Shown here: one piece after another, positions 1-41,024 of the stretch
Layout of the letters: each line of letters begins with the position of its first letter
How positions within the stretch are numbered: position 1 is the first letter of the stretch
Origin: Lachnospiraceae bacterium
GTDB taxonomy: Bacteria > Bacillota > Clostridia > Lachnospirales > Lachnospiraceae
Reading direction: 5' to 3'
DNA: 41,024 nt
Assembly (NCBI GenBank): GCA_017482205.1
Contig: JAFUNK010000005.1
Location: 1 to 41,024 of the forward strand
Made by a program: the position numbers and the translations under genes
The notes under the pieces: generated by a model
The model's input: the letters and a program-made list of their open reading frames with translations, nothing else
The model's database searches: none
What the model was told of the DNA's origin: nothing

Positions 1-120
1 GAAGATTTCAGTAACCAGCTTAAACTTTACAACCGCAGGGATTACAACAACTTCCCTATGCGTCCACTGGGATGGAAGACACCAAACCAAATTCTAAGGA
101 ATTATCTCGCATCACTGTAA
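1..120 (+). CDS. C-terminal fragment of a DDE transposase (IS3/IS481-type integrase core), truncated by the window edge
   Basis: Frame 1 is open from the first base and ends in TAA at 118-120, giving 39 residues. The run YNNFPMRPLGWKTP matches the typical end of the rve integrase core of IS3-like transposases, where a Tyr-Asn pair and a Leu-Gly-x-x-Thr-Pro motif close the domain. The start lies outside the window, so intactness cannot be judged. No terminal inverted repeat was recognised downstream. The family call is from this short tail only. Confidence 0.65.
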   Translation, partial: EDFSNQLKLYNRRDYNNFPMRPLGWKTPNQILRNYLASL

Positions 121-177
121 CAAATGTTTGACAAACCTACAAGTTGACATTTGAGGAGTACATATTGTTCTTTTTTG

Positions 178-1008
178 TCACCTGACCACGTTAACCATGA
201 TTACTGTATACTTTTCTCCGGGTGCAATTACCCTTATCCGCTCGGGGTTCACCACTCTGTCAAACAGTTTCTCAGGATTTCCATTAAAAGGACGCATATC
301 CGGTGCATCAACGCAGCCATAGTGAATACAAATCAATTCACTGTCCGGGTATGTATTAGCCAGTTTCACGGCACCGTCCAGCGTAATGTGCCAGATATCC
401 TCCGAAAAATCAAACAAAATCACATCCGGTTGCGGCATTTGTAAATGGGCCTCCAGCAACCGGGAGTCGCCCGGAAGCCAAATGTTTTTCCCACACGCTT
501 CTATCCAATAGCCGCAATATTCCTCTTCCTTCCACTCACGATATCCGTATTCCGGAAAATCATTCTGCCAGTTGTGTTTGACCGGCGTCAGCATAATGTG
601 CACTTCCCCTATTTCAAAAGACGCTCCTATATCATGCCCACTACCGTCAATGCCTTCCTTTTGCATCTCACCTGCCACATACTGAGTGGCATGATAGCTT
701 TTACAGACCGGACGCAGTTCTTTACATGTTTTCCGGCTGAAATGGTCGTTATCAATATGGGTAACCAGCAAACCATCTACTCTCGGCACCTCAAAAGGCT
801 GTATGGGTGCTTCCCTGAGCAGGGGCATATCAAAACCTGTAAGAACCGGATCAATCATAATTATGGTGCCCTGACAGTTTATCATTGCACCGCCACCACC
901 CAGCCAGTAAATATCACACCCGCTGTTTTTTACAAAGGCTTCAGCTCCCATTTTTCGTGTTTTGGGAGCCAAAGCCTGTCCTTTTTCATTGATTTCTAAT
1001 TTTATCAT
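178..1008 (-). CDS. MBL-fold metallo-hydrolase, UlaG-like
   Basis: A 276-residue soluble protein with the metallo-beta-lactamase fold. The N-terminal strand holds a GGGGAMI turn (about residues 37-43), then MIDPVL, then the metal motif THIDNDHF (83-90). The usual HxHxDH motif is here H84-x-D86-x-D88-H89, so the second histidine is an aspartate. A second histidine region (VKHNW) and PGDSR, where the family has its bridging aspartate, follow. An HYG motif near the C-terminus (LICIHYG) may supply the last ligand. The start has AAAGG eight bases upstream. It lies 75 bp downstream of the DJ-1-like gene on the same strand and may be co-transcribed. The substrate is unknown; relatives include lactonases and nucleases. 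Confidence 0.8.
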   Translation of the reverse strand: MIKLEINEKGQALAPKTRKMGAEAFVKNSGCDIYWLGGGGAMINCQGTIIMIDPVLTGFDMPLLREAPIQPFEVPRVDGLLVTHIDNDHFSRKTCKELRPVCKSYHATQYVAGEMQKEGIDGSGHDIGASFEIGEVHIMLTPVKHNWQNDFPEYGYREWKEEEYCGYWIEACGKNIWLPGDSRLLEAHLQMPQPDVILFDFSEDIWHITLDGAVKLANTYPDSELICIHYGCVDAPDMRPFNGNPEKLFDRVVNPERIRVIAPGEKYTVIMVNVVR

Positions 1009-1083
1009 ACTATAAACCTTTAACTTCTATAAATGTTCTCTGCCACAACATTATTGGTTACACATTAACATACTTACCAAACA

Positions 1084-1668
1084 TTACCTATATACAACAC
1101 CTTTTGCCAGTTCTTCGGCACGTTCCATACCACAGAAATGTTCTACAATAGCCAGTGCAAAAGGAATGGCTGTCCCCAGTCCTCTGGAAGTAATCACATG
1201 GTCTGAAACCTCTACCTGATTTTCGGTCACATGGGCACCGGTCAAATGTCCTTCAAAACCGGGATAGGAACAGGCATTACGGCCGTTTAAATAGCCTCTG
1301 TGTCCAAAAATACTGGGTGCTGCACAAATTGCTGCAATACTTTTGCCTGATTTGTAAAACCCATCCAATTGTGTCATCAGCGTTTCGCAGGCTTCCAGAT
1401 TTTTAGTCCCCGGCATACCACCCGGCAGAACAATCATATCCAGACTGTCAAAATCCACTGCCTCTAACACGGCATCTGCTTTTACAGCGATTCCATGGGA
1501 ACCCGTCACCAAAACATCTGCTTTCTCATCTGCACCTGTTTCTTCCGTTTTATTATCAACCACTGCTGCCATGGTAACTTCAATTCCTACTCTGCGGCAC
1601 AAATCCACAACTGTAAGTGCTTCTATTTCTTCAAATCCCGGTGCTAAAAAAATTGCTATTTTACTCAT
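1084..1668 (-). CDS. DJ-1/PfpI family protein (ThiJ-like)
   Basis: A 194-residue protein of the DJ-1/ThiJ branch, related to deglycase and chaperone-like enzymes. It opens with IAIFLAPGFEEIEA, whose E16 matches the conserved Glu18 of human DJ-1, followed by VVDLCRRVGIEV. The nucleophile elbow AICAAPS places the reactive cysteine at C115, and LPGGMPG lies before it. I chose the ATG at 1668 because GGAGGG stands about eight bases upstream. An in-frame ATG twelve codons further upstream has no comparable site. The family is certain; whether it acts as a glyoxalase, deglycase or stress chaperone is not visible. An AT-rich gap of about 320 bp separates it from the divergent CYTH gene. Confidence 0.88.
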   Translation of the reverse strand: MSKIAIFLAPGFEEIEALTVVDLCRRVGIEVTMAAVVDNKTEETGADEKADVLVTGSHGIAVKADAVLEAVDFDSLDMIVLPGGMPGTKNLEACETLMTQLDGFYKSGKSIAAICAAPSIFGHRGYLNGRNACSYPGFEGHLTGAHVTENQVEVSDHVITSRGLGTAIPFALAIVEHFCGMERAEELAKGVVYR

Positions 1669-1859
1669 TCTTATCCCTCCATATTGATAGTTGTATGCAG
1701 ACATTCCTCTGCTAAAGCTCTTCTCTTTATTTCCTATTTTATTTTATTATTTTATTATTTTACACTAACCTTTTTTGTCTGTCCATATTTTCACACAGTA
1801 TGTTTCTCTACTTTTCTCCTTTAAACCAACAAATTGTCTGACAATATTTTAATATGTAC

Positions 1860-1887
1860 TTGTTTTCCTTTTCAAAAAAGGTATAAT
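1860..1887 (+). promoter_or_regulatory. Predicted sigma-A promoter for the CYTH gene
   Basis: TTGTTT (1860-1865), a 16-bp spacer and a perfect TATAAT (1882-1887) precede the CYTH gene. Transcription would begin near 1894, giving a leader of about 95 nt. The gap from 1705 to 1987 otherwise contains only AT-rich sequence with no other gene that I can support. Confidence 0.6.
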
Positions 1888-1987
1888 AGATATAGAAGAA
1901 TTTTTCTGTGCCATGAATACAACACACCGCCATAAAACATTGCGTTTCACACAGCCCGGCGGAATTCGGTACAGAACGGAGGTACAT

Positions 1988-2479
1988 ATGGAAATTGAAC
2001 GTAAATTTACAATAAAACAGCTTCCCGAAGACTTAAGCAGTTACCCTTTTCGTATTATTGAACAGGCTTATTTAAATACCAATCCCGTTGTCCGCATCCG
2101 CAGAGAAGATACCGAATTTTATCTAACCTACAAAGGACGAGGCATGATGGCCCGTGAAGAATACAATCTGCCCTTAAATATAGAATCGTATTACCATCTC
2201 CGTGAAAAAGCTGACGGCAATATTATTTCTAAGAAGCGATACTTGATCCCTTTAAAAAATCCCCAGTTTGCTTCCAATGGCCCCAAGCCCCCCGAGGACT
2301 ATACGCTGACAATCGAACTGGATGTGTTTGATGAGCCTTTTGCCCCTCTTATTTTAGCGGAGGTCGAATTCGGCAGTAAGGAAGCGGCAGAAACTTTCCT
2401 GCCCCCGGATTGGTTTTTGGAAGATGTTACCTACAATCCGGAATATCACAATTCTTCGTTAAGTAAGAAGGAACTGTAG
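1988..2479 (+). CDS. CYTH domain-containing protein (triphosphate tunnel metalloenzyme)
   Basis: A 163-residue protein starting MEIERKF, the ExExK signature of CYTH/triphosphate tunnel enzymes, with E2, E4 and K6 as expected phosphate and metal ligands. Further charged strands line the predicted tunnel: RIRRE near residue 40, LTYKG near 50, the basic KKRYLIPL near 90, and LAEVEFGS near 130. Such proteins hydrolyse inorganic triphosphate or a nucleoside triphosphate with Mg2+. The chosen ATG at 1988 has GGAGG at 1978-1982; an upstream in-frame ATG at 1913 lacks a ribosome site. The gene converges on malQ, with structured repeat A in the gap. The exact substrate is not predictable. Confidence 0.85.
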   Translation: MEIERKFTIKQLPEDLSSYPFRIIEQAYLNTNPVVRIRREDTEFYLTYKGRGMMAREEYNLPLNIESYYHLREKADGNIISKKRYLIPLKNPQFASNGPKPPEDYTLTIELDVFDEPFAPLILAEVEFGSKEAAETFLPPDWFLEDVTYNPEYHNSSLSKKEL

Positions 2480-2509
2480 GAAACAGTCTTTTTAGTAAAT
2501 AAACTACAC

Positions 2510-2672
2510 GTAGTTACGAAAAACAATTTTATATCTCACACGGACCCGTTTGCACTCTAAAAAGACGTAACGGATACATAAGGCGGCAGGACATATACAT
2601 GTCCTGCCGCCTAAGTACCGACGTCTTTTAAAGGTCCTTTGTTGAGATATAAAATTGTTTTTCTTACGTTAC
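2510..2672. repeat. Structured palindromic element, copy A (diverged)
   Basis: This fills the gap between two convergent genes. The outer arms 2518-2538 and 2643-2663 are a perfect 21-bp inverted repeat. Inside, GGACC (2542-2546) pairs with GGTCC (2633-2637), AAAAGACGT (2560-2568) pairs with 2621-2629, and a 14-bp perfect apical stem (2581-2594 with 2599-2612) is closed by ATAC. The inner sequences acgtaacgg...ataag and taagtaccgacg resemble acgtagcggtactaag and taagtgccgacg of copy B at the same structural positions. It could also act as a bidirectional terminator, but it is far larger than one. Confidence 0.75.
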
Positions 2673-2754
2673 CATATATTAACCAATGGGTGTTTCCAAG
2701 CAATTTCTGCTTACTTATACTCACTGTATAACAAGTATCTCCCTATTCTTTTCT

Positions 2755-4242
2755 CTATACTCTGCCGTACAGCTTGCAGAGTTCTTTTATTTTTTCTGCT
2801 AATTCTACCGTGCATACACCGGGTTTCATACGCCACTTCCAGTTATTTCCCAAGGTGGAGGGCAGATTTATTCTGGCGCTGCCTCCCAGGCCCAGATAAT
2901 CCTGCATAGGAATAATGGCGGTATCCGCCACGGAAGATATGGCTGCTCTGATAAGCGTCCATTCCACATTCTTCTGTCCCCGCTTTATCTGTAAATAGGT
3001 ATTTACATGCTTACGCTCCTTGCGGGAAAGGCTCTTGTACCAGCCAACGGTAGTATCATTGTCGTGCGTTCCGGTATATACCACACAATTGTTTATATAA
3101 TTGTGGGGCAGGTATGCATTGTTTTCGTCTGAACCAAAGGCAAACTGCAATACCTTCATGCCGGGATAACCGGTCTTTTTTACCAGTTTTAAAACGCTGG
3201 GGGTAAGAAAACCTAAATCTTCCGCAATAATATTTTTCTTACCCAGTTTCTTTTTCATGGTATCAAAGATATCTATGCCCGGTCCCTTACACCACTTACC
3301 GTTTACTGCGGTTTCATCCCCGTAAGGAATGGACCAGTATTCATCAAAGCCTCTGAAATGGTCAATACGTACCACATCATAGAGTTTGTAAGCATGTGCA
3401 ATACGCTTCATCCACCAGTCGTAGCCCGTTTTCGCATGATACTCCCAATCATACAAAGGATTTCCCCACAACTGTCCTGTTTCAGAAAATGCATCGGGGG
3501 GACAACCGGCAACCGCTGTGGGTACACAATTTTTATCCAACTGAAACAGCTTGGGCTCCGCCCATGTGTCTGCACTGTCAAAAGCTACATAAATGGGAAT
3601 ATCTCCTATAATCTCAATCCCCTTTTTGTTGGCATAGGTTTTCAATGCCTTCCACTGAACAGAAAATTCATACTGTTCAAATCTGTAATATGCCAAGTCC
3701 GCAGCCAGTTTTTGGGTATATTCTTTCACTGCCGCTTTTTTGCGCAGACGGATATCTTCCTCCCATTCACTCAAGCATACGCCGCCAAAGCTATTTTTTA
3801 CCGCCATATACAAAGCATAGTCTTCCAGCCACCACGCATTTTCTTTTATAAATGCCTGATAATCAGCTTTACTCTCCAAGCCTTGTTCAAACGCTCTTTC
3901 ACATGCTTTTTTCAGCAGTATAAAACGGAAGTTATAAATTCTTTCGTAGTCTACATATTCTTCATGCCCTACAAATTCACATTCTTCACACTCTTTACGG
4001 GTCAGGTAACCTGCCTCAATTAGCTGCTCCAAATCAATATAATAGGGATTACCTGCAAAGGTGGAAAAGGACTGATAGGGAGAGTCCCCATAGCCTGTTG
4101 CTCCCAGAGGCAGAATCTGCCAGAGTTTTTGCCCTGCTGCCGCAAGGAAGTCCACAAACGCATATGCTTCTTTAGAAAAAGTACCGATACCGTACTTGGA
4201 CGGCAGACTGGATACCGGTAACAGAATTCCACTTTTTCTCAT
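2755..4242 (-). CDS. malQ: 4-alpha-glucanotransferase (amylomaltase, GH77)
   Basis: A cytoplasmic GH77 disproportionating enzyme that transfers alpha-1,4-glucan segments and releases glucose. At 495 residues it is full length for the family. The N-terminus RKSGILLPVSSLPSKYGIG is characteristic. The catalytic residues are visible: nucleophile D294 in VRIDHFRG, acid/base E341 in IAEDLGF, and the stabilising aspartate D394 in GTHDND. PIYVAFDSADTW and the NLPSTLGNNWKWR tail are also typical. The start has AAGGAG about seven bases upstream. It lies 235 bp downstream of glgP on the same strand, separated by structured element B. Together they would degrade glycogen or maltodextrin to glucose 1-phosphate and glucose. 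Confidence 0.96.
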   Translation of the reverse strand: MRKSGILLPVSSLPSKYGIGTFSKEAYAFVDFLAAAGQKLWQILPLGATGYGDSPYQSFSTFAGNPYYIDLEQLIEAGYLTRKECEECEFVGHEEYVDYERIYNFRFILLKKACERAFEQGLESKADYQAFIKENAWWLEDYALYMAVKNSFGGVCLSEWEEDIRLRKKAAVKEYTQKLAADLAYYRFEQYEFSVQWKALKTYANKKGIEIIGDIPIYVAFDSADTWAEPKLFQLDKNCVPTAVAGCPPDAFSETGQLWGNPLYDWEYHAKTGYDWWMKRIAHAYKLYDVVRIDHFRGFDEYWSIPYGDETAVNGKWCKGPGIDIFDTMKKKLGKKNIIAEDLGFLTPSVLKLVKKTGYPGMKVLQFAFGSDENNAYLPHNYINNCVVYTGTHDNDTTVGWYKSLSRKERKHVNTYLQIKRGQKNVEWTLIRAAISSVADTAIIPMQDYLGLGGSARINLPSTLGNNWKWRMKPGVCTVELAEKIKELCKLYGRV

Positions 4243-4260
4243 GTTGTTCTCCTTAATGGC

Positions 4261-4462
4261 AATTGTTGCAAAATAATGGGGCAGTTATCGGTTGTAAAAA
4301 GTTTCCTTGCAGACACGCTCTCGCTCCGTGATAAACGTAGCGGTACTAAGCGCGAACCCTTCTTAAAAAGAAGGCTTCTTGCTAAGTGCCGACGTTTACC
4401 AAGGGTCTGCACCGGAAAGCTTTTTACAACCGCTAAATTGCCTCAAGTATTTTGCAACAATT
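4261..4462. repeat. Structured palindromic element, copy B
   Basis: A 202-bp element that fills the gap between glgP and malQ. The outer arms 4261-4274 and 4449-4462 are perfectly complementary (14 bp), and the inner arms 4289-4301 and 4420-4432 give another 13 bp. GCAGAC (4309-4314) can pair with GTCTGC, TAAACGT with ACGTTTA, and a CGGTAC/GTGCCG block precedes an apical hairpin of CCTTCTT and AAGAAGG. The core gcagacacgctctcgctcc and agcggtactaa are identical in copy C, whereas the arms and apical hairpin differ but remain paired. The strand of any transcript is unknown. Confidence 0.85.
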
Positions 4463-4477
4463 ATTAACTCGCTCTTA

Positions 4478-6745
4478 CTATAATTTCCAGATGTCCCTGT
4501 TGTACTCTGCGATGGTTCTGTCGGAAGAGAAGAAACCTGCCTTTGCCACGTTTACAAGCATCATACGTTTCCACTTTTCTCTATCCTCATAGTCCGCAAA
4601 CATCTTGTCTTTGACTTCGATATATTCTTCTAAGTCAAGCAAGGTCATAAACCAGTCCTTATTTAAAAGTTCATTGTAAAGTCTCTGTAAGTTCTTTTTG
4701 TTGCCTGCTTTCAATGCCTGTTTGCTGATAATGAAGTCCACTGCCTCTTTGATAATAGGGCTCTTATCATAATAATCCTTGGAAACATAATCTGCTTTTG
4801 CATAGTGCTCAATTACTTCGTCAGACTTTTTACCGAAGGTATAAATATTGTCTTCGCCCACCAGCTCACCGATTTCTACGTTTGCACCGTCCAAGGTTCC
4901 CAATGTTACGGCGCCGTTTAACATAAACTTCATGTTACCGGTTCCGGATGCCTCTTTGGACGCCAAGGAAATCTGTTCAGAAATATCACAGGCAGGAATC
5001 AGCTTTTCTGCATAGCTGACATTGTAATTTTCTACCATTACCACCTTCATATACGGACTTACCGCAGGGTCCTTTGCAATAATATCCTGCATTACTAAAA
5101 TCAGGTGGATAATGTCCTGTGCAATAATATACGCAGGTGCTGCCTTTGCACCGAAAATAAAGGTCAGGGGACGTACCGGTTTCTTGCCAGCCTTGATTTC
5201 CAGATACTTGTGAATAATGTAAAGTGCATTCATCTGCTGACGCTTGTACTCATGCAGACGCTTAATCTGAATATCAAAAATGGACTCGGTATCCAGTACA
5301 ATACCTTCTTTTTTCTCAATATACTCTGCCAGCTCTTTTTTCTTCTGCTTTTTAATAGCATCCAGACTGTTTAAGATGTCTGCATCCTCTTTGTAAGCCA
5401 GCAGTTTTTCCAACTCATCCGCATCCTTTTTATAACCGTTACCGATAGTTTTTGTAAGCAGTGCGGACAGCTCCTTATTGCAGGACAATAACCAGCGTCT
5501 AAAGGTGATACCGTTTGTCTTGTTATTGAACTTATCAGGGTACAACTTATAAAAATGGTTCAGCTCCGTATCCTTTAAAATATCAGTATGGATAGCTGCT
5601 ACACCGTTTACGGAGAAACCGTAATGGATATCGATATGTGCCATATGCACACGTCCGTCCTTGTCAATAATCTGCACTTTAGGGTCGGCATATTTTGCAG
5701 CGGTTCTTCTGTGCAGTTCTTTGATAATCGGTATTAACTGCGGCACTACTTTGTTTAGATATTTAAGCGGCCACTTTTCCAATGCTTCTGCTAAAATGGT
5801 ATGGTTTGTATAAGCACAGGTTTTGCTCACCACCTCAATGGCTTCGGACATGGTAAAATCTTCTTCAAATACCAAAATACGAATCAGTTCGGGAATAACC
5901 ATAGTCGGATGGGTGTCATTAATCTGAATCACCGCATGGTCATAAAGTTTGCGTAAATCGAAACCCTTTTCCTTCATTTCTGCAATAATCAGTCTGGCTG
6001 CATTGCTTACCATAAAGTACTGCTGATAAATACGCAACAGGTTTCCTGCTTCGTCAGAATCATCGGGATACAAAAACAGAGTCAGGTTCTTCTCCACATT
6101 TTCTTTGTCAAAATTGATACCCTTTTTCACAATGGACTCGTCAACGGTTTCCAAATCAAACAAATGCAACTTGTTGACACCGCTCTCATAACCGGCCACA
6201 TCAATATCGTACATGCGGGATTTCACGGTACAATCACCGAATTCCACATCGAAAGTAACATCTGTCTTACGTAACCAAGACTGCTTTTCAATCCAGTCGT
6301 TCTTCTCTGCAGTCTGCAATTTGTTGGTAAATACCTGTTTGAACAATCCGAAATGATAGTTGAGGCCGATACCGTCACCATTTAAACCAAGGGTGGCAAT
6401 AGAATCCAAAAAACAGGCTGCCAGTCTGCCAAGACCACCGTTTCCCAAAGAAGGCTCCGGCTCAATTTCTTCCAACGCTGCAAGAGACTTGCCGTTCTTT
6501 GCCAGCAGGCTTTCTACCTCTTCATACAAACCTAAGTTAATTAAATTGTTGCTTAAAAGCTTACCGATTAAAAATTCCGCGGAGATATAGTATACTTTTT
6601 TATCTCCGGTAACTGGTGTTTTGCCATCAATATATTCCTTTGTCAGTTCTAACAAGCTGTAATACAGTTCCTCATTGCTGCATTTTGCAATCTCAGTACC
6701 GTAAGTTTTCTTTGTCAATGCGTTCCATTTTTGTTCCAAACTCAT
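4478..6745 (-). CDS. glgP: Glycogen/starch/alpha-glucan phosphorylase (GT35)
   Basis: PLP-dependent phosphorolysis of alpha-1,4-glucan to glucose 1-phosphate. The motif [13 protein letters not shown] carries the PLP lysine (residue 606 from the chosen start), followed by [12 protein letters not shown]. The N-terminal [19 protein letters not shown], the INDTHP segment and NGITFRRWL are also diagnostic. About 755 residues is the short form common in Firmicutes. I prefer the ATG at 6745 (MSLEQKWN), which has AAAGG upstream. An alternative ATG ten codons earlier at 6775 lacks a ribosome site, but cannot be excluded. It is upstream of malQ and downstream of the YfhO gene on the same strand. No allosteric control is visible. 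Confidence 0.95.
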
Positions 6746-6835
6746 TGTTTTACTACCTTTCGTAACTTTTTTCATATAATATTTTATTTTGCCTGCACCA
6801 TGTTATCCTGTGCAAGTCTTTCTGTTATCGTATTA

Positions 6836-9385
6836 TCATACCACAAAAGACGCGTCTTGGGAATGCAAAGTTTTTGGTTTACGCCTGTGGCTTATCATCT
6901 CTGCCAAAAGATAAACTCCCAGACATATCAGGCTCACAACCGCTCCTTCTTTTACTCCATATATATGATACTCTAAACTGATTTCATGTTCACCTGCAGT
7001 CACCGGTATTGCCAGCATGGTATTGGCAAATTTATCTGCCTCTGTTTCCATGCCATCCACGTAAACCGTCCACCCCGGTTCATTTGGAATAGACAATACC
7101 AATATACCTTCCTCTTTTGCATTGACCCTTCCGGTCATTCCGGTATCCGTCATAGTTTCTGCTACAAAAGGCTGCTCACCCAAAGTCTCTACCGTTTCTG
7201 CAAGCACATCCTCCTGTAATCTGTAAATGCGTATATTTATGTTTTCTGCTTCTGTGGCAGTAATTGTAAAAGTCTCTCCCTCAGCAAACCATCCCAAATC
7301 CAACAAATATTCCGTGCTTACTTTTTTCAGTTCTTTCTCTTCTTCTCCATGATGCAGTAAAACCTTGCCTTCTGGTGTTTCTATAACCAGACCGTATAAA
7401 TGACCATCTTCCGTAACGGAAACCGTAATTGTATTGCCTTCTGTCTGTGCACCGCTCTCAATACGGAACAGTCCTTTTCCATGGCAAATATCAGCTGTTA
7501 TAGAATTCTGCACAATAATGGCATTATTGGTTGTACTGCCGTTAATATTGCTTTCTACTTCCTGTTTGACTCCTTCGGACAATACAAATCCCATTGGCAG
7601 GGCATAACGGTTTTTATACAAATACGTGGTGCCATGCCGGGCTACAAACTCGTACATATCCTCTTCCCGAAGTAACTCCTGCGAAAAGGTATACTTTACC
7701 CCTAAGAGTGCAGCAGTAAGCTGTGTAGCTCCCTGATAATAATAGGATACCTTTGTACCTCCCATTCCTAAAATATCATAATAATCTTCCACCGCACCGT
7801 TTAACCCGGAAGAAAAAGCAGAAGCCGACATATAGTTTGCCAGTACCCCGTCGTTCTTTGTCATCTGTGCCAGACTGTCCAAACGATAAATACCGGGGTC
7901 TTCTTCTGCAATCCGGTCTGCCAGCACCTCATAATCTTCCCAGCGGTTCATATAATAAGGTCTCTGCACCGGTTTCAAACTGGTGTGCTCCATATTCATA
8001 ATGGCTTCCACACTCACCAGCACCAATATCAGCCATTTCCCGCAAAGTGCCAGTTTTCCCAAAGCCTGTCTTTTTTTAAACCTTTTTCTTAGAGAACGAC
8101 TGAATAACAGGGTAAGTATCATATATCCTGCTAAAAATATCCACGCACTCGCCATGACTGAAACAGTCAATCCATCCGTTGTAACAAAAATGCCGCAGGC
8201 TACAAGCATAAGACAACCAATTACCACACCTGCCACTTTATTTTTCAGTCCGTTCTCTCCATTCCGGTATACTGCTTCAAAGCACAGGGTCAACACCACA
8301 AAAATATAAAGGAAAGACTGCCTTGCCGGCAGGGAATTGGGATAATTGAGTCCGTGCCAGATGTAGTTTAATATATTAATCGAAAATGCTGCCAGCATAA
8401 TTGCCAGCAGTAAAAAATGTCCTATTTTCTGTTTGATGGCAATCTTCTTATGACAGAAATAAACAGGCACAAGGATAAAAGCCAACACGCCACAATAAAT
8501 ATTGGGCCAGTGCTCCAGTCCTCTCTCTGCCTGCATCATAGGTACATGGCGGGCAATCATTTCCAGCACGTTGAAATAAACCTCTACCTTTTTAGGAAAG
8601 CTGCCGCCCTGAAAATCACTGATTTGCATAGCATCTATAACCGGAAACAGTAACACTGCCGCCATACCGCCTGCCAGCATGGAAAATAGTCCAAACTGCA
8701 ATACTGCCCTACCTTTTTGTTTAAACGAAAGACCGTTTGTAAACAACTGTAAAAAGAAATACAGCACCAAAAAGATGCACAACAGAATGGACAGGTAATA
8801 ATTGGAAAAAATGGAGGCACACAAAGTCAGACAGTACAACCTGTACTTACCTTTTTTTACCAGTTCTTCCAGTCCCAAAATCACTAACGGTGCCAGCCAG
8901 ATAACGTCCATCCACATATGGTTCCAGTTGTACGCTGCCATAAAGCCCGACAGTGCATAAAATACCGAAAACCAAACAATACGCAAATCCTTTGTGCCAA
9001 AACGTTTACGTAGATAATAAGCAAAAGTCACACCGCAAAGACCTATTTTTAACACAATAAAATACGTCATAAATTCTATGAGATAACTTTCGGGGCAAAA
9101 ATAAGCCAGCCAGTTTAAAGGGCTTGCCAGATAATAGGCATAAACAGGCACAAAATTAGACCCCAATCCCACATACCATGAAAAGATAAGGCTTTCTCCC
9201 TCGTGCAGTTTCCTGACAAACTCTTTTAAAAACGGAATGTACTGGTGATACATATCCGAAAACATAAAACTGTTTTTTCCAAAAGGAAAAATTCCTCTGC
9301 CGATAAAAATCCCCAAAACTCCCAGCACAGGTATCAGAAAAGACAGTACGTATATATTTTTCAGTTTTTTAGCAAATTTCTTCAT
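6836..9385 (-). CDS. YfhO family multispanning membrane protein (putative GT-C glycosyltransferase)
   Basis: A large membrane protein of about 850 residues with roughly a dozen hydrophobic segments in the first 480 residues, then a long extracytoplasmic region rich in beta-type sequence, and a final transmembrane helix followed by a basic tail (HRRKPK). The motifs MFSDMYHQYIPFL after helix 1 and FSWYVGLGSNF are typical of YfhO. YfhO proteins have been linked to sugar modification of lipoteichoic acid or other envelope polymers in Bacillus and Listeria. The open frame extends upstream through tRNA-Leu, so the start must be internal. ATG 9385 has AGGA eight bases upstream; 9394 is the alternative. 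The donor and acceptor are unknown. Confidence 0.82.
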   Translation of the reverse strand: MKKFAKKLKNIYVLSFLIPVLGVLGIFIGRGIFPFGKNSFMFSDMYHQYIPFLKEFVRKLHEGESLIFSWYVGLGSNFVPVYAYYLASPLNWLAYFCPESYLIEFMTYFIVLKIGLCGVTFAYYLRKRFGTKDLRIVWFSVFYALSGFMAAYNWNHMWMDVIWLAPLVILGLEELVKKGKYRLYCLTLCASIFSNYYLSILLCIFLVLYFFLQLFTNGLSFKQKGRAVLQFGLFSMLAGGMAAVLLFPVIDAMQISDFQGGSFPKKVEVYFNVLEMIARHVPMMQAERGLEHWPNIYCGVLAFILVPVYFCHKKIAIKQKIGHFLLLAIMLAAFSINILNYIWHGLNYPNSLPARQSFLYIFVVLTLCFEAVYRNGENGLKNKVAGVVIGCLMLVACGIFVTTDGLTVSVMASAWIFLAGYMILTLLFSRSLRKRFKKRQALGKLALCGKWLILVLVSVEAIMNMEHTSLKPVQRPYYMNRWEDYEVLADRIAEEDPGIYRLDSLAQMTKNDGVLANYMSASAFSSGLNGAVEDYYDILGMGGTKVSYYYQGATQLTAALLGVKYTFSQELLREEDMYEFVARHGTTYLYKNRYALPMGFVLSEGVKQEVESNINGSTTNNAIIVQNSITADICHGKGLFRIESGAQTEGNTITVSVTEDGHLYGLVIETPEGKVLLHHGEEEKELKKVSTEYLLDLGWFAEGETFTITATEAENINIRIYRLQEDVLAETVETLGEQPFVAETMTDTGMTGRVNAKEEGILVLSIPNEPGWTVYVDGMETEADKFANTMLAIPVTAGEHEISLEYHIYGVKEGAVVSLICLGVYLLAEMISHRRKPKTLHSQDASFVV

Positions 9386-9489
9386 TGTACTCATCCTGTT
9401 TTCAAGCCAACTTCTTTCTGTTGCCATTATCCGGCATTTATTATAACAGATTGCAAAGAAAAAAGGAATGGCTATACCATTCCTTTTCA

Positions 9490-9569
9490 TGCGGGTGACA
9501 GGACTTGAACCTGCACGGTCGCCCACCAGAACCTAAATCTGGCGCGTCTGCCAATTCCGCCACACCCGC
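9490..9569 (-). tRNA. tRNA-Leu (anticodon UAG)
   Basis: The reverse strand folds as a class II tRNA. Acceptor GCGGGTG pairs with CACCCGC and the discriminator is A. The anticodon loop TTTAGGT gives UAG. A long variable arm and a GTTCAAGTCC T-arm are present. It lies about 105 bp upstream of the chosen YfhO start on the same strand. Confidence 0.95.
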
Positions 9570-9690
9570 TTATGCAAAAATCACTTTAACAGTATAACCT
9601 TTTATAAACGTTCTTGTCAAGATATATGCTATCTTCACCCAATCACACCGTGTCGGTTTTCACTATTATTGTGCCATGCTTGCATATAGC

Positions 9691-11082
9691 TCAAGCTACA
9701 TCCGCCTTATCTTCTCCGATATGACAAATCAGCTCTCGATAAATTTTTATTAAGAAAAATGTAGTCATGCCCACACTCATCAGCTCTGCAATGGGAAAAG
9801 ACCACCAGATATTTGTAACCTTTCCTGTCAGGGACAGTAAATATGCTGTCGGCAAAAGCACCACCAACTGTCTCGCAACAGAAACAAACATACTATACCA
9901 TCCATTGCCCAGTGCCTGAAAAACACTTCCGACTACAATACAGAAACCTGCAAAAATAAAGCTCAAACAAATAATTCTCAATGCAGGAACTCCTACTGCC
10001 AGCAACGCCGCATCTGCATTAAAGAGCATCAACAGCTTGTCCGGAATCAGTTCCATTACCGTCAGCCCGCAAAGCATAATAGCCACCGCCAGACATACGC
10101 TGACTTTCATAGTCTTAACAACTCTCTCTTTATTGCCAGCACCATAATTGTATGCCACAATGGGCACCATACCGTTATTTAAACCAAATATGGGCATAAA
10201 GATAAAGCTTTGCAGTTTAAAATACAGTCCGAAGGCTGTTTGTGCCACACCGTGAACTGCCAAAATCAGGTTCATTCCGTAGGTCATAACGGAGCCGATA
10301 CACTGCATGACAATGGACGGTGCTCCTATGGCATAAATCTGCTTTAATACCTCCAGACTGGGACGGAAGCCTTTAAATTGTATCCTTACTTCTTTATTTA
10401 CACGGAAGTGGAAAATAATTGCCACAACAGCTGCCACAATCTGCCCTACAACAGTTGCAATTGCTGCACCTGCAGCCTCCATACGGGGGAACCCAAATAA
10501 TCCGAAAATCAAAATAGGGTCTAAAATAATATTAACAATAGCACCGGTGCCCTGTGTAATCATGGTATAAAATGTCTTACCGGTGGATTGCAGCATCTTT
10601 TCAAAAATACATTGCAGAAAAACACCAAAGGAAAGCACACAACAAATTGTCAGATAAGAAACACCGTAAGCCCGTACCTCAGGTACATCTGTCTGGCTGT
10701 ACATAAAGGGCTTTACCACCGTAAATCCCACAACCAAAAAGATAAGATAACACACAACAATGGCAAATACACCATTGCTTGCAACACTGTTTACCTTTTC
10801 ATAATTCTTTTCTCCTAAAGCCCTGGATAACAGTGCATTGACACCTACGGACGACCCTACTGCCGCACCAATCATCAGCGTCTGTATAGGGAATGACAAG
10901 GATACTGCACGCACTGCATATTCATTGACCTGTGCCACAAAAATACTGTCTACAATATTATAAAGTGCCTGGACCAGCATGGACATCATCATAGGCAGGG
11001 ACATAGTCACCAGCAGTTTGGTAACCGGCATGGTCCCCATCTTGTTCTCTTTTACAATAGTTGTATTTTCTTTATTACTCAT
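9691..11082 (-). CDS. MATE family efflux transporter
   Basis: A 463-residue integral membrane protein with twelve predicted helices in two homologous halves, the layout of Na+ or H+ driven multidrug and toxin extrusion proteins. The N-terminal MSLPMMMSMLVQALYNIVDS followed by IFVAQV is the classic MATE helix 1 region. The second half repeats the pattern with GAPSIVMQCIGS and GLNNGMVPIVAYNYGAGN. AGGAG lies about seven bases upstream of the ATG. It is flanked by tRNA genes and has no regulator beside it, so the exported compound cannot be inferred. It is not part of an evident operon. Confidence 0.93.
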   Translation of the reverse strand: MSNKENTTIVKENKMGTMPVTKLLVTMSLPMMMSMLVQALYNIVDSIFVAQVNEYAVRAVSLSFPIQTLMIGAAVGSSVGVNALLSRALGEKNYEKVNSVASNGVFAIVVCYLIFLVVGFTVVKPFMYSQTDVPEVRAYGVSYLTICCVLSFGVFLQCIFEKMLQSTGKTFYTMITQGTGAIVNIILDPILIFGLFGFPRMEAAGAAIATVVGQIVAAVVAIIFHFRVNKEVRIQFKGFRPSLEVLKQIYAIGAPSIVMQCIGSVMTYGMNLILAVHGVAQTAFGLYFKLQSFIFMPIFGLNNGMVPIVAYNYGAGNKERVVKTMKVSVCLAVAIMLCGLTVMELIPDKLLMLFNADAALLAVGVPALRIICLSFIFAGFCIVVGSVFQALGNGWYSMFVSVARQLVVLLPTAYLLSLTGKVTNIWWSFPIAELMSVGMTTFFLIKIYRELICHIGEDKADVA

Positions 11083-11103
11083 AAGTAGTCTCCTGTCAGT
11101 GAA

Positions 11104-11130
11104 ACAAAAAAATAAGACCTTACGGTCTTA
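11104..11130 (-). terminator. Rho-independent terminator of the tRNA operon
   Basis: On the minus strand TAAGACC pairs with GGTCTTA (11113-11119 with 11124-11130) and is followed by a run of at least seven T (11106-11112). It lies after the two tRNA-tail repeats and just before the MATE gene, so it would end the tRNA-Arg-His-Gln-Lys transcript. Confidence 0.8.
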
Positions 11131-11242
11131 GTGAAGCACGGGGGATTCAGAACCCAGGGGGTTCGAATCAATTCGAACTTCTATCTTAGTGAAGCACGGG
11201 GGATTCAGAACCCAGGGGGTTCGAATCAATTCGAACTTCTAT
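11127..11242 (-). repeat. Two tandem 58-bp repeats containing copies of the tRNA-Lys 3' end
   Basis: Units at 11127-11184 and 11185-11242 appear identical, and the same phase continues into the true tRNA-Lys 3' end at 11243. Each carries the last part of tRNA-Lys (GAATCCCCCGTGCTTCAC in transcript sense) plus the following TAAGATAGAAG. Each also has a perfect small palindrome of GTTCGAAT and ATTCGAAC and a G-rich segment. None has a D-arm or anticodon arm, so they are not tRNAs. They would be transcribed as a tail behind tRNA-Lys before the terminator. Confidence 0.88.
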
Positions 11243-11247
11243 CTTAG

Positions 11248-11320
11248 TGAAGCACGGGGGATTCGAACCCCCGACAACCTGATTAAAAGTCAGGTGCTCT
11301 ACCGACTGAGCTAGTGCTCC
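11248..11320 (-). tRNA. tRNA-Lys (anticodon UUU)
   Basis: Acceptor GGAGCAC pairs with GTGCTTC, the discriminator is A, and the anticodon loop CTTTTAA gives UUU. The T-arm is GGGGG-TTCGAAT-CCCCC. It is the last tRNA of a four-gene minus-strand operon, and its 3' end is duplicated twice in tandem downstream. Confidence 0.97.
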
Positions 11321-11329
11321 ATGTTTTAA

Positions 11330-11401
11330 CTGGGCTAGCTGGATTCGAACCAGCGAATGCAGGAGTCAAAGTCCTGTGCCTTACCGCTTGGCGATAGCCC
11401 A
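11330..11401 (-). tRNA. tRNA-Gln (anticodon UUG)
   Basis: The reverse strand begins TGGGCTA, which pairs with TAGCCCA, with discriminator G. The anticodon loop contains TTG (ACTTTGACT). It is the third gene of the tRNA operon, only nine bases from tRNA-Lys. Confidence 0.96.
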
Positions 11402-11449
11402 TCATATAACGCCAACCTAAGTTCTCACTGCATCCAAAAAAACAATGAG

Positions 11450-11524
11450 GGTGGATAATGGGATTCGAACCCATGGCCTCCAGAGCCACAATCTGGCGCG
11501 CTAACCAACTGCGCTATACCCACC
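11450..11524 (-). tRNA. tRNA-His (anticodon GUG)
   Basis: The anticodon loop ATTGTGGCT gives GUG. The acceptor stem GTGGGTA/TATCCAC is extended by the extra 5' G that pairs with C73, as is unique to tRNA-His. Second in the operon. Confidence 0.96.
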
Positions 11525-11549
11525 ATATGCGGAACCTGAAGGTTCCGAA

Positions 11550-11623
<74 letters not shown>

Positions 11624-11717
11624 ATGCGGTGTAAATCACACCGACGAATGATATTGTACCGTAAGAAACGGCACTTGTCAACACTATTTTTCTCAGAAAA
11701 TGCAGAAATTTGCTTTT

Positions 11718-12707
11718 TTACAATTCGTTACCATTTTTACGGCCTTCTACGAATGCAAGGGCGTTGTCCATCGTAGTTTCACTAATGGCTTCCAGTGCTT
11801 CTCTGGTAAAAAATCCCTGATGGGAAGTTACCATTACATTAGGGAATGATAAAAGTCTTGCCATAGTGGAATGCTCCAGTATCTGGTCGGACATATCTTC
11901 AAATACCGTACCGGTTTCTTCCTCGTATACATCCAGTCCTACCGCAAAGAACTTCTCATCCCTGATACCGTCAATCAAATCTTCTGTTTTGATCAAGGCA
12001 CCTCTGGAGGTATTTACCAAAATCACACCATCTTTCATCTTTTCAATAGTTTTGCTGTTAATCATATGATAATTTTCTTCTGTCAGCGGACAATGCAGTG
12101 AAATCAAGTCCGCTTCCTTTAACAGAGTATCAAAATCCACGTATTCTACAAAGTCCAGACTCTTATTGGGATACAAATCATATCCGATAATACGCATACC
12201 GAAACCGTGGCAGATTCTTGCCATTGCCGCACCGATTTTACCCGTACCTACAATACCTGCAGTTTTACCGTGCAGATTTACTCCCATAAGACCGTTTAAA
12301 TTAAAGTTATTTTCGCGGCATTTAATATATGCCTTGTGGGTATGACGTACCGCAGTCAACACCAATGTCATGGCATGTTCTGCTACTGCTTCAGGAGAGT
12401 AACCGGGCACACTCATTACGGTAATACCGCATTCCCTTGCCACCTCCAAATCTACATTATTAAATCCGGCACAACGCATCAGTATCAGTTTTACACCGCA
12501 TTTTTTTAATTTACGCACAGTCTTCTCAGACAAATCCATATTTACGAATGCACATACTGCTTCATATCCATCTGCCAGCTGTGCCGTCTCAGGAGTCAGA
12601 TTAGGCTCAATAAAAGTGATATCAATATCGTGATAAATACCTGTATTCTCTAATTTCTCAAAAAAAGCCTTATCGTAACCTTTGGTACCAAAAAATAATA
12701 TATTCAT
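11718..12707 (-). CDS. D-2-hydroxyacid dehydrogenase (D-lactate dehydrogenase-like)
   Basis: A cytoplasmic NAD-dependent enzyme of 329 residues, reducing pyruvate or a related 2-ketoacid to the D-hydroxyacid. The Rossmann motif GIVGTGKIGAAMARI lies near residue 150. The active-site arginine is in LVNTSRGALI, the glutamate in GLDVYEEE and the catalytic histidine in TSHQGFFT. LHCPLTEENYHMI is also typical of the D-lactate branch. The ATG at 12707 has AGGAG about seven bases upstream; the frame stays open 36 codons further upstream, but without homology. It is monocistronic, downstream of the GGDEF gene with a 151-bp gap. The name ldhA would be plausible, but substrate preference is not proven. 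Confidence 0.9.
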   Translation of the reverse strand: MNILFFGTKGYDKAFFEKLENTGIYHDIDITFIEPNLTPETAQLADGYEAVCAFVNMDLSEKTVRKLKKCGVKLILMRCAGFNNVDLEVARECGITVMSVPGYSPEAVAEHAMTLVLTAVRHTHKAYIKCRENNFNLNGLMGVNLHGKTAGIVGTGKIGAAMARICHGFGMRIIGYDLYPNKSLDFVEYVDFDTLLKEADLISLHCPLTEENYHMINSKTIEKMKDGVILVNTSRGALIKTEDLIDGIRDEKFFAVGLDVYEEETGTVFEDMSDQILEHSTMARLLSFPNVMVTSHQGFFTREALEAISETTMDNALAFVEGRKNGNEL

Positions 12708-12858
12708 TTCTGTTCTCCTTTTTACTTTGTTGCATATCTTACAACTACCGGTTTTATTATGACATTTACTCTGACATAGCAGGATAAAAATTATCTTATT
12801 TATAGTATGTAACAATTTTAAAAAATTATAAAACTGTCCAACATAACCTTAACAACCA

Positions 12859-14187
12859 CTATACTGTTGCAAATACAAATTGATTTTTACCTTTATGCTT
12901 TGCCTCATACAAAGTTTCATCTGCCTTGGCATATAATTCCTCCAACGATTTACCATTGTCAGGATAAAGGCTGATGCCCATGCTAACGGAAAGAGCGGCT
13001 GACTCATAAGCATCACAAACCTTTCGGATATTAGTCAATAACTCCTGTGCCTTTCTTTGTGTTTCGGGCATATCTGCAACATTTTTCATCAATACAAAAA
13101 ACTCATCTCCACCAATTCTTCCCACAACATCATCATTCCTAAAATTGTTTTTGATTTCTCCTGCCATGGCAATCAAAAATTCGTCACCTGTCTGATGTCC
13201 CAAAGTATCATTTAAATTTTTAAAATTGTCCACATCAATCATAAACAATGCATGTCTGTAATCTGCCTTTGTATCCAAAGCCTCTCTGATATATTCCATT
13301 GCGGTTTCGCGGTTAAGCACCATGGTCATTTTGTCCATCTGTGCCGCCATAACCAATTTTTCTTCTTCCCGCTTTTTAGCCTCCACATCTTTTGCAGTAA
13401 ACATAACACACAAATGTCCATTCTCTGCATCTGTTAAAAAACGAACTTCGTTATGTACCCATCGTATTATATTTTCTCCTAATTTTCTACGATAAGTAAA
13501 AGACAGTTCTATTCTGCCACTTGCATAAATTTCTTTTAAATATTCCTTGGTACAATTGTGATAAAACTCTGCCGCCTCGCATTCCCTATCCACAATAGAC
13601 ATTTGGGCTGCTTCCACAAGACTCTCTACCGTATAACAGGACTGTATGGTTCCTTCCTCTATCTTTTGCTTACGCTGGCTGATAATACGCCACTCGTCCA
13701 CATCCATATAAGAAACCGCATAGGTATCAGGAGGTAATTTAAAAAGATAAGTCAATTCCTGCTGATAATGTTGTTTTGCAATATAATCACGGGTAATATC
13801 CCTTGTTACACCTAAGAGTCCCACAAATTGACCATTGCGGTCAACAAGGAGATACTTAGATGTAGATCCATATCTGGGATGTCCGTCTTCATCTGTTATC
13901 GGTTCTATATAATTAATGAGATTATCACCCCTTGCTATCAGCTTCCGGTCATCTGCAATGTATCTCCTTGCCAGATTTTCATCGTCAAAAATATCCAAGT
14001 CAGTTCTGCCTATAATCTCCTCTGCGTTCTGCTTACCAACCATTTTGACAAAAGGCATGGATGCTGCCACATAACACAAATTGGCATCCTTAATAAACAT
14101 CATATCCTCAGTATTGTCTAAAATGGCACGAAAAGCCACCTCTATCAATGATTTTAATTTTTCATCATTTGTCCGTTCATTTCTCAT
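12859..14187 (-). CDS. PAS domain-containing diguanylate cyclase (GGDEF)
   Basis: A protein of 442 residues that would make cyclic di-GMP from two GTP. The N-terminal third is a PAS sensor (ILDNTEDMMFIKDAN, then GRTDLDIFDDENL). A middle PAS-like segment follows (WRIISQRKQKIEEG to RWVHNEVRFLTD). The C-terminal GGDEF domain contains LFMIDVDNFKNLND and the intact active-site loop GRIGGDEFFVLM, ending SVSMGISLYPDNG. There is no transmembrane segment, so it is probably cytosolic. The start MRNERTND at 14187 is preferred because the longer frame begins with non-conserved sequence; GGGG lies upstream. No RxxD inhibitory site is obvious before GGDEF. Confidence 0.9.
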   Translation of the reverse strand: MRNERTNDEKLKSLIEVAFRAILDNTEDMMFIKDANLCYVAASMPFVKMVGKQNAEEIIGRTDLDIFDDENLARRYIADDRKLIARGDNLINYIEPITDEDGHPRYGSTSKYLLVDRNGQFVGLLGVTRDITRDYIAKQHYQQELTYLFKLPPDTYAVSYMDVDEWRIISQRKQKIEEGTIQSCYTVESLVEAAQMSIVDRECEAAEFYHNCTKEYLKEIYASGRIELSFTYRRKLGENIIRWVHNEVRFLTDAENGHLCVMFTAKDVEAKKREEEKLVMAAQMDKMTMVLNRETAMEYIREALDTKADYRHALFMIDVDNFKNLNDTLGHQTGDEFLIAMAGEIKNNFRNDDVVGRIGGDEFFVLMKNVADMPETQRKAQELLTNIRKVCDAYESAALSVSMGISLYPDNGKSLEELYAKADETLYEAKHKGKNQFVFATV

Positions 14188-14315
14188 ATATCGTGTCCCC
14201 GCAAAATATTTTCCCAATATACCATATATTATAACACAAAGGCGAAAATGGGGCAATCATTCCCTGCCGAAACCAAATACAATTGATAAAATTATTGAAT
14301 AACACCCAGCTGCTT

Positions 14316-14348
14316 CCATGGGTTTCACCCATGGTTTGCTCCGCAAAC
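14316..14348 (-). other. Two adjacent small hairpins downstream of tRNA-Gly
   Basis: CCATGGGT (14316-14323) pairs with ACCCATGG (14327-14334), and GTTTGC (14334-14339) pairs with GCAAAC (14343-14348). They follow the tRNA-Gly terminator in the minus direction, near the start of the GGDEF gene's leader. Their function is unknown. Confidence 0.4.
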
Positions 14349-14378
14349 AAAAAAAGCAAGACAGATGTCTTGCTTTTT
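14349..14378 (-). terminator. Rho-independent terminator after tRNA-Gly
   Basis: In the minus direction AGCAAGACA pairs with TGTCTTGCT (14355-14363 with 14366-14374) and is followed by a run of T. It sits directly after tRNA-Gly and ends the tRNA-Pro-Gly transcript. The mirrored A and T runs could make it work in both directions. Confidence 0.8.
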
Positions 14379-14380
14379 TA

Positions 14381-14451
14381 AGCGGGTGATGGGAATCGAA
14401 CCCACGTATCCAGCTTGGAAGGCTGGTGTTCTACCATTGAACTACACCCGC
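14381..14451 (-). tRNA. tRNA-Gly (anticodon UCC)
   Basis: Acceptor GCGGGTG pairs with CACCCGC, with discriminator T. The anticodon loop CTTCCAA gives UCC. It is the second gene of a two-gene tRNA unit with tRNA-Pro. Confidence 0.96.
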
Positions 14452-14513
14452 ATATCAATGTGCCGTATACGGCACATCAGAGAATACTTTGTATCCTCTG
14501 CTTATGAAATCAA

Positions 14514-14588
14514 TCGGGGTGACAGGATTCGAACCTGCGACCCCCTGGTCCCAAACCAGGTGCTCTAGCCAAGCTGAGCCACACCCCG
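14514..14588 (-). tRNA. tRNA-Pro (anticodon UGG)
   Basis: Acceptor CGGGGTG pairs with CACCCCG, discriminator A. The anticodon loop TTTGGGA gives UGG. It lies 62 bp upstream of tRNA-Gly on the minus strand. Confidence 0.96.
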
Positions 14589-14670
14589 TTATCGGTCACT
14601 TTTATTATATGCCTGTGACACGAAACATATTATAAATAATTTTCTACCGATTGTCAACCGCCGAAAACAG

Positions 14671-14865
14671 TTGTTGCGAAATAGGTTGTTTCATATCCGA
14701 TATAAAAAGTTTCTTTGCAGACACGCTCTCGCTCCATGCGAAACGCAGCGGTACTAAACTCAAATTATCTCTTCGAGATATTTTCGTTAAGTGCCGGCGT
14801 TCCACAAGGGTCTGCTCCAGAAAACTTTTTATATCGGATATTCAAACAAGACTATTTCGCAACAA
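14671..14865. repeat. Structured palindromic element, copy C
   Basis: A 195-bp element between tRNA-Pro and the chemoreceptor gene. The outer arms 14671-14684 and 14852-14865 are perfectly complementary (14 bp), and the inner arms 14693-14712 and 14822-14841 add 20 bp. The core gcagacacgctctcgctcc, agcggtactaa and aagtgccg-cgtt-acaagggtctgc matches copy B nearly base for base. The apical hairpin here is TATCTC-ttc-GAGATA, unlike B in sequence but at the same place. Positions that differ from B in stems change on both sides. Confidence 0.85.
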
Positions 14866-14882
14866 TCTTTTTTCTTTAGTAC

Positions 14883-16373
14883 TTATGCTTCCTGTGCTGC
14901 TTTTAATTCCTGTGCATTTTCGTTTAAGTGGGCTGCAATTTCGCCTACCACGCCAACAATCTTCACATTTTCACGGCAGCTATCCATGGTTTCACTGGAA
15001 TGTGCGGTAACCTCTTCCGTAATTGCGGAAATAGTCTGAATGTTCTGTACAATGTCTTCATTCGCAGTTGCCAGATTGACTATCATCTCTTCCATATCCT
15101 GGGTCTTACCGGTAATATCTTCTGTCATCTCGGCAATTACTTTAAAGCTCTTGTCCAGTTCCACAGCTCTTTCGTTCTGCTGCTTTGTATTTTCTTCCAA
15201 AACACCTACTGCTTCTGCTACCTGTTCCAGTTCTTCGCCTACATCTTCAATCAGTTCAGTAATGGTAACCGTTGCTTCCTTGGTCTGGGATGCCAAATCA
15301 GATACCTGCGTTGCTACTACCGCAAAGCCCTTACCTGCATCTCCCGCTCTGGCAGCTTCAATACTTGCATTTAATGCCAGCATACCGGTTCTGTTTGCCA
15401 CACCATTGATTACGGTAATAATTTCATTCATCTTTTCTGCCTTACCCTGCAGTTCCTTCATCAGGGATACTACCTGTGCATTTGCCTTACCGGACTTTGC
15501 AGACTGCTCTTCCAACGCATTCATGTTGGACATACCGTTTCTTACTTCAACCGATGCGGTTTCCATTCCGTTCTTAATATGTACCCCGATTTCTTTTACT
15601 TCATCAATCAATCGCTGAATTTCTTCTGTACGAACCAACTGATTCTGCACGGATTCTGCTGTTTCCAAAGTACCTGCACTTACTTCTTCCATGGCTACTC
15701 CCATCTTTTCGGTAGCAGTACCCAGAATATTCATATGCTCATCAACCTGTGCAATACCTACGGATAACTCGCCGGAAAGACGGATTACCTCCTGCAACAG
15801 TTTTTCTACTTTTTCTTTTTCGCTTTCCACAGCCTGTTGTTTACCATCGTTAATCTGTTTGCTGATATTGGTAGTAACAGCTACATAAACACCTATCAAT
15901 AATACAATCATAATACGGATTTCCAAATCAGGAACTTCTTCTGCCGTATAGCCCACAGTCAATGCTCTGTATACAATATCCACAATATTGATTGCACATG
16001 CAGCACCACCCGCAAACAAAATATACTTAATATTATTGTATAAAGTCAGAATAATCAGTATCGGTATTACATAAATAAACGGCAGAATACTGTTAGTCGT
16101 CAATGTTGTCAGTGCATATAACACCATATAGCTGCATGCAACTATCACTTTGATTTTCGCATCTTCTCTGTTTTTACGATACATTACGGCTTCTACCGCC
16201 ACCGGTGCCAACGCCAGAAGTGCCAGCACTATAAAGTACACTATGGTTCTGCTGCCCTTCAATACTTCCAATAGGTATGCTGCTGTAATGATACCACAAA
16301 GGCTGCCGTGGCAAACGATTACTCCAAAGTTAATCCTTGCCATGTCACTGCGTTGTTTCTTTTTTGTTTCCAT
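14883..16373 (-). CDS. Methyl-accepting chemotaxis protein with a multi-helix membrane sensor
   Basis: A 496-residue receptor. The first 175 residues form about six transmembrane helices with very short loops, so sensing is likely within or at the membrane rather than by a large outer domain. There is no clear HAMP domain. From about residue 190 a long coiled coil leads to the MCP signalling domain. The hairpin tip is [21 protein letters not shown], followed by [16 protein letters not shown], which binds CheA/CheW. It starts 28 bp downstream of yfcE and may be the last gene of that cluster. The ligand is unknown. Structured element C lies just beyond its stop. Confidence 0.9.
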
Positions 16374-16401
16374 TTTCTTTTGCCCTCCAACTTTTGGTGT
16401 T

Positions 16402-16881
16402 TTATAAATATCTTAACGTAAAATGTACATCTCCAAACCTGTCAATGTCCATCAACACATATGACGGTTTTCTGCCATCCTGTCGCGGATAGGAAATGCT
16501 GCCGGGATTGATAACCATTATATCATCCTCTAAATCAATATCAGGTCTGTGGGTATGCCCATAAAAAACAATATCCACGCCCCGGCTGCGCGCCTCCTGC
16601 TTTAACCGTTCATTCCCCATGGACACATAATAATGATGCCCGTGGGTAAGCCACACTTTATATTGCTCTATTTCAAATTCACGCTCCATCGGAAGCTGTG
16701 AAAAGAAATCATTATTACCTGCCACCATCTCTACCGGGCATCCTGCTCCTGTTTCTATTGCATATTCACTGCCTTCAATATCTCCACAGTGAATGACCAT
16801 ATCCACAGGCCCTATTGTTTCCATTACACGGAAAAAGTTATCATTTCTCTTATGCGTGTCACTTATCACCAGTATCTTCAT
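16402..16881 (-). CDS. YfcE/MJ0936-type metallophosphoesterase
   Basis: A 159-residue cytoplasmic calcineurin-like phosphoesterase. All family metal motifs are present: ISDTH at the N-terminus (D-x-H), HCGDIEG, AGNND, LTHGHHY and [18 protein letters not shown] near the end is characteristic of the YfcE/YsnB group. These enzymes hydrolyse phosphodiesters such as test nucleotides; the in vivo substrate is unclear. The gap to rdgB is 13 bp. The rdgB-yfcE order is commonly conserved in Firmicutes, which supports co-transcription. Confidence 0.92.
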
Positions 16882-16894
16882 AACCTATCCGCCA

Positions 16895-17494
16895 TTATCT
16901 GCATTTTTTTAGTTCTTCTGCCATAGCACGCAATGCACGTCCCCTATGGCTGATTGCATTCTTTTCTTCTTCTGAAAGTTCAGCAGTGGTTTTCCCAAAT
17001 TCAGGCAGATAAAATATGGGGTCATAGCCAAAACCGCCTTCTCCCTTTTCTTCATAGCCGATGCGGCCTTCCACAACACCCAGCGTAGTCAGTTCCCTGC
17101 CGTCCGGCAACACTGCTGCAATGGCACACATAAACCTAGCGGTTCGCTTTGCATCCTCCACACCTTCTAATCGCTCAATCAGATTGTTGTTTTTTACTTT
17201 ATAGGAAGTATCCTCGCCTAAATAACGTGCCGAATAAATCCCCGGCTCATTATTCAGATAATCGATTTCCAATCCTGAGTCGTCTGCCAGTACAATAACC
17301 CCTTCCGTAAGAGCTGCTACTGCTCTTGCTTTTATTAAAGCATTCTCTGCATAAGTCTTACCGTTTTCCTCCGGTTCTGCCACGACTTTTGCTTCTTTCA
17401 TGGATACTACTTCCATGCCCAATTCTGCAAGGATTTCCCCAGCTTCTCTGATTTTGCCCGCATTCCCTGTTGCGAATATTACCTTTTGTGCCAT
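16895..17494 (-). CDS. rdgB: Non-canonical purine NTP pyrophosphatase (RdgB/HAM1 family)
   Basis: A 199-residue house-cleaning enzyme that hydrolyses ITP, dITP and XTP to monophosphate plus pyrophosphate. The N-terminus VIFATGNAGKIREA, the central LADDSGLEID with the catalytic aspartate, PGIYSARYLGE, GGFGYDPIFYLPE and the C-terminal ISHRGRA are all family hallmarks. AGGAGG stands about seven bases before the ATG. It is co-directional with the amidase-like gene (14-bp gap) and yfcE (13-bp gap). Length is normal. Confidence 0.96.
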   Translation of the reverse strand: MAQKVIFATGNAGKIREAGEILAELGMEVVSMKEAKVVAEPEENGKTYAENALIKARAVAALTEGVIVLADDSGLEIDYLNNEPGIYSARYLGEDTSYKVKNNNLIERLEGVEDAKRTARFMCAIAAVLPDGRELTTLGVVEGRIGYEEKGEGGFGYDPIFYLPEFGKTTAELSEEEKNAISHRGRALRAMAEELKKCR

Positions 17495-17508
17495 AACAGG
17501 CCTCCTGA

Positions 17509-18555
17509 TTATTTTTCTTCATATGCTGCCAAAATAGCATCATACAGACCCTGTGCTATTTTTTGTCTGTATGCTTCATTCTGCAAAAGTTCCGCTTCCT
17601 GCGGATGTGTGGCATATCCCACTTTAATCACCGTTGCGGGCACTGTCGCCGACTGCAGCAGAATATCCTCTTCTTCCGCCGCAAACAACCCGTTTCCTCT
17701 GGTACTGATTTGGGTCACTACATTCCGCTCTGCCAAGTCCGCCAGCTCTACACTGTTAAAGTCCGGTGTAAAGTACTGTTCATTGTAAAAAGCCTCCGTA
17801 CCATATATCGTCACATCATCACTGGCATTTAACTGTATACTGATAAACATATCTGCACCGGTAGCATTTGCCAAGGCAATCCGTTCCTCAGCTGTCACGT
17901 CTTTATCTCCAGTACGGGTATAATATACCTTAATGTCACTATTGTCCAAAAGCATCTTTAATTGTTTCAAAATATCCAGATTGATATCTTTTTCAAACAT
18001 ACTTCCGGCTGTTACACCATTCTCGCTTCCACCGCCGCCGGCATCTATAACCACTATCTTTTCATAGACTTCTGCGGGCGGTACAAAATTGATATACAGC
18101 TTTCCTTCTTCCAGAATACTCTTACACTCGTATACATCTGAAAGTGTAAACTTAATCAGTGTAATACCTCCGGCATATTCATAATTGCCTTCTGTAATAC
18201 CATTCAAATCACCCGATATAGCTTCTTTTGCATAAAAACCTGATGATGTATCCTTTATGTAAATCCAAACCTGTCGTTCCATGTAGTGGTTTTCTATGAT
18301 TACATTTTCTGCTTTCACACCGCTTTCTAATGGAATACACAAATATTCTGTTGCTGCGTCTTCCTGTCTGAAACGTAGCGAACCGCTCTCTTCCTGTGCT
18401 CCCTCGGAAAGTGTATTATCCACAACTACCTGGTCCTGTGCCACATTACTGATTTCTATTGCTTTGTTGCGGGCAAAGAAAAGCATTCCGCACATGGATA
18501 CCACACAAAACAGTATTGCATAAACCAATGTCTGTACTCTCAACCCTGCCTGCAT
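17509..18555 (-). CDS. N-acetylmuramoyl-L-alanine amidase (Amidase_3) family protein lacking catalytic residues
   Basis: A 348-residue membrane-anchored protein. A single N-terminal helix (residues about 8-28) is followed by an AMIN-like beta region (about 65-160) and an Amidase_3 fold (about 167-348). The family normally has a zinc histidine in the DPGHGG motif; here it is IDAGGGGSENG (171-180), so the histidine is glycine. E188 in FEKDINLDIL is kept. The second zinc histidine (S-I-H-x-N-A) is Q241 in SIQLNA. The catalytic glutamate of the VE-x-GF motif is K311 in VIKVGYATHP. The fold appears conserved but peptidoglycan hydrolysis is unlikely. It may act as a wall-binding or regulatory pseudoenzyme. 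It lies between the rlmL-like and rdgB genes. Confidence 0.85.
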   Translation of the reverse strand: MQAGLRVQTLVYAILFCVVSMCGMLFFARNKAIEISNVAQDQVVVDNTLSEGAQEESGSLRFRQEDAATEYLCIPLESGVKAENVIIENHYMERQVWIYIKDTSSGFYAKEAISGDLNGITEGNYEYAGGITLIKFTLSDVYECKSILEEGKLYINFVPPAEVYEKIVVIDAGGGGSENGVTAGSMFEKDINLDILKQLKMLLDNSDIKVYYTRTGDKDVTAEERIALANATGADMFISIQLNASDDVTIYGTEAFYNEQYFTPDFNSVELADLAERNVVTQISTRGNGLFAAEEEDILLQSATVPATVIKVGYATHPQEAELLQNEAYRQKIAQGLYDAILAAYEEK

Positions 18556-18576
18556 AACCTTTCACTTCCAGTTCCT

Positions 18577-19734
18577 TTAAACCTTATCTCTCTTAGTACC
18601 GGCGGGCTTGGGACCCATAAACTGATAATAATAGGTCTTCATCATACCGTTATAAATCTTGCGGTTCTTATCCGCCTTGCGTCCTATATCCCGTTCCGCC
18701 TGTTCGTATGCGGTAATCAGATACATGCTCCATGCATCCAGTGCTGCATACCGCTCACCTATGGTTTTGTAAAGTGCCGGTAACGCTTCTTTCTCTTCCA
18801 GTCTCTCACCATAGGGAGGATTGGTAATAATAAAGCCATATTTCTTTGGATGACTTAATGCCTCCACACCTCTGCGCTGAAAATGTATCAATCTATCCAC
18901 TCCTGCCAGTTTTGCATTCTCTCTGGCAATATATACCATCTTGTCATCTATGTCATAGCCCTGAATATCGGTCTGGACAGATAAATCTACCAAATCGCCA
19001 GCTTCTTCCCTTGCATCCGCCCACAGACTCTTCGTAATCACATTGTCCCAGTTCATGGCCGTAAAATCCCGTTTCATCCCCGGTGCCATATTTGCTGCCA
19101 TCATGGCTGCTTCAATAGGAATCGTACCACTGCCGCAAAAAGGATCTACCAAAATACGGTCCCTCCTCCATGGAGTCAGCATAATCAACGATGCAGCCAG
19201 ATTTTCTGCAATAGGAGCTTTCGCAGTCAGCTTACGGTATCCTCTCTTGTGTAAGGACTCTCCCGTACTGTCCAAGCCTACGGTTACCTCATCTTTTAAC
19301 AAAAACACACGAATGGGATAACTATTACCGCTCTCTTCAAACCAATTAGTATGATAAACCTCTTTGAGACGTTCTACCATTGCTTTTTTCATAATGGACT
19401 GGATATCGGATGGACTGAATAATTTACTTTTCACACTACCGGCTTTTGCCACCCAGAATTTACCGTCTGCCGGAATATATTCTTCCCATGGCAACGCCTT
19501 GGTGCCTTGAAATAATTCTTCAAAGGTTTCTGCATGAAAACTGCCTACCTTTATCAAAATTCTCTCCGCAGAACGCAAAAAAACATTGGCCCGGCAAAGT
19601 GCCTCTTCATCTCCAAAAAAGGTAACCCTGCCATCCGTTACCTCGGTAACATCATACCCTAAATCTATAATTTCTCTCTTTAATACTGCCTCCATTCCAA
19701 AATGACAGGGGGCAATCAGTTCAAATCTTCTCAT
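18577..19734 (-). CDS. THUMP-domain class I rRNA methyltransferase (RlmL N-terminal/YpsC-like)
   Basis: A 385-residue protein that probably makes m2G in 23S rRNA, by relation to E. coli RlmL/YcbY. Residues 1-160 contain a ferredoxin-like and THUMP RNA-binding part (LIAPCHFGMEAVLKREI at the N-terminus). The methyltransferase domain has the SAM motif DPFCGSGTIPIEAAM and the catalytic ITNPPYGERL, the N-P-P-Y signature of base amino methylation. E. coli RlmL carries an extra RlmK half that is absent here, as is usual in Firmicutes. The downstream amidase-like gene starts 21 bp after its stop, so this is the first gene of the cluster. Confidence 0.92.
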   Translation of the reverse strand: MRRFELIAPCHFGMEAVLKREIIDLGYDVTEVTDGRVTFFGDEEALCRANVFLRSAERILIKVGSFHAETFEELFQGTKALPWEEYIPADGKFWVAKAGSVKSKLFSPSDIQSIMKKAMVERLKEVYHTNWFEESGNSYPIRVFLLKDEVTVGLDSTGESLHKRGYRKLTAKAPIAENLAASLIMLTPWRRDRILVDPFCGSGTIPIEAAMMAANMAPGMKRDFTAMNWDNVITKSLWADAREEAGDLVDLSVQTDIQGYDIDDKMVYIARENAKLAGVDRLIHFQRRGVEALSHPKKYGFIITNPPYGERLEEKEALPALYKTIGERYAALDAWSMYLITAYEQAERDIGRKADKNRKIYNGMMKTYYYQFMGPKPAGTKRDKV

Positions 19735-19892
19735 GTTTTATTATCCTTTATATATATGCCATTATAGTATATCATTTTTTCGGCAATCTTCCAATCTTTT
19801 TTTTGATATTCAAACAAATTTTAAAAAGCTGAATGCTCTTTTGTTATTTTTTACTGCATTTTCCATTAAAACATTTTGGTTTAAGACAAATT

Positions 19893-19920
19893 AACAAAAG
19901 GGAGCACCTAAGTGCTCCCT
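19893..19920 (-). terminator. Rho-independent terminator after the Asn-rich small gene
   Basis: On the minus strand AGGGAGCAC (19912-19920) pairs with GTGCTCCCT (19899-19907), followed by TTTTGTT. It stands 18 bases after the small-gene stop codon, which supports that gene as a real separate transcript. Confidence 0.85.
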
Positions 19921-19937
19921 CCTGCGCCATATCCGGC

Positions 19938-20069
19938 TTAGTAGTTATTCTGTTTGTTCTGATTGTTCTTATTCTGATTGTTTTTGTTCTGATTGTTGTT
20001 CTGGTTGTTGTTAGAGTTGTTGTTAGTACTGTTGCTGTACTTGTTCTGATTATCATTGTTATTAGACAT
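19938..20069 (-). CDS. Asn/Gln-rich small protein (43 residues)
   Basis: ATG at 20069 is preceded by AGGAGG eight bases upstream, the frame closes with TAA at 19938, and a strong terminator follows. The product starts MSNNNDNQNKYSN and continues as an almost pure mix of Asn, Gln and Lys, with repeated NNQNK units near the C-terminus. It ends in Tyr. There is no signal peptide, membrane segment or hydrophobic core, so it is expected to be disordered. Composition recalls gamma-type small acid-soluble spore proteins, but I cannot show homology. Codons use both AAC and AAT, as in a translated gene. It lies about 295 bp downstream of the DUF1700 gene. Confidence 0.72.
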   Translation of the reverse strand: MSNNNDNQNKYSNSTNNNSNNNQNNNQNKNNQNKNNQNKQNNY

Positions 20070-20271
20070 ATCAAAGTCCTCCTAAATGGTTTTTAGTTAC
20101 ACCAATAGTATGTCTAACCGATATAAAAACTATTCCAAAAAAATCATAGGACTTTTGTACTATTTTTATATTGCAATTAGTACTAAAGTATTATATAATA
20201 ATATCAGTGAACGAAATTGATTCCTCATCAATTTTTTCACAACCCTTATATATTATATTTATACTCCCCTC

Positions 20272-20302
20272 AATGAGTCGTCAGTCCCCCTGGCGGCTCA
20301 TT
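20272..20302. other. Long hairpin in the gap between the DUF1700 gene and the small Asn-rich gene
   Basis: Positions 20272-20284 pair with 20290-20302 over 13 bp (two G-T wobbles if read as RNA), with a pyrimidine loop. No T-run of useful length follows on either strand, so a terminator is uncertain. The rest of 20070-20363 is AT-rich with no other feature that I can support. Confidence 0.5.
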
Positions 20303-20363
20303 ACCTTTTATATGATTTATCCAAACTTCTCATTTTATATGAAGTGCTAATTTGCGTAAACTT

Positions 20364-20885
20364 TTAAGTGTTCTTTCTGACCAGCCTTACCAATAATACT
20401 ACAAGAATAACAGGAATCAATACCGGTGCAAGGAAGGATAATACTGAGAAAATAAGTCCAAACACCAAAAAGAGACAAATAAACACTACCAGTGCAATTA
20501 TCCAACCTGTATGGCTCTTTTTTCCCGTTTCATTCTGTCCGTACCCATTTCCCTGTGCATTTTGATATGTGCCTCTGCCGGTATTGTTATAACCCGTATT
20601 ATGATACCCGGTATTACCATAGCCTGCACTGCCATAAGTATTACTACCGGTCTCATTATATGTTTTACTATTTCCACCGGAGACATATTTTTTGCTTTCT
20701 GCAATATTACGTGCCAAAAGCCGGGGTTCACCCAAACCTTCCACTACCTCTGACTCTGTTTTTCCCATGCGTACCTGCGTATTGATATACTCCTCGTAGT
20801 ATTGCACATGCTCTGTTACTTCCTGTGCATTTACTCTGCTTGCTAAAGCCGCTCTTAATTCTTCTAAAAATTCTCTTTTTGACAT
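20364..20885 (-). CDS. DUF1700/HAAS domain membrane protein
   Basis: A 173-residue protein. The N-terminal 60 residues form a three-helix HAAS-like domain (SKREFLEELRAAL, EHVQYYEEYIN, then EVVEGLGEPRLLARNI). A low-complexity linker rich in Gly, Asn, Tyr and Thr with repeated GYxNTG units spans about 70-130. One or two closely packed hydrophobic helices end the protein, followed by VRLVRKNT. DUF1700 proteins often pair with PadR-type regulators or sit beside cell-envelope stress genes. No PadR gene is adjacent here. The ATG at 20885 has AGGGAG upstream and is preferred over the one six codons earlier. Confidence 0.85.
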   Translation of the reverse strand: MSKREFLEELRAALASRVNAQEVTEHVQYYEEYINTQVRMGKTESEVVEGLGEPRLLARNIAESKKYVSGGNSKTYNETGSNTYGSAGYGNTGYHNTGYNNTGRGTYQNAQGNGYGQNETGKKSHTGWIIALVVFICLFLVFGLIFSVLSFLAPVLIPVILVVLLVRLVRKNT

Positions 20886-20961
20886 AGTATTCTCCCTAAC
20901 CACAACACACTTCGTGTGCCCATCGCATCAAATAGCCCGGACACAGTTACCTTTTTATATA

Positions 20962-21005
20962 ATAAAAAAGGGCACGTTATATGGTATCTCCATTATAACA
21001 TGCCC
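20962..21005 (-). terminator. Rho-independent terminator of the sugar ABC operon
   Basis: A 12-bp stem (20970-20981 with 20994-21005, one G-T pair) is followed on the minus strand by TTTTTTATT. It lies 55 bp after the second permease stop codon. Confidence 0.85.
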
Positions 21006-21059
21006 GATTTTATCCGTAAATAAAAGGTAAGAAAAGGTATTATTAACTTTTTATAAAAC

Positions 21060-21965
21060 TTAGCCCTTTACAGCGCCGGCAACCATACCCTCGATAATCT
21101 TCTTACTGAAACAGAAGTACAGTACAACGATAGGGGACATGGTTAATAACATAGCTGACATAATCTTCGGATAGTCCGAAGCGAACTGTCCGGTAAACTG
21201 TGTCATTGCAAGAGGTACTGTCTGATACTTAGGTGCCTGCTGCAGAATTAACGCGAAGGAGAATTCATTCCAGCAGGAGAATACATTGATGATACCAACA
21301 GTTACCATGATAGGACGGCAAATCGGCATGATAATGCTGAATAATGTTCTGGTGAAAGAACTACCGTCAATAGCTGCTGCTTCTTCCAGAGCGTTAGGAA
21401 TTCCTTTTACGAAACCTTCTACAAGGAAGATTGCCATAGGAAGACCAAATGCTACATATGGAATAATCAGAGTAAACCACTGGCTTACTAAACCTTTGTC
21501 ACCAAAGCCTACGTTCTTAAATACAATGTAAATAGGAACTAACAGGGAGTGAACAGGAATCAGCATACCCATTAAGAACATGAGGTAAAGCACTCTGTTC
21601 AATTTAAATTTAACACGGGATAAAACATATCCCACGATAAAGCCAAAGAATACAATAAGCAATACGGAAAGAGTTGTTACATACAAACTGTTCCACATAG
21701 ACTCCGGCAACTTGTAGTCCGGGTTAGTCAAAATACGTACATAGTTTGCAAAAGTAGGCTCTTTAGGTAAGCCAATAATATCTGCGTTGAATACTCTCTT
21801 TTCCTTAAGGGAAGAATAGAACATCCAAACCAGAGGGAAGATACAGGTTAAGGAGAAAATCCATAACATTACATTTAAAAATGTACCAAGTACGCCTTTT
21901 TTAATCTTTGTACCAAGATCATTTTTTTCAACTTTTGTCATTTTAAACTTTTTTGCTTTAGCCAT
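21060..21965 (-). CDS. Carbohydrate ABC transporter permease, MalG type
   Basis: A 301-residue inner-membrane permease with six predicted helices. The cytoplasmic coupling motif EEAAAIDGSSFTRTLFSIIMPICRP matches the EAA loop that docks on the ATPase. The N-terminal lysine-rich stretch and the WMFYSSLKE segment are typical of CUT1 MalG-type subunits. It is the last gene of the operon: a 17-bp gap separates it from the MalF-type gene, with AGGAGG before its ATG. With the upstream binding protein it probably imports a beta-glucan oligosaccharide, judged from the neighbouring cellobiose phosphorylase. No ATPase gene is in the operon. Confidence 0.94.
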   Translation of the reverse strand: MAKAKKFKMTKVEKNDLGTKIKKGVLGTFLNVMLWIFSLTCIFPLVWMFYSSLKEKRVFNADIIGLPKEPTFANYVRILTNPDYKLPESMWNSLYVTTLSVLLIVFFGFIVGYVLSRVKFKLNRVLYLMFLMGMLIPVHSLLVPIYIVFKNVGFGDKGLVSQWFTLIIPYVAFGLPMAIFLVEGFVKGIPNALEEAAAIDGSSFTRTLFSIIMPICRPIMVTVGIINVFSCWNEFSFALILQQAPKYQTVPLAMTQFTGQFASDYPKIMSAMLLTMSPIVVLYFCFSKKIIEGMVAGAVKG

Positions 21966-21982
21966 TTTATCTCCCTCCTTTC

Positions 21983-22876
21983 TTATACTTCACTCTTCTT
22001 GGTCAGCAGTCCGATTAACCACTGGGAACCACCGATTACCAGTAAGCTCAATACGAAGATTGCAACGGAAATCGCACTACCGTAACCCATGTTGTTCTGC
22101 TGGAAGGATACCTGATATCCGTACATCGCCATAACCATGGAGGAATATCCGGGACCACCGGCCGTCATAACATAAATATTATCGAAGGCCTTCATGTTAC
22201 CTGCAATACAAAGGGTAATACATACAAGAATCGTGTTCTTTACTAAAGGAAGTACAATATAAATTGCACGCTGAATACCATTTGCACCGTCCAATTCTGC
22301 TACTTCGAAAATCTCTGTATCAATAGCGGAAATTGCAGAAAGCAGGATTACCATATAGTAACCGATCCACTGCCATACCAGAGGAATTGCCACAAGTAAC
22401 ATAACCAGGTCGGGCTCATTCAGCCATACCTTTTTTAAATCATCGCGTCCTATTGCCTCTAAGAACCAGTTAATAAGACCGCGGTTATAGTCATAAATCA
22501 TCTTCCAGATAAAACCGATGGATACTGCCGCTACTGTACTGGGGAAGAAACCAAAGGTTCTATGAATTCCTTTACATTTAACAAGCTTGGACTGAATCAT
22601 CAATACGAAGATGAATGCAATACCAATCTGTCCTACAATACATACTAAAACTAAGAAAATATTGTGTTTAAATGACATCCAGAATGTAGAGTCATTAAAT
22701 AATGTTATATAGTTGGTAATACCATTAAAGGTTTTTACAGGACCGCCTTTCCACTCAAAAAAGCTGTATACCAAAGCGGTTACCAGAGGCACAAATACCG
22801 AAAATACAAATATTACTACAGGGACTATTAAGTACGCAAACAGCGTTCTGTTTTTGGGTCTTATCGCATTAGTCAT
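21983..22876 (-). CDS. Carbohydrate ABC transporter permease, MalF type
   Basis: A 297-residue six-helix permease of the CUT1 family. The N-terminus RPKNRTLFAYLIVPVVIFVF and the EAA loop EVAELDGANGIQRAIYIVLPLV are characteristic. The start at 22876 (MTNAIR) follows a purine-rich AAGGAGG site. An ATG seven codons earlier reads straight through that ribosome site and is rejected. It lies between the binding protein gene and the MalG-type gene. A GC-rich hairpin in the upstream gap probably lowers its expression relative to the binding protein. Confidence 0.94.
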   Translation of the reverse strand: MTNAIRPKNRTLFAYLIVPVVIFVFSVFVPLVTALVYSFFEWKGGPVKTFNGITNYITLFNDSTFWMSFKHNIFLVLVCIVGQIGIAFIFVLMIQSKLVKCKGIHRTFGFFPSTVAAVSIGFIWKMIYDYNRGLINWFLEAIGRDDLKKVWLNEPDLVMLLVAIPLVWQWIGYYMVILLSAISAIDTEIFEVAELDGANGIQRAIYIVLPLVKNTILVCITLCIAGNMKAFDNIYVMTAGGPGYSSMVMAMYGYQVSFQQNNMGYGSAISVAIFVLSLLVIGGSQWLIGLLTKKSEV

Positions 22877-22924
22877 CCCTCTCCTCCTCCTTATCATTAC
22901 GTTTTTAAATCTGCTTAATAATTA

Positions 22925-22959
22925 CGGTACCAATCGGGCACAGGGCCCAACTGGTACCG
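22925..22959 (-). other. Intercistronic hairpin between binding protein and permease genes
   Basis: CGGTACCA (22925-22932) pairs with TGGTACCG (22952-22959), and a partly paired G/C-rich interior sits inside. There is no T-run, so it is more likely an mRNA-stabilising or partial-attenuation structure than a full terminator. Such hairpins are usual after sugar-binding protein genes, which need more product than the permeases. Confidence 0.6.
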
Positions 22960-23002
22960 CATCATTTACCCGTTAATTAAATTTAAACCGGTATACTATG
23001 AA

Positions 23003-24424
23003 TTAGTAGTTAGCTTCGTATGCTGCCTGAGCGTTAGCTGCAACATCTTCGGGAGCCATATCACCATTCATCATAGCCTGCATATCAGCGTTCAGGATAC
23101 CCCAAACTGCAGAAGATACGTAGGAGTCATAGATTTCACAAGCTTCGGTATCAACATAAGACCAGTTGTAGAAATCAACATCCCACTGATCGAACTTGCT
23201 CCAGTCAACTTCAGGAGCTGCGGTTAATCCGCCCAGAGCGTAGTTCTCAGCAACGAATGCAGAGAATTCAGGACCGGTTAAGGTGTAAGCTAAATCAAGA
23301 GCTGCTTCTAACTTAGCAGGATCTTCTGCTACTGCAGGGTTGATAGCTACAGCGTAACCAAGACCGATGTTCTGGCTGTTTCTCTGATGAGCTGCATCTG
23401 CGGACTGAGGAAGAACTGCGAAACCAGTGTTGGTGTACAGATCAGAACCCATTTCCTTCAGAGTAGCGCCTACGTAAGAAACGTCCCAGTTACCACCGAT
23501 GAATGCGGTAGCATCGCCGGAGATGTAGTATTCACGAGCATCTTCGTTAGATACTGCATTGAAGTCAGCGTTGAAGATTTCAGTGTCGTTGAACAGTCTC
23601 TGAGTTTCAGCAAGTGCTGCTACGAATTCAGGATCAGTGAACTTAGCGCCGCCCTTGTTGATGATAGACAGATACCAGTCGGGACCGGTGTAACGGTCAG
23701 CCAGAGTAGAGATGAAGCAAGAGTTTGCCTGCCACTGTCCGCTGTTACCGAAAGCGATAGGAGTCTTACCGGAAGCGATGATGTCAGCTGCCTTAGCTTC
23801 TACGTCTGCCCAAGTTGTAGGGAATGTATCACCCCATACAGTCTTGTCGTACATAACTACGGTACAAGTACCACCAGTCAGAACAGGAAGACCGTAAATC
23901 TTGCCTTCAGCATCCTTGAAAGGAGTGAAGTAAGCCTGATTGTAATCAGCATAGTAAGGAGATGCTTCAATGTAAGAAGTCATATCCAGAACCAGACCCT
24001 GCTCAGCCCATGCCATGGTGTTCATACCCTGAAGTAAGAATACGTCAGGCAGGTCGTTAGCGTTTGCTAAAGTTGCGATCTGAGTCTTGTAGTCATCATT
24101 TGCAAGTACGTTCTCTTCTACAGTGATGTCAGGATGAGCTGCGATCCAGTTAGCCAGAACAGTTCTGAAACCGTCGGAACCACCGTTACCCTGAGATTCT
24201 TCAGAAGTAGAGTAGTGCATGATAGAAAGTGTACCGGTGTAACCGGTTGCTGCTGTGTCACCAGCGTTGTCTGCTGCAGGAGCAGAAGAATCAGCTGCAG
24301 GTGCAGAAGAATCAGCTGCAGGTGCAGAGCTGTCGGTTGTGGTATTGTCACCGCCGCCACAGCCGGTAAGCATTGTTGCTACCATAGCAACGGTAAGTAA
24401 AATACCTAATGCTTTTCTTTTCAT
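23003..24424 (-). CDS. Extracellular sugar-binding lipoprotein of an ABC importer (SBP family 1)
   Basis: A 473-residue lipoprotein with signal peptide MKRKALGILLTVAMVATMLTGC; the lipid-modified cysteine is C22. A spacer follows with three tandem SSAPAAD units (about residues 32-52), a flexible linker off the membrane. The mature part begins LSIMHYSTSEESQG and has the two-lobe SBP_bac_1 pattern: LPDVFLLQG, KIYGLPV, WADVEAKAADI and aromatic residues near the C-terminus for sugar stacking. AGGGAGG precedes the ATG. It lies 62 bp downstream of lacI and upstream of the two permeases. Ligand inferred from context: cellobiose or a longer beta-glucoside. Confidence 0.93.
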   Translation of the reverse strand: MKRKALGILLTVAMVATMLTGCGGGDNTTTDSSAPAADSSAPAADSSAPAADNAGDTAATGYTGTLSIMHYSTSEESQGNGGSDGFRTVLANWIAAHPDITVEENVLANDDYKTQIATLANANDLPDVFLLQGMNTMAWAEQGLVLDMTSYIEASPYYADYNQAYFTPFKDAEGKIYGLPVLTGGTCTVVMYDKTVWGDTFPTTWADVEAKAADIIASGKTPIAFGNSGQWQANSCFISTLADRYTGPDWYLSIINKGGAKFTDPEFVAALAETQRLFNDTEIFNADFNAVSNEDAREYYISGDATAFIGGNWDVSYVGATLKEMGSDLYTNTGFAVLPQSADAAHQRNSQNIGLGYAVAINPAVAEDPAKLEAALDLAYTLTGPEFSAFVAENYALGGLTAAPEVDWSKFDQWDVDFYNWSYVDTEACEIYDSYVSSAVWGILNADMQAMMNGDMAPEDVAANAQAAYEANY

Positions 24425-24486
24425 TTTTGTTTTCCTCCCTTAAAAATATAGGTTATTTATATTAAGACTTATGTCCTAATACCGTA

Positions 24487-25497
24487 TTAAATGCGTCCTA
24501 CCGTCTTTCCGGTATAGACCTCACCACCAATTACGACCTGTTCCACAATTGTTGTCTTCGGGTTTTCAATCAGACTTATCAATTTTTCACCGGCCTGTGC
24601 ACCGATGCGGTCTGTATTCTGTCTGAGTGTGGTAAGCTGCGGTTCTATATGCCTGCCTACCCTGATACCGTCATACCCTGCTATGGAAATATCCTCCGGG
24701 ATACGAAGCCCCTTTTCTTTGATAACGTTCATTCCTCCAAAACTGGAGAAATCATCGGGATATAAAATACAGGTGGGTGGTTCTTTTAACTTCAGCAGTT
24801 CTTTGGTTGCCCTGCCGGCTCCTTTAGTATCCCTATACGCCGCTTCTCTAACATATTCGTCCGGAACAATGAGTCCCAACTCCTCGGCTGTCTTATAAAA
24901 AGAAGAAAGGCGACTGCGGGTTACTGCCGAATCCGCTCCGTGTATATAAGCCACTCTGCGATGTCCCTGTTCATATATATAAGTAACCAGCTCACGCATT
25001 CCTTTCACATTGTCAGAAACAATAACTGTCTTGTTGCAAAATACGTAATCCACTGTTACTAATGGGATATCACTTTTTACCAGTTCTTCCACTTCCGGGT
25101 CTGAAAAATCCACACAGGCAATCATAACTCCGTCGAACCCTCTGTATCTGCAATGCTCCAGATATGTCATCCGGTTCTTTCTGTTCTTACTGGCATTGAG
25201 GAATGTAATGTCATATCCTCTGGCCTCCACGGTCCGTTTGAAACTGTCCAACACATCCGCAAAATAGTCATGGGTCAATCCGCTCATCGCTTCATCTGCA
25301 AACAGCACGCCTACATTATATGTACGGTTTGTCTTTAAAGCTCTCGCAGACGAGTTAGGAAAGTATCCCAGTTCCTTGGCAACCTGCCTGATATGTGTTT
25401 TTGTTTCTTCTCCGATATCCTTGTGGTTATTAAGTGCCTTACTGACCGTAGCAATACTGACACCGCACACTCGGGATATATCCTTCATCGAAGCCAT
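24487..25497 (-). CDS. LacI family transcriptional regulator of the cellobiose locus
   Basis: A 336-residue repressor. The helix-turn-helix at the N-terminus reads MKDISRVCGVSIATVSKALN with a hinge helix at NSSARALKTN. The periplasmic-binding-protein-like sensor domain follows: VGVLFADEAMSGLTHDYF, then GVMIACVDFSDPEV, VDYVF, YIHGADSAVTRSR and AGYDGIRVGRHIEPQLTTLRQ. It precedes the ABC genes on the minus strand and is divergent from the phosphorylase gene. A palindromic LacI-type operator lies downstream of the phosphorylase promoter. It probably represses both arms until the imported sugar, or a product of it, binds. Confidence 0.93.
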   Translation of the reverse strand: MASMKDISRVCGVSIATVSKALNNHKDIGEETKTHIRQVAKELGYFPNSSARALKTNRTYNVGVLFADEAMSGLTHDYFADVLDSFKRTVEARGYDITFLNASKNRKNRMTYLEHCRYRGFDGVMIACVDFSDPEVEELVKSDIPLVTVDYVFCNKTVIVSDNVKGMRELVTYIYEQGHRRVAYIHGADSAVTRSRLSSFYKTAEELGLIVPDEYVREAAYRDTKGAGRATKELLKLKEPPTCILYPDDFSSFGGMNVIKEKGLRIPEDISIAGYDGIRVGRHIEPQLTTLRQNTDRIGAQAGEKLISLIENPKTTIVEQVVIGGEVYTGKTVGRI

Positions 25498-25551
25498 ATT
25501 GCTATCCCCTTCTCAGTCGCACAAATAACTTAATCGTTTTCGGCTTACTTA

Positions 25552-25580
25552 ACTATACAACACGTTTGATAATTTTGCAA
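25552..25580 (-). promoter_or_regulatory. Predicted sigma-A promoter for lacI and the ABC operon
   Basis: On the minus strand TTGCAA (25575-25580), a 17-bp spacer and TATAGT (25552-25557). The spacer contains AAACGTGT, a near-palindrome similar to the operator on the other side of the intergenic region, so autoregulation is plausible. The leader to the lacI ATG would be about 50 nt. Confidence 0.65.
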
Positions 25581-25820
25581 TACTTTTTAGATATTTTTTA
25601 TGCATATTTTATACTTTTGGCAATCTTATACATTTTGAACAAGGGCATTTTTATCTATTTGCACAGTTTTTTGTAGCATTTCGTCCATAAAACTCTATTT
25701 TTGCAATTCGTTTTTTTGTCAGGTTGATGATTTTACCCATTCTTTTTACTTTCTACATATATAGAAAACTCTTTTTTCGTCAAACTGCCAAAAAAGTCCC
25801 CTCTGCTTCAAACATTTATA

Positions 25821-25849
25821 TTGCATTCCGCATATATCTTGTGTATAAT
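25821..25849 (+). promoter_or_regulatory. Predicted sigma-A promoter for cellobiose phosphorylase
   Basis: TTGCAT (25821-25826), a 17-bp spacer and a perfect TATAAT (25844-25849). Transcription would start near 25856. The divergent lacI promoter lies about 240 bp away; the AT-rich sequence between (25581-25820) shows no gene. Confidence 0.75.
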
Positions 25850-25876
25850 TTGAGGTATAGAGTTGCAGTGTTTTAC

Positions 25877-25888
25877 TTAAACGTTTAA
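25877..25888. promoter_or_regulatory. LacI-type operator
   Basis: TTAAACGTTTAA is a perfect 12-bp palindrome with the central CG typical of LacI/GalR operators. It lies about 20-32 bases downstream of the predicted start site of the phosphorylase gene and before its ribosome site, a position suited to roadblock repression. The adjacent LacI protein is the obvious candidate; a CcpA-like regulator could also use this core. Confidence 0.75.
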
Positions 25889-25936
25889 CCCATTGCAATA
25901 TCAACAAAAAATAATAATGAAAAAGGAGAGTCAATC

Positions 25937-28372
25937 ATGAAATTCGGTTATTTTGATGACGCGAATCGGGAATATGTGATTAACACCCCGAAAACCCCGC
26001 TTCCCTGGATTAACTACTTAGGCTGCAACGATTTCTTCAGCCTGATTTCCAACACCTGCGGCGGCTATACTTTCTACAAGGATGCAAAACTCCTTCGTCT
26101 GACCAGATATCGTTACAATGATATCCCTGCAGACACCAACGGCAAATATATCTATATTAAGGATGGTGATACAGTTTGGAATCCCGGCTGGCAACCCACC
26201 AAAACAGAGTTAGACTCTTATGAGTGCCGTCACGGTATCGGTTACAGCCGTTTTACCGGTGCAAAGAACGGTGTGGAAGCTTCTATCCTCACTTTCGTTC
26301 CTTTAAAGGATGCTTGTGAAGTAAGCAAACTGACCGTTACCAACAAGTCTGATTCCGCAAAGAATCTTTCTTTATTCTCTTATGTAGAATGGTGTCTGTG
26401 GAACGCTGATGATGACAGCAGAAACTTCCAGCGTAACTTAAGTACCGGTGAAGTTGAAGTAGTAGATTCTACCATCTTCCACAAAACCGAATACAGAGAA
26501 CGCCGTAACCACTACGCAGTTTACTCTGTAAATACCAAGGTTGACGCATTTGATACAAGCCGTGATGCTTTCTTAGGTGCTTACAGATGTGCAGGCAACC
26601 CTGAAGCTGTTGAAAACGGTGCATGTACCAATTCCATGGCAAGCGGCTGGTCCCCCATTGCTGCTCACCAGATTAACGTGACATTACAGCCCGGCGAAAG
26701 CAAGACTTATGTTTTCGTATTAGGTTATATCGAAAATCCTCAGGAAGAAAAGTGGGAATCCCACGGTGTTATCAACAAGAAGCCTGCATTTGCAATGCTT
26801 GACCGTTACAAAACAGATGATGATGTAGATGCTGCTTTTGAAGAATTAAAGGCTTACTGGACACAGTTACTTTCCAAGTACACTGTAGAGTCCGAAAACG
26901 ATAAAGTTAACCGCATGGTTAATATCTGGAACCAGTATCAGTGTATGGTAACCTTCAACATGTCCCGTTCCGCTTCTTATTATGAATCCGGTATCGGTCG
27001 TGGTATGGGCTTCCGTGACTCCTGTCAGGACCTGTTAGGTTTCGTACATCTGATTCCTGACCGTGCAAGAGAAAGAATTATCGATATCGCTTCTACCCAG
27101 TTCCAGGATGGTAGTGCATATCATCAGTACCAGCCTCTTACCAAGAAAGGTAACGCTGATATCGGTAGCGGCTTTAACGATGACCCCCTGTGGTTAATTG
27201 CAGGTACCTCCGCTTATGTACGTGAAACCGGTGATACCTCTATCCTGACAGAAATGGTTCCTTACGATAACGATATGTCCGTAGCAACTACTCTGATGGA
27301 ACACTTAAAGAGATCCTTAGATTACATAATCAATCACAAAGGACCTCACAACTTACCTTTAATCGGACGCGCTGACTGGAATGACTGTCTGAACTTAAAC
27401 TGCTTCTCCGAGCAGCCCGGTGAATCCTTCCAGACCTTCGGTCCCAGTGAAGGACCCGTTGCAGAATCTGTATTCATCGCAGGTATGTTTGTAAAATACG
27501 GTGAAGAATATGCACAGTTAGCTGAACTGTTAGGCGACGAAGCAGAAGCTAAGAGAGCACGTGACGAAGTAAAACTTATGTATGACGCTATCTTAAAGGA
27601 TGGTTGGGACGGCGAATGGTTCGTTCGTGCATACGATGCATACAGCAACAAAGTTGGTTCCAAAGAATGTGAAGAAGGCCAGATTTTCATCGAGCCTCAG
27701 GGCTTCTGTGTACTGGCAGGTGTCGGTGTAGAAGAAGGTCACGCAAAGAAAGCTTTGGATTCCGTAAAAGAAAGACTGGATACCGATTACGGTGTTATGA
27801 TTTTACAGCCTGCATATACCAAGTACCACTTAGAGCTGGGTGAAATCACCTCTTATCCGCCCGGATACAAAGAGAACGCAGGTATCTTCTGTCACAACAA
27901 CCCTTGGGTTTCCATCGCAGAAACCGTTATCGGCCGCGGTGACAGAGCATTCGAAATTTACAAAAAGACCTGTCCTGCTTACGTGGAAGAAATCAGTGAA
28001 GTACATCGTACCGAGCCTTATGTATACTCCCAGATGATTGCAGGCCGCGACGCTAAGTTCCACGGCGAGGCAAAGAACAGCTGGTTAACCGGTACTGCAG
28101 CATGGACCTTCACCAATATCTCCCAGTACATTCTGGGTGTATATCCTACCCACAAGGGCTTAAGCATCAATCCTTGTGTACCTAAAGGCTTCGGCGACTT
28201 CAAGTTGACCCGTGCATTCCGCGAAGGTATCTACAACATTGAAGTTAAGAACCCTAACAATGTAGAAAAGGGTGTTGTTTCCATGGTTGTTGACGGCAAA
28301 GAAGTTGACGGCTGCGTAATCCCTTACGAAAAGGGCAAAGAAGTTTACAACGTTGTTGTAACCATGGGTTAA
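25937..28372 (+). CDS. Cellobiose phosphorylase (GH94)
   Basis: An 811-residue cytoplasmic enzyme that splits cellobiose with phosphate into alpha-glucose 1-phosphate and glucose. The N-terminus [15 protein letters not shown] and [18 protein letters not shown] are strongly cellobiose phosphorylase-like. The [20 protein letters not shown] segment and the catalytic loop RADWNDCLN (aspartates 480 and 483) are present; the general acid lies in this loop. The C-terminal [18 protein letters not shown] is also a family hallmark. The length is standard. AAAGGAG precedes the ATG. It is transcribed alone, divergently from lacI and the ABC genes, and is followed by a terminator. A cellodextrin phosphorylase is less likely, because those are normally longer. 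Confidence 0.95.
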
Positions 28373-28403
28373 TCCATTCTTTATACAAAAACTTGTAATA
28401 CCA

Positions 28404-28435
28404 AAGGGTGTCCGAAATACTCGGGCACCCTTTTT
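28404..28435 (+). terminator. Rho-independent terminator of the phosphorylase gene
   Basis: GGGTGTCCGA (28406-28415) pairs with TCGGGCACCC (28421-28430, one G-T pair), followed by five T. It begins about 30 bases after the stop codon. The remaining AT-rich gap up to tRNA-Arg holds no gene. Confidence 0.88.
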
Positions 28436-28557
28436 ATCTGTTCCTTTTTACCACATCATTTTTTTTATTTTATTCTATAATTTTTTTCTATAAACCCTTG
28501 ACATTTTCCAAATCTCCATGTAAAATATTCAATGTTGTGGCAGTGATGTTACAGCAT

Positions 28558-28631
28558 GTGCGTTTAGCTCAGCTGGATAGAGCGTTTGGCTACGGACCAA
28601 AAGGTCGGGAGTTCGAATCTTCTAACGCACA
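28558..28631 (+). tRNA. tRNA-Arg (anticodon ACG)
   Basis: Acceptor GTGCGTT pairs with AACGCAC, discriminator A. The anticodon loop CTACGGA gives ACG, normally deaminated to ICG. It is a single-gene unit with its own terminator just downstream. Confidence 0.96.
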
Positions 28632-28635
28632 CGAG

Positions 28636-28674
28636 AGGCAGGAACCTACCCCCTAAAGGTTTTTGCCTTTTTTT
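28636..28674 (+). terminator. Rho-independent terminator after tRNA-Arg
   Basis: AGGCAGGAACCT (28636-28647) pairs with AGGTTTTTGCCT (28657-28668, two G-T pairs), followed by a run of seven T. Confidence 0.85.
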
Positions 28675-28735
28675 CTTTGCAAAAATACTTATAAATCAAT
28701 TAAAGTTTTGCATAAATCATTCCGCATATTTTTCA

Positions 28736-28767
28736 CAAAAAGGTCCGCAGAACAAACCTGCGGACCT
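28736..28767 (-). terminator. Terminator of the oadB-oadG unit
   Basis: AGGTCCGCAG (28741-28750) pairs with CTGCGGACCT (28758-28767). On the minus strand it is followed by five T, 35 bp after the oadG stop. A few T on the plus side allow some bidirectional use. Confidence 0.85.
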
Positions 28768-28801
28768 TCTATTACGTTATTCATTTATAACACACTGTAC
28801 C

Positions 28802-28987
28802 TTAAGCATCTGCACTTGCTGCTTCCATTTCTGCTTTCTTTGCAGCTTTTTTGGCTGCTCTCTTCTTACCGATAACATCTATCTGCTGTAAAACCCATAC
28901 ACAGAAAATAATAATTATAATAGCTGCAAAGATACCTAACATACCGTATCCCATAATCATAAGTGCATTCATAAGATTTTCGTTCAT
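28802..28987 (-). CDS. OadG-like small membrane subunit of a Na+-pumping decarboxylase
   Basis: A 61-residue protein with one strongly hydrophobic helix (about residues 10-33, including IFAAIIIIIFCVWVLQQ) and a C-terminal tail rich in Lys, Ala and Glu. This is the layout of the gamma subunit of oxaloacetate or methylmalonyl-CoA decarboxylase, which tethers alpha to the membrane beta subunit. It follows the beta gene by only 10 bp, with AGGAGG before its ATG. The primary sequence alone is too short for a firm family call; the operon position makes it convincing. It lacks the usual long Ala-Pro hinge. Confidence 0.78.
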   Translation of the reverse strand: MNENLMNALMIMGYGMLGIFAAIIIIIFCVWVLQQIDVIGKKRAAKKAAKKAEMEAASADA

Positions 28988-28997
28988 ATGCTACCTC

Positions 28998-30134
28998 CTA
29001 CATCATCTGTGCTACCAACTGGATAATCAGACCACCTGCAATTGCAGAAGAAATCTGTCCGGCCACGTTAGCACCTGCAGCCTGCATGATAATAATGTTT
29101 CCGGGATTTTCTTCCTGTGCCATCTTCTGTACTACTCTGGATGCCATGGGGAATGCGGAAATACCTGCCGCACCAACCATAGGATTGATTTTCTTCTTCA
29201 TAAACAGGTTTAAGAACTTGGCAAACAGCACACCACCGATGGTATCGAATACAAATGCTGCCAGACCAATACCCATAACCAGCAAAGTATCCCATCTTAC
29301 AAATGCCTCTGCACTCATACTAAAGGAAATAGTAATACCTAAAAGCAAAGTAATCAGGTTTGTCAAAGGTCCCTGCGCTGCTTCAGAAAGGTTCTGTAAT
29401 ACACCACACTCTCTAATCAGGTTACCAAACATCAGGAAACCTACTAAGGATGCGGAAGAAGGAGCAATAAAGCCTACAATAATCGTAACCACGATAGGGA
29501 ATAAAATCTTGGTTCTCTTAGAAACAGAACCGGGCTTGTACTCCATTTTCATACATCTTTCCTTCTTGGTGGTTACCAGCTTAATAGCCAAAGGCTGCAC
29601 AATAGGAACCAATGCCATGTAGGAATATGCTGCTACCGCTATCGCACCGATATAGTTGGAATCCAACACCTGGGATACCAATAAAGAGGTAGGACCGTCA
29701 GCCGCACCAATAATACCGATAGATGCTGCATCATTTAATTCAAATCCGCATAATACTGCGATTAACAGTGCCGCAAAAATACCGAACTGTGCTGCCGCAC
29801 CAAATAAGAACATAATCGGCTTTGCCAAAAGGGGCTCAAAGTCAATCATCGCACCAATACCGATAAACAACAAAATCGGCAGTGCTTCAGAGGCTTCGAT
29901 ACCAACCTCATATAACCACTGTACGATACCGTTTGTTTCAATCTTACCTGCAATCATCTGGTCAACCGCATTTGCACCGGGTAAGTTAATCAAAATCGCA
30001 CCAAAACCCATAGGTAAAAGCAGTGCCGGCTCATACTGTTTCTTAATTGCCAGCCAAATCAGTGCCGCACCTACAACATACATGACAATCTGCTGCCATG
30101 TGACGGATAAAAATCCTTGCCACAGAAATTCCAT
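28998..30134 (-). CDS. Sodium ion-translocating decarboxylase, beta subunit (OadB/MmdB/GcdB family)
   Basis: A 378-residue integral membrane protein that couples decarboxylation of carboxybiotin to Na+ export. The hallmark motifs are present: SIGIIGAADGPTSLLVSQVL with the Na+-binding aspartate, IGAMIDFEPLLAKP, and GAAGISAFPMASRVVQ followed by KMAQEENPGNIIIMQAAGANVAGQI. The ATG at 30134 has GGAGG seven bases upstream; the frame runs 46 codons further upstream, but that part is non-conserved. The gamma-like gene follows 10 bp downstream. No biotin carrier or carboxyltransferase alpha gene is nearby, so oxaloacetate, methylmalonyl-CoA or glutaconyl-CoA cannot be distinguished here. Confidence 0.93.
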   Translation of the reverse strand: MEFLWQGFLSVTWQQIVMYVVGAALIWLAIKKQYEPALLLPMGFGAILINLPGANAVDQMIAGKIETNGIVQWLYEVGIEASEALPILLFIGIGAMIDFEPLLAKPIMFLFGAAAQFGIFAALLIAVLCGFELNDAASIGIIGAADGPTSLLVSQVLDSNYIGAIAVAAYSYMALVPIVQPLAIKLVTTKKERCMKMEYKPGSVSKRTKILFPIVVTIIVGFIAPSSASLVGFLMFGNLIRECGVLQNLSEAAQGPLTNLITLLLGITISFSMSAEAFVRWDTLLVMGIGLAAFVFDTIGGVLFAKFLNLFMKKKINPMVGAAGISAFPMASRVVQKMAQEENPGNIIIMQAAGANVAGQISSAIAGGLIIQLVAQMM

Positions 30135-30283
30135 TTTTCGTCCTCCACGTATAATTTTTTTCGTATGAAATATAGTAATCTTATATATTATAAACGTTTC
30201 AGCAAACAAAGTAAAGTCAAGTTTGCATTGTCCATGTAAAGAATTTTTAACACATTCAAAACACTCTACCAAAGGAGACTATT

Positions 30284-31060
30284 ATGCGCTTCGATATGCA
30301 CTGTCATACAAAAGAAGGCTCGCCGGACGGCAAAATTGCCCTTATCCACCATGTTTCTCTTTTAAAAGAAAAGGGATATCAGGGAATGTTATTAACAGAC
30401 CACAATTCCTATGAAGCTTACCGCTATTATCAAGCTCATAAAAAACACCCTGTATTTAAAAATTTTACTGTTTTAAAAGGAGTAGAATACGATACCAATG
30501 ACGGTGGCCACATTCTGGTGATCATGCCCGAAACCATTAATCTTGCCTTGTTAGAATTACGGGGAATGCCTGTTTCTACGCTTATCCGGCTGGTACATTT
30601 CTTTGGTGGCATTTTGGGTCCGGCGCACCCCTGCGGTGAAAAATATATGAGTCTTTGCAACACGCGGCATTACAGGAAAAATCCTTCTATTATAAAAGAA
30701 TTTGATTTTATGGAAACTTTCAATGCATGTGAAACAGATATCGTAAATCTGAAAGCCGCCACCCTTGCCTCCCACTATCATTTACCGGGTTTCGGCGGCA
30801 GTGACTCCCATAAGTTAGAAAGTGTAGGCTGTGCATACACGGATTTACCCGACTATATCCGCACTGAGTCTGCCCTGATAGCCTACATTCAAAAGAAAGC
30901 CGCTGTCTGTTGCGGCGGTCACCACTTTCCCCATACTCTTCGTGACCGCATCGGACGCCTTAATAACCTGTTTGTCTATTCCTTCTGGCTTTACAACAAA
31001 ACCGGCAGCCTGTTACACCGTCGCAGACGCAATCTGTCAATACCGCGAAATTTCCTATGA
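30284..31060 (+). CDS. PHP domain phosphoesterase
   Basis: A 258-residue metal-dependent phosphoesterase of the polymerase-and-histidinol-phosphatase family. The motif FDMHCHTKEGS at the N-terminus supplies HxH, LLTDHNS a further histidine and aspartate, KGVEYDTNDGGHIL another cluster, AHPCGEKYM the next histidine, and GSDSHKLESVG the last. These form the expected trinuclear metal site. AAAGGAG precedes the ATG. The C-terminal 50 residues contain basic stretches with no recognised motif. It is divergent from oadB across 150 bp. Related proteins act on nucleotides or oligoribonucleotides; the true substrate is unknown. Confidence 0.88.
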   Translation: MRFDMHCHTKEGSPDGKIALIHHVSLLKEKGYQGMLLTDHNSYEAYRYYQAHKKHPVFKNFTVLKGVEYDTNDGGHILVIMPETINLALLELRGMPVSTLIRLVHFFGGILGPAHPCGEKYMSLCNTRHYRKNPSIIKEFDFMETFNACETDIVNLKAATLASHYHLPGFGGSDSHKLESVGCAYTDLPDYIRTESALIAYIQKKAAVCCGGHHFPHTLRDRIGRLNNLFVYSFWLYNKTGSLLHRRRRNLSIPRNFL

Positions 31061-31081
31061 ATGAAAAATCTCCCCTGAACG

Positions 31082-31107
31082 AAAAACGGGGCTGCCATGC
31101 AGCCCCG
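31082..31107 (-). terminator. Terminator of the Cache chemoreceptor gene, possibly bidirectional
   Basis: CGGGGCTGC (31087-31095) pairs with GCAGCCCCG (31099-31107). On the minus strand TTTTTC follows. It lies between the convergent PHP and chemoreceptor genes. Confidence 0.85.
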
Positions 31108-31123
31108 CCTACTCTTTGTCACA

Positions 31124-33118
31124 TTAAATTCTGAACTTATTCATTCTTTCAGTCAGTTTCTTGGATTCCTGTTCCAGATCTTCCGCACTTTCTGCAACAG
31201 AATTACTATTCTCCGCCAGAATTTTCATGTGCGCATCTAATTCTTTTGCAGAATGTACAATCTGCTCTGTTGCCTGCACCTGACTTTCTGTAATATGTTC
31301 CAATTCACCTGCCACGGTGTCTACCATGCCTACCAATTCAATCATCTGATTTACTCTGCGGCTGGTCTCATCCACCTTACCATACAATCCTTCAAAAGTT
31401 TCTCGTGCTCCGGCTATAATATCGGCACTGTTTTCTACTTCTTTCACGCTGGTATTCATATGCTCTACCGCATCTTCTACCGTACTGCGGATTTCCGTAG
31501 TCAGTCTGGCAATATCGTCTGCTGCCACGCTACTGTTGGCTGCCAGCTTACCTATTTGCTCCGCTACTACTGCAAAGCCTCTGCCTGCCTCACCTGCTCT
31601 GGCAGCTTCAATAGAAGCATTTAAGGAAAGAAGATTGGTTTCCTCTGCAATGTCCATAATAATGCCAACCATTTCCCCAATCTGTGCAGTTGCATTACCT
31701 ACTTTACCAATCTGCTCAGAAAGAGAGGTAATTGCAATAGTAATATTTTCCATACCGGCATTGATATGTTCCATATCATTCTTACCGCCCTGAGACATCT
31801 TTACGCTTTCTTCCATCAGCACTTCTGCCGCTTCGCCTTCTTCATTGGCAAAACGTATTACTTCTGCTAACTGTTCCATTTGTCTGGAAACACTTTCTGC
31901 TGCAGCAGAAAGCTGCATTACCATCTTGTCCAGCACATCCATTGCCTGTGCCTGCTTTTCGGAAGCATCCATCAGCGAATCCGATACCTCCGCATTCTCT
32001 GCTGACTGGGTATCCAACCATTCTGCTATACCGCTGATTTCCGAAATGGTACTTCTCATCTGTACAATAAAATGCTGAATATTGTTACTCATACGGGCAA
32101 TTTCATCATTTCCCCGTACCTCCAGATTTTGTGTAAAATCTCCTTCTGCAATACGGTCAATCACCTTCGTTACCCTTGCAACAGGTTTTACTACACCGTT
32201 CATAATACGTAAAATAACAAAAATCAACAATACTGTTACAGCCGCAGCAATCAGCACCATGTAAAATTCCATCTGATACAGGTCTGAAAGCACAGCCTTT
32301 TCCGTCACATAAGTAACCAGATACCAGTCTGTATGTTCTACCGGATTGATACACACCAGATACTCTCCGGCTGCTCCCTGCACAGATACCAGACCGGTTG
32401 TATCGTTCTGTATCTTATCACTTATTCCGGCATACATCTTATCCATATCCTCTGCATCCAAAGTCAACGCCATCATCTCTTTATCAGGATGTGCAATAAT
32501 CGTTCTGCTGTTACCGGTTACCAGAAACGCTTCTACAACACCTTCCTTAGCAATATCCGCCACCAGACCGGACACATAGTCCAGATATACATCCGTCGCC
32601 AACACACGAACTGCCTTGTCATAATCCATCCGTACAGATGCGCTCACGCAAACCTGACCTGTCATAGAATCATAATAAGGTTCTCCAAAGGCAAGTTCTG
32701 CATTATCCTTACCATCCACATACCAATCACGTTCCGTTAAAACCCAGTCATCACCGGGCACCCATCCGGAACCGTCCAGATATATACCACTGTCATCTCC
32801 CATGTACAAACCTACCGAATAGGATTCGTTTTTGTCCACAGTAGTTTCCATATATGCCAGAATAGCGGCATCATCCTTAAAATTGCCTTCATTAATTGTA
32901 TTTTTATATATTTCCAACTCCCCAAAAATCTGATTGGACCATAAACTGATTTCACCCGTATATGCCAATGATTTTGCCTGTAACTGTTCTTTGGAAATTT
33001 TCAATACCATATTACTGGCAAGTATAAAGAAAGATATTATCATTACCAATACAATGGGAATGGTAATCCCTACCAGTTTTGCCCGTATACTGATGCCTTT
33101 TTTCTTTTGTTTTTCCAT
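31124..33118 (-). CDS. Methyl-accepting chemotaxis protein with extracellular Cache domain
   Basis: A 664-residue receptor. Helix 1 (residues about 14-33) is followed by an extracytoplasmic double Cache domain (about 35-280) with the ligand-pocket pattern [15 protein letters not shown] and [20 protein letters not shown], typical of dCache_1 amino-acid or small-ligand sensors. Helix 2 (about 283-305) leads to a HAMP domain ([19 protein letters not shown]). The coiled-coil MCP signalling domain has the tip [21 protein letters not shown] and [22 protein letters not shown] precedes the ATG. It stands alone between two terminator-like gaps. No CheB/CheR tail pentapeptide is seen at the C-terminus. 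Confidence 0.94.
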
Positions 33119-33183
33119 TCACGTTCCTCCTTTTTTATCTGTTTTTACAACTCACCTATATATTCTTCATATGGAGCTTATCA

Positions 33184-34143
33184 TTATAAATCCATCTCTT
33201 TTAGTTCCATGTAACTTTCCATATCGAGAAGAATCGCGGTACGTATCTCCTCTACCGAATCATATGCCATAATATAAGTACTCCACTGCACCTGTGTGAG
33301 ATTACCATAATACATACCATAAGACATATTGATAAAAGACTGCTCCCCGTTTCTGACTATTACATCATCAAAACAAGCCAGCACATAATAGGTTTCCTCT
33401 ACATCATCCACCTTAAAACGCACCTCGAACACATCATATAAGGTATTTTCCTGCTTTCCATCCGTCACCAGAAACATTTTTACGGGCGTCATATCCACAA
33501 AGTATCCCACTGCCTTCGTTCCATCCAGATTGAGTTCCAATACCTCTTCTGCCTGCACATGAATGATTTCCAGTGCCTCTTCGGGAAGCTCCTCCAAATC
33601 CTTTAAATATTCATCCAATCCTTCTACTATGTAAATCCTTGTTTTCTCGGTCAGTCGGTAATCACTGCTTGTCGCCTCAATGCTAACCGTTTCTCCCTGT
33701 GTCAGCCAATCCTCTTTGGAAATATCAAACTCAATGCGGTTGACATCTATCCCCGCTACTGCATTGGTTATTTCCACTACAATCTCGCCCTCTCCGTCCG
33801 TTCCCCTAAACGTAACCTCTATACAATCAAAAGGGTTTACCTTGGGCTTTGCCAGTTCCTGACTCATATAAGAAACTACGCCTATAAGCACCAATATGGC
33901 AATCACGATAACAGGCACGGGGATCTTAAAACTTTTCTTTTTATTCTTAGCAGCTTTTGCCTCTGCTGCCAGTCTGCCCTTGTGATAACCATATGACTTC
34001 GCCTCTGCCTTAGCACGGATTTCATCCAAAGTATCTTCTTTTTCCAATAAAAAAAGTGCCCCGCAATACTCGCATACCGCCTGTTCTTTTTCTGCATCCG
34101 TTTTCATAGTTGCCCCACATTTGGGACAAGTCATATCAATCAT
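33184..34143 (-). CDS. Zinc-ribbon membrane protein of unknown function
   Basis: About 319 residues. The N-terminus contains a zinc ribbon with MTCPKCGATM and VCEYCGALF (two CxxC knuckles about 16 residues apart). A charged Ala/Lys-rich helix follows, then one transmembrane helix (PVPVIVIAILVLIGVVSYM). The C-terminal 200 residues appear extracytoplasmic: an acidic beta-rich region (NPFDCIEVTFRGTDGEGEI) and a second part with YYVLACFDDVIVRNG. Start chosen at 34143 because GAGG lies six bases upstream; a GTG-initiated frame seven codons earlier is less likely. It is divergent from the amidase-domain gene. No enzyme motif seen; it may sense or organise the envelope. Confidence 0.78.
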   Translation of the reverse strand: MIDMTCPKCGATMKTDAEKEQAVCEYCGALFLLEKEDTLDEIRAKAEAKSYGYHKGRLAAEAKAAKNKKKSFKIPVPVIVIAILVLIGVVSYMSQELAKPKVNPFDCIEVTFRGTDGEGEIVVEITNAVAGIDVNRIEFDISKEDWLTQGETVSIEATSSDYRLTEKTRIYIVEGLDEYLKDLEELPEEALEIIHVQAEEVLELNLDGTKAVGYFVDMTPVKMFLVTDGKQENTLYDVFEVRFKVDDVEETYYVLACFDDVIVRNGEQSFINMSYGMYYGNLTQVQWSTYIMAYDSVEEIRTAILLDMESYMELKEMDL

Positions 34144-34313
34144 CTTCATCCTCTGTGCCCTCACATCCTAAGTCTCTCTTCTTATTTTATATGCAGGATA
34201 TTTGCAAGTCAACAGGTCATCTTTCTCGTAACAAATTATTTTCCACAAAATTGTCTGGAACCAAACCTTACTTTATCCATATTATAATACAAAGTCTTGC
34301 AGGATGGAAAAGC

Positions 34314-34796
34314 ATGCGTGAACTCCCCTACAATCGTGCCGCTGCCGTAGCATATGCCCGCAGATGGGCACTTGACCGCAATCCCGCATACTACGATTTT
34401 GAAAAAATCGGCGGCGACTGTACCAGCTTTGCCTCCCAAAGTATTTATGCCGGAGCCGGAGTAATGAACTTTACACCGGTTATGGGGTGGTACTATCGTT
34501 CTTCCTATGACCGCACTGCTTCCTGGAGCGGCGTTGAGTACCTTTATCAGTTTCTTATAAACAATCAGTCCGTTGGACCTTATGCCAAGGTTGTATCGCC
34601 TGACAAGGCTCTCCCCGGCGATATCGTACAGCTTGGCACAGCCTCCGGCGATTTCTACCACTCTCCCGTAATTACCGCAATACAACCAACTATTCTGGTA
34701 GCAGCACACACATATGACGCTCTGGACAGACCTCTGTCTTCTTATATCTATGAGGTTGCCCGCTTTTTGCATATAGAGGGCGTCAGAACATGGTAA
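34314..34796 (+). CDS. Amidase-domain protein (Amidase_6-like, papain fold)
   Basis: A 160-residue protein resembling the Amidase_6 domain of clostridial cell-wall proteins. YNRAAAVAYARRWAL is followed by GGDCTSFASQSIYAGAGV, whose cysteine would be the nucleophile. MGWYYRSS and the C-terminal PGDIVQLG, DFYHSPVIT (catalytic histidine) and AHTYDALDRPL (third catalytic position) complete the pattern. It lacks a signal peptide, so it may be cytoplasmic or released by lysis. The ATG at 34314 has GGA-type purines upstream; the frame remains open much further 5' without homology. A perfect TATAAT lies at 34283-34288 but no good -35. Confidence 0.82.
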   Translation: MRELPYNRAAAVAYARRWALDRNPAYYDFEKIGGDCTSFASQSIYAGAGVMNFTPVMGWYYRSSYDRTASWSGVEYLYQFLINNQSVGPYAKVVSPDKALPGDIVQLGTASGDFYHSPVITAIQPTILVAAHTYDALDRPLSSYIYEVARFLHIEGVRTW

Positions 34797-34870
34797 GGTA
34801 CAACCTGATACACTTTTTTAAGGAGCCTCCAGCCACTTCAAAGATGTACTATCTCTTTCTTCCAAAAAGT

Positions 34871-34879
34871 GGTATAATA
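34871..34879 (+). promoter_or_regulatory. Extended -10 promoter for the unknown 143-residue gene
   Basis: TGGTATAAT is an extended -10 element (TG one base before a perfect TATAAT). No convincing -35 lies upstream. It is 40 bp before the ATG at 34919, within the gap after the amidase-domain gene. Confidence 0.5.
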
Positions 34880-34918
34880 AATATAGGAACTCATACATTG
34901 AGCATTGAGGGCTTGCCT

Positions 34919-35350
34919 ATGAAAAAAGATACCCATCTCATCAATATTTATCTCAAAATTCATCATAAAAAAACACTCACCATGGATGATTTGCGTTATC
35001 TTGCCAAATACTCCCCTGAGTGCTTTGAAAAAACATGCAAAAATGTAGTATACAATTTTCCCGAAGCAAAACCGGTTATGGAGCCCCAAACCGAAAAAAA
35101 ACAAAATACTGCGTTACTTGTTCTGCCCCAGCCCGATGCAAAACCGCCGGAATCTCAACATATTGATAAGATACTGGAAAATTTAAAGCACTTAGATGCC
35201 GACCAGTTTACTTCTGCCGGTATAGATGTGGAAAAAGTAAAGACCCTACTTGGAAACTTATATATGGAGCTTCTCTTCCCACACAACGACAAAGAACAGT
35301 TTATAAATGTAATGGAAACCGAAACGTCCAGATTTGATAAAAAAGCTTGA
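34919..35350 (+). CDS. Unknown small acidic protein, no recognised domain
   Basis: A 143-residue soluble protein starting MKKDTHLINIYLKIHHKK. The first 50 residues look like a compact helical domain (LTMDDLRYLAKYSPECFEKTCKNVVYNFPEA). A Pro/Gln/Lys linker follows (about 55-85), then a second helical part, IDKILENLKHLDADQFTSAGIDVEKVK, before LYMELLFPHND. No signal or membrane segment. GAGGG stands eight bases upstream of the chosen ATG; a frame starting at 34790 overlaps the previous gene and is less likely. I do not recognise the family. It is followed by a terminator and by the accessory island. Confidence 0.7.
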   Translation: MKKDTHLINIYLKIHHKKTLTMDDLRYLAKYSPECFEKTCKNVVYNFPEAKPVMEPQTEKKQNTALLVLPQPDAKPPESQHIDKILENLKHLDADQFTSAGIDVEKVKTLLGNLYMELLFPHNDKEQFINVMETETSRFDKKA

Positions 35351-35370
35351 AATTTATATTCTAAATACTA

Positions 35371-35399
35371 AAAAAGGAATATGCATTCGCATATTCCTT
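35371..35399. terminator. Hairpin terminator at the edge of the accessory island
   Basis: GGAATATGC (35376-35384) pairs with GCATATTCC (35389-35397), flanked by six A on one side and CTTT on the other. It stops the unknown gene on the plus strand, and could stop transcripts leaving the island on the minus strand. Confidence 0.75.
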
Positions 35400-35425
35400 T
35401 ACTGCCGTGACCGGACTTGAATGTT
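35398..35425. repeat. Weak remnant of a tRNA-Leu 3' end (old attachment site)
   Basis: TTTACTGCCGTGACCGGACTTGAA resembles TTTACTGCTGGTGGCCGGACTTGAA at 37773 and the 3' end of tRNA-Leu near 40785. ttacaaaca-type words follow at 35480-35500, as they precede the copy at 37731. It probably marks the outer limit of an earlier integration. The match is imperfect, hence modest confidence. Confidence 0.5.
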
Positions 35426-35501
35426 TCTCCACTTGCAGAATACGCATAAATAGGAGATTTCTGCAGTTCCTTCGGTTCATTACAAACATGTTACAAACAT
35501 T

Positions 35502-37325
35502 CTAGTAGTCCCACTCAAAATATACATCTGTTACATATGAGAAATATACTGTAAATCCTGCAATTTCCCTTTTATTACAAGCACTTGGCACTAAATATAA
35601 CCATTTGTAAAATACATCACCAAAATCTACATATTGCGTGTTGTCGCTTATTGTATGATTCTTATAATCTACTACAAAAAATGAAGGTTCTTTGGTGTTT
35701 AACCTATATACCACTTTAGTACCTTCATAGAAATAAACTGCCTCAGCACCCATGGTATTACCACCCTCATCAAGTCCTATCTCAACAAAATCATACTCGT
35801 CAAGTGATTCTTCCGTCCCCCATAAAGCTTCCTGATAGAATAATCCTCTATCATTCATCTCATTTGTTACCATAAATGACGTCTCTTTTTCATCTAAACC
35901 AATAAAAGGCTCATTGCTTGAACTAACAAGTTCTTCAAATAACGGTTCATAAACTGCATAATCAGTACCTAAATATTCTTTGCAACGTAATTCCAGTCCT
36001 TCTTCATCATATACATAAAAAGGATATACTGAATCCTGAGTATCACTTCCTATTGTGCCAATTTTATAAGCACTAAAATCACCACTTTCTTTTGCAACCA
36101 TATATTCTTCCGGAGTACAATATACATACTCTATCCGAGAGGCATTTTGTATTTTATCTCCATATAAATTATAAGAAGAACTTCTCCTATAAACAATATT
36201 GCCATATTCATCACATACAATTTCATCTCCTTCAATGATAGCAAACATGCCTACCTTTTTATCCGAATACCAAAACGACTCTTCCCAATTTCTATTATCA
36301 CCACCAATATATCTTTCGTAAATTCTCACCTGCTGTTCTGTCTGCATACCATCCTGTCCAAGACTGATATCATATGACATATCATAATAATAATCATATA
36401 CAAGGTATAATTCGTCATTACGATACTTTTCTTCTGTAATAAGCCATCCGTTTTCATCATAACAGTAAATATCATAATATGTATCTTTCTGCATCATCAT
36501 TTGAATATCATCTGGATTGACTCCCGCATCCAACGCACGGTTAGACAGTTCATCCCAATCACAATTGAACATGTCTTCTACTGTCATATTCATATAGTTT
36601 GCATAAGTATTTAGTTCTTCATACTTATACTGTTCTTCCTCTTTCTCTTTTATAGGGTCATAAGTCACGACCTTAACTTTGTCATCCCCCAAATACTCAT
36701 ATGTATAATATGCCCCTTCATTTGACAAATACCCAAAACCACCTCTATGAAATGCAATATTACTCTGAATAATATTCCCCGCTTCATCATAAGCAAGATT
36801 TGTTGCACATGCCACCTCTTCTGAACTACCCGAACGGCTTTGAGTATGCGTTACAACTATAGGAATCCATTGGATTTTCTCGCTTCTTTCCACGATTCCT
36901 CGTAATTCATCTGTCATATCTACACATTCCGATCGAATATAACTTGCCCATCTCTTTACTTCCGCATCATTCCCCTGTTTTATCCACATATCAAGCAGCT
37001 CCACTAATGCATGCTGATTTCCATTTACCTGATATTCATTTTGATATTGAATAGCTGCTTCTTCATAATTTCCTGCAGCCCATTGTTTTTGTGCTTCTGC
37101 TATATAGTCCACCTTTTCTGTTATTGTTTCTTCGCTCATAACTTCTTCTGATATATGTATTTCGTCCTGTTCTTCCTCTGTCAACGAACTACCAATCTCG
37201 TTACTCGCATTTTGATCTGTTACAATTTTGTCAGCGTCACCACTTGATTCCTCTGCTCCACAAGCTCCCAGAACCGAAACCAGCATAGCCGCAACCATGA
37301 TTAGAGTAATTAATTTCTTTTTCAT
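35502..37325 (-). CDS. Large secreted lipoprotein of unknown function
   Basis: A 607-residue lipoprotein; signal peptide with lipobox LGAC (lipid cysteine C22), then a 40-residue acidic linker. Residues about 65-130 contain a short helical repeat region (YIAEAQKQWAAGNYEEAAIQYQNEY), TPR-like. The rest is rich in Tyr, Asp, Glu and Gly with irregular YDExG units (YDEAGNI, YDENGWL, CDEYGNIVYRR, YDEEGLELR), recalling YD/RHS-like wall-repeat strands. No enzymatic motif seen. It is divergent from a small HTH gene and lies between two tRNA-Leu tail remnants, so it is probably accessory cargo. GGATTGG lies upstream of the ATG. AT content is higher than in the core genes. Confidence 0.78.
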   Translation of the reverse strand: MKKKLITLIMVAAMLVSVLGACGAEESSGDADKIVTDQNASNEIGSSLTEEEQDEIHISEEVMSEETITEKVDYIAEAQKQWAAGNYEEAAIQYQNEYQVNGNQHALVELLDMWIKQGNDAEVKRWASYIRSECVDMTDELRGIVERSEKIQWIPIVVTHTQSRSGSSEEVACATNLAYDEAGNIIQSNIAFHRGGFGYLSNEGAYYTYEYLGDDKVKVVTYDPIKEKEEEQYKYEELNTYANYMNMTVEDMFNCDWDELSNRALDAGVNPDDIQMMMQKDTYYDIYCYDENGWLITEEKYRNDELYLVYDYYYDMSYDISLGQDGMQTEQQVRIYERYIGGDNRNWEESFWYSDKKVGMFAIIEGDEIVCDEYGNIVYRRSSSYNLYGDKIQNASRIEYVYCTPEEYMVAKESGDFSAYKIGTIGSDTQDSVYPFYVYDEEGLELRCKEYLGTDYAVYEPLFEELVSSSNEPFIGLDEKETSFMVTNEMNDRGLFYQEALWGTEESLDEYDFVEIGLDEGGNTMGAEAVYFYEGTKVVYRLNTKEPSFFVVDYKNHTISDNTQYVDFGDVFYKWLYLVPSACNKREIAGFTVYFSYVTDVYFEWDY

Positions 37326-37447
37326 TTTTGCACACCAATCCTTCCTATGTATAAATTTTAAATATAATAGACATTATACCATATAACTGCCATTTTGGAC
37401 ACTATTTTCTGCCATTTTGGACAATAATTTTATAAGAGGTGTAGCAA

Positions 37448-37687
37448 ATGGCAGAAAGAGTAAATCAACATACTAATCCAATCATAGGAACCAATATACG
37501 AAGACTACGCAAAGAGCGTGGTCTAAAAGCAGTTGACGTAATTGCAAAATTACAGTTAGTGGATATAAATGTAAATACGGGAATATTTAGTAAAGTAGAA
37601 AAAGGACGTAACAATCCTACTGTTGATATGCTCATAGCACTAACAGATATTTTTCAATGTGATTTTAATGAATTTTTCAAACGATAA
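37448..37687 (+). CDS. Small XRE-family helix-turn-helix protein
   Basis: A 79-residue protein that is almost entirely a Cro/CI-type HTH_3 domain: IGTNIRRLRKERGLKAVDVIAKL, then VNTGIFSKVEKGRNNPTVDMLIALTDIF, ending with QCDFNEFFKR. GAGGTG stands about seven bases before the ATG. It is divergent from the lipoprotein gene, with only about 120 bp between the starts, so it may control that gene and itself. It is typical of island-encoded regulators. No partner toxin is seen next to it. Confidence 0.88.
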   Translation: MAERVNQHTNPIIGTNIRRLRKERGLKAVDVIAKLQLVDINVNTGIFSKVEKGRNNPTVDMLIALTDIFQCDFNEFFKR

Positions 37688-37730
37688 CTTTTTACAAACA
37701 TTTACAAACAAAATTTGTATGTAATAAAAA

Positions 37731-37797
37731 TAGGAGAAACGCTGTAAATTCAACGTTTCTCCTATTTTTAATTTACTGCTGGTGGCCGGACTTGAAC
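37731..37797. repeat. Direct repeat of tRNA-Leu 3' end plus terminator (attachment-site copy)
   Basis: This segment aligns without gaps with 40741-40807: the hairpin GGAGAAACG/CGTTTCTCC, a short AT spacer, then ACTGCTGGTGGCCGGACTTGAAC, which is the complement of the tRNA-Leu(UAA) 3' end. About ten of 67 positions differ. After 37797 the tRNA similarity stops. It is the expected scar of site-specific integration into a tRNA 3' end and bounds the 3-kb defence segment. Confidence 0.82.
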
Positions 37798-37898
37798 GTC
37801 GGTCTGACACCCGCAAACCCGCATAGAAAGGAGCTTGCCGGGGCGCTGACTTGGGGTGTGTAAACGGAATGTAAATTCTTTTATTCCCCATAATACTA

Positions 37899-38435
37899 TT
37901 AAGGTTTTACAATTTCTAATAAATAATGCTGGTCTCCACCATGCGAATGATTTCTATGCTTATATTCTTGTATTGCTTTTATTAACTTTGGTATATCTCG
38001 TCCATAATATTCTTCGTAAAACTTAGTATCTCCCTTATATTTCTTTTTATTAAAAACAATATTTTCTTTTGCAAATTGTTTAGGATGCTTCTGTGTTTTG
38101 GTTTTATCATACTCTTTATACATCTTCTCAGATATTATTAATAGCATTTCTAATTCAGGAAGCGTGCAATACTTTGTTATCTTTTTTATTTGTTTCTTAT
38201 ATTGTGGCGGAATAGATAAGGCATCACTTTGTTTATCTCCTATCCTCCATATTTCAACCTCTCCACCATACATGCTTAATTGCGTTTTTACAACAGGTGA
38301 CGTTTTAATTTGTCTAGCATGATACACTTCTCTTCCAACTAAATCATCTGGCACCACAATTAGTTTATTATTCTCTATCAAAATATCCATTATCTTTTTT
38401 TCATTTGGACCTTCACACATGATTAAATATTTCAT
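37899..38435 (-). CDS. RloB-like protein, second component of an AbiL-type ATPase/RloB pair
   Basis: A 178-residue protein. The N-terminus YLIMCEGPNEKKIMDILIE resembles the first strand and glutamate (E8) of Toprim/RloB nucleases. RIGDKQSDAL and ELEMLLIISEKMYKEY are the other recognisable parts; the C-terminal PKQFAKENIVFNKKKYKGD region is basic. RloB-family proteins occur with ABC-type ATPases in phage defence, as in AbiL, where the second gene carries an RloB domain. Its ATG overlaps the ATPase stop by four bases (ATGA), so translation is coupled. It is markedly AT-rich. The biochemical activity is inferred, not visible. Confidence 0.7.
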   Translation of the reverse strand: MKYLIMCEGPNEKKIMDILIENNKLIVVPDDLVGREVYHARQIKTSPVVKTQLSMYGGEVEIWRIGDKQSDALSIPPQYKKQIKKITKYCTLPELEMLLIISEKMYKEYDKTKTQKHPKQFAKENIVFNKKKYKGDTKFYEEYYGRDIPKLIKAIQEYKHRNHSHGGDQHYLLEIVKP

Positions 38436-39550
38436 TGCATCAATTCCCTCTTTAAATCCATAAGTGCTTCATAATTTACGGCCGTATCAAACGCATTTTG
38501 ATAAAACTTTTTACTCTTCAAGAGTTCTGTTCTTAAACCATACTTCTCATACATATTATCAATTTCTATTTTATCTCTAGAATGCGTTATCCAAATATTA
38601 TCGCTTCGATTAAATAAATCTAATAATTCGCAATAGTGTGTTGTAAAAATTAGCGTAGCATTCTTTTTGTTTACTTGCTTATCCTTATATAACATAATCA
38701 GATTGTCTACAAGCGTTTTATGAAAATGATTTTCGATTTCATCTACTACCAAGTCAAAGCCCATTTTTAATGATATTACAGCAACAATATACAAATTTAT
38801 ACCTTTAGTTGTTCCACTAGACAGAAAACGAAATAATTCTTTATCTGAATACTTCCGTTCTTCTCCTCGATATGTCACTGAGTAATTTTTTTCTTCCACC
38901 TGCTTAATATCTGTTATGTTGTCATCAAAAATTTTTAAAACTTTTTTTAAGATAGTATAATCTAATTCTACTAATTCCATAAGTCTAAATGTAGCATTAT
39001 AATTTTTAGCATTTTCTATAAAAGCATCATAATATATTTCTCTTATTGTTGTTTTTTTCAATACAAAATATATCAGAGAAAAATCTTCTGGTATACTTTC
39101 TTCCACAATACCTTGTTGTTCCCAATCATCTGAATATAGCTGCTTTATTTTAGATTTATAATATTTTTTGCGATATATTTTTTGGTTTTTAAAGTTTGCG
39201 CTATCCTCTAGCGTATCCGAATTATCAAGTTCTGTTACATATTTGTATAAAAAACCTTTTTCATAAAAAATAATATCTAGAGAAATTCCCTTATAAACAC
39301 ATTGTTTTCCAGACAGCCTGAATGTACTTAAAATATCATAGCACCAATCCATTAATTCTAATGTTGTTGTCTTTCCGGATGCATTCTTTCCTACAATACC
39401 AACAGTACTATACACATATAGTCCTTCATCAACTTCTAATAATTCGTATTCCTTGTCCTCACTTGTCTTTTTTGATTTAGCAATCATATCGATAACAAAA
39501 TCATCTTTGCAATTTCGAAAACCGTTTGCTACAATTCGTAAAAGTTTCAT
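38432..39550 (-). CDS. AAA/ABC-type ATPase (AAA_21/RloA-like), first component of an AbiL-type defence pair
   Basis: A 372-residue ATPase of the SMC/OLD-like AAA_15/AAA_21 group. Walker A is GIVGKNASGKTT (K60), an ABC-like signature FLSSGTTKG lies near residue 240, Walker B GFDLVVDEIENHFHK near 265, and an H-loop FTTHYCELLD near 303. The start KLLRIVANGFRNCKDD is the usual N-terminal strand. The ATG at 39550 follows AAGGAGG; an ATG six codons upstream reads through that site and is rejected. The RloB-like gene overlaps by 4 nt. AbiLi-like and RloA-like ATPases pair with RloB proteins in abortive-infection systems. It has no nuclease domain of its own. Confidence 0.82.
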   Translation of the reverse strand: MKLLRIVANGFRNCKDDFVIDMIAKSKKTSEDKEYELLEVDEGLYVYSTVGIVGKNASGKTTTLELMDWCYDILSTFRLSGKQCVYKGISLDIIFYEKGFLYKYVTELDNSDTLEDSANFKNQKIYRKKYYKSKIKQLYSDDWEQQGIVEESIPEDFSLIYFVLKKTTIREIYYDAFIENAKNYNATFRLMELVELDYTILKKVLKIFDDNITDIKQVEEKNYSVTYRGEERKYSDKELFRFLSSGTTKGINLYIVAVISLKMGFDLVVDEIENHFHKTLVDNLIMLYKDKQVNKKNATLIFTTHYCELLDLFNRSDNIWITHSRDKIEIDNMYEKYGLRTELLKSKKFYQNAFDTAVNYEALMDLKRELMQ

Positions 39551-39583
39551 ATGACTCCTCCTTATCATAGTTTATCTATCTCA

Positions 39584-39611
39584 ATTATAATATATATTAT
39601 CACCAGTTCAA
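39584..39611 (-). promoter_or_regulatory. Predicted promoter of the ATPase/RloB pair
   Basis: Minus strand: TTGAAC (39606-39611), a 16-bp spacer and a perfect TATAAT (39584-39589), about 30 bases upstream of the ATPase ATG. Two copies of TCACCAGTT, near 39600 and 39680, flank this region and might be regulator sites. 39612-39739 has no gene. Confidence 0.6.
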
Positions 39612-39739
39612 TCTTTTTTAAACACTTTTTTTGTTTATTTTTTTACATTTTTCTCATTTCCCAACTTTTCAAAACATTTTCACCAGTTTATTTAGTGTAA
39701 CACAACGTCTTTCATTTTTTGAAATGTTATTTTTAAAAA

Positions 39740-39973
39740 TTAAGTTTCTTTCTGAATTACTACATGCACTTTTTTCAAAATATTCTTCTCCACCCAACTT
39801 CTAATAAGTTCCAATGAAAACTCCATATCTCCAAATATCTGTTTATCAGGTTTCAATATTATCTCTGTACCAGACATACATTCTAGCTTCTTACAAATAA
39901 CATCATGTTGGGCAATTCCACGGACATAATCCTGCTGAAACCACATTCCATTTCGATAAACATTAACTTGCAT
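39740..39973 (-). pseudogene. Fragment of a GyrB/ParE-like GHKL ATPase
   Basis: About 78 residues read on the minus strand as MQVNVYRNGMWFQQDYVRG, then MSGTEIILKPDKQIFGD, then MEFSLELIRSWVEKNIL. This pattern matches the part of GyrB/ParE that follows the ATP lid: V-x-R-x-G-K-x-x-Q-x-Y-x-x-G, G-T-x-x-x-F-x-P-x-x-x-x-F and E-F-x-x-x-x-L. The ATP site, transducer and Toprim domains are missing. The frame runs further on the minus strand beyond 39973, but only as the shadow of the integrase. A clear chimeric breakpoint lies at about 39972. Confidence 0.62.
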
Positions 39974-40684
39974 AACGGTATTTACTATTATGCCATTGAA
40001 GACGGTATTGTAGCGCATAATCCCATAAAGGACATCAATTACAGGCAGTTTCCTTTTAAACCTGTAAACAATGCTGATGATGTGTTTACCCGTGAAGAAC
40101 GCAAGAAACTTTTGGCTCACCTTGCAAACAATGACAGTATTTACTCCCTTGCTATACAGCTTGATTTTCAACTGGTGGTGCGTATTGGTGAATTGCTTTC
40201 TCTCCGCTGGTCTGACATTAAAAACGGATATATACACATCCAGTCCCAGTTACTGACAGAAAGAAAAATGAATGACGATTTGACCTTTACAAAAAGAGAA
40301 CATGTAAACGTTGACCATGTAAAGGGTAACACATCACAGGGCTTCCGTTTTCAGCCATTAACGGATGAAGCTATCCGCATACTGGAAAAAATAAGAGAAC
40401 AAAATCCCAATGGTGAATTTATCCTCATGCATGATGGAAGACAACTAAATGCAAATTCCTTTAACAGATGGCTCAAACGGTATTGTGAAGAATGCAACAT
40501 TCCCGTCCGCTCAAGTCACAAAATACGTTTTTGTGTGGCTTCCATGCTACACGAAAATGGTATGCCGTTGACCGTTCTTCAACAGCTTTTAGGACATACT
40601 ACAACTGCCATGACTTTACATTATCTAAGACGTGTCACACCTACAAAAGACACTTCAAATCTTATGAATATGGCTCTCTGCTAA
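39971..40684 (+). pseudogene. Tyrosine integrase, N-terminally truncated, at tRNA-Leu
   Basis: The C-terminal catalytic domain of a phage/ICE-type tyrosine recombinase, about 235 residues. It opens in the end of the core-binding domain (YYYAIEDGIVAHNP). The catalytic set is complete: arginine in VVRIGELLSLRWSDI, HxxR as SSHKIRFCVASML, histidine in LLGHTTTAMT, and nucleophile tyrosine in LHYLRRV. The N-terminal arm-binding and most of the core-binding domain are absent, replaced by antisense GyrB-like sequence. No start codon with a ribosome site is visible. It is likely inactive. It ends about 100 bp from tRNA-Leu, the expected place for an integrase beside its target. Confidence 0.82.
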
Positions 40685-40731
40685 GATGTACAATGTACTG
40701 CGTACATACAAGTACATACAATTTCAGCCAC

Positions 40732-40772
40732 AAAACAAAATAGGAGAAACGCTGTAAAATCAACGTTTCTCC
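40732..40772 (-). terminator. Terminator of the tRNA-Leu(UAA) transcript
   Basis: GGAGAAACG (40743-40751) pairs with CGTTTCTCC (40764-40772), followed on the minus strand by TATTTTGTTTTG. The hairpin is part of the duplicated att segment (second copy at 37731). Confidence 0.78.
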
Positions 40773-40807
40773 CACTTTTTAGATACTGCTGGTGGCCGGA
40801 CTTGAAC
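40741..40807. repeat. Direct repeat overlapping tRNA-Leu 3' end (attachment-site copy)
   Basis: The partner of 37731-37797, 3,010 bp away. It covers the tRNA terminator and the last 21 bases of tRNA-Leu(UAA). Together the two copies delimit the RloB/ATPase/integrase segment. Confidence 0.82.
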
Positions 40808-40870
40808 CGGCACGGTGTTGCCACCGAGGGATTTTAAGTCCCTTGCGTCTGCCTATTCCGCCACACCAGC
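40787..40870 (-). tRNA. tRNA-Leu (anticodon UAA)
   Basis: Acceptor GCTGGTG pairs with CACCAGC, discriminator A. The anticodon loop CTTAAAA gives UAA, with a long class II variable arm. It is intact and serves as the insertion target of the island. Confidence 0.96.
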
Positions 40871-40891
40871 ATAGGCAGTTGCTAAAAATCA

Positions 40892-40964
40892 TGGGGCCTA
40901 CAGGGCTCGAACCTGTGACCCTCTGCTTGTAAGGCAGATGCTCTCCCAGCTGAGCTAAGACCCC
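40892..40964 (-). tRNA. tRNA-Val (anticodon UAC)
   Basis: Acceptor GGGGTCT pairs with AGGCCCC (one T-G pair), discriminator A. The anticodon loop TTACAAG gives UAC. It is upstream of tRNA-Leu in a minus-strand tRNA array. Confidence 0.96.
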
Positions 40965-40968
40965 ATAA

Positions 40969-41024
40969 CGACCCAGATCGGACTCGAACCGACGACCTCC
41001 GCCGTGACAGGGCGGCGCTCTAAC
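40969..41024 (-). tRNA. tRNA-Asp (anticodon GUC), 5' part beyond the window
   Basis: The 3' 56 bases are present: anticodon region CGCCCTGTCACGGCG gives GUC, with T-arm GTCGG-TTCGAGT-CCGAT and discriminator G. The D-arm start and 5' acceptor are outside the window. Confidence 0.93.

Follow-up and report, generated by a model that had tools for sequence, protein, structure and literature searches.

A probable MITE-like repeat of Lachnospiraceae that keeps a folded core while its ends change

The palindromic repeats at three places in the window, the whole 41,024-nt stretch of Lachnospiraceae DNA analysed here, are probably copies of a MITE-kind, non-autonomous element that measures about 185-250 bp and has inverted ends, long paired arms and a conserved folded core. 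Bacterial MITEs are usually known by their ends, and their middles are dispensable. Here the middle is kept as a fold across genera and the ends change, and the element can be described as a 'MITE turned inside out', with a conserved core fold and exchangeable ends. This reading rests on a dispersed, multicopy, non-coding unit, on the fixed ends, direct repeats and insertions into terminator-like palindromes of one relative's copies (genome G032), on ends of that type next to IS4-family transposase genes in relatives, on placement at gene 3' ends in the own genome and on the core fold. The family provides a testable case of selection on folded nucleic acid within a selfish DNA element. The features of the three copies are as follows.

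4261..4462, no strand: copy B, whole palindrome, between glgP and malQ
4306..4413, minus strand: copy B conserved core (model R1, 157 bits on the minus strand against 47.3 on the plus; model R2, 90.5 bits; alignment A3)
4317..4324, minus strand: copy B GC-GAGA-GC hairpin, with a GNRA loop on the minus strand (from the sequence and the loop tally)
4350..4383, minus strand: copy B variable apical hairpin, limits set by eye
14668..14868, no strand: copy C, whole palindrome, with a methyl-accepting chemotaxis gene on one side and tRNA genes on the other
14714..14818, minus strand: copy C conserved core (R1, 149.6 bits; R2, 93.7 bits)
2515..2666, no strand: copy A, from a divergent subfamily whose outer arms and apical stem are its own
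2537..2642, minus strand: copy A conserved core (R1, 68.9 bits for 2520-2664)

Copies B and C lie where the first-pass annotation had placed them. Copy B is flanked by two minus-strand genes, glgP (4478-6775), encoding glycogen/starch phosphorylase, and malQ (2755-4242), encoding 4-alpha-glucanotransferase, and copy C lies 3' of the methyl-accepting chemotaxis gene (14883-16373, minus strand). The predicted folds have energies of -99.9 kcal/mol for B (z -14.3 against shuffles) and -88.1 kcal/mol for C (z -13.7), and that of A has a z of -14.0. In copy B the core combines an inner stem with a long, interrupted one, an apical arm and a GNRA hairpin. B and C have in common, in the same order, gcagacacgctctcgctcc, agcggtactaa, aagtgccg-cgtt and a last block, caagggtctgc (ccaagggtctgc in B, acaagggtctgc in C). 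The compensatory exchanges reported between them are genuine, with A-T replaced by G-C in the outer stem and T-A by C-G in the AACG stem. The annotation had counted three copies; A, B and C do form one family, but this family is far larger, occupying 61 places in the window's own genome.

Other repeats were observed in the window. Positions 11126-11299, beside a tRNA cluster, hold two exact 58-nt tandem copies and a diverged third, and these contain tRNA-like GGGGGATTC/GTTCGAATC stretches. A 71-nt block that contains a hairpin and the beginning of a tRNA-like stretch occurs twice, at 37727-37797 and 40737-40807 (92% identical), and only the block at 40737-40807 overlaps an Rfam tRNA match.

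The family was searched for with a covariance model, R1, built on 30 copies. In the window's own genome (G000, 2.16 Mb, 74% complete), R1 detected 61 distinct places that score at least 65 bits as well as some weaker ones, and a DNA search gave 53 matches with fragments and reverse-strand matches counted. The covariance-model search of Lachnospiraceae that the annotation had proposed revealed similar elements in relatives of several genera. Within the same genus, 24 of 36 other sampled genomes had matches, from 1 to at least 51 per genome, and no R1-type match was found in 24 genomes of other families in the order. An exact-pattern scan of GTDB returned at least 117 stretches with a match. Those listed were mostly Lachnospiraceae, and also Robinsoniella, Eisenbergiella (the cultured E. 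tayi has matches), Mediterraneibacter, Fusicatenibacter and Acetatifactor, with a few other titles such as one Gastranaerophilales bin. A second model, R2, used with strict filters, matched 11 of 391 genomes of the class, all 11 in the window's family; five listed members of that family had no match, nor did any of the 375 sampled class genomes outside it (360 of them not named individually). Viral carriage was looked for in IMG/VR, which had no exact pattern match. The element is short and non-coding (186 bp in G032, ~205 bp in the relative G017), and by ORF guesses its own-genome copies are nearly all intergenic, with a spanning ORF of at least 150 aa in 4 of 61. The G017 and G032 samples used below are the best-scoring 20 stretches of each genome, out of at least 51 matches in G017 and 42 in G032.

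Three parts make up the conserved core: the inner stem, the long stem, which is interrupted and carries a variable apical hairpin, and the GNRA hairpin, whose stem has two pairs. R1 gave 101 matches in other genomes, of which 95 were put in the core set and 94 finally kept; the partial matches L136, L169:1-109, L176, L130 and L139 were left out, as was L125, and L127:4372 was skipped. Alignment A3 comprises 120 cores hand-picked from 189 distinct ones. Its structure has 32 pairs, 27 of which are altered on both sides yet still paired, and the mismatches and bulges of the core are kept across the alignment. Paired cells amount to 91.2% compared to 75.2% after shuffling, with none of 500 shuffles as good, and to 30-50% in slid controls, a comparison that favours the structure because it was derived from A3 itself. 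The annotation had named hits that are exact copies lacking covariation as grounds against its reading, and A3 instead gave covariation at 27 of 32 pairs.

The loop of the small hairpin is GNRA in 60 of the 61 own-genome copies, the exception being GCAT, and in all 42 copies from G017 and G032. In the 94 cores from other genomes the third loop position is always a purine, a tally that is partly circular since the search pattern prescribed loop positions 1 and 4, and the anchor used in the script prefers GNRA-like loops. Core cells with GU or UG outnumber those with AC or CA about three to one (146 to 48). At the 26 well-paired core positions, G-U was counted 89 times and A-C 32 times; one pair (columns 57-91) gives 37 G-U cells, and the ratio without it is 109 to 48. 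Together, the GNRA loop and the excess of G-U over A-C point to a core fold that belongs to the minus strand of the window. The first-pass annotation had read the element as either a structured RNA or a palindromic mobile element; strong covariation in the core upholds the first half, with the strand corrected to minus.

Covariation, together with conservation across genera within one family, would also be expected if the host had spread, and were using, a genuine non-coding RNA or a cis-acting element of mRNAs. We consider this improbable, as the element's orientation to genes is not constant, as genomes of a single genus differ from having no match to having at least 51, and as the largest clusters of neighbouring genes resemble common host families. 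A partner gene adjacent to the element was looked for by clustering 690 ORFs from the loci, and this candidate was rejected; the largest listed cluster (14 loci) was ABC-transporter-like by eye. A known non-coding RNA was rejected as a candidate: consistent with the annotation's view that no known class fits, a search of Rfam 15 gave no family at gathering score, and the best match below threshold was to MIR2646 (34 bits, E 8e-5, with the gathering score at 245). The element is a large covarying family with no matching Rfam 15 model.

The arms were compared by pairing each copy's arms with its own and with those of other copies. For the 61 own-genome copies the mean own-arm score was 28.7, compared to 8.6 for 3660 between-copy swaps; 42 copies outscored all their swaps and 19 did not. 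Counts of GU+UG against AC+CA in the outer arms were 82 to 74 in the own genome, 106 to 90 in other genera, 61 to 10 in G032 and 14 to 33 in G017. Having no consistent strand preference, the outer arms are better read as a DNA palindrome than as a further RNA helix. The ends vary by genome, reading CAATGTCATTTAG... in the 186-bp unit of G032 and TAGGTAATTGCGAAACTC... in the unit of about 205 bp of G017, and copies from these two genomes measure 186-209 bp, with one of 225. Their ends match as terminal inverted repeats in 8 of 20 G032 and 16 of 22 G017 copies. In the own genome, 25 places have ends of the GGGGCTGTTGCAAAATAG type, not all of them with a core, and six short hairpins (L399-L403 and L405) have whole or partial arms and no core. 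These core-less hairpins are most simply explained as centre deletions.

Hairpins that keep only their arms suggest palindrome instability. They and the outer arms' lack of a consistent strand preference would suit an ordinary MITE, whose core would serve as a binding site in double-stranded or cruciform form and whose arms would stay paired through template switching within the palindrome (quasipalindrome correction) rather than through selection on the fold. This account seems unlikely to us, since the mismatches and bulges of the core persist, its loop is GNRA and the core is strand-asymmetric. A MITE-kind element whose folded core is conserved remains the preferred reading.

A second palindromic element (GACGGAAAT...GACAAAAACG...GCCCTTATTTTGTC...ATTTCCTGT) was seen by eye upstream of 10 of the 22 G017 copies (L263, L266-L272, L274 and L278) and, inverted, in L264. 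At L268 its fold has a z of -5.9, and it has no Rfam match at gathering score.

Element copies on opposite strands and less than 1 kb apart form 11 pairs, and in all 11 the 5' ends face each other. This arrangement recalls REPINs and would fit a hairpin element that, like REP/REPIN, is moved as single-stranded DNA by a Y1/RAYT transposase. Such an origin is very improbable, given that PF01797 was not found in the six genomes with at least 30 matches (G000, G005, G012, G017, G027 and G032; assemblies 73-87% complete), on which ground the REP/RAYT candidate was set aside, and given the direct repeats and IS4-type ends of G032. A reverse transcriptase was also considered as a partner, and its domain PF00078 was found in four of the six high-copy genomes and in two of six zero-copy genomes. 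A further candidate that was set aside is an attC-like integron site.

Several lines of evidence bear on the mobility of the MITE-kind element. Of 29 relatives compared, 15 have malQ within 330 nt after glgP and lack the element there (by eye); one relative, G036, has an R1 element just 3' of glgP, and G006 has a weak, 35-bit match there. Exact direct repeats at the ends of G032 copies are CACCGGTG, GACGCAAGT and GGGCATAGGT, and TGCAGRCACA occurs with one mismatch. These are 8-10 bp long at the clearest sites, and most of the 20 G032 copies have no recognised direct repeat. Repeats abut the ends at L283, L291, L292 and L301 in G032 and at L266 and L279 in G017, the latter two with a 10- or 11-base repeat. 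Overall, a repeat of at least 8 was found in 5 of 20 G032 copies (two of the five not abutting the ends) compared to 12.9% of swaps, and direct repeats were found in 8 of 22 G017 copies compared to 26.4% of swaps, a slight excess. In G000, they occurred at a length of at least 8 in 6 of 59 copies, under the 16.9% of swaps, and thus with no excess of target duplications.

The flanks of the G032 copies pair with each other, with a mean duplex energy of -23.4 compared to -14.4 (sd 4.8) for swapped flanks, and 9 of 20 fall below the 5th percentile of swaps. Several of these flank palindromes look like terminator hairpins that have tracts of A and of T, and about half of the 20 copies sit inside terminator-like palindromes. 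The flanks of G017 copies are not palindromic (-10.4 own, -11.7 swapped). For G032 we abandoned the idea that the arms derive from copies of neighbouring genes, because the outer pairing there is accounted for by insertions, marked by direct repeats, into palindromes that were already present. In G000, the arm pairing of copies L101 and L104 extends into gene ends.

Placement was tallied for the 61 own-genome copies, with genes taken from ORF guesses: 31 lie between convergent genes (+R-), 6 between divergent genes (-R+), 8 in +R+ and 12 in -R- settings, and 4 were unassigned. Since convergent and divergent pairs are equally numerous on a circle, 31 against 6 (two-sided binomial P 4e-5) indicates a strong bias towards gene 3' ends. 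T-rich arm ends were counted in 50 of 122 cases in G000 (23 of 120 control windows), 14 of 40 in G032 (4 of 40) and 12 of 44 in G017 (9 of 44). As a repeat, the element may shape the 3' ends of genes.

A 22-base pattern of the G032-type end, allowing up to 3 mismatches, was found in 17 of 138 genomes of the genus, with most sites in G032. In each of three genomes (G027, G512 and G537) a single such end was seen, 44-171 nt beyond the limits of a DDE_Tnp_1 ORF. By NCBIfam the G027 and G537 ORFs belong to the IS4 family, and that of G512 falls just under the cut-off (105.3 against 115 bits). G477 has an R-like core between G032-type ends (by eye). DDE_Tnp_1 and the Y1 transposase gave no match in G000, which is 74% complete. 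The end pattern compared with transposase genes was of the G032 type, and a transposase with ends of the G000 type was not encountered. The mobile-element half of the earlier reading is borne out by the scatter of copies, by inverted ends and a number of direct repeats, and by the IS4-type ends beside transposase genes in relatives. Mobility in the relatives is well supported, and we infer that the window's own type has been mobile as well.

IS4-type ends were also seen in other settings. In G484 (L342, 1501-2659) a 1159-bp unit has such ends around a calcineurin-like phosphoesterase gene, with no transposase ORF seen inside, and a 10-bp repeat, CCCATTAATG, lies in a terminator-like hairpin. 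By eye, IS4-type ends interrupt element cores in L302 (G027), near position 1064, and in L026/L359 (G000:C17). In L302 the cut falls exactly on the GNRA hairpin, which might suggest that this hairpin acts as a target.

A mechanism can be proposed from these comparisons. An IS4-type transposase would move G032-type copies in trans, and another transposase would move, or have moved, the own-genome type. Landing in or near terminators could keep the element harmless, and the insertion would add a long bidirectional hairpin able to end or protect transcripts. The core would fold in minus-strand transcripts or in single-stranded DNA, presumably functioning in one of these forms, and may be retained since it helps the element persist through hairpin stability, factor binding or insulation. 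More tentatively, one structured RNA module may have been carried through one family by switching among transposon ends that are unrelated to each other: those in G032 and, by eye, in G477 are IS4-type, and those in the window's genome are of the TTGCAAAA type. Such an RNA symbiont of DNA transposons would have its fold, not its ends, as its conserved identity, and would act in the transcript, whether in its processing, in termination or by binding a protein, so that insertions are tolerated.

The family is not named in the open PMC literature searched, and it was compared with the known systems closest to it. REP sequences, as the available text of PMC3733652 describes them, are palindromes of 20-40 bp tagged GTAG or CGTC; the present unit is 186-209 bp (one 225) and has no GTAG/CGTC end tag. 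BOX, RUP and SPRITE of pneumococcus are likewise small interspersed folded repeats, with inverted ends that pair in BOX and RUP and enrichment near gene 3' ends in SPRITE (PMC3049150, in part); they are streptococcal and are set apart here by description, not by alignment. Resemblance to IS4-family elements lies in the G032 ends, CAATGTCATTWAGTTWAG, which by eye fit the IS4 and IS4Sa end signatures listed in the accessible part of 'IS4 family goes genomic', and in repeats near the duplication lengths given there, about 10 bp in the family and 8-10 in the subgroup IS4Sa (PMC2266710). In contrast to those elements, the present one has a conserved folded core and no transposase, and the own-genome ends are different. 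IStrons also join a structured RNA to a DNA transposon (PMC4227781, excerpted text), whereas the present element has no group I intron match in Rfam and no internal transposase. MRSC-65-2, from the portion of PMC11109978 consulted, is alike in its dozens of copies per genome, its long covarying stem and a transposase gene sometimes nearby, and is unlike in its single long stem, conserved UYCCGG repeat and diverse phyla. The present core is branched, has a GNRA hairpin and is found in one family, and its A3 consensus lacks UYCCGG. According to the same portion, its authors consider that the structure of a mobile/repeat candidate may matter as DNA. Judged by these partial descriptions, the element belongs with the 'mobile/repeat sequence candidates' of that study, but not with MRSC-65-2, and the family may sit unnamed among its 250 mobile/repeat candidates or among the 250 palindromic candidates of PMC8040213.
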